Origin: Limisalsivibrio acetivorans
GTDB taxonomy: Bacteria > Chrysiogenota > Deferribacteres > Deferribacterales > Geovibrionaceae
DNA: 64,000 nt
Direction of reading: 5' to 3'
NCBI RefSeq assembly: GCF_000421105.1
Contig: NZ_ATWF01000001.1
Span: 1,809,407 to 1,873,406, forward strand
How positions within the stretch are numbered: the first letter of the stretch is position 1; every line of letters begins with the position of its first letter. A program made the translations under genes and the position numbers. The notes under the pieces were generated by a model, which saw nothing but the letters and a program-made list of their open reading frames with translations, had not been told where the DNA came from and did not search any database. This document shows positions 1-64,000 of this stretch, piece by piece.

Positions 1-1005
1 TACTACGGCTGGGAGGGGTACAAAGCCCTGCGTGAGGCTCCAGAGAATTCGATGAACGTTAAGGTCGAGGCAAAGATGTGGTCTTGGAAGTTTATCTATC
101 CGGACGGCAAAACCAGCCGTGACCTTTACGTACCAGCCCATACACCCGTTAAGCTGGAGATGACATCACTCGACGTTATACACAGCTTCTATGTGCCAGC
201 TTTCCGCATCAAGATGGATACGGTCCCGGGGATGGAGACATACACTTGGTTCCGTTCCGGCGAGCCGGATGAGTATGACATACAATGTGCGGAATACTGC
301 GGTGTGCGTCATGCCTTTATGCTCAGCAAGGTGTATGTGCTCCCCGAGGATGAATACCAGGAATGGAAAGAGGAAGGGAAGGAGCCCGAAAAGAAAGGTC
401 CCGACATCTCCGTTCTGATGGATTACGGCTGTGTTGACTGCCACAGCATGGACGGTTCCGAGCTTGTGGGCCCTACCTTTGAGGATATCTACAACCGGGA
501 GACCGTTGTGGTTCTTGAGGACGGGACAGAGAAAACCGTCAAAGCGGATGAGGAATACCTGAAACGGGCGATCCTCCAACCAAATGCAGAGGTTGTTAAG
601 GGTTACGACCCGATGATGCCATCCTATGAAGGCTCGCTCAATGAGGGTGATCTCGAGCGCATGATCGATGTTCTCACAGGTAAGCAGGAAGAGGAGAAAC
701 AGGAGCCGAACCTTGTGGAGCTCGGCAGACAGATAGCCGAAAACGAAGGCTGTACCGGTTGCCATTCCACCAATGGAGAGATCTACGCAGGACCCACATT
801 CAAAGGACTCATGGACAGAGAGGTCCTTGTGGAAAAGGATGGTAAGGATATGACCCTGACCGCCGATGCGCGCTATATTATCAGCTCCATCAACAATCCC
901 GGCGAGCACATCGTAAAAGGGTATGACAACATAATGCCAGCCTACGATTATCTTGAAGAGAAGCAGATGAAGGCGCTCATCGAGTACCTCAGCACGCTTA
1001 AGTAG
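1..1005 (+). CDS. coxB: Cytochrome c oxidase subunit II with two cytochrome c domains (5' truncated)
   Basis: The frame is open from base 1, so the N-terminal membrane part lies outside the window; an internal ATG at 52 is not the true start. Subunit II carries CuA, which takes electrons from cytochrome c and passes them to subunit I in the membrane. The CuA site is visible as a histidine in HSFYVPAF followed by CAEYCGVRHAFM (C-x3-C-x3-H-x2-M). Two haem c motifs follow, CVDCH and CTGCH, each with a later candidate axial Met (YDPMMP, YDNIMP). caa3-type enzymes usually have one fused haem domain, so the tandem pair is notable. The haem farnesyltransferase gene follows after 5 bp, consistent with an oxidase operon. 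Confidence 0.93.
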   Translation, partial: YYGWEGYKALREAPENSMNVKVEAKMWSWKFIYPDGKTSRDLYVPAHTPVKLEMTSLDVIHSFYVPAFRIKMDTVPGMETYTWFRSGEPDEYDIQCAEYCGVRHAFMLSKVYVLPEDEYQEWKEEGKEPEKKGPDISVLMDYGCVDCHSMDGSELVGPTFEDIYNRETVVVLEDGTEKTVKADEEYLKRAILQPNAEVVKGYDPMMPSYEGSLNEGDLERMIDVLTGKQEEEKQEPNLVELGRQIAENEGCTGCHSTNGEIYAGPTFKGLMDREVLVEKDGKDMTLTADARYIISSINNPGEHIVKGYDNIMPAYDYLEEKQMKALIEYLSTLK

Positions 1006-1010
1006 GTGAA

Positions 1011-1865
1011 ATGAATCATATAAAGCTGTACAGGCCCGCCGTCAGTTTGGCGGTGGGTCTGGCGGCCCTTGCGGGGTCGATGTACCACATTTTTCCGCTC
1101 AATCTTTCCGCATATCTGGTATGCCTCTGTGCTGTTTTACTCTCAGCGGGTTGTTCGGCTCTGAACCAGTATCAGGAGCGGGATGCGGATGCCCTCATGG
1201 AGCGCACCATGGATAGGCCTATCCCCTCTGGAAGGCTTGCTCCGGGTATAGGTCTGGGGATAGCAGTTGTGCTTATCCTGCTTTCACTGTGCGGTCTTTA
1301 TGTCTTCGGCGGATTGCCCGCATTCCTTACGGGTACAGGGGTTACGATAGTGTATAACTTTGTATACACTCCCCTGAAGCGCATAACGCCATATGCACTA
1401 CTGATCGGTTCCACAGCTGGAGCGGCACCGTTTTATATCGGATGGGCGGGAAGCGGCGGCGCACCCTTCGACTATCGGATCATGGTGTTTGTGATTCTCT
1501 TCTTTTTATGGCAGACACCCCATTTTGTTTTGCTCGCCGCAAGATACTACGATGAATACGAAAAGGCAGGTTTTTTGACCCAGAAAACCGCATCTGGATA
1601 CCTGAAACGAAGGCTCATGCTCGTTTGGACGATCGCATACGCAAGCATGATAGCTCTCGCCGCCGCTGGAGGAGTGTTAACAAACGATGCCGTGCGCATC
1701 CTCGCCGGGGTAACCGCCATCGGCTCTGCTGTTTACGTCTCTATAGACGGACGAAAAACCTTCGCCGTCCTCAACGCCTCGATAATGATCGTCTGCGCAC
1801 TGGCGGTTGTGGATAAGATACTAATGAATAATGGCGATTTAATCGTGCGCCTGTTTGGTTATTAA
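1011..1865 (+). CDS. ctaB: Protoheme IX farnesyltransferase
   Basis: Integral membrane prenyltransferase of the UbiA superfamily that converts haem B to haem O, needed for haem-copper oxidases. The first Asp-rich motif is clear (NQYQERDAD, then MDRPIPSG), and the 284-residue product shows about eight hydrophobic segments. The ATG lies 5 bp after the coxB stop, with a GTAGGTGA Shine-Dalgarno overlapping the end of coxB, so the two genes are probably co-transcribed. Length is normal for the family. Confidence 0.93.
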   Translation: MNHIKLYRPAVSLAVGLAALAGSMYHIFPLNLSAYLVCLCAVLLSAGCSALNQYQERDADALMERTMDRPIPSGRLAPGIGLGIAVVLILLSLCGLYVFGGLPAFLTGTGVTIVYNFVYTPLKRITPYALLIGSTAGAAPFYIGWAGSGGAPFDYRIMVFVILFFLWQTPHFVLLAARYYDEYEKAGFLTQKTASGYLKRRLMLVWTIAYASMIALAAAGGVLTNDAVRILAGVTAIGSAVYVSIDGRKTFAVLNASIMIVCALAVVDKILMNNGDLIVRLFGY

Positions 1866-1963
1866 TATTTGAACATGTAGCTATCCTTGATTCCTTGGGG
1901 GTTATTGAACAATGTTGTCGACATTCTTTCAAAAAATATTATGTTGATAGCTTAGCACAATTG

Positions 1964-3943
1964 TTACTTAATGGATGAATTATAATTATCTAATTCTTCT
2001 TTAACTTTCTTGAAAGATAGTTTTAGTTGTTCTAAGTCCGTTTTGCTAATCTTCGATGCATGGGCGTCAACTTTTCTTAGTTTATTTATGTTTCCTAAGT
2101 GAAAAGTAAAATCACTTTTTTCGAGACTTATATGATTTTTAAACTTGTCCCATTCAGAGCAAATTATTTTGATCAAGATGTTAAAGTATATTTTATTTTT
2201 GTTTGGATCAAATAACTCTCTGTATGAGAGTGAACTAGTACTTTTCTTATCCATATGTTTGGAAATGATATTCTTTGATTCTGAACCATAGGCTGTGTAA
2301 ATAATGCTTTTTACAAATTGTCGTAAATTCTCCTCAATATAAGTCCTTTCTCCCAATATATAATGCTTTATGTCCATATCAGACTTTAATGGTTGAGACT
2401 GAGTATCTTTTAGCAAGTATTCTTTCATACTTTCAATATTAAAGACATATTTATTGTTACCTCTTTTGATGACATTATAACCTAATAAATGGCCAATTAT
2501 ATCAGGTTGTTGATTACAAAAATCATTGAAAGTTTCTATATCATCTTCAGCAAGTAATACCAGTAATTCATATTCAAAATCATACGAAGTTTTAAGTACT
2601 TCAAGAATCAGTTGGAAATATTTGTTACTATTATTCAGGAAAGTCTCTTTGCTGTCTTTATAATGGTCTTTAGTTATAGTCAATGGCTTGGTATCGTTTT
2701 TGAAAGAAGAAAAGAGGTGACTACACATATGGCGAATTAAAAAAGGATGCCCACCATAATCGTCATTGAGAAGATGAAAAACTGATTCTTCAAATTTAAG
2801 TCCCATTCTGCGTCCTAGTGTTCTAACCATATCTCTTGTTTCGTTGTGCTGAAAAGAAGCAACATACTCATGGTGGACGATATTATATAGTGGATTATCA
2901 ATATTATTAACTTTAGTACTTTCAATGCACGTGGGGTTTGTGCCAGCAATTAAAAAAGAACCTAAGTTATGATTGCTTTGCAGAGTTGCTCTTATTGATT
3001 GCCAGAAAAGTACAAAGTCATTGCCTTCATTCCAATGATATGAAGGAGATAGCCCATTTGACATGTGCTCAATTTCATCAAAAATTAAAAGCACGGGTTT
3101 ATTTTGGTGCTTTTTCGATATCTCCACCAACGATTTTTCGAAATAAAAGGAAGCATCCTTTTCAGAGAATAGAGAGTCATCATATATTGTTTCATATTTC
3201 CCTTCAGATCCTTGCTTTCTGAAAATATAGCTGAGAGCCTCATTCCATCGTCTTTGGTGGAAGCCCGGATCTTGGCAGTCAATATGGATATATGGATAGC
3301 TATCATTTTCTAAATGCCTTCTCAAAGAGTAAATTATTGAAGTCTTACCTGTTTTTCTAAGGCCAAAAAGTCCAGAATGCTCTTTTGATTTGAATCTATT
3401 AAATAACGTAGCCACAATTTCTTTTCTGCCAAAGAAAAACCTTTCAGTTTTCAGTGGCGATTCGAAAGCAAATAGATCTCTACTGTAAAGGTACTTTATA
3501 AATCGATTTCTAATTCTAAAGTCATCATGAAATTGAAATTCTTGGTAGGAGAAAGGCACAATAATTTGTGTCTCAACGTCATCTACGATGTCTTTTATAG
3601 ATTCCTCAGGGTTCATATCTTTTGTTATTACAACTAAACATATTTTATCAATACGGTTTGAGTGTGACTTATTAATTATGGCAATTGCTTCAAGCAACCT
3701 ACTGTCGGTCTGTTTATAAGGAGAAAAAACTACAGCAATTTCTTTATTGAAGTTGAACATATCTCTGTAGTGTTCTGTTGGGTTTATTAGAAAACATTTA
3801 TATTTAGAGCCTTTGACATCAATATCACTCTTGGTGTACGTGATTGATAGCTCGTTAGCCCATGCGCTTGTTATAATATTGTGTTCTTCATCTGTAAATC
3901 CATAAAGATTAACACTAGGCTTAATTCCCTTATCATTTGCCAC
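1964..3943 (-). CDS. P-loop ATPase (STAND/AAA-like) with C-terminal HEPN-like domain; candidate defence protein
   Basis: Predicted 659 residues. GTG start at 3943, with GAGG seven bases upstream. Residues about 45-135 alternate strand and helix (Rossmann-like, unassigned). FFGR at 169-172 leads into the NTPase: Walker A GLRKTGKTS at 194-202, Walker B LLIFDE at 285-290, and a sensor-like IAGTN later. The C-terminus (about 535-659) resembles Swt1-type HEPN modules: GERTYIEENLR, a W..F stretch, then INKLRKVDAHA, which contains R623-x4-H628, the RX4-6H signature of HEPN RNases. The gene is strongly AT-rich against its neighbours, is isolated, and sits beside a gene remnant and repeat debris, so transfer is likely. 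P-loop plus HEPN proteins often act in abortive infection; that role here is inference. Confidence 0.7.
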   Translation of the reverse strand: MANDKGIKPSVNLYGFTDEEHNIITSAWANELSITYTKSDIDVKGSKYKCFLINPTEHYRDMFNFNKEIAVVFSPYKQTDSRLLEAIAIINKSHSNRIDKICLVVITKDMNPEESIKDIVDDVETQIIVPFSYQEFQFHDDFRIRNRFIKYLYSRDLFAFESPLKTERFFFGRKEIVATLFNRFKSKEHSGLFGLRKTGKTSIIYSLRRHLENDSYPYIHIDCQDPGFHQRRWNEALSYIFRKQGSEGKYETIYDDSLFSEKDASFYFEKSLVEISKKHQNKPVLLIFDEIEHMSNGLSPSYHWNEGNDFVLFWQSIRATLQSNHNLGSFLIAGTNPTCIESTKVNNIDNPLYNIVHHEYVASFQHNETRDMVRTLGRRMGLKFEESVFHLLNDDYGGHPFLIRHMCSHLFSSFKNDTKPLTITKDHYKDSKETFLNNSNKYFQLILEVLKTSYDFEYELLVLLAEDDIETFNDFCNQQPDIIGHLLGYNVIKRGNNKYVFNIESMKEYLLKDTQSQPLKSDMDIKHYILGERTYIEENLRQFVKSIIYTAYGSESKNIISKHMDKKSTSSLSYRELFDPNKNKIYFNILIKIICSEWDKFKNHISLEKSDFTFHLGNINKLRKVDAHASKISKTDLEQLKLSFKKVKEELDNYNSSIK

Positions 3944-4145
3944 AACATTACCTCACCTTATGTGAATATATTGCATGTAATATACGGAATCTTAATGTTA
4001 CTGTCAAATGAAAGGCAGTATTAAATTTAATATTGCGTATTCTGTGTGCGAAACTTTTGTAAGCAAGAATGTTATTAAGGCATATATGGGTTTTTGTTTA
4101 TCTAAGGTATGCCGTTTTGCTTAAGAGCACGTAGCGTAATCAAAT

Positions 4146-4169
4146 AAAAGCCCCTTTCGGGGGCTTTTT
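4146..4169. terminator. Bidirectional intrinsic terminator
   Basis: AAAAGCCCC pairs with GGGGCTTTT around a short loop, with T-runs on both strands. It lies just past the stop of the minus-strand gene remnant at 4180-4300 and upstream of the ATPase gene, so it would end minus-strand readthrough from the remnant. Confidence 0.75.
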
Positions 4170-4179
4170 TTGATTAAAC

Positions 4180-4300
4180 TCACCATTTTTCATAAACAAT
4201 CTCGGTACGCATCGGATTCTCATCCTCCAGATACCCAGCGATAAAGCTAACCTTGAAGCTTTTATCCAAGAGCAGTTCTTTGAATCCAGACCCTAAATAG
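4180..4300 (-). pseudogene. C-terminal remnant of an unidentified gene
   Basis: On the minus strand an open frame ends in ...GYLEDENPMRTEIVYEKW and a TGA at 4180-4182, directly before the terminator at 4146-4169. There is no start codon in a sensible place, and upstream the frame runs into repeat sequence shared with 13480-13540. I read it as the tail of a gene cut by repeat insertion or deletion. I do not recognise the protein. The protein-like composition and terminator position support it, but a short non-coding frame is possible. Confidence 0.35.
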
Positions 4301-4372
4301 TTCCCTGCGATCTTTGCTTTAATATTTATACTCGAAATTAGTCACTAGTTATTATTTCAGGCTTTTCTCTCC
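4295..4372 (+). repeat. Partial copy of the mosaic repeat (right half of module A)
   Basis: The sequence from AGTTCCCTGCGATCTTT through CGAAATTAGTCACTA matches, with several substitutions, the segment at about 13480-13540 and, inverted, at about 24725-24785. Only the right half of the module is present. The rest of 3944-4460 shows no further gene. Confidence 0.6.
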
Positions 4373-4403
4373 ACTCAATTCTTATTACCTCATCTTATTA
4401 AGC

Positions 4404-4432
4404 AAAAAAAGGCCCCCGAAAAGGGGGCCCTT
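4404..4432 (-). terminator. Intrinsic terminator of the PKD lipoprotein gene
   Basis: GGCCCCC (4411-4417) pairs with GGGGGCC (4423-4429) across a five-base loop, with a seven-T run on the minus strand. It lies about 30 bp past the stop of the gene at 4461-6860. Confidence 0.85.
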
Positions 4433-4460
4433 TGTAGAACATTCAATTGATTATAAAAAG

Positions 4461-6860
4461 TTATTGAGCAGATGTCCTTGCGGGTTCAAGGGGCACACAC
4501 TGGTATCCATTTGTTCCCTGTGTAAGGTTACCCAGAACATAGTTAAATACTCTGGGGAACATCTGTCCCATTTCAGTTTCGCCCGTGTTGTACACATAGT
4601 TGTACTCAAGGGGTTGACCGGTTACCACAACCCATCCGTCGCCAAAGCCGTACTCGAATAGTGTTGCGCTGCTGTCTGTATCGGTCATATAGACAGTTGC
4701 ACTTTCGGGTATGTTATGGAATCGTTCGTGGCTTGCATAGTTACCTGTAAGTGTCTCAGGCACACCGCTCATGAGTGCAGATGTGGGATTAACGTTGTAG
4801 TTTGTGGGGTCGTAGTATGCACTGAATGTTATCACATCGCCGGGGAGGTAGGTTATGCCTGCATTAGCGAGTGAGCCAGCGTTCCAGCCCTGATCGCATG
4901 CCTCGAAGAAGAGAACTCCTCCGTTATCTACAAATCGTTTAACACGGTCGTAGCTTGCGGCAAGGTTGTTGTAGTAGTTCTGATCCTGATCATTCTGGAT
5001 GATAACCAGATCCTTGCCGGGATACAGGGTGGTTGAGGCGAGGGCGGAAGATGGGAGTATCTCATACTGGTTTTCGCCTGTACCTGCTGTGTAGCCGTTT
5101 GCTGCCATAGCATCCTCGAAGGATGATGTCTGCCATGGTGAGTAGTCGCCGAACGCCTTGATATGGTTCGCCGCACCGCCAGCTGCAACAGCTTCAACGA
5201 TGATCGTCTCAACATCTGTTCCGGTGAGGTTGTCGGGGTTCTTCACCTCTACCCTGACATCATAGCTTCCGGCATTATTATATGTATGGCTTGCTGTGAG
5301 CGTTGAGGAGAAGTCTGTATCATAGGTTCCATCCCCATCGAAGTCATAGCGTGCCATGAGATCCACTGTGCCGTAGTTGATATCTGTAGAGCCTTCAGCA
5401 GTGAAGTTTACAGAATCACCGACTGTTACGTTATCTGAATTGCTGGCGTCAATATCTGCGACGGGAGGAACATACTGGCATGTTGCACCGAGCACACCGC
5501 CGTTGTTGTTAATGCAGAAGTCCACATTAAGGGGCTTGATGGCAAGATCAAGCGCGAAAGGTATGTGCTGTTGTGCAGCATCATACGCCTTCATAACCTT
5601 CATGATAGCGCCGGCGGCTTTGAGGAGCTTGCGCCCTCTCTTGAAGAACTTCACTGCTCCGTCGGGGTTGTCTGCGTTTTTGTAGAGTGCTCTTGTGAGC
5701 TTACCGAGAACTATAGGGTCGGAAAACTCTTCTATGAGAATACTGAAAACCTCTTTGGGTGAGGCATTAAGGATATCTCCTCCGAGCAGACCTGCAAGAT
5801 CGTATAATCCGCTGTCACCCTCAACTACTGTAGCGATTGTAGGATTCTCTACGGGACACCATACGAAGAGGTCGAAAACGAGACATGCCGTCTTCATTAC
5901 GTTCGCTGTAGCCGCCATTTTGGCTGCTGTGGTATCTGTGCCGAACTTAACGAAGTTGAGGTCGTAGTTACCATCACCAACGGAAACCTGCTTGGTAACA
6001 GGATCATCCTCGTTACCCCAGAGAACCCATGCCTTTGAGCGTCCAGGAACAAGATATGACTCTCCATCAAGTGTCGCTCCATAGAAGTTCATAGTCGGGT
6101 TAACAAGATAGAAGGGATCGCCGCTGATGTCGCTAAGGTAGGGCGCATAGGAGGAGCCGACTGTTACTTCGGGGGCAGCGCTGGGCTCGGCCAATACGTT
6201 TACACCAGTCTTCTCTTCAATCACCTTTGAAACAAGGAGTATTGAATATTCATAAACCTCGGGGAATACGGCTTCGTTGAGAAGGCTTTCAGGTTCGGTG
6301 TCAAGAGCGCTTGTGATTGCGGATGTAAGGTTGTCATAAAGGGCATCCTGAACAGCGGCGCTGAGTATCTCATCTCTGTCATCGGAGCTGTAGCCAACCA
6401 TAAGTGGTGAGGTCATGATAAGGCCCTTTGCGATGGAGTCCACTGTGAAGTCCGCTGAACCTGCGGCAACATCCGAGGCTGTTACATATGCGAGTGCGAT
6501 AGGCGTGTCGTTGTCACCGAGGAAAATAAGCTGTCCCTTTTCTGTATCAACGACGGTAACACCTTCTGCGGCTCTGGCTGTTCCGCCTGCCACTGAAGCC
6601 TCTGAGAACATGGTTGTAACTGTGTAGTTGTCCATGTCAAGGCCTTTGCCATCAAGATCCGTAAATGTGACAGATACATCCGCTGTCTTCATCTCGGGTA
6701 CATCTGCTGTTACATTGTCATCGGTATCATTGTCTGTCTGCTCAGTTCCGCCGTCATCATCGGTGGTTCCGTCTCCAGAACCGCCGCCGCATGCCACGGC
6801 AAAGACGAGTAGAAAGGCAAACAGAAGTGATAGGATAAGTCTGCTTTCAAATCGCTTCAT
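4461..6860 (-). CDS. Large PKD-domain lipoprotein with C-terminal alpha/beta domain
   Basis: Predicted 799 residues. The N-terminus is a lipoprotein signal (VFAVACGGG, lipobox before Cys24) followed by a Gly/Asp/Thr-rich linker, so export and lipid anchoring are likely. Residues about 468-556 form a PKD/Ig-like domain with YDFDGDG and SHTYNNAGSYDV. Residues about 559-790 look like a flavodoxin/ThuA-type or amidotransferase-like fold: strand PGKDLVIIQN, helix, then NGGVLFFEACDQG and a late GDGWVVVTGQP. No catalytic triad is evident to me. AGGAGGAT precedes the ATG. It is followed upstream by two more envelope genes on the same strand, but has its own leader and terminator. Function unknown; a surface or binding role is a guess. 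Confidence 0.75.
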   Translation of the reverse strand: MKRFESRLILSLLFAFLLVFAVACGGGSGDGTTDDDGGTEQTDNDTDDNVTADVPEMKTADVSVTFTDLDGKGLDMDNYTVTTMFSEASVAGGTARAAEGVTVVDTEKGQLIFLGDNDTPIALAYVTASDVAAGSADFTVDSIAKGLIMTSPLMVGYSSDDRDEILSAAVQDALYDNLTSAITSALDTEPESLLNEAVFPEVYEYSILLVSKVIEEKTGVNVLAEPSAAPEVTVGSSYAPYLSDISGDPFYLVNPTMNFYGATLDGESYLVPGRSKAWVLWGNEDDPVTKQVSVGDGNYDLNFVKFGTDTTAAKMAATANVMKTACLVFDLFVWCPVENPTIATVVEGDSGLYDLAGLLGGDILNASPKEVFSILIEEFSDPIVLGKLTRALYKNADNPDGAVKFFKRGRKLLKAAGAIMKVMKAYDAAQQHIPFALDLAIKPLNVDFCINNNGGVLGATCQYVPPVADIDASNSDNVTVGDSVNFTAEGSTDINYGTVDLMARYDFDGDGTYDTDFSSTLTASHTYNNAGSYDVRVEVKNPDNLTGTDVETIIVEAVAAGGAANHIKAFGDYSPWQTSSFEDAMAANGYTAGTGENQYEILPSSALASTTLYPGKDLVIIQNDQDQNYYNNLAASYDRVKRFVDNGGVLFFEACDQGWNAGSLANAGITYLPGDVITFSAYYDPTNYNVNPTSALMSGVPETLTGNYASHERFHNIPESATVYMTDTDSSATLFEYGFGDGWVVVTGQPLEYNYVYNTGETEMGQMFPRVFNYVLGNLTQGTNGYQCVPLEPARTSAQ

Positions 6861-7054
6861 AAAAAGATCCTCCTGTAGGTATTTAGGTGATTAATATTAA
6901 CCCCTCGCTATAGATCAATGCAATAAAACATCCTCTGCTCAAAAGATCTGCGAATGGGCGTTTCTCAGCGATTAATGGCTGATAGGTTGCGTAAATATCC
7001 TTGCTGCATCGGCAATTGATATTAACATTCAATCAAAATCAGGTGAAAAGTGCC

Positions 7055-7071
7055 AAGTGGTATGACCACTT
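7055..7071. promoter_or_regulatory. Operator-like inverted repeat upstream of the PKD lipoprotein gene
   Basis: AAGTGGT-atg-ACCACTT is a perfect 7+3+7 inverted repeat about 195 bp upstream of the ATG at 6860, within the 450-bp gap between two minus-strand genes. The gap otherwise holds a mosaic repeat copy (7153-7222) and a terminator. A dimeric regulator site is plausible, but no regulator is adjacent. Confidence 0.35.
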
Positions 7072-7152
7072 ATAATAGGTATACGTATAAATCTGGAGTT
7101 TCACTCCAGCTTTGAACGATAGCCTTGTAGGCTTGATTCACTTCTACCTTTA

Positions 7153-7222
7153 TAATTATCTTCAAAATGGGTTTTTGAGGGGTGTGGGGAACTTTGTTCC
7201 CTAAAAAGTTCCCTGCGTTCTT
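7153..7222 (+). repeat. Single copy of mosaic repeat module A
   Basis: CTTCAAAATGGGTTTTTGAG then GGGGAACTTTGTTCCC and AAAAAGTTCCCTGCG. The same module is near 13430, 15580 and, inverted, 24780, with variants near 15050, 15820 and 20620. GGGAACT pairs with AGTTCCC, giving a hairpin. Confidence 0.8.
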
Positions 7223-7239
7223 AGTTTTACTATGACACC

Positions 7240-7270
7240 AAAAAGGGGACCCCATAGGGATCCCCTTTTT
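7240..7270. terminator. Intrinsic terminator of the FecR-domain gene
   Basis: AAAAAGGGGA (7240-7249) pairs with TCCCCTTTTT (7261-7270), extended by further GC pairs inside. It lies about 40 bp past the stop of the minus-strand gene at 7309. Confidence 0.8.
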
Positions 7271-7308
7271 CGGCATTTACACAGGACGTTTTATGAACAG
7301 ACTACTCT

Positions 7309-8082
7309 TTATTTTTCGAAGTCTATGTTAATTTTAACAGTTCCTGTGAGAACTTCAACAAGGTCTTCTCTATCTTCCGGTTTTTCATATATGTCATCTA
7401 CATCACCGGTGTTGTCTTCAATGTCTTCAATAGTTTGTGTAATATCTTCGCTGTCAGTTATTTCCTCAACATCGTCTCCAGGCTGTTCTTCAAATCCGCC
7501 GACTTCTTCCTCGTCCTCAACCTGTTCTTCCTGCACGTTGAGATTTTCATCACCTTCACGGATAAGCACTGATTCTCCCTGGTTAACGAGAACCGAAACA
7601 TCCGGTGCATCGATCCTGCTTACCTCAACAACACCTTCGGTTACAGTAACTTTGGTGAGTTCGGGGAGAACATCGATGCGAAAGGCTGTACCCTTTACGC
7701 CGATGATTGATGTGGTTGTTTTAACACGGAAATCTCCGGTGACGTTCTCAACCTTTGCGATATCGAAAAGCACACGTCCTTTCTGGATATCGGCATTGTA
7801 GTCGTCGCCCCTTTCGATTCCGTTAATCTTCATCCGGGTTTTTTCATAAACCTTGACCACTGAGCCATCAATTAATGAAACTTCGGCGTACCCTTTTCTT
7901 TTGGTACGCAGAAGATCCTTTACCACAAGCTCTGCGCCTGTTCTTGCTCTCTTGCCCATGACTTCCTGATCATGCAGAATCTCCACACGCCCCTGGAGGT
8001 CGCTGACCTCTCCGGCCCTGTCGGCTGAAAAAGCAGGAATAGCCAGCATAGTAGCTAAAAGTGTGTATATAAGGAGTCTCAT
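7309..8082 (-). CDS. Exported FecR-domain protein with acidic tail
   Basis: Predicted 257 residues. A signal peptide (MRLLIYTLLATMLAIPAFSA) is followed by a FecR domain: RVEILHDQ, LLRTKRKGYAEVSLIDGS, GRVLFDIAKV and TSIIGVKGTAFRID are characteristic. Here the domain is periplasmic and has no anti-sigma transmembrane arrangement, so it is the structural FecR type and not a FecIR regulator. Residues about 180-245 are extremely rich in Glu and Asp (EDEEEVGG and similar), which suggests a flexible or calcium-binding tail. It begins 13 bp after the stop of the upstream TPR/barrel gene and is likely co-transcribed with it. The exact role is unknown. Confidence 0.8.
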   Translation of the reverse strand: MRLLIYTLLATMLAIPAFSADRAGEVSDLQGRVEILHDQEVMGKRARTGAELVVKDLLRTKRKGYAEVSLIDGSVVKVYEKTRMKINGIERGDDYNADIQKGRVLFDIAKVENVTGDFRVKTTTSIIGVKGTAFRIDVLPELTKVTVTEGVVEVSRIDAPDVSVLVNQGESVLIREGDENLNVQEEQVEDEEEVGGFEEQPGDDVEEITDSEDITQTIEDIEDNTGDVDDIYEKPEDREDLVEVLTGTVKINIDFEK

Positions 8083-8095
8083 ACTTTTTTACCTC

Positions 8096-9694
8096 CTAGA
8101 AGCTGTAGTTTACGCCGACTTCAAAGACGTGCTTGGTGTAATCGTTAATATCGTCATCGGAGTCGTTGCTGTTAAATGTGTATCCGCCATTAAAGAAAAC
8201 AGACTCGTTCAGCTTGTAGATCAATGTTGCGCTTAAGCTGTTGTATCTGTCGGAGCGGTCGAGATTGTCATAATCGTAGAGGATCGTATCGAAAACAGCC
8301 TGGGCGTTGATGCTTCTGGTTATCCTTGCGGCAAGGCTTAGCTTCAGCTCAGTCTGTGTGTTTTCTCTGTATTCGCCGTCCGTATCCTCCTTTGCGAGGT
8401 AGCCTGTGAGCTCGGCAATAAACTTGCCGCCGAAGGCTCTGGAAACCCCTAAGCCACCCTTGTAGAGTTTTCCATCCCTGTTATAATCCTCGGGGACGTC
8501 TGAGTGGTAGTCCTTAACAGATAGCCTGAGTGGGAGCATAAACTTCCATGAGTCCATCTTATATGTACCCTTTGCCTCAATGCTGAAGACATCGGAGTAT
8601 TCATCTCCGTCCAGGTAGGTTTTAGCGTAGCTGAGCTTGGGCAGGAGGAGCTCGAAGCTGTCGTATCTCTTATAGAAAGAGCCATAGAACTTATGGCTGC
8701 TGGCGTTGTATTCCTCAACGCTGTGGTTCCATGACTTGTAGTTTGTCATCCCTGCTCTGATTTCATCGTAGGCGTAGTCATAGAAGTTCAAGCGGAGATC
8801 TGCGATTATGTAGGTCCTGAAGCTGTCCTCTTCGGAAACATTCTCAACCTTGTCCTCATCAACGGCAGTAACGTTTGTGTCATACTGCTCGCCGAGTCCT
8901 ATGAGACCGGAAAATAACCTTTTCTTTTTGGCCAGCTCTTCCTTTTTCTCGGCGGTGAAGGGTGATTCACCCATGTTTCCATAGGCCTTTTCCGCACAGC
9001 CGAAACGTTTATTGGCTGAGCATATCTCAGCTATGAAATACTGAGCTTTCCTGTAGAGTTCAGGGTAGGGCTCTTTTGAAACGTAACGGAAGTTTGAGAG
9101 TGCTGTCTGGAGTTTCCCTTCTTTGATTGCTATTACACCACTGCGGTAACGATACCTGTCATCCTTTTGAGGAATATTTGAAAGTGCCTCTTTGGCTGAC
9201 TCAAGCTCACCTGTATTGGTGTAAATATCTGTGATTTGATAGGAGACCTCGGGGTCATCCTCCTTTTCAAGGTATGACTTAAAGTTATTAAGGGCCCCCT
9301 CAAGGTTGCCCATGCTGTACAGTGCTATACCCTTATACTTGGCAAGGCGGTTATCACGGTAGCTCTTACCTTCTATTTCGTTAAGGACGTATAAGGCCTC
9401 GTCGTACTCTTCGTTCTCCACCATTCTGTTGATGGTTTTGTATCCTTCGTCCTGGTCGCCTTTCTCGAAGTAGCATATTGCAAGGTAAAGGTCGGGTGAA
9501 ACGCCCTCTTTCTCTTCAAGGTTGCTGAGTTCTGAATCCATGCCGGAACACTCTCCGGCCTTTATTTTACTGAATACCCTTTCATATGCGGGTGAATACT
9601 CCCCTGCAACGGGATAATACGCCGCATATGCCAGCGAAGCGGTAAGTAAAACAGAGGCAGCCAGACATATCTTTGCGGCTCTCTTAAAATACAT
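8096..9694 (-). CDS. TPR protein with C-terminal outer-membrane beta-barrel
   Basis: Predicted 532 residues. Signal peptide at 1-24 (ending SLAYA). Residues about 45-240 are TPR-like helical repeats (ALYSMGNLEGALNNFKSYL is typical). From about 260 to the end, alternating aromatic strands finish with VFEVGVNYSF, the terminal-Phe signature recognised by the Bam machinery. An outer-membrane barrel with a periplasmic TPR region resembles proteins that export or display partners, such as surface-lipoprotein assembly modulators; the FecR protein downstream may be its partner. Both ideas are inference from architecture and operon order. Confidence 0.78.
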   Translation of the reverse strand: MYFKRAAKICLAASVLLTASLAYAAYYPVAGEYSPAYERVFSKIKAGECSGMDSELSNLEEKEGVSPDLYLAICYFEKGDQDEGYKTINRMVENEEYDEALYVLNEIEGKSYRDNRLAKYKGIALYSMGNLEGALNNFKSYLEKEDDPEVSYQITDIYTNTGELESAKEALSNIPQKDDRYRYRSGVIAIKEGKLQTALSNFRYVSKEPYPELYRKAQYFIAEICSANKRFGCAEKAYGNMGESPFTAEKKEELAKKKRLFSGLIGLGEQYDTNVTAVDEDKVENVSEEDSFRTYIIADLRLNFYDYAYDEIRAGMTNYKSWNHSVEEYNASSHKFYGSFYKRYDSFELLLPKLSYAKTYLDGDEYSDVFSIEAKGTYKMDSWKFMLPLRLSVKDYHSDVPEDYNRDGKLYKGGLGVSRAFGGKFIAELTGYLAKEDTDGEYRENTQTELKLSLAARITRSINAQAVFDTILYDYDNLDRSDRYNSLSATLIYKLNESVFFNGGYTFNSNDSDDDINDYTKHVFEVGVNYSF

Positions 9695-9802
9695 AACGAT
9701 CCCCCTCCCGAAAGGAAACGCACCCTTTGCGGGATCTGATTGTCTTTAGCGCAACGGTCTGAGCACCTCATAGGGCACATTCCGACTGCGTTTTCCATTA
9801 TA
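9695..9802 (-). promoter_or_regulatory. Promoter and structured 5' leader of the TPR/barrel-FecR operon
   Basis: On the minus strand a TATAAT (9797-9802) precedes a leader of about 95 nt. The first half (9750-9790) folds into a long imperfect hairpin (CGCAGTCGG with CCGTTGCG plus an inner stem). The second half is closed by GATCCC pairing with GGGATC (9731-9736 with 9698-9703), placing the GGAGG ribosome site (9704-9708) inside the fold. That layout suits control of translation. It does not match the c-di-GMP-I riboswitch core, and I could not assign it to a known class. Confidence 0.4.
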
Positions 9803-9841
9803 CCATTATTTTATAGGGGGGGGAGTCCAAAGTAAAGTGAA

Positions 9842-10810
9842 TTACCCCGCTGTTTTACTGCCTTTCAGTCTTCTGGAGTTAAGGATGAACCCGATGCCCA
9901 CAACTACCATTATGACGCTAAGAAGATGCGGAGCACGGAAAGCGCCGAGCATTAGATCATCCGCTCGGAATGTTGTTACAAAGCCCCTTATAACACCGTA
10001 AAGGATCAGGTATCCTCCAGTAATCATTCCTGTACCGATGATTTTATCCTTCTTCCAGAAATATAGGAGGAGTGCAAAACCTATGAAATTAAGGATCATC
10101 TCGTAGAAGAATGTGGGGTGGACAGGGAGCGTGCCGAAATCCATGTATGCTGGGCCTCTATATTTAGAGGGGAAGCTGATTCCCCACGGGAAGTACTCAT
10201 GGAGGTAGTAGGCCTTACCTTCGAAGTTAACTATAAGCTCCCCCCCTTTCCGTTTTATTATTTCAGATAGAATAGAAACACTCCTCGGTGTATCCTGAAG
10301 GCCCACCTGGGAGAGTACACTGCTCCAGAATTCGGGGAATACGTTTTTTAGTCTGAATATAATATCAGGCGGCGTCATCGTGGGAACACCATGGGCCTCG
10401 CCGTTGGCAAAATTGCCAAAACGCCCCAGCCCCTGCGACAGGAGAAGGAAAGGGAACATGGCATCGCCGAGGATGAGTGGGTTGATCTTCTTGTACCAGC
10501 AGTAGGAGAGTGCGGCGATAAAACCGCCGATTATACCGCCGTGGATTGCAAGGCCGCCATGCCATATGGCTATCATCTCTAAAGGGTTGCCACCGTAGTA
10601 GTCCCACCGGAAGGCGACGTAGTACATCCTTGCACCGAGCAGGGCGATTATGAAGGTGAATATGATAAAGTTTTCGGTTTCGGCTGGCTTTATACCGAAC
10701 TTCTCCGCCCTTTTTCTGGTGAAGTATATTGTGAGCAGAAGACCGATAATGTACATTAGGCTGTAAATTCGCAGCTCAAAGAAGCCGATCTTGAATAAAT
10801 AGGGGAACAA
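9842..10810 (-). CDS. lgt: Prolipoprotein diacylglyceryl transferase
   Basis: Inner-membrane enzyme that moves diacylglycerol from phosphatidylglycerol to the lipobox Cys of prolipoproteins. The family signature GRFGNFANGEAHG is present, as are WHGGLAIHGG and several transmembrane segments. The longest open frame reaches 11125, but its first 105 codons run back through the rpsB leader and start and do not look like Lgt. AGGAGG at 10817-10822 sits six bases before a TTG at 10808-10810, giving MFPYLFKIGFFELRIYS and 322 residues. The protein has an extra segment (about residues 165-215, SILSEIIKRKGGE region) before the PVHPTFFYE motif, making it somewhat longer than usual. It diverges from rpsB. 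Confidence 0.9.
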   Translation of the reverse strand: MFPYLFKIGFFELRIYSLMYIIGLLLTIYFTRKRAEKFGIKPAETENFIIFTFIIALLGARMYYVAFRWDYYGGNPLEMIAIWHGGLAIHGGIIGGFIAALSYCWYKKINPLILGDAMFPFLLLSQGLGRFGNFANGEAHGVPTMTPPDIIFRLKNVFPEFWSSVLSQVGLQDTPRSVSILSEIIKRKGGELIVNFEGKAYYLHEYFPWGISFPSKYRGPAYMDFGTLPVHPTFFYEMILNFIGFALLLYFWKKDKIIGTGMITGGYLILYGVIRGFVTTFRADDLMLGAFRAPHLLSVIMVVVGIGFILNSRRLKGSKTAG

Positions 10811-10933
10811 ACCCAACCTCCTGCGATAAGCTTTGAGGTTCTGATTATTAACGTAACTAAGTACTTTGTAAAGTGCTGTGAAGCGGATAACATCAATTCT
10901 ACAAAAATTTGGCATTATCCGACGTATTAGCTG

Positions 10934-10962
10934 TTGATCTTTCTCCTTGTTAGTGATAGAAA
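10934..10962 (+). promoter_or_regulatory. Candidate sigma-70 promoter of rpsB-tsf
   Basis: TTGATC (10934-10939), a 17-bp spacer and TAGAAA (10957-10962). The start would be near 10969, giving a leader of about 100 nt that contains the hairpin at 10979-11046. Confidence 0.45.
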
Positions 10963-10978
10963 ACTGATCCACTTCGCA

Positions 10979-11046
10979 CGCCCCAGTTGCGTCCATATGG
11001 GCATGTGCCGCTACATGAAACGCTGCGGTGCCCTTTGGCAGGGGCG
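10979..11046 (+). promoter_or_regulatory. Structured rpsB leader
   Basis: CGCCCC (10979-10984) pairs with GGGGCG (11041-11046). Inside, GGGCA (10999-11003) pairs with TGCCC (11029-11033), and CCGC (11008-11011) with GCGG (11025-11028) across a bulge. The fold ends 25 nt before the rpsB ATG. Leaders of rpsB in other bacteria are bound by S2 for feedback control; the same role here is inference from position. Confidence 0.45.
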
Positions 11047-11071
11047 GAGGATAAACAAATTTGGAGGAAAC

Positions 11072-11911
11072 ATGTCTTACATTTCTATGAAAAACCTGCT
11101 CGAAGCAGGTGTGCATTTCGGACACCAGACAAAGCGCTGGAACCCGAAGATGGCAAAGTACGTCTTCGGTGCAAGAAACGGTATCTACATTCTCGACCTG
11201 CAGAAGACTGTGCAGTGCTTCAACCTCGCATACGAGTTCATCAGAGATGCCTCAAAAGCTGGTAGCACCTTCCTTATGGTCGGTACTAAAAAGCAGGCCC
11301 AGGAAGCTATCAGAGATGCTTCTGAGAAATGCGGCTGCTACTACGTAAACCAGAGATGGCTCGGCGGAATGCTCACAAACTTCGAAACTATTAAAACACG
11401 TATCCAGAGGCTTAAGGAACTCGAAGAGATGTTCGCCAGCGGATTCGTTGACAGATTCACAAAGAAAGAGATCGCAAGGCTCCGCAGAGAGTATGAAAAG
11501 CTCCAGAAGAACCTCAGCGGTATCAAAGATATGGGTGAGCTTCCCGATATCATGTTCATCATCGATATCAAGATGGAGCAGAACGCAATAAACGAAGCAC
11601 GCAAGCTCGGTATCCCCGTTGTAGCCATCGTTGATACAAACTGCGACCCCGACCTTGTAGACTTCCCCATCCCCGGTAACGACGACGCTATCAGGGCATG
11701 CCAGCTTATTTCCACCAGGATCGCAGACGCTATCCTTGAAGGCAAGCAGCTCCGTGAGGACGAGCTTGTGCAGGAAGTACGCGAAGCGGCTGAGGATCAG
11801 GACGATGTTCCCGTTGAGGAAATCGTTGACGAATCCGTTCCCGCTGAGGCGGAGGCAAAGCCCGCAGAAGAAGAGAAAACAGAAAAAGATACAGAAAAGG
11901 AGAACAACTAA
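11072..11911 (+). CDS. rpsB: 30S ribosomal protein S2
   Basis: Start [19 protein letters not shown] is the family N-terminus, with TTGGAGGAAAC just before the ATG; a longer in-frame extension upstream lies in the leader and is rejected. Family landmarks include [26 protein letters not shown] and PDIMFIID. The 279-residue product ends in an acidic Glu/Ala/Lys-rich tail (about 250-279). It assembles onto the small subunit platform. tsf follows after 2 bp, the usual pairing; pyrH and frr, often next, are not here. Confidence 0.97.
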
Positions 11912-11913
11912 TC

Positions 11914-12786
11914 ATGGCACAGATCACAGCCTCTATGGTGAAGGAGCTCCGTGAAAAAACCGGAGCCGGCATGATGGACTGCAAAAAAGCCCTTGCCGAG
12001 AACGACGGTGATATTGAAAAAGCGGTGGAGTTTCTCCGTAAAAAAGGTCTTTCCGCTGCTGCTAAAAAAGCGGGCAGAATCGCCGCCGAAGGTGTAGTTG
12101 CAGAATACAGCGCAGACAATGTCGGCGCTATTATTGAAGTTAACACAGAAACAGACTTCGTAGCTAAAAACGACGATTTCAAAGCTTTCGTAGCAGAGCT
12201 TGCAAAAATAGTTGCAGAGCAGAACCCCGCAGATGTTGATGCCCTCATGAAGTGCAAGACTGCAGACGGCTCAACAGTAGAGGAAGAGCTTACCGAGAAG
12301 ATTGCAACCATTGGCGAGAAGATCAGCATACGCAGGTTCGTACGCCTTGATGGTGAGAACATCAGCACATACATCCACATGGGCGGCAAAATCGGCGTTA
12401 TCACATCCCTCAAGGGTGGCGATGCGGATCTTTCCAAGGATATCTGCCTCCATGTTGCAGCTTCCAACCCCAAGTATCTCAACAAGGATCAGGTAGACCA
12501 GGAATTCATCGACAAAGAGAAGGATATCTTCGTTGCCAAGCTCAAGGAGCAGGGCAAGCCCGAGAATATCATCCCCAAGATCGTTGAAGGTCAGGTTAAC
12601 AAGCTTCTTCAAGAGGTATGCCTCGTGAACCAGCCTTTTGTTAAGGATCCCGATGTAACCATCGAAAAGCTCCTTAGCAACAAGGGTGCAGAGATCGTTT
12701 CCTATAGCCGTTTCGAAATGGGTGAGGGTCTCGAAAAAAAGCAGGAGAATTTTGCGGAAGAGGTTATGAAGCAGATCAAGAGCTAA
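11914..12786 (+). CDS. tsf: Translation elongation factor Ts
   Basis: Nucleotide-exchange factor that frees EF-Tu from GDP. The N-terminal UBA-like domain carries VKELREKTGAGMMDCKKAL and the core the diagnostic VNTETDFVAKNDDF. 290 residues, normal length for the two-subdomain form. It starts two bases after rpsB and ends before a strong terminator, so rpsB-tsf is a closed two-gene unit. Confidence 0.97.
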   Translation: MAQITASMVKELREKTGAGMMDCKKALAENDGDIEKAVEFLRKKGLSAAAKKAGRIAAEGVVAEYSADNVGAIIEVNTETDFVAKNDDFKAFVAELAKIVAEQNPADVDALMKCKTADGSTVEEELTEKIATIGEKISIRRFVRLDGENISTYIHMGGKIGVITSLKGGDADLSKDICLHVAASNPKYLNKDQVDQEFIDKEKDIFVAKLKEQGKPENIIPKIVEGQVNKLLQEVCLVNQPFVKDPDVTIEKLLSNKGAEIVSYSRFEMGEGLEKKQENFAEEVMKQIKS

Positions 12787-12858
12787 GCAAAGGTTCTTGC
12801 TGTTCCATTAGTGTTGCATTCAACGCTATATCCAAACTGCAAAACAAGAGATAGAATG

Positions 12859-12896
12859 AAGGCGGTTGCACGTTTATACGGACAGCCGCCTTTTTT
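12859..12896 (+). terminator. Intrinsic terminator of rpsB-tsf
   Basis: AAGGCGG (12859-12865) pairs with CCGCCTT (12886-12892), followed by TTTTTT. Confidence 0.85.
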
Positions 12897-12899
12897 ATG

Positions 12900-13569
12900 G
12901 CTGATTTGATTTATGTAATTTTCCATCCATGGAAATTCCATTGTTGTTCGAGCGGGGGAACCCCGCTCTCTCGTACTTCCGGCTACGATATATCTGGGAA
13001 ATTCATCATCCTGATAATTTCCCTGCCACTACACTCGGCAAAGCCTTCGCTTCGCTTACTTCCGTTACAGAATATGAAGCATAGCTCCATATTCTTCACT
13101 TCAGAGCCAACATCCATGTTGGCTTGATTAGTTTCAACCTCAAACATGTGATTAGCATAAGCTTTCATGGATGAAAGCTCGCTTGCGTAAGTGAGAAGGA
13201 AGTAACTAATTAATATTTGGGAAATTCATCATCCTGATAATTTCCCTGCCGCTACGCTCGGCAAAGCCTTCGCTCCGCTTACTTCCGGCTACATAAATTG
13301 AATACAATTCAATTTAGTTTCGCCTTCAGGGCTTCCATCCTTGGAAGCCTTTTATATATCAACCTCAAACGTATGATTAGCATAAGCTTTCATGGATTAA
13401 AGCGTACTACACATCAATCATTATATTTATCTTCAAAATGGGTTTTTGAGGGGTGCGGGGAACTTTGTTCCCTAAAAAGTTCCCTGCGATCTTTTACTTT
13501 CATACTTATATTCGAAATTAGTCACTAATTTATTTGGCTTCGTGCTAAAGCACGCCATACTTTTGGCGC
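12900..13569 (+). repeat. Mosaic hairpin-repeat block 1
   Basis: About 670 bp without a credible gene, made of modules that recur elsewhere in the window. In order: a module-B hairpin near 12920 (TCCATGGAAATTCC); GAGCGGGG-gaa-CCCCGCTC; GGGAAATT...AATTTCCC (module C, twice, about 12998 and 13218); GCCAACA-tcca-TGTTGGC; AGCTTTCA-tgga-TGAAAGCT (module D); GGCTTCCA...TGGAAGCC; module A near 13430; CGTGCTaaAGCACG; then CATACTTTTG, where the IS30 element interrupts. Nearly every module is a self-complementary hairpin. Short frames here overlap the repeats and are not genes. Confidence 0.8.
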
Positions 13570-14665
13570 GCAGATTGTAATAGCAATCTTATCACTAATA
13601 TGAAATAAAAAAGGCTCATGCCATGCAGTCTTCACCACAAAAACTTTCTCCCGAAGGAGGAGCACAGCAATGAGCCATAAGCATCTTAGCATTAGAGATC
13701 GAGAAATACTAGAGCGTCTACTTCGCCAGGGATACTCACAACGTAAAATATCCGCAATATTAGGCATTACACAATCTGCTGTAAGTCAGGAAATCAGTCG
13801 TAATAAGGATTGCTGTAACAGATATCGAGCTAAAGCATCCCACTCTCGAGCCTTACGTAGGCGCAAAAAGACTAAGGGCGGATTTCGTAAGGATAAGGGA
13901 TTTTTGTTAAACTATGTCCGAGAGAAACTAGAACAACACTGGTCACCGGAGCAGATATCCGGTCGTTTAAAGAGAGATTATCCGTGTGAGTCAGATAAAC
14001 ATATATCATTTAAGAGCATATATTTATGGGTACGCAAGGGTATTGACCATGAGTACAGGGATGTTCCCTTACGTGGCTACCACAAGTATTTCAGGACACA
14101 CCGAGGTCGTAAACGCACTATAGGTATAAAGGCAGGAAGTCGTTCAGCCAAGACAGACCTTCCTCGCATTGAGGACCGTCCAGAAGAGGGTTTTGGAGTA
14201 TGGGAGAGCGATCTTATAAGTGGTTACAACAAAAGCGGTTATATAGCAACTTTTGTAGAGAGAAGTACTGGTTTTATATGGGCTGAGAAACTTGAGAACA
14301 AGTCTATAAAAGAATATAACCGCTCAGCAATAGAGTGTATAAGGCGCTTTGGCAGCTCTAAGTTTAAATCCATAACAGTAGATAGAGGTAAAGAGTTTTA
14401 CGGTTATAAGTCAGTAGGAGTACAGTTCTATTTCTGCAATCCGATGAGTCCTAATGAAAGAGCACTTAACGAAAACATGAACGGGCTTCTTCGGCAGTAT
14501 TTTCCGAAGAGAACAAGCTTTAAAGATGTAAAGAGTGAAGATGTATACAGGGCAGTAGAAGAGATCAACAATAGGCCTAAGAAAAGATTTGGGTATATGA
14601 CAACTATGGAAGTACTTGATAGCATGGGCATAGAGATGTGATAAGATTCAATTTACAATTCGCAC
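13570..14665 (+). mobile_element. IS30-family insertion sequence
   Basis: About 1.1 kb. The subterminal inverted repeat ATTGTAA (13574-13580) and TTACAAT (14653-14659) lie just inside the ends. The flanks join exactly to the unoccupied site at 24681-24703 (inverse strand) if a 2-bp GC duplication (13568-13569 and 14666-14667) is assumed; the ends could shift by 2 bp. Insertion is in the loop of the hairpin CATACTTTTG-gcg-CAAAAGTATG. The single transposase gene is intact, so the element may be functional. Confidence 0.85.
13670..14641 (+). CDS. IS30-family transposase
   Basis: 323 residues, full length for the family. The N-terminal helix-turn-helix (QGYSQRKISAILGITQSAVS) is followed by HWSPEQISGRL and a DDE catalytic core: Asp in WESDLISG, Asp in TVDRGKEF, Glu in NERALNENMNG. 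GAAGGAGGAGC precedes the ATG. It cuts and joins element ends; IS30-type enzymes commonly choose palindromic targets, which fits the insertion site here. The reading frame is intact. Confidence 0.94.
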   Translation: MSHKHLSIRDREILERLLRQGYSQRKISAILGITQSAVSQEISRNKDCCNRYRAKASHSRALRRRKKTKGGFRKDKGFLLNYVREKLEQHWSPEQISGRLKRDYPCESDKHISFKSIYLWVRKGIDHEYRDVPLRGYHKYFRTHRGRKRTIGIKAGSRSAKTDLPRIEDRPEEGFGVWESDLISGYNKSGYIATFVERSTGFIWAEKLENKSIKEYNRSAIECIRRFGSSKFKSITVDRGKEFYGYKSVGVQFYFCNPMSPNERALNENMNGLLRQYFPKRTSFKDVKSEDVYRAVEEINNRPKKRFGYMTTMEVLDSMGIEM

Positions 14666-14762
14666 GCAAAAGTATGCAAAACTATTCCCTCAGGGTTTTC
14701 CAGCCGTCATTGTTACTCATTTATTATCATAAATTCGTAAGTGATGGTGGTGCCCTCATTTC

Positions 14763-14891
14763 GCTCTTTTTCCACCTGAAGTTTTGCTGATGCTGAGGAG
14801 TGTAACCGCATATCATACGTGAAAGTATTCAATATTTAGGATTACCTCATCTGTCACGTGCGGCCAAAACTTCCGGGCGGTTCAAAAGAGC
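14763..14891 (+). repeat. 130-nt multi-stem core repeat, copy 1
   Basis: Nested pairings: 14763-14770 (GCTCTTTT) with 14884-14891; 14778-14786 (GAAGTTTTG) with 14865-14873; 14806-14810 (CCGCA) with 14859-14863; 14818-14821 with 14855-14858. No coding frame. Other copies: 15287-15416, 20890-21019 and 24465-24594. Confidence 0.75.
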
Positions 14892-15286
14892 TCATTCGGC
14901 TGTAAAACATTCGGGGAAGATTAAGAGCTTGTCTGATTTAACCTATGGAATTTTCCATCCATGGAAGCCTGTTGCATTTCAACCTTGCTTGCATGATTAG
15001 CATGAGCTTTCATGGATGAAAGAGTACTACACATGAATCATTATATTTATCTTCAAAATGGGTTTTTAAGGGGATTCTAAGGGGAAAGTTTTCCCTAAAA
15101 ATTTCCCCCTTAGTCTTAATTTTTACATAATCACATTCGAAATTAGGCACTAATTTGTTAGTCTTGCGCTTATGCGCCACATACTTTTTAGAAAAGTATG
15201 CAAAACTATTCCCTCAGGGTTTTCCAGCCCCCATTGTTACTCATTTATATTCATAAATTCGTAAGAGATGGTGATTCCCTCATTTC

Positions 15287-15416
15287 ACTCTTTTTCCACC
15301 TGAAGTTTTGCTGATGCTGAGGAGTGTAACCGCATATCATACGTGAAAGTATTCAATATTTAGGATTACCTCATCTGTCACGTGCGGCCAAAACTTCCGG
15401 GCGGTTCCAAAAGAGC
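15287..15416 (+). repeat. 130-nt multi-stem core repeat, copy 2
   Basis: Nearly identical to copy 1. It differs by a G to A in the outer stem (CACTCTTTT) and an extra C in GGTTCC. Same orientation as copy 1, about 525 bp apart. Confidence 0.75.
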
Positions 15417-15951
15417 TCATTCGGCTGTAAAACATTCGGGGAAGATTAAGAGCTTGTCTGATTTAACCTATGGAATTTACCATCCATGGAAGCCCTGTTG
15501 CATTTCAACCTTGCTTGCATGATTAGCATGAGCTTTCATGGGTGAAATTTGTTAGATCTCAATATTTATATTTCCATCAAAATGGGTTTTTGAGGGGTGT
15601 GGGGAACTTTGTTCCCTAAAAAGTTCCCTGCGTTCTTAGTTTTACTAATCTATGGAATATCCCGTCCATGGAAATTTCATTGTTGTTCGAGCGGGGGGAA
15701 CACCGCTCTCTCGTACTTCCGGCTACGTCAGACCAGCAGAGCTGTTCTTCCTTTCGCCTTCAGGGCTTCCATCCTTGGAAGCCTATTATATATCAACCTT
15801 TATAAAAATCCCAAGATGGGTTTTTAAGGGGATCCTAAGGGGAAAGTTTCCCCTAAATATTTTCCTTTATATTATTAATTAAAAACACTAGTAATCATAG
15901 ATATATGCCACCCTTGCTCTCATTCCAAGGAGAGAATTATCCTCAATAAGC

Positions 15952-16545
15952 CTAAACGATCATTTCGATAACGAATGGTGTGATGCCGGTGAGGATAACA
16001 CCTTGGACAAAGCCGATGATAGCGGCTCTTCTTCCGGCGTATTTTTCGATTATGGGGAGTGTTACGTCCATAGTTGTGGCACCTCCCGGAGCTATGGCGG
16101 CGTATGGACCGAGGTATTTTGCTATGACCGGTATCAGGAACAGGCTGAGAGATTCACGCATTACGTTTGCGAGGAATGCGATTGCTCCGAGTTCTGCGCC
16201 TTTGACTTTTGCAAGGATGACTGCGCTGAAAGAGTACCAGCCAAAGCCAGCGGCAACGGCCATTGCATCCTGTCCGGAGAGGTTCACGATAGATGCGCAG
16301 AGGAATCCGCCGAAGAGTGTGCCGAGTATAGTTCCTGCAGGCACGATGAGGAGCATCTTATCCGCTTTGAACATGCTGGAGAATGATGTCCGGTTGTTAC
16401 CGAGGTCGAAACCGATAAGAAACAGCATCAGATACAGGGTTATCTCTACGAGTATACCATTATTAGCATTAAGGACTTCGGGCACAACACCGAAGAATGA
16501 CGCAACCGCACCGAGGATAACTGCGGCGATGAGCAGTACCATCAT
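15952..16545 (-). CDS. LysO-family lysine exporter, C-terminal half (split gene)
   Basis: 197 residues with about six transmembrane segments, matching the C-terminal part of LysO/YbjE (DUF340), inner-membrane L-lysine exporters. Conserved stretches include MLFLIGFDLG, GFGWYSFSAV and APGGATTMDVTLP. Its ATG overlaps the stop of the N-terminal partner (16542-16545), which implies translational coupling and a true two-gene arrangement, not a frameshift. The two products would assemble into one transporter. Confidence 0.82.
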   Translation of the reverse strand: MMVLLIAAVILGAVASFFGVVPEVLNANNGILVEITLYLMLFLIGFDLGNNRTSFSSMFKADKMLLIVPAGTILGTLFGGFLCASIVNLSGQDAMAVAAGFGWYSFSAVILAKVKGAELGAIAFLANVMRESLSLFLIPVIAKYLGPYAAIAPGGATTMDVTLPIIEKYAGRRAAIIGFVQGVILTGITPFVIEMIV

Positions 16546-16814
16546 TTCTGCTTACCCCCGAAAAGGCGCACCATTATGAGCACAGCGATAACGCTGAAAA
16601 CTATTGATGATAGTGCAATAACAAAAGAGACTATACCGAATTTACCGAGCTTGCCGATTATCTGCGGATCGCTCCCGAGGCCAACTCCCATAAGAAACAG
16701 GAGGGCTACCAGGCTGGCTGTAAAGAGGTGCTTGCGCACATTCAGAAACCAGCCCTGGGGAAGCAGAAGTGCCGGTACAAGCCCCGCCAGAACGGCGAGA
16801 GCGTAGTAGAGCAT
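16542..16814 (-). CDS. LysO-family lysine exporter, N-terminal half (split gene)
   Basis: 90 residues with three hydrophobic segments and the family motif FLMGVGLGSDP, corresponding to the N-terminal portion of single-chain LysO. It ends in a 4-bp overlap with the gene for the C-terminal half and starts 2 bp after the methylmalonyl-CoA epimerase stop, placing it in the gat operon. Split DUF340 genes are known in several phyla. Confidence 0.8.
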   Translation of the reverse strand: MLYYALAVLAGLVPALLLPQGWFLNVRKHLFTASLVALLFLMGVGLGSDPQIIGKLGKFGIVSFVIALSSIVFSVIAVLIMVRLFGGKQK

Positions 16815-16816
16815 GT

Positions 16817-17218
16817 TTAATGTGCGTCCTGACTCAGCTCTGTAAGAACACCGCAGACACTCTTGGGGTGCACAAAGGCTACCATCTTACCGTGGGCGCC
16901 CGGTTTGGGCTCCTCATCGATGAGGCGCAGGCCTTCATCCTTGAGCGTTGAGAGTGCTTCGGGTACACTTGCTACATCGTAGCAGATGTGGTGGATCCCC
17001 TCCCCTTTTTTCTCGATGAACTTAGCCACGGGGCTGTCATCAGATGTGGGCTCTAGGAGCTCGATGTTTGTATCGCCAACCTTGATGAAGGCGACCTTAA
17101 CCTTCTGGCTCTCCACCTCTTCGAAATGGTAGGGTTCGACGCCCATCATCTTGTAAAACTTGGTGGATTCCTCGAGACTTTTAACGGCAACGCCGATGTG
17201 GTCTATCTTATTCAGCAT
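16817..17218 (-). CDS. mce: Methylmalonyl-CoA epimerase
   Basis: Interconverts (R)- and (S)-methylmalonyl-CoA in propionate metabolism. The vicinal-oxygen-chelate fold shows its metal ligands: His7 (KIDHIGVAV), a Glu in NIELLEP, His in GIHHICYDV and Glu in VLTELSQ. The longer frame would begin at a GTG overlapping the gatB stop. I prefer the ATG at 17218 with GGAGG five bases upstream, giving 133 residues, the usual length. The mutase genes are not in the window. Confidence 0.92.
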   Translation of the reverse strand: MLNKIDHIGVAVKSLEESTKFYKMMGVEPYHFEEVESQKVKVAFIKVGDTNIELLEPTSDDSPVAKFIEKKGEGIHHICYDVASVPEALSTLKDEGLRLIDEEPKPGAHGKMVAFVHPKSVCGVLTELSQDAH

Positions 17219-17232
17219 GATATCCTCCCGCA

Positions 17233-18672
17233 CTAGGAAAGCAGTTTATTAAGCAGTTCGTTTACGATCTTAGGATTCGCCTTACCCTTGGAGGCTCGCA
17301 TAACCTGCCCCACAAAGAACCCTTGAAGCTTCTTCTCGCCGTTCTTGAACCTTTCCGCCTCGTTGGGGTTTGCTTCGATGATGTCCTTAACGATCTTCTC
17401 GATCTCCCCTTCATCGGAAACCTGGGCAAGCCCCTGCTCCTCAACGATCTCTGACGGGCTTTTACCCGATTCAATTACGCCTTCAAAAACCTTCTTGGCG
17501 GCGTTTCCGCTTATCTTATTATCATCAAGCAGTTTTGCGATCTCCGCAAGGCTTTCCGGCGAAATGCCTACCTCGCTGATCTCGCACTGCTTTTCGTTTA
17601 TAACCCTGAGAACATCTCCCGTGAAAAGGTTTGCAACCCTTTTGGGGCTGTTGTGGGAGGAGACTGCCGCCTCGTAAAAATCCGCATAGGCACGTTCGCC
17701 TGTGAGAAGTACAGCATCGTCCTTGGGGAGGGAGTACTCCTCCATAAACCTTATGCGTTTAGCATCGGGGAGTTCGGGCATCTCGGACTTTGCCCTATCA
17801 ACATCCTCCGCTTTGAGAACAACTGGCACAAGGTCTGGATCGGGGAAATATCTGTAGTCATTAGCCTCTTCCTTCCCTCGCATGGAAAGTGTTATACCCT
17901 GAGCCGCATCCCAGAGCCTTGTTTCCTGAACAACGTGTCCCCCTTCGCTCACAACCTTGATCTGGCGTTTTATCTCGTATTCTATGGCCTTCTGCACGTT
18001 TTTGAAGGAATTCATGTTCTTAATCTCAGCCTTTGTGCCGAACTTCTCCTGCCCTACGGGGCGTACGGAGATATTTGCATCGCAGCGGAGCGAGCCCTCT
18101 TCCATGTTGCAGTCCGATATGCCGAGATATTTTATGATCGTCTTCAGCTTGGTGAGGTATGCTCTGGCCTCTTCGCCGCTACGCATGTCCGGTTCGCTGA
18201 CGATCTCTATGAGGGGCACCCCTGTCCTGTTAAGATCCACATAGCTGTTGCCGGGCGAACCGAGGTTTTCACCGTGTATCGATTTGCCGGCGTCCTCTTC
18301 AATGTGTATTCGTGTTATGCCGAGGGTCTTCTTCTCACCACTTTCAAGCTCAACCTCAAGCTCTCCTCCGAGGCATATGGGGAGCTCGTACTGGCTTATC
18401 TGATACCCCTTGGGGAGGTCGGGGTAGAAATAGTTCTTTCTGGCAAAGATGCTCCTCTCCTCTACGGAACAGCCGAGTGCAAGCCCTGCCTTCATCGTAT
18501 AGTCCACAACGTTCCTGTTGAGAACGGGAAGCACACCGGGCATACCCATGCATACGGGGCAGACCTGGGAGTTTGGGCCTGAGCCGAATTTTGTGGAGCA
18601 TGAGCAGAATATCTTCGATTCCGTTGATAGCTGAACGTGTACTTCCAGTCCTATAACCGCTTCGTAATTCAT
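17233..18672 (-). CDS. gatB: Asp/Glu-tRNA(Asn/Gln) amidotransferase subunit B
   Basis: Subunit of GatCAB, which converts mischarged Glu-tRNA(Gln) and Asp-tRNA(Asn) to the cognate amides. GatB binds the tRNA and activates the carboxyl group. Landmarks: [21 protein letters not shown] with CPVCMGMPG (zinc Cys pairs), and the C-terminal YqeY-like tail ending [15 protein letters not shown]. 479 residues, full length. It follows gatA by 12 bp. Its presence suggests that this organism makes Gln-tRNA, Asn-tRNA or both indirectly. Confidence 0.96.
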
Positions 18673-18684
18673 CTTATATCCGCC

Positions 18685-20148
18685 TTATCCTTCAAATGTT
18701 CCGGGTATCTGCCCGAATCCGCCGACTGCGTCTTCGTATGCCTTTGCTAATCTGAGAACCTTCCCTTCCTCGAAGTGTCCGCCGAGGATCTGGAATCCAA
18801 CGGGGAGCCCCTTTGAGTCAAACCCGCAGGGGAGGGAGAGTCCGCATCCGCCGTACAGGTTCAGGGAGATTGTGTAGATATCGCTTAGATACATCTCAAG
18901 GGGATCATCGGATTTTTCACCGAATTTGAAGGCCGTAGTGGGCGAAGTGGGGCAGATTATCGCATCCACCTTCTCAAAGGCTGATTCGTAATCCTTCTTT
19001 ATGAGTGTGCGCACCTTCTGGGCTTTGAGGTAGTATGCATCGTAATAACCAGCACTGAGAACGTACGTCCCAAGCATGATACGCCTTTTGACCTCTTCAC
19101 CAAATCCTTCGGAGCGTGTGCTGAAATACATGTCCTTGAGGTTGTCCGCCTCTTTGCGGAATCCGTACTTCACGCCGTCGTACCTTGCAAGGTTGCTGGA
19201 GGCCTCCGCCGTGGCAATGATGTAATACACGGAAACGGCATAATCGTTATGGGGCATACTTATTTCAACGGTTTCGCAACCGAGATCCTCAAGCTTTCTG
19301 ATAGCCTCTTCGACCCTCTGCTTAACCTCTTCGTTAAGCCCTTCGGCGAAGAACTCCTTCGGTATACCTATCTTCATCCCTTTTACATCACCCTGCATCA
19401 GGGAAGCGTAGTCCTCCCCCTCCACAGGTGCGGATGTGGAATCCTTCTCATCGTGCTGGCCAATGATGGAGAGCACCTCCGCCGCATCGGATACGTTCCA
19501 GCTGAATGGGCCGATCTGGTCAAGGGATGAGGCGAAGGCCACGAGCCCGAAGCGTGAAACACGTCCGTATGTAGGCTTCATACCTATAACACCGCAGAGG
19601 GAGGCGGGCTGACGTATGGAACCGCCAGTGTCGGAGCCGAGGGTAACGGGGGCAAGCCTCGCCGCCACAGCTGCCGCAGAGCCGCCGCTGGAACCGCCGG
19701 GAACCCTTTCAAGATCCCACGGGTTCCTGGTCTGCTTGTAGTATGAGGTCTCGTTGGAAGAACCCATGGCGAATTCGTCCATACTCAGCTTACCAAGGAA
19801 TACCATGCCTGATTTTCTAAGCAGCTCAGCAACGTTAGCACTGTAGGGTGCGTTGAATCCTTCGAGGATCCTGCTCGAACAGGTTGTGGGCATGTTGTCT
19901 GTAACGATCAGATCCTTAAGGGCAACTGGAATGCCTGCAAAACGGGGTACATCCTCGCCAGCCTGACGTTTTCTGTCCCACTCCTTTGCCTCTTCAAGGG
20001 CGTTTTCATTTATATGGATATACGCCTTAACATCTTCATCGTATCTCTTTATACGATCCAGATATGCACCGACAATCTCCTCGGCGGTAAGCTTTATATC
20101 TTTTAGAGCATCTGCGAGCTCGTTCAGGTTCATCTGTATAATATTCAT
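18685..20148 (-). CDS. gatA: Asp/Glu-tRNA(Asn/Gln) amidotransferase subunit A
   Basis: Amidase-signature glutaminase that supplies ammonia to GatB. The Ser-cisSer-Lys triad is visible: Lys78 in VALKDL, Ser153 in [10 protein letters not shown] and nucleophile Ser177 in [12 protein letters not shown]. 487 residues, full length. It starts one base after the gatC stop, so translation is probably coupled. Confidence 0.96.
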
Positions 20149-20149
20149 A

Positions 20150-20440
20150 TCAGCCCTCTATCACTCTGGGAACCTTGTAGTGCCCCTGTTCCGCATCGGG
20201 AGCATTGCCAAGGGCATTGTCTGTTCCAAGGGAGGGTTTTGCCACATCCTCACGCATAACACTGCTCAGCTCAAGAACATGGGATGTTGGCTCAATACCG
20301 GTAACATCAAGCTCCTCAAGCTTGTGGATATAGCCGAGAATAGAGTTCAGCTCAACTGCGAACTTCTTAACCTCGCCCTCCTTGAGCTCAAGACGGGCAA
20401 GATTGGCGATATGCAAAACATCGCTATCTGTGATTGACAC
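20150..20440 (-). CDS. gatC: Asp/Glu-tRNA(Asn/Gln) amidotransferase subunit C
   Basis: Small belt-like subunit stabilising GatA-Gat[16 protein letters not shown] and the C-terminal [16 protein letters not shown] are typical. A longer frame reaches 20482, but the GTG at 20438-20440 has GAGG seven bases upstream and gives 96 residues, the family length; the upstream part would be leader. First gene of a six-gene run (gatC, gatA, gatB, mce and two lysO parts). Confidence 0.94.
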
Positions 20441-20499
20441 GATAATACCTCGTTGTGAAGTTTGTTTGAATAATTCGGCCAATAAACGAGCCGAAGCGA

Positions 20500-20529
20500 A
20501 TTATAGCGTTAAATGTAATGTTTTTTCAA
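20500..20529 (-). promoter_or_regulatory. Sigma-70 promoter of the gat operon
   Basis: On the minus strand TTGAAA (20524-20529), an 18-bp spacer and TATAAT (20500-20505). The short leader contains a small hairpin (TTCGGC with GCCGAA) before the gatC GTG. Confidence 0.7.
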
Positions 20530-20604
20530 GTGCAGTGAGGTTTACAGAGCTATATTTTAACTCAAAATTAGTGAGGTATTTCGAATGTGAATATTTAAAA
20601 ATAA

Positions 20605-21042
20605 GACTAAGGGGAAATTTTTAGGGAAAACTTTCCCCTTTGAATCCCCTTAAAAACCCATTTTGAAGATAATGATAAAGGCCTATACCTAACAGGCTTC
20701 CACCCATGGAAGCCTATTGGGTAGCAACCCTCATCGTAAGAATTGAATCGAGCTAGCTCTAACGTTTACACACACGAGAAAACAACGTGAGACGTGAAAA
20801 GGTATTTCGGCTAGATTGTTACTAATAGCCAATTGCCGATTTCACAACAAACGATCTTAATCTTCCCCGAATGTTTTACAGCCGAATGAGCTCTTTTGGA
20901 ACCGCCCGGAAGTTTTGGCCGCACGTGACAGATGAGGTAATCCTAAATATTGAATACTTTCACGTATGATATGCGGTTACACTCCTCAGCATCAGCAAAA
21001 CTTCAGGTGGAAAAAGAGCGAAATGAGGACACCGCCATCACG
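20605..21042 (-). repeat. Mosaic hairpin-repeat block 3 (interrupted by IS3-family copy)
   Basis: Inverse orientation to blocks 1 and 2. A module A variant (GGGGAAATTTTTAGGG, 20610-20670) is followed by GGCTTCCACCCATGGAAGCC, then a roughly 200-bp tract, then the 130-nt core at 20890-21019. The block stops at CCATCAC, where the IS3-family end begins; in copies 1 and 4 the repeat continues. The tract from 20680 on recurs at 24252 in the same orientation, so the region around the composite element is a diverged direct repeat. Confidence 0.75.
20890..21019 (-). repeat. 130-nt multi-stem core repeat, copy 3
   Basis: Inverse copy of 14763-14891 with the outer stem intact (GCTCTTTT at 20890-20897, AAAAGAGC at 21012-21019). 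It lies 23 bp from the end of the IS3-family element. Confidence 0.75.
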
Positions 21043-21113
21043 GTAATCTCCCCGTAAAAAGGGAGTATTTATAAGTAGAATTTTCTCGTTATAGTAAAAG
21101 GAGGAGATTTTAC

Positions 21114-21380
21114 ATGAAGAAGTCACGATTCAGCGAGAGTCAGATATTTAAGATTTTAAAGGAAGCCGAGAATGGTGTACCAGTACCTGAATTATGCCGA
21201 GAATATGGCATGAGCAGCGCAGCATTTTATAAATGGCGCTCTAAATATGGCGGTATGGATGTATCCGCGATGAATCGCCTAAAAGAGCTTGAGCAAGAGA
21301 ACAAACAGCTCAAAAAGATGTACGCAGAATCTCAGCTCAAGACAGAGATTCTGAAGGATGCGCTAGAAAAAAAGTTTTAA
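21114..21380 (+). CDS. IS3-family transposase OrfA (copy 1)
   Basis: 88 residues: helix-turn-helix (SQIFKILKEAENGVPVPELC, then YGMSSAAFYKW) followed by a leucine-zipper-like coiled coil (RLKELEQENKQLKKMYAE). It binds the element ends and, after -1 frameshifting at A7G, supplies the N-terminus of the OrfAB transposase. AAAGGAGGAG precedes the ATG. OrfA is intact, but without a working OrfB it cannot transpose. Confidence 0.9.
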   Translation: MKKSRFSESQIFKILKEAENGVPVPELCREYGMSSAAFYKWRSKYGGMDVSAMNRLKELEQENKQLKKMYAESQLKTEILKDALEKKF

Positions 21381-22222
21381 GGCCGTCTCAACGGAAAGAG
21401 ATGGCCGTGTCAGCGGTTGATAAGGGTCTCTTAAATATTCGTCAGGTATGCGAAGCATTCGGGATCAGTGAAAGTTGTTATCGATATAAGAGAAAGCTTT
21501 CTGATGAGAATGGTCTTATTGCAGACTGGCTCATACGGTTGACACATAACAACCGTAACTGGGTTTTGGTCTTTGCTTTTGTCATCTTCGCAATGTAAGG
21601 GGCTTCGGCTGGAATCATAAGCATGTTTATCGTATATATTGTGAGCTTGAACTTAATATGCGTATAAAGCCTAGAAAGCGTATTCAGCGAGAGAAACCGG
21701 AGCCGTTATCTCAGCCTGAGAGTGTTAATAAGGTATGGTCAATAGACTTTATGCATGACCAGCTTGGAGATGGTCGCAGTGTAAGGCTACTCAATGTTTT
21801 AGAGGATTATAATAGAGAAAGTTTAGGTATTGAGATCGATCTATCTTTGCCTACTGAAAGAGTTATTCGCTCCCTTGATAATATCATTGAGTGGCGAGGA
21901 AAGCCGGAGATGATCCGCTGCGACAATGGCTCTGAGTTTACGAGCAGCAAGTTTCGTGTATGGGCAGAAAAGCGTAATATACGTATAACATATTCAGCCA
22001 GGCAAGCCTCAGCAGAATGCCTATATAGAGCGTTATAATAGGACTGTGAGATATGACTGGCTTGGACATTACATATTTGATAATCTTGAAGTGTTAAGAG
22101 ATCATGCCACTCACTGGCTATGGACATATAACAATGAGAGGCTGAATACTGCTATAGGAGGCATTACTTCTATACAAAAACTAAAAAGTACAGAAAGATA
22201 TTCTACTATAAGTTACTGCTAA
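21375..22222 (+). pseudogene. IS3-family transposase OrfB (copy 1), two frameshifts
   Basis: The DDE transposase is recognisable in three frames. Segment 1 ends HNNRNW then shifts: a missing base near 21560 turns the expected GFGLCF into VLVFAF and a stop. Segment 2 (21661-21995) carries WSIDFMHDQLGDGRS and IRCDNGSEF. A second shift near 21995 moves PGKPQQNAYIERYNRTV, which holds the catalytic Glu, into another frame. All three catalytic residues exist at DNA level, but no single protein can form. Confidence 0.9.
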
Positions 22223-22264
22223 AAATGAGAGGATTACAATTCCATCTATTTATGAAATGATAAT

Positions 22265-23548
22265 ATGAAATTGAATTATAAGAATGTTTTGGGCATACTC
22301 ATATTCTTCTCTGTTTTTTACTTAGTGATTTCAAGTGAAGGTATTGGAAATATTATATTTCAAGAGTTGATGAGCAAGCCTGAAGATACTGCCCGAGCTG
22401 GAATTAAAGAAAATTCAAAATCAGTTCCTGATACTGGTCTAGTAGCAAACGATAACTACACCGTTGAAATAGATGAATTGGTTCAATCAAAAATTACTAA
22501 TGACCCTCTATCAAAATTACAATGGAACTTGCGTTCAGTTTATGGTGATGACTACGCTGAAAACTATAATGAGATAAACAACAATGCCCCGAGAGAAGTT
22601 ATAGTTGCTGTAATAGATCGAAGCGTGAATGTAAAGCATGATGACTTGCGTAACAGAGTAACAGAGGGATGGAATTTTAGGACTGGTAAAAAGGATAGTA
22701 CGGAGAGTTATGATAACAAAACTCCGAATTCTTCTGTTTACCATGGAGGATGCGTAGCCTCTATCATTGGGGCAGAAACTGGAAATGGGATTGGAATGGC
22801 TGGCATTTTCAGTAAGGCTGTCATTATGCCGATAAGCACTAACTTAGACAATATGGCTAATGCTATTAAATATGCAGTAGAGAATGGAGCAGAAGTTATT
22901 CATATAGGTGGAGGTGTAGATGAATTAATTATTCCCACATATTTTACTGAAAATGAAAATAAGTTCCGTACCGGCTTATACAGCGAAAAAAATATAGATA
23001 TCTTGAAAAGTATCCGCTCTGCATTAGATTACGCATACGAAGAAGATATTGTTGTTGTAACAGGAGCTGGTAATACAGGCACTTGGGAAAACTATATGAT
23101 GCCCGCCAGCACTAGGACAATAAGTGTAGGCCCCCATAATATACATGACTGCATTTCTTCTCATGCTTCATATTCTTTTACATATGAGATTTTTGCGCCC
23201 GGGGGTAGTAGGAAAAAGATTAACAATTTTAGAGAAATTTACTCTCACCTTAATCTGAGTGATAAAATAATTTTTAGTAGCCACAATGCGAATTTTGATG
23301 ATGTATTGTGTGCTGTTGGTAAAGATAAGTATTCATATCTGACACTTGGTTCAGCTGCAATACCCCATGTATCTGCAGCTGTAGCATTGATAAAGTCGTA
23401 TAAACCTGAATCATCAGTAGAAGAAGTCCGAAATATTTTACAAATGAGTTCTGAAGGCTTGGACAGTTGCAGGAACTTGCTAGAAGGGCTCGGGGGCAGG
23501 CTAAGCATATATAATATTTACAAATTATTAGTAAATGAGGACGATTGA
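22265..23548 (+). CDS. Membrane-anchored or secreted S8 (subtilisin-like) serine protease
   Basis: 427 residues. An N-terminal hydrophobic segment (about 9-23) predicts export or anchoring. The catalytic triad is complete: Asp118 (VAVIDRSVNVKHDDL), His160 (YHGGCVAS, where canonical HGTHVAG has diverged) and Ser363 (LGSAAIPHV, where the usual GTSMA is altered). The oxyanion Asn270 sits in GAGNTG. No prodomain of known type, and no sorting domain at the C-terminus. It is AT-rich, has no clear Shine-Dalgarno, and starts 25 bp after the end of IS copy 1 and stops 10 bp before IS copy 2. Activity is plausible but the altered motifs leave doubt. Confidence 0.82.
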   Translation: MKLNYKNVLGILIFFSVFYLVISSEGIGNIIFQELMSKPEDTARAGIKENSKSVPDTGLVANDNYTVEIDELVQSKITNDPLSKLQWNLRSVYGDDYAENYNEINNNAPREVIVAVIDRSVNVKHDDLRNRVTEGWNFRTGKKDSTESYDNKTPNSSVYHGGCVASIIGAETGNGIGMAGIFSKAVIMPISTNLDNMANAIKYAVENGAEVIHIGGGVDELIIPTYFTENENKFRTGLYSEKNIDILKSIRSALDYAYEEDIVVVTGAGNTGTWENYMMPASTRTISVGPHNIHDCISSHASYSFTYEIFAPGGSRKKINNFREIYSHLNLSDKIIFSSHNANFDDVLCAVGKDKYSYLTLGSAAIPHVSAAVALIKSYKPESSVEEVRNILQMSSEGLDSCRNLLEGLGGRLSIYNIYKLLVNEDD

Positions 23549-23573
23549 CGGTGGAATTGTAATCCTCCCATTT

Positions 23574-23906
23574 TTAGCAGTAACTTATACCGGTTTCTCT
23601 CGCTGAATACGCTTTCTACGCATATTAAGTTCAAGCTCACAATATATACGATAAACACGCTTATGATTCCAGCCGAAGCCCCTTACATTGCGAAGATGAC
23701 AAAAGCAAAGACCAAAACCCAGTTACGGTTGTTATGTGTCAACCGTATGAGCCAGTCTGCAATAAGACCATTCTCATCAGAAAGCTTTCTCTTATATCGA
23801 TAACAACTTTCACTGATCCCGAATGCTTCGCATGCCTGACGAATATTTAAGAGACCCTTATCAACCGCTGACACGGCCATCTCTTTCCGTTGAGACGGCC
23901 TTAAAA
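23574..23906 (-). pseudogene. IS3-family transposase OrfB remnant (copy 2)
   Basis: The N-terminal part (MAVSAVDKGLLNIRQACEAF) matches copy 1 with a Val to Ala change. It carries the same frameshift and then loses the catalytic core to the internal deletion. All three DDE residues are absent, so this copy cannot act even with suppression. Confidence 0.88.
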
Positions 23907-24167
23907 CTTTTTTTCTAGCGCATCCTTCAGAACCTCTGTCTTGAGCTGAGATTCTGCGTACATCTTTTTGAGCTGTTTGTTCTCTTGCTCAAGCTCTTTT
24001 AGGCGATTCATCGCGGATACATCCATACCGCCATATTTAGAGCGCCATTTATAAAATGCTGCGCTGCTCATGCCATATTCTCGGCATAATTCAGGTACTG
24101 GTACACCATTCTCGGCTTCCTTTAAAATCTTAAATATCTGACTCTCGCTGAATCGTGACTTCTTCAT
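23901..24167 (-). CDS. IS3-family transposase OrfA (copy 2)
   Basis: 88 residues, identical to the copy 1 OrfA except Ile to Val in KTEVLKD near the end. The A7G slippery run is retained. It could still bind element ends and act as an inhibitor, as OrfA does in related elements; that is inference. Confidence 0.88.
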   Translation of the reverse strand: MKKSRFSESQIFKILKEAENGVPVPELCREYGMSSAAFYKWRSKYGGMDVSAMNRLKELEQENKQLKKMYAESQLKTEVLKDALEKKF

Positions 24168-24239
24168 GTAAAATCTCCTCCTTTTACTATAACGAGAAAA
24201 TTCTACTTATAAATACTCCCTTTTTACGGGGAGATTACC

Positions 24240-25255
24240 GAAGGTAATTATTAAGGCCTATACCTAACAGGCTTCCACCCATGGAAGCCTATTGGGTAGC
24301 AACCCTCATCGTCAGAATTAAATCGAGCTGGCTATAACGTTTACTCTCAAGAGAAAACAACGTGAGACGTGAAATGGAGTTCCGCCAACAAGTAGACTAA
24401 AAGCCAATAACTCATTTGGCCTTAAAAGCTCTTAGTCTTCCCCGAATGTTTTACAGCCGAATGAGCTCTTTTGGAACCGCCCGGAAGTTTTGGCCGCACG
24501 TGATAGGTGAGAGAATCCCAATTATTGAACACTGAAACGTATGAAGTCCGGTTACACTCATCAGCATCAGCAAAACTTCAGGTGGAAAAAGTGTGAAATG
24601 AGGGAACCACCATAAATTACGAATTTATGATAATAAATGAGTAACAATGGGGGCTGGAAAACCCTGAGGGAATAGTTTTGCATACTTTTGCGCCAAAAGT
24701 ATGGCGTGCTTTAGCACGAAGCCAAATAAATTAGTGACTAATTTCGAATATAAGTATGAAAGTAAAAGATCGCAGGGAATTTTTTAGGGAACAAAGTTCC
24801 CCGCACCCCTCAAAAACCCATTTTGAAGATAAATATAATGATTGATGTGTAGTACGCTTTCGTCCCTGAAAGCTTATGCTAATCACATGTTTGAGGTTGA
24901 TATATAAAAGGCTTCCAAGGATGGAAGCCCTGAAGGCGAAAGGAAGAACAGCTTTGCTGGTCTGACGTAGCCGGAAGTAAGCGAAGCGAAGGCTTTGCCG
25001 AGCGTAGCGGCAGGGAAATTCTCAGGATGATGAATTTCCCAGATTATGTAGATGTTGGCTCTGAAGGCGTAGCTGAATTGGGCTCTGCTCAATTCACGTA
25101 GCCGGAAGTGCGAGAGGGCAGGGTTACCCTGCCCGAACAACGATGGAATTTCCATGGATGGTAAATTCCATAGATTAAATCAGACCAGGGAAATTCTCAG
25201 GATGATGAATTTCCCAAATATTAATTAGTTACTTCCTTCTCGCTTACGCAAAAAA
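24240..25255 (-). repeat. Mosaic hairpin-repeat block 4, with an unoccupied IS30 target
   Basis: About 1 kb without a credible gene. It begins with a copy of the 20680-20880 tract, then the 130-nt core (24465-24594), then CATACTTTTG-cgc-CAAAAGTATG (24681-24703), which is the empty form of the IS30 insertion site at 13570. Next come the CGTGCTttAGCACG hairpin, module A (24760-24835), module D, GGCTTCCA...TGGAAGCC, module C (twice), GGGCAGGG-tta-CCCTGCCC (25117-25135) and module B. The order is the mirror of block 1 plus block 2. Confidence 0.8.
24465..24594 (-). repeat. 130-nt multi-stem core repeat, copy 4
   Basis: The most diverged copy: the right outer arm reads AAAAAGTGTG instead of AAAAAGAGCG, and the inner stem GTCCGG differs. 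The GAAGTTTTG/CAAAACTTC stem is conserved. Confidence 0.7.
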
Positions 25256-25480
25256 TCAAAAATGACCTATACAGATACTTGAGCGCTCTGCTCTCCCCTC
25301 AATTATTAACTTCCCATCCACACGGATCCTCTTTCTTTCACCAGCGGACAGGATCATATCACCCTCACCGCCAGTTACCCAGAGAGCACCACTACAGCAT
25401 TCAATATCGGCAGTACGAAGACCGTTCATCGACATGATATTACTCTTGTCCAGAGTTAGTTTAAGACTTTTCTTTGCCAT
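25256..25480 (-). CDS. DUF2917 family protein
   Basis: 74 residues. The segment DIECCSGALWVTGGEGDMIL followed by LSAGERKRIRVDGKLIIEG matches the small cupin-like DUF2917 family. A GGGGGTGC precedes the ATG. It diverges from a MocR-type regulator, a pairing seen for this family, so the regulator may control it. Biochemical role unknown. The 3' end lies within 5 bp of the repeat block. Confidence 0.7.
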   Translation of the reverse strand: MAKKSLKLTLDKSNIMSMNGLRTADIECCSGALWVTGGEGDMILSAGERKRIRVDGKLIIEGRAERSSICIGHF

Positions 25481-25580
25481 GTTGCACCCCCTTATTCATT
25501 TTGTGATTCCATAATATGCACTCTTGTATATAATAACAGTTACAGTTTTATAGAATTGTTTCAATAACAGCGAGGTGCTG

Positions 25581-27008
25581 ATGCGGGTTAAAGAGCAGTA
25601 CAGATACGAGAAGGTACAGGAACGTATACTTGAGCTTATCAGGGGAGGGCATTTATCTACCGGCGATAAGGTTCCATCTTTGCGTCAGATGAGCCGTGAA
25701 ATGGGTCTTTCTGTAACTACTGTAATGAAGGCATATGTAGATATGGAGCAGGATGGTATTCTGGAGGCGAAGCCCCAGTCCGGATTCTATGTTGCAGGGA
25801 ACAGCTCGATCCCTAGTGTACAGTGCGGCGGCGAACGGAAGATTGAGGTTCGCAGGGTGGATAAATTCAGCATGATGTTTAGTGTATGCAACTCCATGTC
25901 CAACCCGGATCTCGTTCAGTTTGGCGGTGCGCTGCCTGCCCTTGATCTTCTTCCCTCTGCTGAGCTTGCAAGAACAACCAAGTACATATTGAATAACCGA
26001 AATGACTACAACTCCTTTGAGAAGTTCAACGGTAACCCCGAACTCCGCCATAATATCGCCTATCTTATGACACAGAACGGTTCCAATCCTCACCGTGACG
26101 ACATAATAATTACCAGCGGTGCAACGGAGGGGATCTCCCACGCTTTAAGGGTGCTCACCAAACCGGGTGACATCGTGGCAGTGGAAACACCTCTGCATTT
26201 CGGATACGTCAGAACACTTGAAACACTGGGTGTATATTGCCTGGAGATACCAACATCGCCTGAGACCGGCATGGACATAGACAGTCTGGATGACATGCTC
26301 CAGAAACATGATATAAAAGCAGTTCTGCTACAGGCGAACTTCAGCAACCCCCTCGGCTGTCTCATGCCCGAAGAGAACAAGAAGCGTCTGGTCAGGCTGT
26401 GTGAAGGTAGAGGCGTAACCGTTATTGAGGATGATATATACGGCGAACTCCCTCACTCCGAAACGAGGCCGAGCAGTCTTTTTTCATACTCAGAAACGGG
26501 TGATGTAATCTACGTTTCATCCTTCAGCAAGACCCTCGCACCCTCCTTTCGCATAGGCTGGGTATGTCCCGGAAGACATTATGAGGAGATCATGAACATG
26601 AAGCTGACCACAGTTCTGGATACCTCACGGATAACCCAGCTTGCCATAAGCGATTATCTCGCCACTGGAAAATACAGCAGGTACATAGTCAAGGTGCGCA
26701 AAACTTACTGGCAGCAGATAGCAAGGTACAGAAATATGATCGCAGAGAGCTTTCCCGAGGGAACGAGGATAACTAATCCCTCTGGAGGATACATACTCTG
26801 GGTGGAGCTTCCCGGCGAAACAGACACCTTTGAGGTATACAGGAAAGCTATGGAGGAAGGTATAGGAACCGTTCCCGGCTATCTTTTCACAACGGGAGAA
26901 AACTATAAGAATTATATGCGCATAAACTGCGGAACACCGTTAAACGAACGCTACAGCAGTGCCCTCAAAAAACTTGGGAGTATTTGTGCTGATGTGGCCG
27001 GTGCTTAG
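25581..27008 (+). CDS. MocR-family transcriptional regulator (GntR wHTH plus aminotransferase-like domain)
   Basis: 475 residues. Winged helix at about 8-72 ([25 protein letters not shown]) joined to a fold-type I aminotransferase domain with the PLP-binding Lys317 in [15 protein letters not shown] and the substrate-side R in the C-terminal MRINCGTP region. ATG at 25581 is chosen over the GTG at 25575 because GAGG lies five bases upstream. MocR proteins sense PLP or amino compounds and usually control a neighbour, here the divergent DUF2917 gene. The stop overlaps the convergent kinase gene by 4 bp. Confidence 0.9.
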
Positions 27009-30000
27009 AGCGAGATTATCGGGTTAACCGCTTTTTTGAAGTGCTCGAACTCTTCACGAAGCTCCTTAAGCTTTTCGGAGGCCCTCATCATATCTTCTTC
27101 CTTTCCTGCAATCTCAAGCTCAAGGGCAGCAGAGCGCATAGCCTCGGCGGTAACATCCCCCGAAGCTCCTTTGATATACTGGGCAAGGTTCTGGATATCC
27201 CAAGGCTTAACCATACTCACAGCCTTTTCCAGATCCTCCAGCTTCTCATCGGTGTCGGCGATGAACATGTTTATAACATCGTAGAAGAGCTCCTTCTCGC
27301 CCATGAGAGACATGAGTTCGGGTGCATTAAATATCTGCTCCTTTTCTGATTCCCTCTGGCCGTTGCCGTTTTCTTTTTCGTAAAGGTACTTATTCAGTAT
27401 CTCCACAAGCTCCTCCGGACGGAAGGGCTTGGAAAGATAGTCATCCATACCCGCTTCGAGAAACTTGTCCTTGTCCTCCTTCATGGCATGGGCTGTCATA
27501 GCTACTATGGGGACATCGGGGTTTTTTACCCCTGTTTCAGTGTTTCTGATCTTTATTGTCGCCTCTATACCGCTGAGTCCGGGCATCTGTATATCCATAA
27601 GGACAAGGTCGTACTCGTTCTCCATCATCATATCTAGAACGCTGAGCCCGTTATCCGCAAGCTCAACATTGTAGCCTAGCTTATCCAGCAGTTTGAGAGC
27701 CAGCTTCTGGTTAACAACATTATCCTCTGCAAGGAGGATAATCTTATCTCTTCTGTTAACACCATTGTCGAGGTTCTCAAAAACACCGGCCTGTTTACTG
27801 TGCGGCTCATCCTCCACATTGTAGCCGAGCACTCTGAGCAGATTCCGCTTAAGGTAGTGCCTCTTAACAGGGCGGAACACATGACCATGGAAGCCTGCAT
27901 CAAGTATGCGTGTTTCGGATATATGCTGGCCAAGGGGTATGCACATTATGAGCCTGCAGCTGAAACTTTCTGCGCTTTCACGGAACCTTATAAGTTCCGG
28001 CGTCTCATTGAGTGCAAATCCGGAGGAGACAACGGCAGCCTCAAAATGTCTATTTCCTGCAGCGGATTTCCTTAGTATATCAAGGGCTTCCTCCAGATTT
28101 ACAGAATAATCAACACTGCAACCGAGCGCCTTTAATTTCTCCGCAGTGGAATAGGCACAGCTCTTATTGCTATCCACAACGAGCACTCTCCTGTCCCTGA
28201 GCCTATCATCGATAACAACGGGGGGTGAATCAGCCCTTTCAAAAACTGCACTAAACCAGAAGGTTGAGCCGATACCCTCATCACTGTCGCAGCCGATCTC
28301 TCCCCCCATCATCTCTGTGAGTTTTTTTGATATGGCAAGGCCAAGGCCGGAGCCCCCGTACTTTCTGGACATTGAGATATCCGCCTGGGAGAAGGAGTCA
28401 AAGAGCTTGTCCACTCTGTCTTCGGGGATGCCTATGCCGGTATCGTTCACACGGAAAACGAGCTTCACATAACTCTGTGTCACCTTTTCAGGAACAACCT
28501 CGAAATATATACCTCCTTTGTCGGTGAATTTTACAGCGTTACCAAGAAGGTTCACGATGATCTGCCTAAGCCTCCATGGATCACCTGAAACCATGGCGGG
28601 GATACTTGAGTCCACAAGAAATGCGATGTATAGATCCTTCTGGTGTGCCCTTAGTGTGAGTGCATCAACGGTACTTTCCACAGCCTCGTTAATATTAAAC
28701 TCAATATTTTCAAGCTCCATCTGCCCCGCCTCAATACGGGAAAAATCGAGGATGTCGTTTATTATTACCAAAAGGGATTCCGCCGATGTGGCGACGGTCT
28801 CTGCGTATTCTTTCTGCTCCTGAGTGAGCGAGGTGTTAAGCAGCAGGCTATTCATGCCAATAATTCCGTTCATCGGTGTACGGATCTCGTGGCTCATATT
28901 TGCAAGGAACATATCCTTGGAGCGGTTTGCAACCTCTGCCTCCTCCTTCGCTTTCTTCAGTTCCTCTTCGAACTCTTCCTGTTCGCGTATCTTCTCATTG
29001 AGTGCTTCGTTTATCTCTAAAACCTTGCGCCTGTTGTTCTCCATCAGCATCAGTATTCCTGCGATCAGCAAAGCCATAAGGTTTGTATAGGCTATCTTTC
29101 TGTAAAAGTCGTTGCGAATGGAGGTGAACCCGGGCTCTTCGGAGTACTTAACAACATATGAGGTTCTGTCGCCGGAAACATCCTCTACCGGGAGAAAGGA
29201 GGCAGCCATCTCTATGCCGTTTATGTTTTTGTGGTAAACGAAGGATTCTTTTGCTTCGATTTCGCCGGAAGCTTCTGCCCTCAACTGCTCATTGAAGATG
29301 TTGAATATATCTTCGGGGAATCTTGTGGATGCCGGGGGGGAGCAGTCCTCAGATTCGATATCTTTGTCGTAAAGGTAATCGTCTGAGAAGGGTGTGGGCT
29401 TGTATTTCTCCATACTATCCTTGGAAAGCCGATTTTCAGTATAGTCTTTATGGGTTGCAAAATAGTAGTAGCCGCCGTATACATCCAGCATCATATGGGT
29501 GAAATGCATGGCGCAGATGCTCAGGCCGACACTCCCCACGTGTTCCCCTTCGTAGCTCAGGGGGTAGACGAACCTGTATGAGTTGAATGTTCTGCCAACC
29601 TCAAGTCCCTCTACTGTCTGTTTTTCAATATTTGCGAGGTAGATTGAATAGCGGAAATCGCCCAGTACGTCGCCGTATTTCCCCCTTTTATGCATACGCA
29701 TCAGGCTGGTTGTGTCTGGGAGATGGAAGTGTATCTGCCAGAAACCCAGCCTTGCAAGGGCAGAGTAAGTATCAAAGAAGCTTTCGGCAAGCATGCGCCT
29801 TGCCTCTTCGATACGCTCCGGCTGTGAGGAGGCTATGGACATCGCCCTAAGAACCCCTTCATTTTCATCGATCAGCCTGTAGATCTCGGGTATTTCTGAG
29901 GTAAACCTGTGGTAGGCGCTCTGATACTCTGTGCTTAACGAAGCGAGGATATCTTCTTCAAGAAGACGTTTATCAGCAGACATCTGTGCAAAAAACCATG

Positions 30001-30055
30001 AACACGCCAAGACATCAGCAAGAAACACAAGAAGAACCAGAACAGTCCTCAACAC
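27005..30055 (-). CDS. Hybrid sensor histidine kinase with double-Cache sensor, two receivers and a degenerate Hpt
   Basis: About 1016 residues. TM1 at 3-22; periplasmic dCache-type sensor ([20 protein letters not shown]) to about 320; TM2 about 323-339; coiled linker; HisKA with His389 ([12 protein letters not shown]); HATPase with GGSGLGLAI. Receiver 1 lacks the phosphoacceptor Asp (AAVVSSG where D is expected). Receiver 2 is complete ([10 protein letters not shown]). The C-terminal helical domain looks like Hpt, but the His is replaced by Gln ([11 protein letters not shown]). Start GTG 30055, or TTG 30052 with better spacing to GGAGG. Probably works with the adjacent response regulator and second hybrid kinase. 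Confidence 0.9.
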
Positions 30056-30141
30056 AACCTCCGATCAGAACAAAAATGGAAAATTTTTATTCTTCTATCC
30101 TGCAATATTAAACTGTACAGCTAAATATTACCACCCATATA

Positions 30142-31113
30142 TCAGCAATCGATCACATCGAGCTGGAGGCTGTATGTAAGTATAAGGTTGTCAATAAAGT
30201 TAATGTTATCAGTATCCCTGTTTATGAAGATAATATTGCACCACTCCTGGAGAACATCGTCAAATTGGGTAAGTATTTCCACCAGCTGGGACAGGTTATA
30301 CGCACTCATACAGCTTTTATCAAAACGCTCCAGCATTGAGGCAAAGGTGTTAAGGGAGTAAACGACAGCCGGAAACTCACGGAAGGAGTTCAGGACAACG
30401 GAAAGCTCATGCATCTTTGCTCCGAGGGTGTTTATATCCTCAAGGCGGTGGTTGTTTGACACGGTTAAGATGTAGCCGCTTATCTCCTCGGAAAGGTCAA
30501 TGATGGTATCTACCTCATCACTGAAATCGGAGCCGTAGTTCTGAAAGAACTTATCCGTTCCTATCCCTGATAAGGTACTTTTTTCAAGGAGTTTGCTTTC
30601 AATCCGGGTAAGCTTCCTTCCTCCGGGGCCCACTATCTCCTTCTTCTCGTAGATCGGCTCTTCGGGCTTGAGGATAACAGGGGGCAAGGCCACCTCATCC
30701 CTGCTCTCTTCTATCTCCCTTTTGCGTTCAGCCGCATAGCGTTTCTGGGATATTATATCGGAGAAGTTCTCTATGGTCAGCCTTAGCATATTGGGGTTTA
30801 CAGGCTTGTGGATGAGAAGAACCGCACCCGCACTGAGCATATCCTCCGTAAGTTTCTCCTTACGCATTGTGGTAGAAACAATAAGGACAATATCGGGAAA
30901 CATCTGGATAAGAAGCTTTGAGGCCTCCATACCGTTCATAACGGGCATAAGATAGTCCATTATTACGATATCGGGTTTATTAGCCCTTGCCTTTTCCACA
31001 GCCTCTTTGCCGTTCTCGGCGTGTTCGGTTTCTACATCCTTGATCTTCAGAAGTGTGTGGTCGTATCTTTTTCTTGTAACTGGGTCATCGTCTACCAATA
31101 AAATTCTTATCAT
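30142..31113 (-). CDS. Response regulator with unassigned helical output domain
   Basis: 323 residues. A receiver domain at 1-120 has the acidic pocket (LLVDDDP), phosphoacceptor Asp in IVIMDYLMPVMNG and the Lys in IHKPV. A Glu/Lys-rich linker leads to a helical C-terminal region (about 180-323) with no DNA-binding or cyclic-nucleotide motif that I recognise. It lies between two hybrid kinases, diverging from the second by a 115-bp gap and 86 bp upstream of the first on the same strand, so it is a likely phosphorelay partner. Confidence 0.82.
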   Translation of the reverse strand: MIRILLVDDDPVTRKRYDHTLLKIKDVETEHAENGKEAVEKARANKPDIVIMDYLMPVMNGMEASKLLIQMFPDIVLIVSTTMRKEKLTEDMLSAGAVLLIHKPVNPNMLRLTIENFSDIISQKRYAAERKREIEESRDEVALPPVILKPEEPIYEKKEIVGPGGRKLTRIESKLLEKSTLSGIGTDKFFQNYGSDFSDEVDTIIDLSEEISGYILTVSNNHRLEDINTLGAKMHELSVVLNSFREFPAVVYSLNTFASMLERFDKSCMSAYNLSQLVEILTQFDDVLQEWCNIIFINRDTDNINFIDNLILTYSLQLDVIDC

Positions 31114-31228
31114 ATGTACACTCTTTTATCTATTTGTATATGGGTCAATTTCTTGACTTTACCTTTCTTCAAGTAAATAATAAACAAATAAACTGCTGTT
31201 TTCAAGCATACAAAAAACCGGAGCCCCT

Positions 31229-34225
31229 ATGAAGCTCAGAACAAAAGTTACCCTTATACTAAGCCTGACCTCCCTGGCAACGCTTATCATAATCGCTGTT
31301 TATTCTTACAGCTTTCTCCTGAAAACCTTCACAGGAATGGAGAAAAAACTTACCGACAGGATGGGGGCACAGGTTGTCAATATGATAGATATGCGTTTTG
31401 ACTCCCTTCAAACACTCTCCACAGAGCTGTGCCAGGAAATGGCGCAACAGGTTATACAAAACAATCCCTCACGCCTGTCGGGGAAATTGGAGAACCACAT
31501 TGCGGACTGCATACTTGCAGCCCAGGGAATGTCCCTGAATACGATCTGTACCGAAGGAAACGAGGACTTAGGAGAGGCTCTTAGCTATGCCTTTCTCGAA
31601 AACAGGGAGATACGCAGGCAGCTTAACAGTAACGGTTCCGTAACAGGTATCTCGGAGACAGAGACCGGTTATGTCATGCTCAGTGCATCGAATTCAAAGA
31701 GTACGGAGGGGGAGCCTGTTCAGATACTCTCTGCGGCTCTTATCGATGAGCCGTTTATTCGCTCCCTCGGTTCCGCCCTTGAATACTCCCTTAAACTTAC
31801 GGAGGAGTTCCCCCTTGAAGGCCAAGACAACATAGAATCATCCTACGGCAAGGTTTTAAGAACACCCATCGACAGTATGGACGACTCGGAGATGGTCCTC
31901 GTATACAGGGATCTGGCTTCATTACCCGCCTTCGGGATACAATACACCTACCAGCGCCCCTTTTATAACGCAACCCTGCTTACCGTGCACAAGCTTGTGA
32001 CCTTCATAGTTATAATAATGGGAATAACCATACCGCTTACTCTCTTTCTGCTCCAGCGTTCCGTTTTCAGACGTCTCACAGGCAACATAAATCTTATAAA
32101 CGAGATTGGAAACACCGGCGACATAGGTAGAAGGATACCCAACGGAGGGGATGACGAAATAGGTAATTTAATCCAGTCTATCAACTGGATGCTCGAAAAG
32201 CTTGAGCAGAACCAGAACTACATTCAGGAAAATCAGAAAGCTCAGGTTGAGGCGGAGACGGAGAACAGGATGAAAACAGCCTTCCTCGCCAATGTGAGCC
32301 ATGAGATAAGAACCCCCATCAACGGTATCATAGGCATGACCGAACTGCTCATGGAAACAACACTGGACAGTACCCAACTCGAACTTGTGCAGATACTGGA
32401 TAACGAGAACAGAGCGCTTTTCAGCCTCATCAACAATGTTCTTGACCTCTCCAAGATAGAGGCGGGCAAGCTTGAGCTTGAGGAGACACCGTTCTCTATC
32501 TCCTCCGTTGTGGAGCCGATGGTAAAGAGCCATGTACTCAAGGCGAGGAAGAAGGGACTCGATTTCTTCCTGTTTATAGACCCATCCATCCCCCGTTCGC
32601 TCATGGGGGACCCCGGTAAAATACGACAGACACTGACAAACCTTATAAGCAACTCAATCAAGTTCACCTCGAAGGGGAACATCACTCTAAAGCTGAGCCT
32701 TATGGATAAAAGGGGGGACAGTGTTGAGATCCTCTTTGAGGTAATAGACACTGGAGCGGGTATCGCACTCGAAAAACAGATGAGCATATTCGAAAGCTTC
32801 TCTCAGGAGGATGCCTCTACAACAAGAAGATACGGAGGAACGGGGCTTGGCCTTTCGATTGTCAAAAGCCTTGTACACCTGATGGGCGGCAAGATCTCCC
32901 TTGAGAGCGAAAAGGATGCTGGGAGCCGGTTCTATTTCACTCTTCGGCTCAGAAAGGATCCCGAAGGGGATGTCGAGCTGGACAGAACCTTCGAAGGGAT
33001 GCCCGTTGTCACTGTTACAGACTCCGAGGAGATGCGATTCATCCTGAGCAAGTACTACTCCGCTCTGGGCATTGAATCCACCTTTGTACAGAGGCCTGAG
33101 GATGCCTGTGCTGTGGGTGATCAGTGCAGGATGATAGTTCTGGATGCCGGTAAGAATGAAAGGGAAGAGATTAATATGCTCGAACGTTTCAGTGCGGGAT
33201 GCAGTTGCGACAACGCCGTTAAGGTTCTTCTGAGCTATCCCGACAAGCGTGTTAACCGTTATCTCCTCGAGGAACACAGCTTTGCCGGAGTTATGACGAA
33301 GCCCACCGGAATCGAAGGTCTTGTGGACATGCTCTACGCCCTTGATGAAAAGAAGGACGGAGCCATCATCATCAGCGAGGATCATGAAAAGGACAAGATA
33401 ATCCGTACTGAGCCTGGCAAAACATTCCATATACTCCTTGTGGACGACTACCCCGTTAACCAGACCGTGGCTCTGCGCCATCTTGTAAGAAGCGGCCTTA
33501 AGGTGGACCTTGCGGAAAACGGGCGTGATGCGGTGGAGATGTTCAAGGAGAACAAATACGATCTTATCCTGATGGATATTCAGATGCCCGTCATGGACGG
33601 CTTCTCCGCCACAAAGCTCATAAGAGCCTTCGAAAAAGGACTGGAGGGGTACTCCGTTGAATCCAGAACACCGATAATCGCCCTTACAGCCCACGCCCAG
33701 CAGGGGTACAGGGAGAAGTGCAAGGCCAACGAAATGGATGACTATATAACAAAGCCCCTTAGGAAGGAGACCCTCGTTACCCAGGTGTTTAAATGGCTTA
33801 GAAGGGAAGATGACAGCAAACATGAGGAGCTACCTCAGGATGAGCACCAAAGGGAGGAGATGGCGGACTGCCCTCTCGATTATAACGAACTCATGGAGGA
33901 CTTCGGAGGGGACAGGGACTTTATCCTCGAACTTGTCGGAGACTTCCTTACGGTGAATAGAGCCAAGCTGATACTCATGAAGCAGGCGATCAAGGATGCA
34001 CACGGCGAAACGCTATCTGATATGGCCCATGCGGTGAAAGGTGGAGCCAAAAGTATCGCCGCAAGGTGCCTTGCGAGGCAGTGTGCGGAGATGGAGGAGC
34101 TTGGAAGTTACGGCGACTTCAAGAAAGCCGCCGAAACCTACCCCCTTGTTATTGAGGAGCTTGAGAAGATACGGGTTATGCTGGCTGAGGAAACGGGGGA
34201 GGATGTTCACGATCCCTTCTCCTAG
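31229..34225 (+). CDS. Hybrid sensor histidine kinase with HAMP, two receivers and Hpt
   Basis: 998 residues. TM1 about 8-28, periplasmic sensor to about 255, TM2 about 256-276, HAMP to about 330, HisKA with His358 (NVSHEIRTPING), HATPase (GGTGLGLSIV). Receiver 1 is divergent; receiver 2 has LVDDYP and LILMDIQMPVMDG. The C-terminal Hpt keeps its His (MAHAVKGGAKS). This is a complete BarA-like phosphorelay, unlike the kinase at 27005. GGAG five bases before ATG. Its stop overlaps the convergent budA-like gene by 4 bp. Confidence 0.92.
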   Translation: MKLRTKVTLILSLTSLATLIIIAVYSYSFLLKTFTGMEKKLTDRMGAQVVNMIDMRFDSLQTLSTELCQEMAQQVIQNNPSRLSGKLENHIADCILAAQGMSLNTICTEGNEDLGEALSYAFLENREIRRQLNSNGSVTGISETETGYVMLSASNSKSTEGEPVQILSAALIDEPFIRSLGSALEYSLKLTEEFPLEGQDNIESSYGKVLRTPIDSMDDSEMVLVYRDLASLPAFGIQYTYQRPFYNATLLTVHKLVTFIVIIMGITIPLTLFLLQRSVFRRLTGNINLINEIGNTGDIGRRIPNGGDDEIGNLIQSINWMLEKLEQNQNYIQENQKAQVEAETENRMKTAFLANVSHEIRTPINGIIGMTELLMETTLDSTQLELVQILDNENRALFSLINNVLDLSKIEAGKLELEETPFSISSVVEPMVKSHVLKARKKGLDFFLFIDPSIPRSLMGDPGKIRQTLTNLISNSIKFTSKGNITLKLSLMDKRGDSVEILFEVIDTGAGIALEKQMSIFESFSQEDASTTRRYGGTGLGLSIVKSLVHLMGGKISLESEKDAGSRFYFTLRLRKDPEGDVELDRTFEGMPVVTVTDSEEMRFILSKYYSALGIESTFVQRPEDACAVGDQCRMIVLDAGKNEREEINMLERFSAGCSCDNAVKVLLSYPDKRVNRYLLEEHSFAGVMTKPTGIEGLVDMLYALDEKKDGAIIISEDHEKDKIIRTEPGKTFHILLVDDYPVNQTVALRHLVRSGLKVDLAENGRDAVEMFKENKYDLILMDIQMPVMDGFSATKLIRAFEKGLEGYSVESRTPIIALTAHAQQGYREKCKANEMDDYITKPLRKETLVTQVFKWLRREDDSKHEELPQDEHQREEMADCPLDYNELMEDFGGDRDFILELVGDFLTVNRAKLILMKQAIKDAHGETLSDMAHAVKGGAKSIAARCLARQCAEMEELGSYGDFKKAAETYPLVIEELEKIRVMLAEETGEDVHDPFS

Positions 34226-34977
34226 CGTACCTCGATAGCCTCAAGCTCACCCTCGCTCCCTTCGGAGGTGTAGCCGCCGAAATCCTCTGAGCCGGGAATT
34301 ATCAAAGTAAAAACATCCGCCTCCATAACGCTTATGTAAGCTTCCTTTACGGTGCAGTCCACAAGGTGCCCCCCTCCGGTGCGCTTTTCGTTGAGGAAGT
34401 GGGTATGGAAGCCGGGAACGTTTACTCCATCCATGTATTCGGGGAAACGGAAGCCTACCATCCTCCCCTTAACATCATTAAACTCAAAGAACCTCTGCTC
34501 CGCCACCGCATCCACCAGCCTCGGATACGGCTTCTTCTGAGCCGGGACGCTCCTTGTCTTCACATGTTCAAAAACACCCTCTATGCTGTAGGCAAGAAGG
34601 GCATTCCTGCTCCTGGCAAGCTCGGCGGTTTTCTCCAGCAGGAGTGAGCAGTCCACCCCCTCCGCCTTATCCTCCGCCTTCGGCTCAAAAACAGCAGCAA
34701 CGGCAAAGGGGGTCTTTGTATCGGGTGAAACAGGTATAACCTCACCCTCCACATTTACCTGATAAACGAGCCCGTCCATTATAACCATCTCACCGTCAAG
34801 GGCATTGAAGGTTCCAAGGCCTATGAGGGAGGAATCCTCAAGCTCACGTGCGGGATAATCCCCGTCGTAAACACCCTCCATAAGAGCGGTTATTGTGGAG
34901 TATTGGAAAACCTCCCCTGCGAAAGAGTAGGTGACAAAAGTAACAAAAATGATAAAAGTTTTTAATAATTGTTGCAT
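34222..34977 (-). CDS. budA: Exported alpha-acetolactate decarboxylase
   Basis: Converts acetolactate to acetoin and CO2. 251 residues. The zinc site is visible as H-x-H plus a third His in GFHTHF and GGGHLVDC; IGLGTFNALDGEMV and SIEGVFEHVKTRSVP are family motifs. An N-terminal signal peptide (IFVTFVTYSFA) predicts export, as in some secreted decarboxylases, which is odd for an enzyme whose substrate is cytoplasmic. No acetolactate synthase is nearby. It diverges from an exported VanX-like gene. Confidence 0.9.
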   Translation of the reverse strand: MQQLLKTFIIFVTFVTYSFAGEVFQYSTITALMEGVYDGDYPARELEDSSLIGLGTFNALDGEMVIMDGLVYQVNVEGEVIPVSPDTKTPFAVAAVFEPKAEDKAEGVDCSLLLEKTAELARSRNALLAYSIEGVFEHVKTRSVPAQKKPYPRLVDAVAEQRFFEFNDVKGRMVGFRFPEYMDGVNVPGFHTHFLNEKRTGGGHLVDCTVKEAYISVMEADVFTLIIPGSEDFGGYTSEGSEGELEAIEVR

Positions 34978-35052
34978 ACCAGCCTCTTATATATAAAAGT
35001 ACGATTCAGGTACATTTAAGCGCCTAACCGATACTAACACAGGGGAGCTAAA

Positions 35053-35787
35053 ATGGGTATCATCAGGGTATTGTTTATTATTGCTTTGGCGCATATTGTC
35101 TTTGCGGCCGAACTCCCGGAAGGCTTTGTTTACCTGAATGATAGAGCCCCCACCATCATCAAGGATATCCGCTATCACACCAGTCACAACTTCATTGGCA
35201 CTCCCGTAGACGGGTATGAAGAGCCTGAATGTATCCTTACCGCAGAGGCTGCGGACGCTCTGGCGGTTTTTCAGCAGGAGCTTCTGGAAAAAGGATTCTC
35301 CCTCAAAGTGTACGACTGTTACCGCCCCCAGAGGGCTGTGGATCATTTTGTGCGGTGGGCAAAGGATACTGGCGACACCCTGACAAAGGGTGAGTTTTAT
35401 CTCCATGAGGACAAGAGCACTCTGTTTGAACGTGGATACATCGCCTCCCGCTCGGGACACAGCAGAGGGAGCACGGTGGACTTGACCATTATTCCAGCCG
35501 ATATGCCGTCACAGGAGGAATACATCCCCCATATCGATCTCAGGGACTGCATTGAGGATAACCGCTACGGCGACAACAGCATAGATATGGGCACAGGGTT
35601 CGATTGCTTCCACGAGCTCTCCTCCACACTCCATCCAGCAATAACCGGAAAGGCCGCAGAGAACAGAAGCATGCTCCTCGAAGGGATGCAGAGACACGGA
35701 TTTAAGAACTACAGCAGGGAGTGGTGGCACTACACCCTCAAAAACGAGCCGTTCGGAGATACCTATTTCGATTTTCCGGTAAAGTGA
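35053..35787 (+). CDS. Exported D-Ala-D-Ala dipeptidase (VanX/DdpX family)
   Basis: 244 residues. Signal peptide (LFIIALAHIVFA) followed by a peptidase M15D domain. Zinc ligands: His and Asp in SGHSRGSTVDLT and His in EWWHY; the catalytic Glu precedes that His. Family motif YDCYRPQRAVDHF is intact. It hydrolyses D-Ala-D-Ala. No vanH, vanA or vanRS genes are present, so a role in cell-wall dipeptide recycling or scavenging is more likely than glycopeptide resistance. Confidence 0.92.
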   Translation: MGIIRVLFIIALAHIVFAAELPEGFVYLNDRAPTIIKDIRYHTSHNFIGTPVDGYEEPECILTAEAADALAVFQQELLEKGFSLKVYDCYRPQRAVDHFVRWAKDTGDTLTKGEFYLHEDKSTLFERGYIASRSGHSRGSTVDLTIIPADMPSQEEYIPHIDLRDCIEDNRYGDNSIDMGTGFDCFHELSSTLHPAITGKAAENRSMLLEGMQRHGFKNYSREWWHYTLKNEPFGDTYFDFPVK

Positions 35788-35844
35788 ACTTAATATTGCG
35801 GCGGAGAGTGCTTAAAATATCTTAATTATAAACAGGGCTGGTTT

Positions 35845-37914
35845 ATGAAAAGCGAAGAGGAAAGAGGAAGAAGACAGCATATTGAGCGGGAGCTTGAATG
35901 CTCCAAAATGGCGGTAAGCCTGCACAGGAGCCTGAACCATGCCCTTGCGGATTCCGCCGATGATCAGGAGCTCCTCTCCATAATCTGCCGCCGTGCTGTG
36001 GAGATCTGCGGCTACAGTATGGTTTGGATGGGATTTCTGCTTGAACTAGACGAAAAGATCATAATCCCCGCCGCCTCCCACGGCGATCATTTCAGCTATC
36101 TGGACAACAACTCTGTACGCCTTGACACCTCAGATCCTTCATCAGGCCCTGCGGCAATATGCGCCTTAAACGAAGAAACAGTTATCGAAAACAGGATAGA
36201 GGACAGTGAGTATCTCAACTGGAGAGATAAGGCCCTCGACAGCGGGTTCGGATCCTTTGCCGCCATACCCATATCAAGCCTCGGTGGAGTATCCGGAGTT
36301 CTCTGCATCTATGCCTCGGAAAAGGACAGATTCGACAGCTTTGAGATGCAGGTACTTGAAGGCCTTATGAGCGATTTGAGTGCATGCCTGGGTGTAATCG
36401 GCGACCGGGAGGAGTGCCGTATACTTGAGCACAAATCGGATATATTCGAACAGAAGTACAACGTCCTTTTCAACAATTCCTCCGATGCGATCTTTGTCCA
36501 CGAATTCACCCATGACCTCAGGAACGGAAGATTCATAGAAGTAAACGATGAAGCATGCGGAAAGCTAGGCTATACAAGGGATGAGCTCATCGGAATGACG
36601 CCGGGTGATCTTGAGTACCCCAGCGGCAAATACGATATAAACAATATAAGAAGCTCACTGCTGAATAACGGTCACTGCTACTTTGAGGCTGTGATGTTCA
36701 CAAAGTCAGGCTCACTCCTGCCGGTGATGGTCGGAGCACACTGTTTCTCCCTCGGAGAGGTGAGCTATATCGTCTCCATAGTAAGGGACATATCCGAACG
36801 TGTCCGCATTCGCAAACAGTTGAACCTCCTTCGCAACGCCATTGAACAGAGCACCGTCTCAGTTGTTATTACAAACAGGGACGGAATGATAGAATATGTG
36901 AACCCGCATTTTGAGCAGACCTCCGGATACACCTATGAGGAAGCGGTGGGTGAGAACCCCAGACTCCTTAAATCGGGAAGGATGGAGGATTCCGTATATC
37001 AGGAGCTCTGGGAAACCATTGCAGAAGGTAATATCTGGAAGGGGGAGCTCTGCAACAAGAGAAAGGACGGAGGGCTTTATTGGGAATCTGCAATTATCTT
37101 CCCAGTTCGGGAGCCCGGCGGAGAGATCGTAAACTACATAAGCGTTAAAGAGGATATCACCGAACGCCGCATTCTTGAGGAGCAGGTGCGCCACTCCCAG
37201 AGGCTTAACCTAATCGGCGAAATGGCGGGGAACTTCGCCCACGACCTAAAGAATATTATTATGGTTATCGGAGGCTTCTCCGCAAGACTCCTGAAAACAG
37301 CCGATGAACATTCAGCAGAATACGAGTATATCACACATATCCAGAAGGCCGTGCAGAAGGCATCGAAGCTTACGAACGGCCTGCTAACCTTCGCCAGAAA
37401 ACAGCCAAACAGGCCGGAGGTTCAGGATATCAATGTTGTGATAAAGGATTATGAGGATCTTCTGGCCAGGATCCTTGATGATAAGATAGAGCTTGAAATG
37501 ATCCTCTGTGATGAGCCTGTCCACGTTTATGCGGACAGCGTGCAGATGGAGCAGGTTCTGATGAACATAGCCTCCAACGCCAAGGACGCCATGCCCGATG
37601 GGGGTAAGCTCCGTGTGGAAACATCACTCCAGCGTGCTGAGGGCTCACCGGTCTGTGCAAGGATTGTGATAAGCGACAACGGCCACGGTATGGACCCGGA
37701 TACTGCAAGACACATATTCGATCCCTTCTACACAACCAAAGAGCCAGGCAAAGGGACCGGTCTTGGTCTCTCCATAGTTTACGGAATCGTCCGTCAGCAT
37801 CGTGGAAATATCTCCTGCGAAAGCGAAAAGGGAAAGGGCACATCTTTTACGATAAATATCCCGCATTACACCACGGACGATGGCAAGGAGTGCTGTTTCG
37901 GTGATGAAGGGTAA
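35845..37914 (+). CDS. Soluble GAF-PAS-PAS sensor histidine kinase
   Basis: 689 residues with no transmembrane segment, so a cytoplasmic sensor. GAF at about 30-190 (AAIPISSLGGVSGVLCIYA), PAS at about 205-325 (YNVLFNNSSDAIFVHE), PAS/PAC at about 330-450 (TVSVVITNRDGMIEYVNPHF), then a dimerisation box with NFAHDLKNIIMVIGG and HATPase motifs (NIASNAKDAMPDGG, GTGLGLSIVYGIV). No fused receiver. Its stop abuts the convergent NimA-like gene. No cognate regulator is adjacent. Confidence 0.9.
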   Translation: MKSEEERGRRQHIERELECSKMAVSLHRSLNHALADSADDQELLSIICRRAVEICGYSMVWMGFLLELDEKIIIPAASHGDHFSYLDNNSVRLDTSDPSSGPAAICALNEETVIENRIEDSEYLNWRDKALDSGFGSFAAIPISSLGGVSGVLCIYASEKDRFDSFEMQVLEGLMSDLSACLGVIGDREECRILEHKSDIFEQKYNVLFNNSSDAIFVHEFTHDLRNGRFIEVNDEACGKLGYTRDELIGMTPGDLEYPSGKYDINNIRSSLLNNGHCYFEAVMFTKSGSLLPVMVGAHCFSLGEVSYIVSIVRDISERVRIRKQLNLLRNAIEQSTVSVVITNRDGMIEYVNPHFEQTSGYTYEEAVGENPRLLKSGRMEDSVYQELWETIAEGNIWKGELCNKRKDGGLYWESAIIFPVREPGGEIVNYISVKEDITERRILEEQVRHSQRLNLIGEMAGNFAHDLKNIIMVIGGFSARLLKTADEHSAEYEYITHIQKAVQKASKLTNGLLTFARKQPNRPEVQDINVVIKDYEDLLARILDDKIELEMILCDEPVHVYADSVQMEQVLMNIASNAKDAMPDGGKLRVETSLQRAEGSPVCARIVISDNGHGMDPDTARHIFDPFYTTKEPGKGTGLGLSIVYGIVRQHRGNISCESEKGKGTSFTINIPHYTTDDGKECCFGDEG

Positions 37915-38376
37915 TCACTTCGGTGAGTACGTCTTCCCTGTGAGTACCTCCGGTACGATCCTTATAACCTCAACAGAATCAACGCTCTCCCTTGGGAAAG
38001 CCTCCTCTTCACCACCGTACTGCTTCATGAGAGCATTCAGCGCATAGACTTTTTCATCAAAGTCATCAAGGAATTCCGCCTTCCCTTCACCATATACAGA
38101 GGTATAAAGACAGGTCCATCTGCACCCTGTGGTTTCGGGGGCTATCCTGTTCTCCGTAATAACCTGGAATGATACCGTGGGGAGTTGTTTGAGGATGTTT
38201 ATTTTCCGTCCCTGCTTTGCAGAATGGAAGAAGATATTCTCGCCGTCGAAGCCGTAGTTTACAGTGAAGATATAAGGGCGGGAACCCTCAACAGCGGCGA
38301 TATGAAGTGTATCACCACCCTTGAGGATCCCGATTATTGTTTCCTGGTCTTTTATCTCTTTGTCAGCCCTTCGCAT
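37915..38376 (-). CDS. Pyridoxamine 5'-phosphate oxidase family protein (NimA-like)
   Basis: 153 residues with a split-barrel flavin-binding fold. GDTLHIAAVEGSRPYIFTVN and ENIFFHSAKQGRKINIL are typical of the NimA/YhbP branch, whose members bind FMN or haem and often reduce nitroaromatics. Its start overlaps the end of the DUF134 gene by 14 bp, so the two are translated from one message. Substrate unknown. Confidence 0.85.
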   Translation of the reverse strand: MRRADKEIKDQETIIGILKGGDTLHIAAVEGSRPYIFTVNYGFDGENIFFHSAKQGRKINILKQLPTVSFQVITENRIAPETTGCRWTCLYTSVYGEGKAEFLDDFDEKVYALNALMKQYGGEEEAFPRESVDSVEVIRIVPEVLTGKTYSPK

Positions 38377-38785
38377 CCACCGTTTCCTGCTCGTTCAGCT
38401 CACAGCTGGAAAGGTTGGAGCATATCTCTGCTCTTTTGCCGATCCCATCGCTATCCATACCCTCTTGTTTGCATTTGGGGCAGTGGAGATGGTCGGAGTA
38501 TTCAACGTTTCCGCCTTCGATAACAAGCTGTTCAGCGTTTACGATGAACCCGGCAACCTTAACCCTGGCTTTCTCAACCAAACGGGAAAACGTCGGGCGG
38601 GAGATGTTCATAAGGATTGCGGCTTCTTCATGGGAAAGACCTTCGTAGTCTGCGAGACGTATCGCTTCAAATTCATCAAGGGTAAGTACTGCTGTTTTGA
38701 GCTTCTTGGATGGAACTCCTCTTGGCTTGAAGTGACAAACTTCAGGTCTGAGGCCAACCGTCCTCGGTTTCAAGGGCCTGGGCAT
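38363..38785 (-). CDS. DUF134 family HTH protein with Cys motif
   Basis: 140 residues. The sigma-like helix-turn-helix (LSHEEAAILMNISRPTFSRLVEKAR) and the segment TLDEFEAIRLADYEGL define DUF134; a CPKC motif follows (HLHCPKCKQ), possibly metal or redox sensing. ATTGGAGGTAATAT gives a strong ribosome site. It is first in a two-gene unit with the NimA-like flavoprotein and may regulate it. A 9-bp inverted repeat lies upstream. Confidence 0.85.
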   Translation of the reverse strand: MPRPLKPRTVGLRPEVCHFKPRGVPSKKLKTAVLTLDEFEAIRLADYEGLSHEEAAILMNISRPTFSRLVEKARVKVAGFIVNAEQLVIEGGNVEYSDHLHCPKCKQEGMDSDGIGKRAEICSNLSSCELNEQETVDAKG

Positions 38786-38820
38786 ATATTACCTCCAATA
38801 AAAAATAAAAAAGTCCTTAC

Positions 38821-38879
38821 TTTATGATACTTCAATATGAGCTATTGTTAAGAAGATTCAACTCTTTTAATATCATAAA
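38821..38879. promoter_or_regulatory. Inverted repeat upstream of the DUF134 gene
   Basis: TTTATGATA (38821-38829) and TATCATAAA (38871-38879) are perfect inverted 9-mers spaced by 41 bp in the AT-rich gap. The minus-strand promoter candidate TTGAAT...TATTGA lies between them. Possible operator pair for autoregulation. Confidence 0.35.
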
Positions 38880-38918
38880 AACAGCAGGGACTCAATAATC
38901 TTATTGAACCAATATGAT

Positions 38919-39680
38919 TTAAATATCTTCTTCCCTTGTGGTGTAGGGCTCGGGGAGATCACACCCCTCCGGCATCTGGAATGGTATGGGGTATCTGATG
39001 CCCGCTTTATGGGTGCTTATAAGACCTTCGGCCACTTCATCGGCCATTTCCCACGGGAAGGCGGTTATCATCTCATGGTCCTGAGCCATGGCGAAACGCC
39101 TATCGCCGAGGCAGGGGATCTCCACTACAGGTTTCTTCTCAAGGATTGTCTCCGCAACACCCCTCGAGCAGACACCTGCATCACCGGATGTTTTGAAAAC
39201 CAGATCCCCCCCTTCTGCGTATAGAAAAGCCTGAACCATGCGCATCGACTGGGCGGTATTCATGTAGATCACAGCACAATCGGGTTCGATACCTTCTATG
39301 GGTCTGGAAAGGGGGAATGTGAGTACACCCTTAGTTCCGGCGGGGAGTCTCGGCATCATCTCCTGCATCTTAACGGCCGCCTCGGGGGTTTTTTGATAAA
39401 CGGAGCAGTTCACCTCACCCTTCATAACCCTTTCCGGAGGCTCTATGAGCCCTGCACAGGCGGAGCCGAGTACACAGAAACTATGTGCAGAAGTGATGTA
39501 GGTAGGCCAGCCGTAGTACCTTGAATAGGCTATCTGCTGGCAGATATTGATTTTCTTGTCTTTAACACGGAGCTTTACACCCTCTATGAGGGATTCATCC
39601 TTTATTATCTTAACCCCGACAGCCATGCTGCCGGGGTTTACGCATTTGTTCAGTGCTTCAAGGAAGCCGCCGCCACCCAT
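38919..39680 (-). CDS. DUF169 family protein
   Basis: 253 residues with the DUF169 pattern: GVKIIKDES, a CQQIAYSRYYG segment, GSACAGLIEPP and DAGVCSRGVAETI. Conserved Cys residues suggest cofactor or metal binding. The family is frequent in anaerobes but has no settled function. Its start touches the stop of the nitroreductase gene (shared base 39680), so it is the last gene of the ybaB-to-DUF169 run. Confidence 0.82.
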   Translation of the reverse strand: MGGGGFLEALNKCVNPGSMAVGVKIIKDESLIEGVKLRVKDKKINICQQIAYSRYYGWPTYITSAHSFCVLGSACAGLIEPPERVMKGEVNCSVYQKTPEAAVKMQEMMPRLPAGTKGVLTFPLSRPIEGIEPDCAVIYMNTAQSMRMVQAFLYAEGGDLVFKTSGDAGVCSRGVAETILEKKPVVEIPCLGDRRFAMAQDHEMITAFPWEMADEVAEGLISTHKAGIRYPIPFQMPEGCDLPEPYTTREEDI

Positions 39681-40303
39681 TATTCGAACCTTGCAAATCT
39701 TTCAGGACTGAAGCGGACATTTCTGGGCAGAAGAGTCTTGCCTGGCTGAAGGGAGCCAACGGCTATGAGCATGGGAACAACATCCTTCTCATCGATGCCG
39801 AAAATCTCCTTCACCTTAGCCTCGTCGAAGCCGTCCATGGGATGGGTATCGAGACCCAGCCCCTTGGCGGCCAGCATAATACTCATGCCGAAGAAGGCGG
39901 CATTCTTAGCGGCGAAGATCCTTCTGCGTTCGCTGTCCGGCTCTCCATAGAAGCTGGAGGCCATCCCTCTGGGGCCGTCCGCACTCTCTTCATCGACGTA
40001 CCCGTTATCGATCATACTCTGGATTATATCCTCAAGGTTCTCCTCCACAGCATCGGCGTTACCCACAACTATGATAACCGCCGAGGCGTCCTCAACCTTC
40101 GGCTGGCCGAAAGCCGCCTCACGAAGGGCCTTTTTCTTTTCATCAGTACGAACAACCACAGCCTCCCAAGGCTGCAGATTGAAGGAGGAGGGTGCAAGGG
40201 CTGCAAGGCTGAGCAGCTCCTCGAGCTTCTCATCGGATATGTGTTTTGTGGAATCGAAATCGTTTATCGAACGTCTTTCTCTGATAGCATTGAGCAGTTC
40301 CAT
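39680..40303 (-). CDS. Nitroreductase family flavoprotein
   Basis: 207 residues. N-terminal IRERRSINDFD and SSFNLQPWEAVVVR are FMN-contacting motifs; the tail holds MLIAVGSLQPGK. Such proteins reduce nitroaromatics, quinones or enones with NAD(P)H. Three bases separate it from larB upstream and it abuts DUF169 downstream. The physiological substrate cannot be read from sequence. Confidence 0.9.
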   Translation of the reverse strand: MELLNAIRERRSINDFDSTKHISDEKLEELLSLAALAPSSFNLQPWEAVVVRTDEKKKALREAAFGQPKVEDASAVIIVVGNADAVEENLEDIIQSMIDNGYVDEESADGPRGMASSFYGEPDSERRRIFAAKNAAFFGMSIMLAAKGLGLDTHPMDGFDEAKVKEIFGIDEKDVVPMLIAVGSLQPGKTLLPRNVRFSPERFARFE

Positions 40304-40306
40304 GAA

Positions 40307-41044
40307 TTACCTCCCGTTGAGGATACGAAAGGCGGCCACAGCCGCACCGTACCCGTTGTCTATATTAACAACCGTAACCCCCGGGGCGCAACTGGAGAGC
40401 ATTCCAAGAAGTGCAGTGAAACCGCCTTTGGAAACTCCGTATCCCACCGAAGAGGGCACGGCAATCACAGGCTGGGGAAAACTGCCCCCTACAACCGAGG
40501 GGAGAGCCCCTTCCATACCGGCTACCACGATAATAACATCTTTAGCTCGGATTTGCTCCGCTCTGTTCACAAAACGGTGGAGACCGGCAACACCTATATC
40601 ACTGTAAATTTCATGCTCTATGCCGAGAATTTCAAGGGTTTCTGCCGCCTCAAGGGCGACCTTCATGTCGGAGGTTCCTGCGGTTATAACGGCGGCTGTC
40701 CCGTTGAGCTTTACGGGTTCCTTTTTCATATACCGCATGGTTCCCGCCAAAGGATTGTATTCAAACTGAGGGTATATCCCTGAAAGGTATGCGTACTTTT
40801 GATCATCCAGGCCGGTGCAGAAGAAGTTCAGCTCGTTGGATAAATATTCGCCGGCGATCTGTTCGATCTGCTCCTTGGTTTTGCCTCTGCCGAAGATAAC
40901 CTCGTCAAATCCGAGGCGCAGGCCTCTGCCCATATCTCCGTTGAAGCCGTCCCAGCTCATGGAAAGCTTTCCAGCGGCGTCATCCGGCTTTAGTTCACCC
41001 TTTGACACAGCCTCCAGCAGTTCAAGCAATTCATCCCTGTTCAC
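40307..41044 (-). CDS. larB: LarB, nickel-pincer cofactor synthesis carboxylase/hydrolase
   Basis: 245 residues. LarB carboxylates nicotinic acid adenine dinucleotide and releases AMP in synthesis of the NPN cofactor. The N-terminal helix (LLEAVSKGELKPDDA), FDEVIFGRGKTKEQI and the AIR-carboxylase-like core (VITAGTSDMKVALEA, VVAGMEGALPSVVGG, PSSVGYG) are clear. larC and larE are not nearby. Its start overlaps the end of rlmE by 14 bp. Confidence 0.92.
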   Translation of the reverse strand: MNRDELLELLEAVSKGELKPDDAAGKLSMSWDGFNGDMGRGLRLGFDEVIFGRGKTKEQIEQIAGEYLSNELNFFCTGLDDQKYAYLSGIYPQFEYNPLAGTMRYMKKEPVKLNGTAAVITAGTSDMKVALEAAETLEILGIEHEIYSDIGVAGLHRFVNRAEQIRAKDVIIVVAGMEGALPSVVGGSFPQPVIAVPSSVGYGVSKGGFTALLGMLSSCAPGVTVVNIDNGYGAAVAAFRILNGR

Positions 41045-41624
41045 CTTTGTACCCCCTGCATATTACATATATCTCAAAGGAGTTCTTTCTGGTTGCATCG
41101 GGTTTAACCACCTTAACCATATCAAAATCCTTCCTGAGACCTTTGAGGACCATATCCTTATCCTCCCCCTCAAAAAGTTTGAAGAGGAATGTTCCCTTCT
41201 TCTTTAATACCTTACGGGTGAGTTCAGCTATCTTCTGCACAAGTTCCACGCTGTTCACATGGTCCAGCAGTTTCTGCCCCGAGGTGTTCGGAGCGGCATC
41301 GGAGACTACAAGATCGTATTTGTCGGAGATCTCGAGAATCCTTTCCACGGTTTCATCCTCGGTTATATCGCCGTGGATAAAGTGGAAAGCGGGGTGGTTG
41401 AGGCTGTCCATCTCGAGTATGTCCACACCGACAACAACGCCGTTCTTCACTCTCTCCAGAAGCACCTGGCTCCATCCGCCGGGTGCACACCCCGCATCCA
41501 GAACCCTGCTGTTCTGATGGTACAGATTGTACTTTTTATCGATCTCTTTCAGCTTGTATGCAGCACGGGACTTATACCCCTCCTGCTTCGCTTTTTTATA
41601 GTATGGATCCTTTCTATCGTACAT
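41031..41624 (-). CDS. rlmE: 23S rRNA 2'-O-ribose U2552 methyltransferase
   Basis: 197 residues. SAM-binding Rossmann core with VLDAGCAPGGWSQVL. The K-D-K-E tetrad is represented by the YKLKEIDKKY, DLVVSDAAP, LFKLFEGED and SFEIYVICRG regions. It methylates U2552 in the ribosomal A loop late in 50S assembly. It sits one base after rng and overlaps larB, so it is central to a minus-strand operon. Confidence 0.94.
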   Translation of the reverse strand: MYDRKDPYYKKAKQEGYKSRAAYKLKEIDKKYNLYHQNSRVLDAGCAPGGWSQVLLERVKNGVVVGVDILEMDSLNHPAFHFIHGDITEDETVERILEISDKYDLVVSDAAPNTSGQKLLDHVNSVELVQKIAELTRKVLKKKGTFLFKLFEGEDKDMVLKGLRKDFDMVKVVKPDATRKNSFEIYVICRGYKGEQG

Positions 41625-41625
41625 A

Positions 41626-43167
41626 TTATCTCTTCTTAATGGATGTTACATCGTAGTGTTCTATATGATACTCGTCGTTGGGCCTTATCTCTATGGTTAC
41701 GTTGAGCATAAGCTCTATCTCATCAAGGCTTTCCTTCTCATCGTTCAGCACGAGGTCCACCACATCCGGATGCGCCTCCACCAGTATCTTGCTGTTTGAG
41801 TTAAAGAAGGGGGCGACCCTGCGTATCTCCCTGAGTATATCATAACAGACGGTGAGCTTCGACTTAACGATACCCCTCCCTTCACAGTAGGGGCAGGGCT
41901 CGCTGAGTATGCGTGTGAGGCTCTCCTGTACACGCTTCCTCGTTATCTCCACAAGCCCGAGGGGGGATATGTTCACCACAGAGCATTTCGCCCTGTCGTT
42001 CTTAAGCTCGGACTCGAGTGATATGAGAACCTTCTCCTTGTTCTCCTCACGGCTCATATCGATGAAATCGACGATGATAATCCCGCCTATATTCCGCAGC
42101 CGCAGCTGCCATGCTATTTCCTTGGCCGCTTCAAGGTTTGTTTTGAGAATGGTCTCCTCGAAGTTGCGCTTGCCCACGTATCTGCCAGTGTTCACATCGA
42201 TAACCGTGAGCGCTTCCGCCTGATCGATAACAATGTAACCACCGGATTTAAGCCATACCTTTTTATCCAGCAGACGGTTTATCTCTATCTCAATGTTGTA
42301 GTGGTCAAAGATGGGGAGCTCGTTCTCATACAATGAGACATCCACCCGCAGGTCGGGCATATACTCCCTGAGGAAGGTCTTCATCTTAAGATAGTCGGAC
42401 TTGTTGTCTATGATGATGCGGCTGACGCTTTCGTTCACCACATCCCGCAGTGTGCGGAAGATGAGGTCGTGATCCTCATAGATGAGTGAAGGGGCCTTAA
42501 CCCTGTTCATACGCTCACGTATCTTCCCCCAGAAGCGAAGGAGATAGTCGAGATCCGCATGGATCTCCTCCTCATCACGATCCGCAGAGACGGTTCTGGC
42601 TATAAGACCCATACCCTCCGGTTTTATCTCTTTGAGGATCTTCCGCAGACGCTCACGCTCGCCCTCACCCTCGATCTTGCGGGATACACCCACATGCTCA
42701 TAGCCGGGCATAAGCACGATATAGCGTCCGGGTACGGTGAGATGGGTAGTGAGCCTTGCGCCCTTCTGTCCGATGGCCTCTTTGGCCACCTGAACGATGA
42801 TCTCCTGCCCCTCTGTGAGGAGTTCCTGTATCGGGGGAAGGTCTCCGGCGGGTGGGCGGTGCTGGTCGATATCAATATCCGCCTCGTCCTCTATGCTTCC
42901 ATCTACGCTCTTCTCAAGGAAGCTTACCCTCTCGCCGTTTTCCACATAAACATCCGCCACGGGGAGGAATGCGGCCTTATGCAGGCCGATATCCACAAAG
43001 GCGGACTGGATGCCGGGGAGAACCTTGACGATCTTCCCCTTATATATATTTCCTGCTACGTTTTTGCTGTGTTCCCTTTCGATAAAGAGTTCCGAGGTGT
43101 TGCCGTTCTCCTGAACAGCAACACGGCACTCGTTCACCGTTGAATTTATAATAATCTCTTTGGACAC
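41626..43167 (-). CDS. rng: Ribonuclease G
   Basis: 513 residues, the length of RNase G without the RNase E scaffold. S1-like RNA-binding region (GNIYKGKIVKVLPGIQSAFV), DNase I-like catalytic region with magnesium Asp residues in LTVIDVNTGR and IIIVDFIDM, and zinc-link CPYCEGRG. It processes rRNA and starts decay of mRNAs at single-stranded AU-rich sites. GTG start with AAGGTG upstream. Second half of an operon after recR. Confidence 0.94.
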   Translation of the reverse strand: MSKEIIINSTVNECRVAVQENGNTSELFIEREHSKNVAGNIYKGKIVKVLPGIQSAFVDIGLHKAAFLPVADVYVENGERVSFLEKSVDGSIEDEADIDIDQHRPPAGDLPPIQELLTEGQEIIVQVAKEAIGQKGARLTTHLTVPGRYIVLMPGYEHVGVSRKIEGEGERERLRKILKEIKPEGMGLIARTVSADRDEEEIHADLDYLLRFWGKIRERMNRVKAPSLIYEDHDLIFRTLRDVVNESVSRIIIDNKSDYLKMKTFLREYMPDLRVDVSLYENELPIFDHYNIEIEINRLLDKKVWLKSGGYIVIDQAEALTVIDVNTGRYVGKRNFEETILKTNLEAAKEIAWQLRLRNIGGIIIVDFIDMSREENKEKVLISLESELKNDRAKCSVVNISPLGLVEITRKRVQESLTRILSEPCPYCEGRGIVKSKLTVCYDILREIRRVAPFFNSNSKILVEAHPDVVDLVLNDEKESLDEIELMLNVTIEIRPNDEYHIEHYDVTSIKKR

Positions 43168-43186
43168 TTCTTCACCTTTATAAAGA

Positions 43187-43786
43187 TTAGATTCGTGTCC
43201 TGCCTTCCAATGCTTTCAATAGGGTTATCTCATCGGTATATTCCAGATGGGAGCCTATGGGTACGCCGCTTGCGATCTTGGTTACGGATATATCGGGATA
43301 GTTCTGCAGCTGGCGTGAGATATAAACAGCCGTTGTTTCCCCCTCTACATCGGGGTTAAGAGCGATAATCACCTCTTCGATTTCGCCCGAGGCTCCCTTT
43401 TTAAGCAGATCCGCAATGTTCAGCTCATCGGGTCCTATGCCGTCCAGAGGAGAGATCTTTCCCCCCAGAACATGGTAAAGGCCTGTGAATGAGCCCGTTG
43501 CCTCAAGGATAAATATATCCCTCGGCTCCTCTACAACGCAGATCTTGGACTTGTCCCTGTATGGATCACTGCATATGGAACAGAGCTCACCCTCTGAAAT
43601 ACCGCCGCAAAGCTTGCAGAAGACGGTTTTTTCCTTAAGGGTGGTTATGCTTTCAGCGAGACGCTTAACATCCTCGTCCTTCATCTTGAGGATATGCAGT
43701 GCCAGTCGCCCGGCGGTTTTCTTTCCTATACCGGGCAGACGGGAAAGCTCATGAAGACAGTTCTCGAATATTCTGTTTCGTATCAT
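43187..43786 (-). CDS. recR: Recombination mediator RecR
   Basis: 199 residues. Helix-hairpin-helix (LSRLPGIGKKTAGRLALHIL), four-Cys zinc finger (CKLCGG and CSICSD), TOPRIM domain (ICVVEEPRDIFILEATG) and the Walker-like C-terminus. It acts with RecF and RecO to load RecA at gaps. It follows ybaB by 25 bp, the common pairing; dnaX, usually upstream, is absent. Confidence 0.96.
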   Translation of the reverse strand: MIRNRIFENCLHELSRLPGIGKKTAGRLALHILKMKDEDVKRLAESITTLKEKTVFCKLCGGISEGELCSICSDPYRDKSKICVVEEPRDIFILEATGSFTGLYHVLGGKISPLDGIGPDELNIADLLKKGASGEIEEVIIALNPDVEGETTAVYISRQLQNYPDISVTKIASGVPIGSHLEYTDEITLLKALEGRTRI

Positions 43787-43811
43787 AAAGCCCTTTTAAG
43801 AGCCGGGCTTT

Positions 43812-44120
<309 letters not shown>

Positions 44121-44347
44121 GTCGGTATTCTCCTTATATCTTTAATTATTCTTTTATGGTTATTCTGGCTGATAATTATTCTTAGAACTAATTATTATAC
44201 AAGCTGAGCGATTTAAATAAAGAGTTTTCTTTTTGACATAAAATTGTGCATATGTGACAAAAATAAATGTAACTATAAACATATGTCAAAGAAGGATATA
44301 CTCATAATCTCATTATAAATGTGAATGTCATTTTCTATTAGTGTATG

Positions 44348-44406
44348 TATAATGGGCTGAGGTTTAGGATCTTGAGCCATGGAACCGTCGAAAAATCGGC
44401 TCCATG
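44348..44406 (+). promoter_or_regulatory. -10 box and leader hairpin of the small lipoprotein gene
   Basis: TATAAT at 44348-44353 is followed by a hairpin: CATGGA (44378-44383) with TCCATG (44401-44406) and CCG (44385-44387) with CGG (44397-44399). The hairpin ends about 25 nt before the chosen ATG. No good -35 box was found. Confidence 0.4.
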
Positions 44407-44430
44407 AGAAGTCACCGGAGGAAAGCGGAG

Positions 44431-44949
44431 ATGAGATCTGCACTACACTTTTTTCTGATCATTGTTATGTTTGCCATTATATCTGCATGCGCAGCGGAGG
44501 AATCTGAGTACAGCTCACCATTCGACAAGCCCCCCAACGAGAACAGCGAACCCGATGTCCGCTCACTTTCCTATGCAGACTTCGAAACTTACAATGGCTT
44601 TTACACCCTTGAGGAATACAGGCTCGACTCCTTCGAAGGTGAGTACATCTGCGACGAGGGGGATATGTGTTTCGGTGAGATGAGCATCGATACGGATAAC
44701 GACCAATCCTCTGTTAAGTACCAGGTGGGGGCACTGTTGCGGCTGAAGAGATACGAATCTATTGATCCGGACAGCTTCTTAATGGACGCCCAGAACTGCA
44801 CAAACAATTACCACGAAATTATAGATGAACATTTCATGACGTTGAGTTATGAAAATTGTATTACCGGAGCCAATGTTCCCTATGATTTTACACTGGTTTT
44901 TCAAAAGATATCCAACACGCCGAGGCTTATCAATGCGGAGAATTACTGA
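44431..44949 (+). CDS. Small lipoprotein of unknown function
   Basis: 172 residues from the ATG at 44431, which has GGAGG nine bases upstream; an ATG at 44404 sits inside the leader hairpin. Lipoprotein signal with lipobox IISAC. The mature part is acidic (EYSSPFDKPPNENSEPD), contains several Cys (YICDEGDMCFG, AQNCTNNYH, ENCITG) that could pair as disulphides, and has no family that I recognise. Confidence 0.65.
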   Translation: MRSALHFFLIIVMFAIISACAAEESEYSSPFDKPPNENSEPDVRSLSYADFETYNGFYTLEEYRLDSFEGEYICDEGDMCFGEMSIDTDNDQSSVKYQVGALLRLKRYESIDPDSFLMDAQNCTNNYHEIIDEHFMTLSYENCITGANVPYDFTLVFQKISNTPRLINAENY

Positions 44950-44950
44950 G

Positions 44951-45014
44951 ATTTATTAACTGCCTGCTGAACCGCATGGACAGGAACCAAGTGCGGCGCT
45001 GTGAAGTAATAAAT
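44951..45014. repeat. Long inverted repeat between convergent genes
   Basis: ATTTATTA (44951-44958) pairs with TAATAAAT (45007-45014), and inside it CCGCA (44972-44976) pairs with TGCGG (44992-44996). It separates the lipoprotein gene from the convergent tetR gene and could serve as a shared 3' structure, though it lacks a standard GC stem plus T-run. Confidence 0.4.
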
Positions 45015-45035
45015 ATCTGGGGATGGGGCTTTTAC

Positions 45036-45653
45036 CTACGTATTGCCGTGAATCTTGAAAAAAGCTTTTATTGAGCTGTCTATAATCTCCTGCTCCCTCT
45101 TCTTCTCCGGTCTTGGATATATACCTAGGAGGACGGGCCAGAAGAGAGACTCCTTAATGATCCCAAGAAACTGCTGGGATGCAAGAGCGGGGTCATCTAT
45201 TTTCAAAAGCCCCTGCTCCGATTTGAGCTTCAGGTACTCTTCCAAAGTTGCGAGCATGGGTCGAACGCTGTTCTCTGAGTACATCTCATTAAGCACCGGA
45301 AACCGGCCAGCCTCGCCCATAACAAGACGGAGAAGCTTGGTAAATGTCTCGGAACGAAGGAGTTCAAGGAGCTTGATACTGAAGGATTTCAGTTCTACAG
45401 CCACCGGAGTATCCGAGCAGGGATCTAGCTCCGGAGCCTCCAGACGGCTCCATGTCATACGAACAACCTCGGCGAAAAGCATCTCCTTTGACGAAAAGTG
45501 ATTGTAAACCGTTCGCTTTGACACCTCCGCCTTAGAGGCGATCTCATCCATGCTGACACTGCCGAAGCCATTGCTAAGAAAAAGCTCGGCAGCTGCCTCC
45601 GTTATAGACTCCCTCTTTATCTCAGAAACGGTTTTAATATCCTTATCCTTCAT
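45036..45653 (-). CDS. TetR-family transcriptional regulator
   Basis: 205 residues from ATG 45653 (GGGG five bases upstream), preferred to a GTG at 45671 that lacks a ribosome site. N-terminal helix-turn-helix: ITEAAAELFLSNGFGSVSMD, SKAEVSKRTVYNHFSSKE. The C-terminal half is helical and variable, as usual for ligand binding. It diverges from the aldo/keto reductase gene across a perfect palindrome, the probable operator, so it likely represses both. Confidence 0.9.
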   Translation of the reverse strand: MKDKDIKTVSEIKRESITEAAAELFLSNGFGSVSMDEIASKAEVSKRTVYNHFSSKEMLFAEVVRMTWSRLEAPELDPCSDTPVAVELKSFSIKLLELLRSETFTKLLRLVMGEAGRFPVLNEMYSENSVRPMLATLEEYLKLKSEQGLLKIDDPALASQQFLGIIKESLFWPVLLGIYPRPEKKREQEIIDSSIKAFFKIHGNT

Positions 45654-45729
45654 CCTTACCCCTTCGGACACAGATTATATGTAAAATATATATAAAAATC
45701 GACCTGTTCATTGACAAAATCACGATCAC

Positions 45730-45760
45730 AATAGTAAACTACACAGTGTAGTTTACTATT
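45730..45760. promoter_or_regulatory. Perfect 31-bp palindromic operator between tetR and the aldo/keto reductase gene
   Basis: 15-bp arms around one central base; the core reads AAACTACAC-a-GTGTAGTTT. TTGACA at 45711-45716 lies upstream, so the -10 region of the reductase promoter falls within the palindrome, and AAGGAGGA follows. Binding would block transcription of the reductase. Confidence 0.85.
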
Positions 45761-45772
45761 AAGGAGGAGACA

Positions 45773-46759
45773 ATGGAAAGAAGAAAGCTTGGAACTCAGG
45801 GACTTGTTGTCAGCAAAATCGGCCTTGGCTGTATGGGTATGAGCGAATTCTACGGCAAAGGTGATGACAGCGAATCTATCAAGGTTATCCACGAAGCTCT
45901 GGAGCGAGGGCTCACCTTCCTTGATACGGCAGATATGTACGGCAATGGTGCAAATGAAGAACTTGTGGGCAAGGCTGTGAAAGGCAGGAGGGACAGCTTC
46001 GAGATCGCAACCAAATTCGGCATTGTCCGGAGTGAGGATCCTACAAAAAGAAGCATATGCGGTCGCCCGGAATACGTGAAGGAGGCGTGCGAAAAAAGCC
46101 TGAAACGCCTCAACATTGATACCATTGACCTGTACTATAACCACAGGAAGGATCCCGAGGTCGAAATCGAAGAGACCGTGGGTGCCATGGCCGAGCTTGT
46201 TAAGGAGGGTAAGGTTCGCTATCTGGGACTGTCTGAGATGGGTGCAGAGACTCTTCGAAGGGCGTATAAAGTACACCCAATCACAGCACTACAGTCAGAA
46301 TATTCACTCTGGACGAGGGATATCGAAGGGGAGATACTCGATACCTGCCGTGAACTGGGCATAGGCATTGTGCCGTACAGCCCCCTCGGAAGAGGCTTTT
46401 TGACCGGTGCTATCAAATCACAGGACAGCCTCGACAAAGACGATTTCCGCAGGCAAAATCCCAGATTCTCTGAAGAAAGCATGAAGGCAAACCTTAAACT
46501 GGTTGAGAAGGTTGAGAAGATCGCAGGCGAAATAGGATGCACACCTGCACAACTGGCCCTTGCATGGGTTATCGCCAAAGGGGAGGACATGGTTCCCATA
46601 CCGGGTACAAAGAAGATTAAATACCTGAAGGATAACATCGGTGCGGCAAAACTAAGCCTCAGCAGCGAGATTGTGAAAACCCTCGATGAAGCCATCGACC
46701 CGAACGAAGTAAAGGGGCTGCGCTACGACGCCCAACACATGAAAATACTTAATTCGTAA
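45773..46759 (+). CDS. Aldo/keto reductase
   Basis: 328 residues, TIM-barrel NADPH-dependent oxidoreductase of the AKR13-like branch. Catalytic tetrad regions: Asp and Tyr in [11 protein letters not shown], Lys in FEIATKFG, His in LYYNHRKDP. Cofactor-site segments [15 protein letters not shown] and [12 protein letters not shown] are conserved. Strong AAGGAGGA ribosome site. Control by the divergent TetR suggests induction by a toxic carbonyl or related compound. Confidence 0.92.
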
Positions 46760-46823
46760 GCCTAGTGTGTATGGGAAATAGTCAGGGTAATAAACAACCG
46801 TACGAGTAATGTAAGATACATAT

Positions 46824-46900
46824 TAAGGGGAGCTTTGTTCCCTGAAAGTTCCCCTTAAAAAAACCATTGAAAATATCCTCCTAAAAACCCCCTTTAGGTT
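46824..46900. repeat. Degenerate mosaic repeat module A with hairpin
   Basis: TTAAGGGGAG...CTTTGTTCCC...TTCCCCTTAA forms a hairpin, and AAAAAAACC follows. It resembles module A of the repeat blocks (GGGAACTTTGTTCCC, AAAACCCATTTT), much diverged. It lies between the convergent aldo/keto reductase and cysK genes and may act as a terminator. Confidence 0.5.
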
Positions 46901-46906
46901 GTTGAT

Positions 46907-47851
46907 TCAGGTTAGTACGTCCATAGACAGGTAGCGTTCTCCAGAGTCGGGCAGGATTATTACGACATTTTTTTTCTCCATCTCCAATTCTTTAGCGGCC
47001 TTTATGGCGGCGGCGACTGCAGCACCGGAGGATATTCCTGAGATGATCCCTTCTTCTTTTGTCAGTCTTTTAGCGTATTCAATCGCCTCATCGTTACCCA
47101 CCTGTACCATTTTGTCGATCATGTCGAGGTCGAGGGTTTCGGGTATGAACCCAGCACCGATACCCTGTATCTTATGCGGACCCGGTTGTAGTTCATTTCC
47201 GTTAAGTGTCTGCTGAATAACAGGGCTGTCCTCTGGCTCGACGCCAATTGAAATAATCGATTTCCTTTTATCAAGCTTTATGTACTGGGATACGCCGGAG
47301 ATTGTTCCGCCTGTCCCTATACCTGCAACAAAAGCATCAATTTCCCCGTCGGTATCATCCCAGATTTCGGGTCCTGTGGTTTTGCGGTGGATGGCAGGGT
47401 TCGCTGGATTTTTGAACTGCTGGGGCATGTAGTATCTGTCCGGCTCGTTTTCTGCAAGCTCTGTGGCATGCTCTACAGCGCCTTTCATCCCTTTCGCGCC
47501 GGGTGTGAGTATGAATTCTGCACCGAAGGCGCTCATCATCTTTCTGCGTTCAACACTCATCGTGTCGGGCATAACGAGGGTAACCTTAATACCGAGGGCA
47601 GCGCCCGCATATGCAAGGCCTATACCCGTATTACCGCTGGTGGGTTCTATGATAGACGTGTTATCTTTGATCACGCCGCGTTCCAGCGCATCCCATATGA
47701 GGGCGGCTCCGAGACGGCATTTAACAGAATAGGCGGGGTTTCTCCCCTCTATCTTGACAAGGAATGTGTTGCCGAGGTCCTTGGTTATCTTATTAAGCTT
47801 TACGAGGGGTGTATTCCCTATTGAGAGCGGGTTGTTTTCATATATTCGCAT
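46907..47851 (-). CDS. cysK: Cysteine synthase A (O-acetylserine sulfhydrylase)
   Basis: 314 residues from ATG 47851 with GGAGG five bases upstream; an upstream extension to 47881 is rejected. PLP Lys44 in [10 protein letters not shown], substrate loop [14 protein letters not shown], phosphate-binding [10 protein letters not shown] and C-terminal [10 protein letters not shown]. It makes cysteine from O-acetylserine and sulphide in the cytoplasm. It diverges from the MOSC-MogA gene. Confidence 0.95.
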
Positions 47852-47955
47852 ATTGGCCTCCGACTCAGCGTTTATTGACAAGGTATTACATTTTAACTAT
47901 TTTGCTAGGAAAACTAAATAATAACGGCTGAAATTGCCGCATGCAAGGAGACAGC

Positions 47956-48885
47956 GTGGGTAAGATTCTTTATATAAGCACGAGCGAGAAGAAGGGCGTA
48001 CAGAAAAGCAATGTAGATAAAGCAAATATGATAGACAATTTCGGCATAGAGGGGGATGCTCACGCTGGCAAATGGCACAGGCAGGTTAGTTTCCTCGCCG
48101 AAGAAAGTATCGATAAGATGCGTAAAAGCGGCATTGATGTGAGCGGCGGCGACTTTGCGGAGAATATCACCACCGAAGGGGTGGATCTTGTCTCCATGAA
48201 GGTTGGCGAAAGGCTGAAGGTAGGGGATGTAGAGTTCACCATATCCCAGCTGGGCAAGCTCTGCCATAATAAATGCGCCATATACTACGCCGCAGGAACA
48301 TGCGTCATGCCGCGAGAGGGTATCTTTGGCGTTGTTTCAGGTAACGGTGAGATCAAGGTCGGCGATGAGGTGGAAAAACTTCCTAAGAAAGGTCTCAGTG
48401 CCGCTGTTATCACACTCAGCGACAAGGGTAGCCGTGGTGAACGTGTTGATGAAACGGGTCCTATGCTTGTGGAGTATCTCAAGGAAAACCTCAACGTTAC
48501 ATACACCCGCCTTGAACTTATCCCCGATGATAAGGAGGAGCTCCGCAACACTCTCAAGTACATGAGCGAACTCCAGGGATTCGACATAATAATAACCAAC
48601 GGCTCCACAGGCGTTGCGCCACGTGATATCGCCCCCGATGTTACGCTTGAGCTTATTGAACGCCGTCTTCCCGGCTTTGAAGAGGCAATGCGGATGGAAA
48701 GCTACAAAAAGGTTGCCACAGCCATTACATCCAGAGCAGTTTGCGGTACAATGGGTAGCAGCCTCGTGATAAACCTCCCCGGAAGCCCCAAGGCGGCAAG
48801 GGAGAATTTTGAGGCTGTGGCGGCGGCCGTTGAGCACACGGTAAAGAAACTGCAGGGGGATCCCACTGATTGCGCACAGCAATGA
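47956..48885 (+). CDS. MOSC-domain/MogA fusion (molybdenum cofactor synthesis)
   Basis: 309 residues from GTG 47956 (AAGGAG five bases upstream); the ATG at 47941 has no ribosome site. The N-terminal half (about 1-140) is a MOSC domain with the conserved Cys region CHNKCAIYYAAGTC. The C-terminal half (about 145-300) is MogA/MoaB-like, with TLSDKGSRGERVDETG and IIITNGSTGVAPRD, and adenylylates molybdopterin. The fusion is known in several anaerobe groups. It heads a plus-strand operon with tmk, holB, ricT and metG. Confidence 0.9.
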   Translation: MGKILYISTSEKKGVQKSNVDKANMIDNFGIEGDAHAGKWHRQVSFLAEESIDKMRKSGIDVSGGDFAENITTEGVDLVSMKVGERLKVGDVEFTISQLGKLCHNKCAIYYAAGTCVMPREGIFGVVSGNGEIKVGDEVEKLPKKGLSAAVITLSDKGSRGERVDETGPMLVEYLKENLNVTYTRLELIPDDKEELRNTLKYMSELQGFDIIITNGSTGVAPRDIAPDVTLELIERRLPGFEEAMRMESYKKVATAITSRAVCGTMGSSLVINLPGSPKAARENFEAVAAAVEHTVKKLQGDPTDCAQQ

Positions 48886-49504
48886 TAAAGGACTTTATAT
48901 AGCACTGGACGGTCTGGACGGGTGTGGAAAAAGCACCCAGTGCCTCCGGCTTGCAAAGTATTATGCCGATAAGGGACGGGAGATCCTGCTTACCCGTGAG
49001 CCAGGCGGAACCGATCTCGGTGCGGAATTGCGGGAGCGTCTTCTCTCAAAACGTTACGAACTTGAGATCGAATCGGAGCTTATGCTTTTTTTTGTAGACA
49101 GGGTTGAGCACCTTGCCAAGGTCGTTGTGCCGGCCCTCAATGAGGGAAAGGTTGTCATAAGCGACCGCTTCACAGCCTCCACCTTTGCCTATCAGGTTCA
49201 CGGCAGAGGTATTGGAAGGGACGCATACGATGCCCTTGAGGCGATATCCCTGCGGAGGGTTCCTGATCTGGCTGTTATTGTGGATGCTGATCCCCAGGTA
49301 TGCGTGGGTCGTGCTGTGGAGAGGCTGAGAGCCACAGGAACCGAAGAGGCGGAGGGAAAGTTTGAAATGCTCGGTTCCGGCTTCTTCCAGAAGGTTCGAC
49401 GAGGCTTCCTCGATTTCGCCGATGAGCACAGCTTCTGCGAGGTTGTGAACGGCTCTGGAAGTGAGGATGATGTATTCAAAAGGATTCTGGAACACCTTCA
49501 ATGA
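48866..49504 (+). CDS. tmk: Thymidylate kinase with non-canonical start
   Basis: Phosphorylates dTMP to dTDP. P-loop GLDGCGKST, TREPGGTDLGAELRE and DRFTAST are intact. In this frame there is no ATG, GTG or TTG between the in-frame stop at 48842-48844 and the P-loop region. Candidates are CTG at 48866 or ATT at 48869, about 5-8 bases after CAGGGGGA, giving about 212 residues and overlapping the MogA end. A TTG at 49028 would remove the P-loop and is rejected. The stop overlaps the holB ATG (ATGA). Confidence 0.92.
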   Translation: MIAHSNDKGLYIALDGLDGCGKSTQCLRLAKYYADKGREILLTREPGGTDLGAELRERLLSKRYELEIESELMLFFVDRVEHLAKVVVPALNEGKVVISDRFTASTFAYQVHGRGIGRDAYDALEAISLRRVPDLAVIVDADPQVCVGRAVERLRATGTEEAEGKFEMLGSGFFQKVRRGFLDFADEHSFCEVVNGSGSEDDVFKRILEHLQ

Positions 49505-50379
49505 GACATCAGGGGCATGAACGGGAGCGGGAGATATTCCGCAAGGCTCTCCAAAACAATAAGCTCGTACATTCATACATATTCAGTGGAAAAGAGGGGA
49601 GCGGGAAGAAGCATTTTGCTCTGGAGCTTGCAAGGGGGCTTTTCTGCGGGGCAGATGCCTTCATGGCGGATACGGACTGCAACCACGCCCCGAAGGTTGA
49701 GGCGAAGAACCACCCCGATCTACATATAGCAGAGGAGGAGAAGATCCCCGTTGCGACCATACGGGAGTTCAACTCCCAGGCCTATATGAGCCCTCTCTCT
49801 GCACAGTGCAAAGTGTTTATAATAGATAACGCCCATGTTATGGAGGCGACTGCCGCCAACGCTTTCCTTAAAACCCTTGAGGAACCAGGCGCGGACACTT
49901 TCTTCTTTCTAATAACCGATAAATATGACAGAATCCTCCCCACAATCAGGTCAAGGTGCGTTCAGGTAGACTTCTCCGCCCTCACCGATGAGGATGTCCG
50001 CACTGTTGTGGAGGATATCCGCCCCGATGCAGAGGGGCTTGATGAGGCTGTTAAGCTGGCTTCGGGTTCTGTATCCTATGCGCTGTATCTTCTGGATATG
50101 GGCATTGCAGACCACGGTCTCCCCTTTGGTGATATGGATGGAGAAACCCTGTATCGTCATATAGATACGCTTAAGGAAAAGGACGACATACGCCTCTTCT
50201 GCTCAACCCTGTACAGGTGGCTGAGCGATAGGTACCGAGAGAGCGGAGACCCGCTTCTATTAAGCTTTTCCAACTATTTACTGGAAATTTTGAGAAGGCT
50301 TGACTATAATGTTAACCTCGAAATATTCAAATTCGACCTGTTCATAAAAACAGCAGAGGTAATTCTTGAAAGAGATTGA
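49501..50379 (+). CDS. holB: DNA polymerase III delta-prime subunit
   Basis: 292 residues, clamp-loader subunit. It has a P-loop-like FSGKEGSGKKHFALELA, Walker B-like VFIIDNAHVM, TAANAFLKTLEEP and the SRC motif in IRSRCVQVDF. Cys residues of the usual zinc module are only partly present. It starts in a 4-bp overlap with tmk, the common gene order, and its end overlaps ricT by 14 bp. Confidence 0.93.
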   Translation: MRHQGHEREREIFRKALQNNKLVHSYIFSGKEGSGKKHFALELARGLFCGADAFMADTDCNHAPKVEAKNHPDLHIAEEEKIPVATIREFNSQAYMSPLSAQCKVFIIDNAHVMEATAANAFLKTLEEPGADTFFFLITDKYDRILPTIRSRCVQVDFSALTDEDVRTVVEDIRPDAEGLDEAVKLASGSVSYALYLLDMGIADHGLPFGDMDGETLYRHIDTLKEKDDIRLFCSTLYRWLSDRYRESGDPLLLSFSNYLLEILRRLDYNVNLEIFKFDLFIKTAEVILERD

Positions 50380-51076
50380 GGCTACGGGGGTTTCCTTTAA
50401 ACCCGCCGGTAAAATATACGATTTTTTATCCGCAGGTGTTGATGCAAAACTCCGCCAACACGTTGTTGTGGAAACGGAAAAAGGTGAGGATATCGCACAG
50501 GTAGTGCTACCTCCCCGTCCTGTGGTGGCAGATAACCCTAAGGAAATGAAGCGTGTTATACGCCTTGCCACCGAGGAAGACCTTGAGAATGCGAAGAGGA
50601 ATAAAGAGGAAGAGCCGAAGGCTTTTAAGTCGTGTAAAGAATTTGTAGTGAAGCACGAGCTTGAGATGAAGCTGCTAAAGGCGGAATACACGCTCGACAG
50701 AAGCAAGCTGACCTTCTTCTTTACAGCGGACGGCCGTGTGGATTTCCGTGCTTTGGTGCGTGATCTTGCCCGTGTTTTCAGAACACGGATCGAGATGCGC
50801 CAGGTAGGTGTTCGTGACGCCACAAAAATGCTCGGCGGTTTCGGGCTCTGCGGCAAGGAGTTCTGCTGTTCCACGTTTCTTAGAAAATTCGATAATATAT
50901 CCATAAAGATGGCCAAGGACCAGAACCTTATCCTTAACCCCACAAAGATCTCCGGCGTATGCGGGAGGCTTATGTGCTGCCTCCTTTACGAAAAGGAGAG
51001 CTACGACGAAAGCGAGGATGGAGCAGAGGTTGTGGAACTTAAAGATATGGCTGAGAAGGAAGGAGGAGATATATGA
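50366..51076 (+). CDS. ricT: PSP1-domain protein (RicT/YaaT family)
   Basis: 236 residues. TTG start at 50366 with AGAGG six bases upstream, inside the end of holB. PSP1 core (LTFFFTADGRVDFRALVRDLA) and the Cys-rich signature GLCGKEFCCSTFL and GVCGRLMCCLLYE, which in RicT of Bacillus binds iron-sulphur clusters with RicA and RicF and affects RNase Y. In this phylum only the conserved linkage to holB and metG is certain. Its end overlaps the metG ATG. Confidence 0.88.
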   Translation: MKEIEATGVSFKPAGKIYDFLSAGVDAKLRQHVVVETEKGEDIAQVVLPPRPVVADNPKEMKRVIRLATEEDLENAKRNKEEEPKAFKSCKEFVVKHELEMKLLKAEYTLDRSKLTFFFTADGRVDFRALVRDLARVFRTRIEMRQVGVRDATKMLGGFGLCGKEFCCSTFLRKFDNISIKMAKDQNLILNPTKISGVCGRLMCCLLYEKESYDESEDGAEVVELKDMAEKEGGDI

Positions 51077-53013
51077 CCGGCAAACCATGGTATATCACCA
51101 CCCCGATCTACTATGTGAACGATGTACCCCACATAGGGCATGCTTACACCACCATAGCATGCGATACCGCCGCAAGATACAAGCGGATGACCGGGCATGA
51201 TGTATACTTCCTCACAGGAACCGATGAGCACGGGCAGAAGATAGAAGAGGCCGCCCAAAAGAGAGGGATTACACCCCAACAGCTGGCAGATAGCGTTGTG
51301 GAGCGTTTTGAAGACCTCTGGAAAAACCTGAATATACAGAACGACGGGTTTGTCCGTACTACGGATGACCGCCATAAGGAAGCCGTCCAGAAAATCTTCA
51401 TGAAGATGAAGGAGAACGGAGATATATATCTCGACCATTACGAGGGATGGTACTGTACCCCTTGCGAAACCTACTGGACCGAGACCCAGCTTCTCGACGG
51501 CAACTGCTGCCCCTCCTGCGGCAGGGAGACAAAGCGGCTCAAGGAACCGAGCTATTTCTTCCGCATGAGCAAATACGGGGACAAGCTCCTTAAGCACATC
51601 GAGGATAACCCCGATTTTATCCAACCGGAATCCAGAAGGAACGAGATCCTTTCCTTTGTTCGTGAAGGGCTTCGTGACCTCTCTGTCAGCAGGGTAACCT
51701 TCAAATGGGGAATACCCGTACCCGATGACCCGGAGCACGTTATATACGTATGGATAGATGCACTTACAAACTATATCTCCGCCCTCGACTACAAGAACGA
51801 GGGTGAAAAGTTCCAGAAATACTGGCCTGCGAGCTACCATCTTGTGGGTAAGGATATCCTTCGTTTCCATACGGTTTACTGGCCCACAATGCTCATGAGT
51901 GCCGGAATACCCCTGCCCGAAAGGGTTTATGCCCACGGATGGTGGACCGTTGAGGGTCAGAAGATGAGCAAATCCCTTGGTAACGCTATCGAGCCGAACT
52001 GGCTTGTGGAGACCTTCGGCGTGGATGCAATACGCTACTTCCTGCTCAGGGAGGTCCCCTTCGGGCTGGATGGAGACTTCTCCTTTAAAGCTCTGGTGCA
52101 CAGAGTGAACGGAGATCTTGCAAACGATCTAGGAAACCTGCTGAACCGCACACTCGGTATGCTCAATAGATATTTTGACGGAGTTCTCCCCGAATATTCC
52201 GATCCGGATCCTGCGGATGATGCCCTTGACCAGAAGGTATCAGAGGTATTCGATAACGTTGACAAACACATCAGCAACCTGGCTTTTAACAAGACCCTGA
52301 TGTCCATATGGGAGCTGGTGGGGCTTTACAATAAATATATCGACGAGATGCAGCCCTGGGCCCTTGCCAAAGACGAGTCTAAGAAAGGGCGTCTCGGCTC
52401 TGTGCTGTATAATATTCTCGATGGAGCAAGGCTCCTTTCTATCCTCGTAGAGCCTTTCATGCCCGAAACAGCCGCAAAGATGCGCAAGCAGCTTGGTGTT
52501 AGCGAAAAGGTGGAGCCGGCACCCGTAGAGGAGCTTAAGAAGCTACGTAAACTCCCCTCCGGAGCCAAGCTCGGCAAGGGTGAGCAACTCTTCCCCAGGC
52601 TCGATGAAAAGGAGGTCTTTGAGAAGGTGCAGAACCAAAAAGGACCCTCCGATGCTGAGAAGAAGGCGGAGAAGGAGAAAGAGGCAGAGCTCATCGATTT
52701 TAAAGAGTTTCTGCGCATGGAGATAAAGGCCGGAAAGATACTTGAGGGTGAGAAGATAAAGAAATCAGACAAACTGCTTAAGCTCAAGGTAGACGTTGGC
52801 GATCCCGCACCAAGAACCATCGTGGCCGGAATCGCAAAGAGCTATAGGCCGGAAGAACTCGTTGGTAAGACGGTTTCTGTAGTAGCGAATCTCAAGCCCG
52901 CCAAGCTTATGGGTGTTGAGTCCCAAGGTATGGTTCTTGCCGCTTTCGATGGGGAGAAGCATCAGGTTGTCGAGCTCCCTGAGGATGTGCCTGTGGGTAC
53001 ACAGATAAAATAA
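51073..53013 (+). CDS. metG: Methionyl-tRNA synthetase with C-terminal tRNA-binding domain
   Basis: 646 residues. Class I motifs HIGH at 20-23 (stated as HIGHAYTT) and KMSKS at 297-301. One zinc knuckle (CTPCETYW and CPSCGRE). The appended Trbp111/EMAP-like domain (about 540-646) has the typical KAGKILEGEKIKKSDKLLKL and GIAKSYRPEELVGK. It charges tRNA(Met). It starts in an ATGA overlap with ricT and ends the five-gene operon. Confidence 0.96.
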   Translation: MTGKPWYITTPIYYVNDVPHIGHAYTTIACDTAARYKRMTGHDVYFLTGTDEHGQKIEEAAQKRGITPQQLADSVVERFEDLWKNLNIQNDGFVRTTDDRHKEAVQKIFMKMKENGDIYLDHYEGWYCTPCETYWTETQLLDGNCCPSCGRETKRLKEPSYFFRMSKYGDKLLKHIEDNPDFIQPESRRNEILSFVREGLRDLSVSRVTFKWGIPVPDDPEHVIYVWIDALTNYISALDYKNEGEKFQKYWPASYHLVGKDILRFHTVYWPTMLMSAGIPLPERVYAHGWWTVEGQKMSKSLGNAIEPNWLVETFGVDAIRYFLLREVPFGLDGDFSFKALVHRVNGDLANDLGNLLNRTLGMLNRYFDGVLPEYSDPDPADDALDQKVSEVFDNVDKHISNLAFNKTLMSIWELVGLYNKYIDEMQPWALAKDESKKGRLGSVLYNILDGARLLSILVEPFMPETAAKMRKQLGVSEKVEPAPVEELKKLRKLPSGAKLGKGEQLFPRLDEKEVFEKVQNQKGPSDAEKKAEKEKEAELIDFKEFLRMEIKAGKILEGEKIKKSDKLLKLKVDVGDPAPRTIVAGIAKSYRPEELVGKTVSVVANLKPAKLMGVESQGMVLAAFDGEKHQVVELPEDVPVGTQIK

Positions 53014-53024
53014 ACAACGTTCTG

Positions 53025-53054
53025 TTGACACACGGGGCGTAAAAGTAGTAATAT
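53025..53054 (+). promoter_or_regulatory. Sigma-70 promoter of tatD
   Basis: TTGACA (53025-53030), 18-bp spacer, TAATAT (53049-53054). It lies 12 bp after the metG stop, with a leader of about 50 nt. Confidence 0.7.
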
Positions 53055-53112
53055 TCACTGGTTGCAAAATGTGAAGAGATGTTTTGTGTCGGTGAAGATA
53101 TACGGATAGGAT

Positions 53113-53949
53113 ATGATTTCCAAGAAGGAAGGCCGGCAGTTTGAGGAGTTCATGGAGGAGTTGGCCTCCATCGATGGCTTTTTTACAGACAGCCATGCAC
53201 ATATACATTTTCCGCCTCTTAGCGAAGAGCTTGAGGATGTTGTAAAAAGAGCGGCTGAATGCCGTGTTGAACGTATAGTAACCATAGGTATAGATCTCGA
53301 GGACAGCCGCAGGGCTGTTAAGGTTGCGCATGATTTTGAGAATGTCTTTGCCGCTGTGGGTGTTCATCCCCACGATGCGGAAGGATTCAAAACATCAATG
53401 CTCCACGAGTTCGAGGCTATGCTTAGATCTGACAAGGTTATAGCCCTAGGTGAGATAGGTCTGGATTTTTACAGGAACCACTCACCCCAGGAAAGACAGG
53501 AAGATGTTTTTGCAATTCTTCTTGATTTGGCTGTGGCAGAGGAAAAACCTGTTATAATACACAATAGGGACGCAACCAGTCGCTGTATGGATGTTATGGA
53601 TCCAATCATTGGTTCACGTGAGAGAAACGGGATTATCCATTGCTTCAATGGTGATAAAGACTTTCTCCGCTGGGCGCTGGATAATGGCTTCTACATCTCA
53701 TATGCTGGTCCCGTTACATACAAAAAGTCAGACGATTTGCGTGAAACACTGAAGTATGTTCCTGCAGAAAGGCTTTTCATTGAAACAGACTGTCCCTACT
53801 TAGCTCCAATGCCCTACAGAGGGAAAACAAACGAGCCGGCGAGAACCGTATTCACAGCAGAAACGGTTTGTGCTGAGAAGGGACTCAGCTTGCAGGAGCT
53901 TGCTCACAGACTTGAGGAGAACTTCAGGACGCTCTTCGGGGATATCTGA
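53113..53949 (+). CDS. tatD: TatD-family metal-dependent hydrolase (DNase)
   Basis: 278 residues, or 265 if it starts at ATG 53152, which has AGGAG three bases upstream; the first choice has a poor ribosome site. Metal ligands of the TIM barrel are visible: H-x-H in DSHAHIHF, Glu in LGEIGLDFY, His in IIHNRDA, His in IIHCFNGD and Asp in ETDCPYLAP. TatD acts as a 3'-5' exonuclease in repair. The next gene starts right at its stop. Confidence 0.93.
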   Translation: MISKKEGRQFEEFMEELASIDGFFTDSHAHIHFPPLSEELEDVVKRAAECRVERIVTIGIDLEDSRRAVKVAHDFENVFAAVGVHPHDAEGFKTSMLHEFEAMLRSDKVIALGEIGLDFYRNHSPQERQEDVFAILLDLAVAEEKPVIIHNRDATSRCMDVMDPIIGSRERNGIIHCFNGDKDFLRWALDNGFYISYAGPVTYKKSDDLRETLKYVPAERLFIETDCPYLAPMPYRGKTNEPARTVFTAETVCAEKGLSLQELAHRLEENFRTLFGDI

Positions 53950-54309
53950 ATGGACAAAAGAATACTGCTAGTCGAAGACAACAGGGATGAGCGGGAAGGT
54001 CTCGCAAAGCTCCTTGAAGGGAGCGGTTTTAGCGTCGAAACTGCCGAAAATGGCCTCTTCGCTCTTGATAAGCTCAAGGAGGAGGAGTTCGACCTGGTGG
54101 TTACGGATCTCATGATGCCCGCTGCCGACGGTTTACAGTTCCTCCACACGATCCGCAGTGCTGGGGACGAAATGCCTGTTATCGTTATTACCGGTAATGA
54201 AAATATTGCCAGCATGCTCTCCGCATTCCAGATGGGCGCCCTTGATGTTGTCTACAAACCCTTCAACTATGATACACTTTTAGAAACAATAAGTGGCGTA
54301 TTAAGCTGA
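53950..54309 (+). CDS. Single-domain response regulator
   Basis: 119 residues, receiver only: acidic LLVEDNRDE, phosphoacceptor Asp in LVVTDLMMPAADG, Thr in VIVITGN and Lys in VYKPF. No output domain, so it relays or titrates phosphate or acts by protein contact. The ATG follows directly after the tatD stop (TGAATG), implying coupled translation. No kinase is adjacent. Confidence 0.92.
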   Translation: MDKRILLVEDNRDEREGLAKLLEGSGFSVETAENGLFALDKLKEEEFDLVVTDLMMPAADGLQFLHTIRSAGDEMPVIVITGNENIASMLSAFQMGALDVVYKPFNYDTLLETISGVLS

Positions 54310-54398
54310 ACATGTTTGCACACATCTGCCAAAGGATTATAATATAAATAAAGGGCGGTTATTTTAATAGCTGGCCACCTTTCTAACGGAGGCAGATG

Positions 54399-54866
54399 AT
54401 GAAAGATATCAAAAAGATTATTTACCCAACCGACTTTTCCGAGCCCTCCAGGACGGCCTTTGACTATGCTGTAAGCATGGCGAAGATGTGCGGTGCCCAA
54501 CTCGAGATTCTACACGTTATGTTCGATGAAACCCAGGTAGTTTCGTTCTATCTCCCTCAGGTAACAATGCAGAACCTTTCTGTGGATATTGAGGAGGGAG
54601 CAAAGAAGGAAATGAAGAAATTTGTGGAAGAATCCGGCGAACTAGGTGATATTGAATACACTTACACTCTCAAGAAGGGGACACCCTTTGTGGAAATAAT
54701 CAAGCATGCTAAGGAGTCCGGTGCAGATATGATAGTTATCGGTACACACGGACGCAGTGGGTTGGAGCATGTTCTCTTCGGCTCAACGGCGGAGAAGGTT
54801 GTGCGAAAGGCCTCTTGCCCGGTGCTTACCATCAGGAGCAATCAGGAGGACTTTAAGCTTCCTTAG
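54399..54866 (+). CDS. Universal stress protein (UspA family)
   Basis: 155 residues from the second ATG (GGAGG six bases upstream; the first ATG is too close). IIYPTDFSEPSRTAFDYAV at the start and the nucleotide loop GTHGRSG followed by FGSTAEKVVRKASCPVLTI mark an ATP-binding Usp. It probably has its own promoter, as about 90 bp separate it from the receiver gene. Confidence 0.93.
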   Translation: MKDIKKIIYPTDFSEPSRTAFDYAVSMAKMCGAQLEILHVMFDETQVVSFYLPQVTMQNLSVDIEEGAKKEMKKFVEESGELGDIEYTYTLKKGTPFVEIIKHAKESGADMIVIGTHGRSGLEHVLFGSTAEKVVRKASCPVLTIRSNQEDFKLP

Positions 54867-54904
54867 GCTTTGATGTAATCTGGGGAATTAGTCATTCTAT
54901 TTAA

Positions 54905-54939
54905 TCTATGGAATTTCCCGTCCATGGAAATTCCATAGA
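54905..54939. repeat. Isolated mosaic module B hairpin
   Basis: TCTATGGAATTTCC (54905-54918) and GGAAATTCCATAGA (54926-54939) form a perfect 14-bp stem with a 7-nt loop. The motif then decays into AAAATCAGACCAAGG and a half copy ATTCCATACATAAAA. It matches module B near 12920, 15655 and 25150, 30 kb away. Confidence 0.8.
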
Positions 54940-54975
54940 TAAAATCAGACCAAGGCAAATTCCATACATAAAATA

Positions 54976-55003
54976 GAAAAAGGAGCCCATAAGGCTCCCT
55001 TCT
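54976..55003. terminator. Bidirectional terminator between uspA-like and prepilin genes
   Basis: GGAGCC (54982-54987) pairs with GGCTCC (54993-54998). A-rich on the left, so T-rich for the minus strand prepilin gene. Confidence 0.75.
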
Positions 55004-55046
55004 CCGAGTGAGGTTGTAAAGAGTCAGATGTAGATATATTTAACTT

Positions 55047-55652
55047 TTAGGGTGCTCTATCGAAATAGTAAGCAAGGTCTACTGTATCTGCATTTATATC
55101 TGCGCAACCACCAGCCGTCCATGTTTGGTCGTCCTCTTCACGAACACGTCCGTCTGTGCCGTCGATGGCCTTATCAATCACAGAGTCAAGGGTTTGAGCC
55201 GCATAGCAGGGTACGCCCCGCACAACGATAACGTTAAGACCGCCATACTCTGCATAGTAGGCAAAGCCAAGACCATCGGAGAACTGTGCATGCTGATCGT
55301 TTGCCTGTGTAGGAAGGATTCCTGCCGCCTCGAGCTCACTAAAAGCCTGATCCGGATCGTTTGATGTGTTTGTGTCAGCACAGAGACCTGCGGGGGTGTT
55401 GTTTATCGTTCCAATACCGTTGTTCTGGCCGGTTTCGTCCACAAGACCATCGTTGTCACAGTCGCCTGCGAAACGATTGAACCGCTCATAGAAAGTGAAC
55501 TGCATATTTTCAAGGCTTCTGACATCGGTGACGAAGTTTTTAACCTTCGCACCCTGTATAAGCTCTTTTCCTTTCATTACCATTCCGAGGATGATTCCGA
55601 TGATAACCAGTACAATTGCCATCTCAACAAGGGTAAAACCCTTTCTGTTCAT
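55047..55652 (-). CDS. Type IV prepilin-like protein
   Basis: 201 residues. Class III signal: MNRKG then FTLVEMAIVLVIIGIILG, with cleavage after Gly5 and Glu5 in the mature protein. The globular part has Asp-rich CDNDGLVDETGQNNG (possible calcium loop) and several Cys. The following pseudopilin-type genes are not present; the secretion genes at 57445-62773 are close, so this is a likely substrate or major subunit. GGAGG precedes the ATG. Confidence 0.9.
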   Translation of the reverse strand: MNRKGFTLVEMAIVLVIIGIILGMVMKGKELIQGAKVKNFVTDVRSLENMQFTFYERFNRFAGDCDNDGLVDETGQNNGIGTINNTPAGLCADTNTSNDPDQAFSELEAAGILPTQANDQHAQFSDGLGFAYYAEYGGLNVIVVRGVPCYAAQTLDSVIDKAIDGTDGRVREEDDQTWTAGGCADINADTVDLAYYFDRAP

Positions 55653-55736
55653 AAAATGCCTCCAAAGGTGTCTAGATATATTTTCTTATCCCGACATTAG
55701 CCTCATACGTGTAAAGCATCAATATGTAAATTGATT

Positions 55737-56798
55737 TTACCCATCAACAGGTGTTCCCTTAGGGAGGCTCAACTCAAAACGCATTCCACCGTTTGTTGCA
55801 TAGGCACTGAGTTTACCCTGCATTGAGGTTACTGTTAGCCTTGTCTGATAAAGACCCACGCCTAGTCCTCCTTGCTTTGTTGTATAAAAGGGTTCAAAGA
55901 GGCGTTCCGGATTCTCAGCAGGTGTTCCTGTATCATCGATGCGGACAATGGCATAGCCCCCTCTCTCAAAGATGGACACGGAGCAGTCCAGGTCCTCTAC
56001 CAGTGATTTTTCATATATGTTTTTCAGCAAATTATCGAAAACCATCCCGAGTGACTGCTCATCCCCGTAAAGCTCAGAATCACCCTCTATACTGCACACT
56101 AAATGGTAAACTGCGGCGGTTTCCTCAACCAGCTGCTTTAAACTGAACAGCCTGTTCTCTATCTCCCCCCTGCTTTCCAGCTCCAGGGTGGAGAAGACCT
56201 TATTTACCCTGCCCAGGAGTGCCGGTGAGGTTTCCTTGAGATAGCTGACAAGGCGCTTTTCATCCTCTGTGGAATCGACCCTGTCGAGGTTGTATACAAG
56301 GGTTTTGATAAACTGGGCAAGGTTCTTCATATCGTGGTGCAGAAAGCTCTGGATCTTAGCAAGGTTGCTGAATGTAGTGTTTATACTTGTTATCTTTACA
56401 AGCACATCGGTTTTGAAGATATGAAAGAGGGTTTCTAGTATAAGGTTGTTTGAGTATTTGTTCTCCCATTTATCCGAGGCGGGAATAATCTCGACATAAA
56501 CCATAAAATCATTATCCACAAGGAACTTTGACTTACCTTCTATGTTCAGCCTCTTCGGCTTCTCGAATTCTATTCCCAGATAGGAGAAATAGTAGGCGTA
56601 GTCTTTGATCCCCATCTGGCTCAGGTATTCACCCATCCCCTCGGCGAAGGTAACCGGATCATACCCCGATTTTTCATTGTATCTAATAAGACTAAGGAGC
56701 TTTCGAAGCATCCTTCCTGCGTAGTATCCGTAATACAGGCTGACGCCTATAATAAGAACGCCGGAAAGGATAATGAATGGATAGAGCTTGCTAAGCAT
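55737..56798 (-). CDS. Sensor histidine kinase (PrsK-like)
   Basis: 353 residues. N-terminal TM about 6-24, a short non-canonical sensor region, phosphoacceptor region FLHHDMKNLAQF, and a HATPase with DNLLKN, DDTGTP and GLGVGLYQTRLTV. H-box and ATPase match PrsK-type kinases. It lies 3 bp downstream of its regulator on the same strand. The pair diverges from the pilus cluster, a likely target. Confidence 0.82.
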   Translation of the reverse strand: MLSKLYPFIILSGVLIIGVSLYYGYYAGRMLRKLLSLIRYNEKSGYDPVTFAEGMGEYLSQMGIKDYAYYFSYLGIEFEKPKRLNIEGKSKFLVDNDFMVYVEIIPASDKWENKYSNNLILETLFHIFKTDVLVKITSINTTFSNLAKIQSFLHHDMKNLAQFIKTLVYNLDRVDSTEDEKRLVSYLKETSPALLGRVNKVFSTLELESRGEIENRLFSLKQLVEETAAVYHLVCSIEGDSELYGDEQSLGMVFDNLLKNIYEKSLVEDLDCSVSIFERGGYAIVRIDDTGTPAENPERLFEPFYTTKQGGLGVGLYQTRLTVTSMQGKLSAYATNGGMRFELSLPKGTPVDG

Positions 56799-56801
56799 GC
56801 C

Positions 56802-57389
56802 TCAGCGCTCCAGTCCGAACTTTTTAATGAAATAGTAAAGGCTTTCCCTCTTAACCCCGAGGATTTTTGCAGATTTATAAACGTTGAATTCGTTATCCTT
56901 AAGCACTTTTATAATGAGGCTCTTCTCCGCCTCCTCCCTAAGAGGCTGGAGCCCTTCACCCATCTTGATATTGAAAGATATCTTCTCAACACCCTCCTGC
57001 TCAATCTCTCTCTCAGTCTCCATGAAAAGAATCGCCCGTTCGATGGAGAAGATAAGCTTTTCCATATTAACCGGCTTGATTATATAGTCGAAGGTGCCTG
57101 TCTTTATAGACTGTAGGGCAGCTTCCTTAGACTTCTGCCCCGTAAGTACGATAATCTTACATCTGGAATTTTCTTGAATATCCTGCATAAGCTTTATTCC
57201 CTCATCGGGAGTATTCTCCGAGGGGGGAAGCCCTAGATCCACAATGGCGATATCCGGCTCAAAATCGCCAAGCAGACAGAGAGCCTCTTTTCTGTTTGAG
57301 GCCTCTTTAATTTCATATTCCATCTCTAGACTGAAACAGATCTGTTTGCGCAGAGGGAGATCATCCTCCGCAAGAAGAATCCTTTTCAT
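56802..57389 (-). CDS. Response regulator with Fis-type HTH (PrsR-like, no AAA domain)
   Basis: 195 residues. Receiver with LLAEDDLPLRKQ, Asp in IAIVDLGLPP and Lys in IIKPV, then a Fis-type helix-turn-helix (NVYKSAKILGVKRESLYYFIKK). PrsR and NtrC relatives carry a sigma-54 AAA+ domain between these; here it is absent and only about 40 residues separate them. So it cannot act as a sigma-54 activator and probably binds DNA directly. Confidence 0.85.
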   Translation of the reverse strand: MKRILLAEDDLPLRKQICFSLEMEYEIKEASNRKEALCLLGDFEPDIAIVDLGLPPSENTPDEGIKLMQDIQENSRCKIIVLTGQKSKEAALQSIKTGTFDYIIKPVNMEKLIFSIERAILFMETEREIEQEGVEKISFNIKMGEGLQPLREEAEKSLIIKVLKDNEFNVYKSAKILGVKRESLYYFIKKFGLER

Positions 57390-57444
57390 GTCGTTTTCAC
57401 TTTTTCTTTTATTGATTTATTCTATCCTTAATGTATTTTTAGTT

Positions 57445-58863
57445 ATGCAATTCGTGTCGCTGGAAGTAGCCGGGTCCGATAGAAAGGTAAAGGCCGCAGT
57501 GCTTAGCAAAAGCGGTTCCGGCTTTATCCTCAAAAATCATTATAGCACACATACAGGTCGCCTCCAACAGATTACAGCGGGGAGCGGAATCCGTATCGCT
57601 ACGGACTATTTCGATGCTGTTACAGGAACAGTGGAAATCCCGCCTGTTAAGGATCCACAGGCTGTTCAGTCAATGATCCGTAGTAAAATGGCAGAGAGCC
57701 TTAATCCTGAGAATGATTATCTCTCCGTATACAGCGAAGCCCATGAAGATGCACCCGATGCCTCCACACTCAAGCTCGATGTATACATGGTTCCCCAGCA
57801 CGTTTTTGAGGATGACATCGGGCTTGGCGAAGCGGGTAAAAAGAATGTAAGCCTTTTCACACTATCCCATTTCTCCCTTGCCGCTGTGAGCAATTACTAC
57901 CACGGCAACAAATTTGTGTTCCAGGCATTTGCAGACAGGGAGAAACTTCTTATCGTCATAAGTTTCGGAGATAAGCTGATCTATTCGAGGACAACACCCA
58001 TACCGGCAAACCTCGAATCCGATGATGATAAGCTGAATTTCTACTATGAGAATATAAATCTCACGTACATGTACGTAAGCCAGAACCGGCAGATAAATGT
58101 TGATCACATAGTACTGAGCGGTCTCCTTCATAACATGGAACCCCTCTTTACCATGGTGAATGAATTCGCCGGAAAAGAACCGGAGACTGTGGCTCCTGGA
58201 AGACTTGTGAAGAAATGCGGAATGTCTGTGTTCCACGATCTTCTCATTCCAATCGGAACCGCCCTTTGCGGCTCCGAGAGCGACTTCACTCCGCAGAGAA
58301 TAATCCGTGAAAGGGTTTTCCGAAAGCTCACCGGAGCACTGAACATTGCCATACTTGCTGCTGTTATTGTTTTCACTGTAATGAATATCGGCATGCTCAG
58401 CGAGTTTCGAGCACTTAAGGAGAGATTGCAGATAAACTCCATGCGCCTGAGGCAGTCCCTTGCAGGGTTAAGCGCTGAAGTTCCTGATATCAGCGAATCC
58501 CGCTACCATGTACAGTATCTTGATATCATTGACACAAAGAAGAAAAGCCCCCTCCGCCTGCTTCCAAAGATCGCTCCGCTTATATCCCTAACCGGGTACG
58601 ACAGGGTTATCATGGACGGAGGGAAAACAAGGAGCGTTGAGATAAACGCAGCGAGGAACTTCACCAGCATACAGGAGCTCACCTCTTACCACGACAGAAT
58701 CGATAGAGCACTCGAGGACCTGAAAAACAGCGGTGAATACACGATTAACGACATAAGCAAGTACAACATGAACAGGCTCGCCGCATCGGTACAGATAACA
58801 ATCAGCGAAGGACGAGTCAAAGAGGAGCGTGGTGAGGATGAATACCAGGGGAGACGCCGATGA
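57445..58863 (+). CDS. MshI-like (PilM/PilN fusion) biogenesis protein
   Basis: About 472 residues from the ATG at 57445; the open frame begins at 57244, but that part overlaps the divergent regulator gene. No Shine-Dalgarno is clear, and a start at 57388 adding a hydrophobic stretch is possible. The N-terminal half resembles the actin-like PilM fold; a TM segment (about 295-315) and a PilN-like coiled periplasmic part follow. In MSHA systems MshI joins the cytoplasmic motor to the MshJ/K periplasmic ring. It overlaps the next gene by 4 bp. Confidence 0.75.
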   Translation: MQFVSLEVAGSDRKVKAAVLSKSGSGFILKNHYSTHTGRLQQITAGSGIRIATDYFDAVTGTVEIPPVKDPQAVQSMIRSKMAESLNPENDYLSVYSEAHEDAPDASTLKLDVYMVPQHVFEDDIGLGEAGKKNVSLFTLSHFSLAAVSNYYHGNKFVFQAFADREKLLIVISFGDKLIYSRTTPIPANLESDDDKLNFYYENINLTYMYVSQNRQINVDHIVLSGLLHNMEPLFTMVNEFAGKEPETVAPGRLVKKCGMSVFHDLLIPIGTALCGSESDFTPQRIIRERVFRKLTGALNIAILAAVIVFTVMNIGMLSEFRALKERLQINSMRLRQSLAGLSAEVPDISESRYHVQYLDIIDTKKKSPLRLLPKIAPLISLTGYDRVIMDGGKTRSVEINAARNFTSIQELTSYHDRIDRALEDLKNSGEYTINDISKYNMNRLAASVQITISEGRVKEERGEDEYQGRRR

Positions 58864-59393
58864 TAAGGGCTCTCTACCGTCTGGGAACGGATTACAGGCT
58901 GTTTGTTGTCCTGTGCGTACTCCTTGCCTTTGTTATGCTCGAATACTTCGCTCTGGCCTCGGTTAACAGTTCCGTTGATAATGCGCTTACAGGCATACGC
59001 CAGCGTTCGGTCTCCATGAAGCTGGGCTCTCTTGAAAAGAAGCTAGAGGAGCTTAACCAGAAGGCGAAGGCGGAGCGGATACTGACCTTTAACCGCGAGC
59101 AGGCGAGGCAGTGGTTCATCGAAAACCTTGAGGAATTCCGCCAGAATTATGGCGCAACGATAACATCACGGATGAATGCAGAAAACGGTGCATTCCACGC
59201 GAAGATGAACTTTCGCTTCACCCCTGTGGAGCCGGAGGATTTTATCCGTCTGGCTGAGTATATGGAGAACTCCAACGCACCGGTGATAAGGATCGAGAAA
59301 ACCGCATTCACCGAACGCAATGACGAAAGGTCTGTAACATTCTCAGTGGAATTCATACAGCCCTTCCTTGAAACAGAGGGGGATGGGGGATGA
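58860..59393 (+). CDS. MshJ-like (PilO-type) inner-membrane protein
   Basis: 177 residues: short cytoplasmic start, TM about 15-35, a coiled coil (LEKKLEELNQKAKAE) and a small ferredoxin-like periplasmic domain (PVIRIEKTAFTER). This architecture fits PilO/MshJ, which pairs with PilN-type proteins in the alignment subcomplex. Assignment rests on order and architecture, not on a strong motif. ATGA overlaps at both ends. Confidence 0.72.
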   Translation: MIRALYRLGTDYRLFVVLCVLLAFVMLEYFALASVNSSVDNALTGIRQRSVSMKLGSLEKKLEELNQKAKAERILTFNREQARQWFIENLEEFRQNYGATITSRMNAENGAFHAKMNFRFTPVEPEDFIRLAEYMENSNAPVIRIEKTAFTERNDERSVTFSVEFIQPFLETEGDGG

Positions 59394-59968
59394 ACCGAAG
59401 GCTGTTTGACAGGCTTAAACTGCTCAGCAAAAAGAAAGTAATCATGCTTATCCTGCCCCTGTTGATACCTGCAGCGGCATACTACTTCAAGGATCTGGCA
59501 GTTACAGAGGTAGAGAACAGGGTGAACCCCGGGCTCAACTCCATGGTGCGTTCGGCGGATTCTGCCATAAGCCCGAAAAAGATGAATTTCTTCACAAGCA
59601 TCGTGAGCAAGGATCTAAGCGGAGATAGTGACGTATTCAGCCTCCGGGGAACTGCTAGTGAGCCCTTTATCCTCTCCCTCGAAAACAGGGAATTTATCAG
59701 GGAGAACATGCCCGTTGAAGAGACCGTGGAACGTGTGCCTGAAAAAGCGGAAGCAACGGACAATGAAACCGCAGAAATACCCCCTGCACCGGGCTACAAA
59801 CTCAGTTCAGTATTTATTGGAATGGATAAAAAGTTTGCTATAATAGACGGCGGAATATACAGGCAGGGCGAAGATATTTCAGACAATGAGACAATTATTG
59901 AACTCGATGAGGGCCGGATCCTTCTGGACGGTCTCTGGGGGCAGAGATGGATATACGTAGACTTCTGA
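59390..59968 (+). CDS. MshK-like (PilP/GspC HR-type) periplasmic protein
   Basis: 192 residues with one N-terminal TM (about 18-34), a disordered acidic linker and a C-terminal beta domain (YKLSSVFIGMDKKFAIIDGG, then a GEDI turn) typical of HR/PilP domains that contact the secretin N-domains. It overlaps the secretin gene by 22 bp, so the two are coupled. Confidence 0.72.
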   Translation: MNRRLFDRLKLLSKKKVIMLILPLLIPAAAYYFKDLAVTEVENRVNPGLNSMVRSADSAISPKKMNFFTSIVSKDLSGDSDVFSLRGTASEPFILSLENREFIRENMPVEETVERVPEKAEATDNETAEIPPAPGYKLSSVFIGMDKKFAIIDGGIYRQGEDISDNETIIELDEGRILLDGLWGQRWIYVDF

Positions 59969-61530
59969 CGGCTGTCATGATCACAGCTGTGCTTATTTCA
60001 TGTGCTAAGGTACCGGAACCGACTTCGGCAGAAAAACCCAGAAAGGATGTTAAGGATGTTCTGGAAGAGGAGAAGGCAAAGATTAAGCTTCCTCCGCCAC
60101 CCCCTCCTGCGCCTAAACCAGCAATGAAGAAGATCGATCCCCTTGAGGATAAATTCGTTACCATAAACGCCTCCCGTGAATCGCTGTCGGCTGTTCTTTT
60201 CATGATAGCCGCAGAAACAGGTATGAACCTTGTGATAAATCCGGAGATAGACACAGGGAGGGAGGTAACAGTAAACCTCGCCCAGACGCCCGCCTCCGAA
60301 GCCCTCGATATAATCATGGAGACATCGGGGCTCTATTACTCCATTCGTGGAAATGTGCTTAATATAAGGGCTTATGAAACCGAGACATTCAAGATTCCAT
60401 ACGTTCATTCCACGACAGAGTACAACTCCAAGCTTGGCGGGGATATAATCGGAGGTGCGAGCGAAGATCTCAGCACCATCGCCGGTGGCTTCAATCTGCA
60501 GTTCAACAATCCCAGGGAACGTAACGATCTGTACGAACAGATAAGCCAGGGCGTAGCCTCCATAGTTCTTGCCGGAACGGGTGAAGAGGGGAGTTCAGAA
60601 ACAACACCCGCTTCTTCCGGAAGTGAAGGTGGCTCCGGCAGTTCAGAGGGTAGTGTTATAGCCCAGAGCTCCGGAGAGGAGGGGTTCAACCTCAACATGT
60701 TCACAGGCACACTCACCGTAACCACCACCCGAAAGAAGATGGACAAGGTGAGGACATACGTAAAAACCGTTATGGAGGAGGTCTCCAAGCAGGTTCTCAT
60801 AGAGGCGAAGCTGGTGGAGGTTATCCTTAATGATGTAAATTCATACGGGATAAACTGGCAGAATGCATTTAACGGCAACAAGATAAGCTATTCTCAAAAC
60901 TTCGGTGACATAGCTTCCAGAACCATGGACAGCGTCGGACTAACCCCCGTTGCCTCCATCGCCCAGACCACAGGTGGAACCCTTGACGGAGTCCTGCAGA
61001 TGCTCTCTCTGCAGGGTGAGATAAAAACCTTGGGCAATCCCAGGATAAGGGTTGTGAACGGTCAGAGTGCCCTTATATCCTCGGGTAATCTTATCCCGTA
61101 CTGGGAGAAGAGCATTGAGCAGGGTGAAGAGGGGGAGGACGATACAGTCACTTACAACCGTGTCACCATTCTGGACGGCATAATGCTTGGGGTAACCGCA
61201 TTCATAAACGATAACAAAACCATAACCCTTAACGTTGTCCCCGTTTCCACAACCGTTGAGGATGATAAGGTTCAGTATGACGATTCAGGAGCCATCGCCG
61301 CCAGCTTCCCAGTTCTCAACCTGAAAGAGGCGGGAACTATCCTAAAGGTGATGGACGGTGAAACGGTTATACTAGGCGGAATGATAGACAACTACGAAGA
61401 GGTCGAGGAACAGAAGGTCCCCGTATTGGGGGATGTCCCCCTGTTCGGAATGCTCTTCAAGGCGAAGACCACGAGGAAGGTCAAGAAAGAGCTTGTTATA
61501 TTTCTGAAAACCACCGTGATTAGCAAGTGA
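59947..61530 (+). CDS. mshL: Secretin of MSHA-type pilus/type II-like system
   Basis: 527 residues. Lipoprotein signal (AVLISCAKV), Pro-rich linker, STN domain at about 75-140 (GMNLVINPEIDTGREVTVNL), N-domains with a Ser/Gly-rich insert (about 215-240), and the secretin core ending VPVLGDVPLFGMLFKAKTT. It forms the outer-membrane channel. No pilotin gene is seen. Homology is closest in pattern to MshL among the secretins. Confidence 0.9.
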   Translation: MDIRRLLTAVMITAVLISCAKVPEPTSAEKPRKDVKDVLEEEKAKIKLPPPPPPAPKPAMKKIDPLEDKFVTINASRESLSAVLFMIAAETGMNLVINPEIDTGREVTVNLAQTPASEALDIIMETSGLYYSIRGNVLNIRAYETETFKIPYVHSTTEYNSKLGGDIIGGASEDLSTIAGGFNLQFNNPRERNDLYEQISQGVASIVLAGTGEEGSSETTPASSGSEGGSGSSEGSVIAQSSGEEGFNLNMFTGTLTVTTTRKKMDKVRTYVKTVMEEVSKQVLIEAKLVEVILNDVNSYGINWQNAFNGNKISYSQNFGDIASRTMDSVGLTPVASIAQTTGGTLDGVLQMLSLQGEIKTLGNPRIRVVNGQSALISSGNLIPYWEKSIEQGEEGEDDTVTYNRVTILDGIMLGVTAFINDNKTITLNVVPVSTTVEDDKVQYDDSGAIAASFPVLNLKEAGTILKVMDGETVILGGMIDNYEEVEEQKVPVLGDVPLFGMLFKAKTTRKVKKELVIFLKTTVISK

Positions 61531-61534
61531 TGCG

Positions 61535-62773
61535 ATGAGCCTTATAATAGATTCCCTCCGAAAGCTTAAGAAGGGTGGTAAAGACTCCAAAGAGGTCCAT
61601 CCGAGCATGATGAATCTCATCGGCAAGAAAAAGCGCCGCAAGAACGGCCTTGTCATCGCCCTGGCAGTCATGCTTGTGACCGGAGCGGGTGGCTACTTCG
61701 CCGCCATGTACTACACGTCTTCGTATCAGCAAACGGGAACGGATCCGGACACTATACGCCGCATGGCAGAGATCCAGCGTCAGCGTGCCGCTGAACAAAG
61801 GGAAAACTCAGCCGCAAACAGCACTGCTATGGTGCAGACAAAGGCCGCACCAGAGAGTAATCCTGCCGAGACAAACCCCTCACCCCCGCCTAAGGACGAA
61901 AACAGCTATGTACCCACAGAGGTCGGTCAAATGCGCTTAGAGAATATGGACAACCTCCCCCTTGATGCGAATGCTATCATAGAGCGAAGGAAGCAGGATA
62001 TCCAGCAGAAGGCCGCAAATGCAACCAAAGATGAGATAGAGGAAGAAGCCCGGGCAGAAGAGGATGCCCTAAGCCGGAACGATGAGCATACCGACACCGG
62101 GGAACCTGCTACAGAAGCTCAAGCGGAAGACCCCGCAGATAACAAGACTGAGAAGGACAGGAAGATAGCGGAAAAACTGAGACAAAGGGCCGAGGATCCC
62201 GCTTCCCGTGCAAACAGTTTCGTATACATGGCGAACGCCGCCCTGAGTGCCGGCGATACAGCCAAAGGGGTCAAATACTATAGGGAAGCATTTAGGCTCA
62301 ACCGTAGCGGAGATATACTCAACAACCTTTTCATAGCCCTCGCAGAGGACGGGCGATACAGAGAGGCTGGGATGCTCTTCACTAAAAATGCCGACCTGCT
62401 CACTGAGGATATTACCTCAACAGCCGCCACAGCCCTCGCAGGGCACGGTGGTGACTACAGCGGAGAATCCCTTATACATTTCGCCAAAAAGAACGGAATA
62501 AAGGATACCGGCAAGCTGAGCTACACCATGGGCTATATAAAAGAGCAGAGAGGGGATACGGAGAAGGCAGCCGTTCATTACGCAGCAGCCTATGAGCTGA
62601 ACCCCGGTGATGAGTACAACGCCTACGCCGCAGCAAGGATGGCAGACATAAACGAGGATTATCAAAAAGCACTCGACCTATACAGGGGATGCGCTTCAAT
62701 GAACGGGGAACTCGCCGAAACCGCCGCAAACCGCATATCCGTTTTACACGCCTACATGGAGAGGAACGAATGA
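61535..62773 (+). CDS. MshN-like TPR membrane protein
   Basis: 412 residues: basic cytoplasmic start, TM about 35-54, long charged linker, then TPR repeats (about 230-405, e.g. GDTEKAAVHYAAAYELNPGDEY). It follows the secretin by 4 bp. In MSHA operons mshN codes for a TPR protein, but mshM (AAA ATPase), mshE and mshG, normally between or after, are missing here. It overlaps the next start (ATGA). Confidence 0.75.
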   Translation: MSLIIDSLRKLKKGGKDSKEVHPSMMNLIGKKKRRKNGLVIALAVMLVTGAGGYFAAMYYTSSYQQTGTDPDTIRRMAEIQRQRAAEQRENSAANSTAMVQTKAAPESNPAETNPSPPPKDENSYVPTEVGQMRLENMDNLPLDANAIIERRKQDIQQKAANATKDEIEEEARAEEDALSRNDEHTDTGEPATEAQAEDPADNKTEKDRKIAEKLRQRAEDPASRANSFVYMANAALSAGDTAKGVKYYREAFRLNRSGDILNNLFIALAEDGRYREAGMLFTKNADLLTEDITSTAATALAGHGGDYSGESLIHFAKKNGIKDTGKLSYTMGYIKEQRGDTEKAAVHYAAAYELNPGDEYNAYAAARMADINEDYQKALDLYRGCASMNGELAETAANRISVLHAYMERNE

Positions 62774-63357
62774 GAAGGCTCGGGCTTGCCCAGGGTCGTT
62801 TTCATGTTATCCACAAGGGTCATATGGAGTATCTGCTCGCCTGCGCCGAGCGGTGCGACTTTCTATTCATCGGCATTTCGGACCCCGATCCCTCCCGCGC
62901 ATATTTCAGCAGAAGTATCGATTACAAGGATGACCCGGCAGAGGCTGAACCGTATATAACCCTTGAGGAACCGAGGCTCTATGCCCTCACATACTACGAA
63001 AGGGCGATGATGATCCAGGCCGCTTTAGCCGAAGAGGGCATCGGCGCCGAGCGTATTATGACCGTTCCGTTTCCAGTGCATCGAATGAATCTTATAAAGT
63101 ACTACGTACCCAAATCCGCCACCGTATATGTAACCATCTATGATGAATGGGGTGAGCAGAAGGTGGATATATTCCGGAAGGTAGGGTATGAGGTGGAGAT
63201 CCTCTGGCGGAGGAGTATGGCGGAGAGGTTTACAACAGCCACAGAGGTGCGCAGGCTCATAAAGGCCGGCGATGAGAGCTGGAAGGAGCTCGTTCCTCCG
63301 GCCGTTGTGAAGATTGCTGAGGAACTGGGTGTTGCCGAGCGCTACGCCTCGCTCTGA
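62770..63357 (+). CDS. NadM-like nicotinamide-nucleotide adenylyltransferase family protein
   Basis: 195 residues from the ATG at 62770 overlapping the previous stop; a longer frame to 62689 is rejected. Nucleotidyltransferase fold with GLAQGRFHVIHKGHMEYL (the HxGH-type motif as HKGH) and a C-terminal FTTATEVRRLI where ISGTxIR-like sequence occurs in relatives. Likely makes NAD-type dinucleotides from NMN and ATP, but the altered late motif means another nucleotidyl substrate is possible. Its end overlaps the convergent gene by 16 bp. Confidence 0.75.
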   Translation: MRRLGLAQGRFHVIHKGHMEYLLACAERCDFLFIGISDPDPSRAYFSRSIDYKDDPAEAEPYITLEEPRLYALTYYERAMMIQAALAEEGIGAERIMTVPFPVHRMNLIKYYVPKSATVYVTIYDEWGEQKVDIFRKVGYEVEILWRRSMAERFTTATEVRRLIKAGDESWKELVPPAVVKIAEELGVAERYASL

Positions 63358-64000
63358 TCCTTTTCAAAATCCAGAACTTCTCTGATAGTATAAGGCTTTT
63401 TATCCTGAGACTCGTAATACGTTCTCAGTATCGATTCCGCTATAAAACCCGTTGAGATAAGCTGAATGCCCCCAAGTGTGAGCAGAACGCCCAGTATAAG
63501 CAGGGGCCTGCCCCATATGTCGTTTCCGAACAGCTTGAGCACAAACATGTAGAAGTCTATAAGAAGGCCTATGGCAAGGCTGAAGAATCCGAGGGAGCCA
63601 AAGAGGTGCATAGGGCGCTGGCCGTAGCGTTTCAGGAATATCATAAACATCAGATCGCTTATGACCTTGGTGGTTCTGGCTATGCCGTACTTGCTGGTTC
63701 CGTAAAGCCTCGGGGAGTGCTTAACATCCATCTCCTCGATCTTCGCACCCTGCAGGTCCGCAAGAACGGGGATGAAGCGGTGAAGTTCGCCGTATAGCCC
63801 GAGGTTCTTGGCTACCTCGCTCCTGAAAACCTTGAGCGTACAGCCGTAATCACGTATGTAAACACCTGTCATCTTTTGAATAAGGCGGTTCGCTATCTTG
63901 CTGGGTATCTTACGGAGGAGCATGCCGTCCTTTCTTTTGGCACGCCTGCCAGCCACAACGTCCAGATCCTCCTCTTCGAGCTTATTTATCATGAGGGGTA
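63342..64000 (-). CDS. Family 2 glycosyltransferase (5' part beyond window)
   Basis: The frame stays open to base 64000, so the N-terminus with the DXD region is missing; the ATG at 63992 is internal. The visible 216-plus residues show DVVAGRRAKRKDG, the polyprenol-phosphate-sugar-transferase signature DYGCTLKVFRSEV and HRFIPVLADLQGA, and two C-terminal TM segments. This matches ArnC/DPM1-type enzymes that build polyprenyl-phosphate sugars or modify envelope glycans. Confidence 0.85.
   Translation of the reverse strand, partial: PLMINKLEEEDLDVVAGRRAKRKDGMLLRKIPSKIANRLIQKMTGVYIRDYGCTLKVFRSEVAKNLGLYGELHRFIPVLADLQGAKIEEMDVKHSPRLYGTSKYGIARTTKVISDLMFMIFLKRYGQRPMHLFGSLGFFSLAIGLLIDFYMFVLKLFGNDIWGRPLLILGVLLTLGGIQLISTGFIAESILRTYYESQDKKPYTIREVLDFEKDQSEA

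Follow-up and report, generated by a model that had tools for sequence, protein, structure and literature searches.

Among ordinary chromosomal genes and outside any defence island, the 64,000-nucleotide stretch of Limisalsivibrio acetivorans DNA analysed here (the window) carries a gene for a P-loop ATPase of 659 residues, the C-terminus of which a first-pass annotation had read as a HEPN-like RNase. This raises the question of whether the protein is an immune ATPase in its own right and, if so, which of its parts senses and which one acts. We put at roughly 65% the probability that it is a stand-alone, horizontally moving immune ATPase of the abortive-infection type with a C-terminal HEPN RNase effector. 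The features referred to below are as follows.

1964–3943, minus strand: open reading frame of 659 aa, comprising an N-terminal domain, a STAND/AAA ATPase, a winged-helix-like region and a C-terminal HEPN domain
3476–3943, minus strand: N-terminal alpha/beta domain, residues 1–156 (AF2, Foldseek, conserved residues)
2396–3475, minus strand: STAND/AAA ATPase module with winged-helix-like tail, residues ~157–516 (Pfam, Foldseek, conserved motifs)
3338–3364, minus strand: Walker A motif GLRKTGKTS, G194–S202 (sequence and conservation)
3074–3091, minus strand: Walker B motif LLIFDE, residues 285–290 (sequence and conservation)
1967–2383, minus strand: C-terminal Swt1-like HEPN domain, residues ~521–659 (Pfam match at 536–643, AF2)
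2321–2335, minus strand: E537-x3-R541, second HEPN motif (Ex3[KR]), invariant in 77 sequences
2060–2077, minus strand: R623-x4-H628 (RKVDAH) within INKLRKVDAHA, predicted RNase active site (conservation)
3944–4460, no strand: intergenic stretch with an ORF remnant and a dispersed repeat copy, part of the surroundings and functionally separate from the ATPase gene

Architecture and conserved motifs

The open reading frame starts with GTG, and about 7 nt upstream of it AGGTGAGG reads, by eye, as a Shine-Dalgarno-like stretch. A genome scan returned at least 157 relatives with the same architecture, from many bacterial phyla and one methanogen; 80 of the 157 were kept, and 77 full-length members, 26–41% identical to the window protein, were used for conservation. 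The Walker A motif at 194–202, the Walker B motif at 285–290 and R623-x4-H628 all lie at the residues where the first-pass annotation had placed them. G194, G199, K200, S202, D289, E290, R623 and H628 are invariant in the 77 full-length relatives, as are E537 and R541, and N620 is kept in at least 90%. Since the key residues show this invariance, the motifs are more than chance resemblances.

The full-length AF2 model, built on the 77 relatives (pLDDT 92), lays the protein out as an N-terminal domain (1–155), the ATPase, a winged-helix-like region (~440–516) and an almost all-helical C-terminus that runs from 522 to 658. Pfam places AAA_35, AAA_14, AAA_22 and nSTAND1 matches at about 165–430, and in the family alignment the FxGR, Walker A, Walker B and GGHP (GxP-type) motifs are invariant or nearly so. 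The nearest solved folds to the whole model, as found by Foldseek, are the archaeal ATPase_2 proteins 2qen and 2fna (E ≤ 6.2e-9), with Avs4 at rank 7 and Avs3 at rank 18. By sequence, a PDB search with the single protein gave only SidK matches at chance level, and a profile matched 2fna weakly. The assignment as a STAND-type ATPase is thus borne out by both the Pfam and the fold matches.

The HEPN identity proposed for the C-terminus is supported by the PF18731 match together with invariant R623, H628, E537 and R541. HEPN_Swt1 (PF18731) matches residues 536–643 in Pfam with E=3.5e-5 and 24.5 bits, just under the curated cut-off of 27.5 bits; in a whole-genome family search the score is 28.1 bits, just over it, and 6 of 30 relatives match at E ≤ 0.01. 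We regard the window protein as a putative, borderline member of PF18731. The whole-model Foldseek search speaks neither for nor against a HEPN fold, because the ATPase dominates its matches. The Ex3[KR] motif, here E537-x3-R541, is one of the HEPN motifs set out in PMC3710099.

The RX4H motif noted at first pass is present in the window copy, which has the canonical x4 spacing, but x4 is the minority form in the family: R-x3-H occurs in 59 and R-x4-H in 26 of 85 scored rows. Judging from the at least seven changes between the two states on the family tree, R-x3-H and R-x4-H are probably both workable. Might the domain nevertheless be catalytically inactive and work by RNA binding? The published HEPN spacing is Rx4-6H, outside of which the R-x3-H of most members falls, and the eukaryotic Swt1 HEPN domain is described as inactive (PMC3710099). 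However, R, H and Ex3R are invariant throughout the family, the window copy keeps the canonical spacing, and the repeated x3/x4 changes suggest that both forms work. We thus consider an inactive domain very unlikely and keep to the reading of the C-terminus as a predicted RNase.

A constant N-terminal body and an exchanged C-terminus

Residues 1–150 had been left unassigned at first pass, and a tentative fold can now be put in place of that gap. Modelled alone by AF2 (pLDDT 93.8), the N-domain has RPB5 as its best PDB fold match in Foldseek (E=7e-3, probability 0.99, TM about 0.36–0.42); RPB5 is matched repeatedly, and viral RPB5 proteins recur among the matches in a second Foldseek library. 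The N-terminal domain of RPB5 is a restriction-endonuclease-like fold that lacks an active site. It probably contacts DNA ahead of the transcription fork (PMC3906176). Based on the model, we tentatively describe the N-domain as an RPB5-N/restriction-endonuclease-like fold without a catalytic motif. The likeness may be one of fold alone, since no sequence similarity to RPB5-N is detectable; a profile of the N-domain also found no match among PDB sequences.

A fold of this kind could also be read the other way round, with the N-domain, a divergent nuclease of the restriction-endonuclease type, acting as effector and the HEPN domain at the C-terminus serving as an RNA-binding sensor or regulator, as in the usual NLR/Avs order. 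Indeed, the restriction-endonuclease-like proteins EndoMS and Can2 are found at low rank among the PDB fold matches of the N-domain, and one family member has weak Pfam REase matches (E about 0.007–0.008). Yet no catalytic set of the PD-(D/E)XK type (D...ExK) is conserved in the N-domain across the family alignment, the strongly conserved residues being instead P55, E68, R82, R97, P130 and D156. R623 and H628 are invariant, and the exchanged part is the C-terminus, which in one relative is replaced even by a kinase, as described next. Hence, we hold an N-terminal effector to be quite improbable.

The exchange was seen in a scan with a profile of the N-domain only, covering 395 genomes from the phylum of G060, a Pedobacter, and 398 from that of G067, a Pseudomonas. 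It gave 5 and 4 matches, including G060 and G067 themselves, with one copy per genome. The N-domain and ATPase are retained in all six new long matches, three of which end in a Swt1-like HEPN domain, two in an RNxxxH tail (L150, L153) and one in a Ser/Thr kinase. The last, L149:8269–10764, is a single example in which the N-domain and STAND body are joined to a C-terminal kinase (Pkinase E=1.1e-26). RN/RHxxxH tails are also present in four relatives from earlier scans (L080, L096, L097, L098). No Pfam family matches the RNxxxH tails, and because a profile comparison of the Swt1-like and RNxxxH C-termini showed no similarity, we term the latter HEPN-like on their motif only.

The C-terminal domain of the family is a swappable slot, occupied by a Swt1-like HEPN domain, by a helical domain with RNxxxH or, in a single case, by a Ser/Thr kinase. 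As this is the only part exchanged on a constant sensor-switch body, we take the C-terminus to be the effector and the remaining body to be sensor and switch, an arrangement opposite to the one usual in NLR/Avs proteins.

Distribution, transfer and genomic surroundings

Within its class the gene occurs in 1 of 48 genomes, and in two other phyla a family member is present in about 1% of the 793 genomes scanned. Relatives are also located on plasmid, satellite and viral contigs. Full-length relatives with 34–35% identity were found on Klebsiella IncF plasmids by a plasmid search, and a Deinococcus plasmid carries another. On viral contigs, an alignment query gave 10 loci and a single-protein query no match; annotated phage records likewise gave no match. 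The family tree interleaves phyla and is to be read with caution, many of its rows being metagenome bins and the window row standing on a long branch. The horizontal acquisition suspected at first pass is supported by the sparse occurrence in the class, the mobile elements and the mixing of phyla. The strong AT bias cited in its favour is real (GC 0.32 and GC3 0.29 in the gene, 0.51–0.52 in the two left-hand genes, 0.47 in the window), but in 76 of 78 loci the family gene has a lower GC content than the sequence around it (Wilcoxon p=2.2e-14). A bias shared by the whole family is thus of little use as a sign of transfer into this genome in particular.

The position of the window copy beside cox-type and ctaB-like genes, as judged by sequence reading, might suggest a housekeeping or stress-response ATPase with no link to conflict. 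Such a role is hardly credible for a gene that is absent from 47 of the 48 class genomes, AT-rich relative to its flanks, carried on mobile elements and mixed across phyla in its tree; with that occurrence in the class, the homologues do not look like core housekeeping genes. A shortened relative (L003, 1444–2769) is present in another genome of the phylum. It keeps the N-domain and the Walker motifs, but its sequence ceases to follow that of the family at some point ahead of residue ~380, and it has no HEPN domain; it is probably a deletion remnant.

At the window locus, the left, ctaB-like neighbour is present in 12 of 12 genomes of the bacterial family, and the right neighbour, a lipoprotein-like ORF, was found in this genome only. 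The adjacent gene debris reported at first pass is partly confirmed: the 517-bp gap holds a 45-codon ORF remnant, by reading, and a dispersed repeat. This intergenic repeat (4291–4364, ~57–74 bp) has about 40 matches in the genome at 75–97% identity. Near both ends of the debris, at 4143–4171 and 4405–4425, lie inverted copies, 233 nt apart, of a terminator-like GC-rich hairpin sequence. Around the gene we found no convincing direct repeat or target duplication as an integration footprint, and no integrase adjoins it. Farther along the window, an ORF at 13670–14641 reads like an IS30-type transposase inside an AT-richer stretch (13–16 kb), and a second AT-rich patch (GC 0.35 at 22–23 kb) contains an ORF that is subtilase-like by eye (22265–23548).

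Of 5,426 complete E. coli genomes, 5 carry the gene. Four of these five records were inspected, and in each the gene follows immediately on the integrase of a P4-like satellite at tRNA-Sec, with nothing else separating int from psu. One E. coli satellite orthologue is WP_021563882.1 (record NZ_CP030919.1). In two of the four examined (NZ_CP010122 and NZ_CP049845; L100 and L101) the orthologue is annotated as two ORFs and appears interrupted. The int–psu locus of P4-like satellites is a hotspot and reservoir of tested anti-phage systems (Rousset et al., PMC9122126). Ten neighbours picked by hand from other loci include SngA/SngB of Shango (L011), a Type I methyltransferase (L047), a Type IIG R-M protein (L060) and a mad3 model match (L040); in a tally of 148 neighbours by family, methyltransferase models were so abundant that it gave no measure of defence enrichment. 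A defence context is thus met with in the satellite hotspot and, at some relatives, in Shango or R-M neighbours. No family is encountered repeatedly beside the gene (at most 3 of 148), from which we conclude that it probably works on its own, in agreement with the single-gene system envisaged at first pass.

Carriage on Klebsiella IncF plasmids, P4-like satellites and a Deinococcus plasmid would also fit a gene that defends mobile elements against each other, by plasmid or satellite exclusion or by addiction, and not the cell against phage. However, most relatives are in genome assemblies, no antitoxin or maintenance partner recurs, and the systems tested from the satellite locus act against phage (PMC9122126). 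We consider such a role unlikely and proceed with that of a phage-defence ATPase.

Proposed mechanism and relation to known systems

In the mechanism that we propose, the N-domain, alone or together with the ATPase, would recognise an infection signal, which may be a phage protein or else some structure, in nucleic acid or in transcription, that is out of the ordinary. ATP-dependent assembly would then pair the HEPN domains as dimers, and the RNase so formed would cut tRNA or mRNA and stop the infected cell. More tentatively, and with clearly less than even odds, the family may represent undescribed single-protein immune receptors in reverse NLR order, in which a constant RPB5-like N-terminal sensor, detecting infection through a sign linked to nucleic acids or transcription, is joined to a STAND switch and to exchangeable C-terminal effectors (two HEPN types and a protein kinase). 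If true, this would be a widespread but sparse single-gene immune receptor with a C-terminal effector slot swapped between HEPN and kinase, and, at ~660 aa, a compact model of RNase activation by a STAND switch. As E. coli orthologues reside in P4-like satellites, the family can be tested directly in laboratory strains.

In the library searched, we found no paper on the family and no experiment on any of its members; it may nevertheless be listed already in supplementary tables. Among PADLOC models there is no full-length match, only weak partial ones to other families: the models of candidate PDC-M34B match the HEPN region (best E 1.9e-8 among 30 relatives) and that of candidate PDC-S01 weakly matches the ATPase region (best E 2.5e-5 among 30 relatives). 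The archaeal ATPase_2 proteins 2qen and 2fna, the closest solved folds to the ATPase part, have neither a HEPN nor an N-terminal domain, with target chains of ~350 aa.

With the Abi2/Swt1-like HEPN clade (PF18731; PMC3710099) the window protein shares the C-terminal helical domain with R-x4-H and Ex3R, and that work already tabulates Swt1-like HEPN domains fused to AAA+ or STAND ATPases. The present family differs in that it has no DUF499 match and no R-M partner, combines the C-terminal HEPN domain with a conserved alpha/beta N-domain, and mostly has R-x3-H. The anticodon nucleases PrrC and RloC are likewise NTPase-HEPN fusions and cleave RNA (PMC3710099), an activity that is predicted here; they have an ABC ATPase and belong to another HEPN clade, whereas the window protein matches AAA/STAND only (Pfam). 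Avs and other prokaryotic NLR-type STAND proteins, of which Avs3 and Avs4 are among the fold matches, share the STAND-like switch coupled to an effector. Their effector, however, is N-terminal and their sensor a C-terminal repeat domain, of which none was matched by Pfam or modelled by AF2 in the window protein; there, the effector-type domain is C-terminal, in a chain of ~660 aa.
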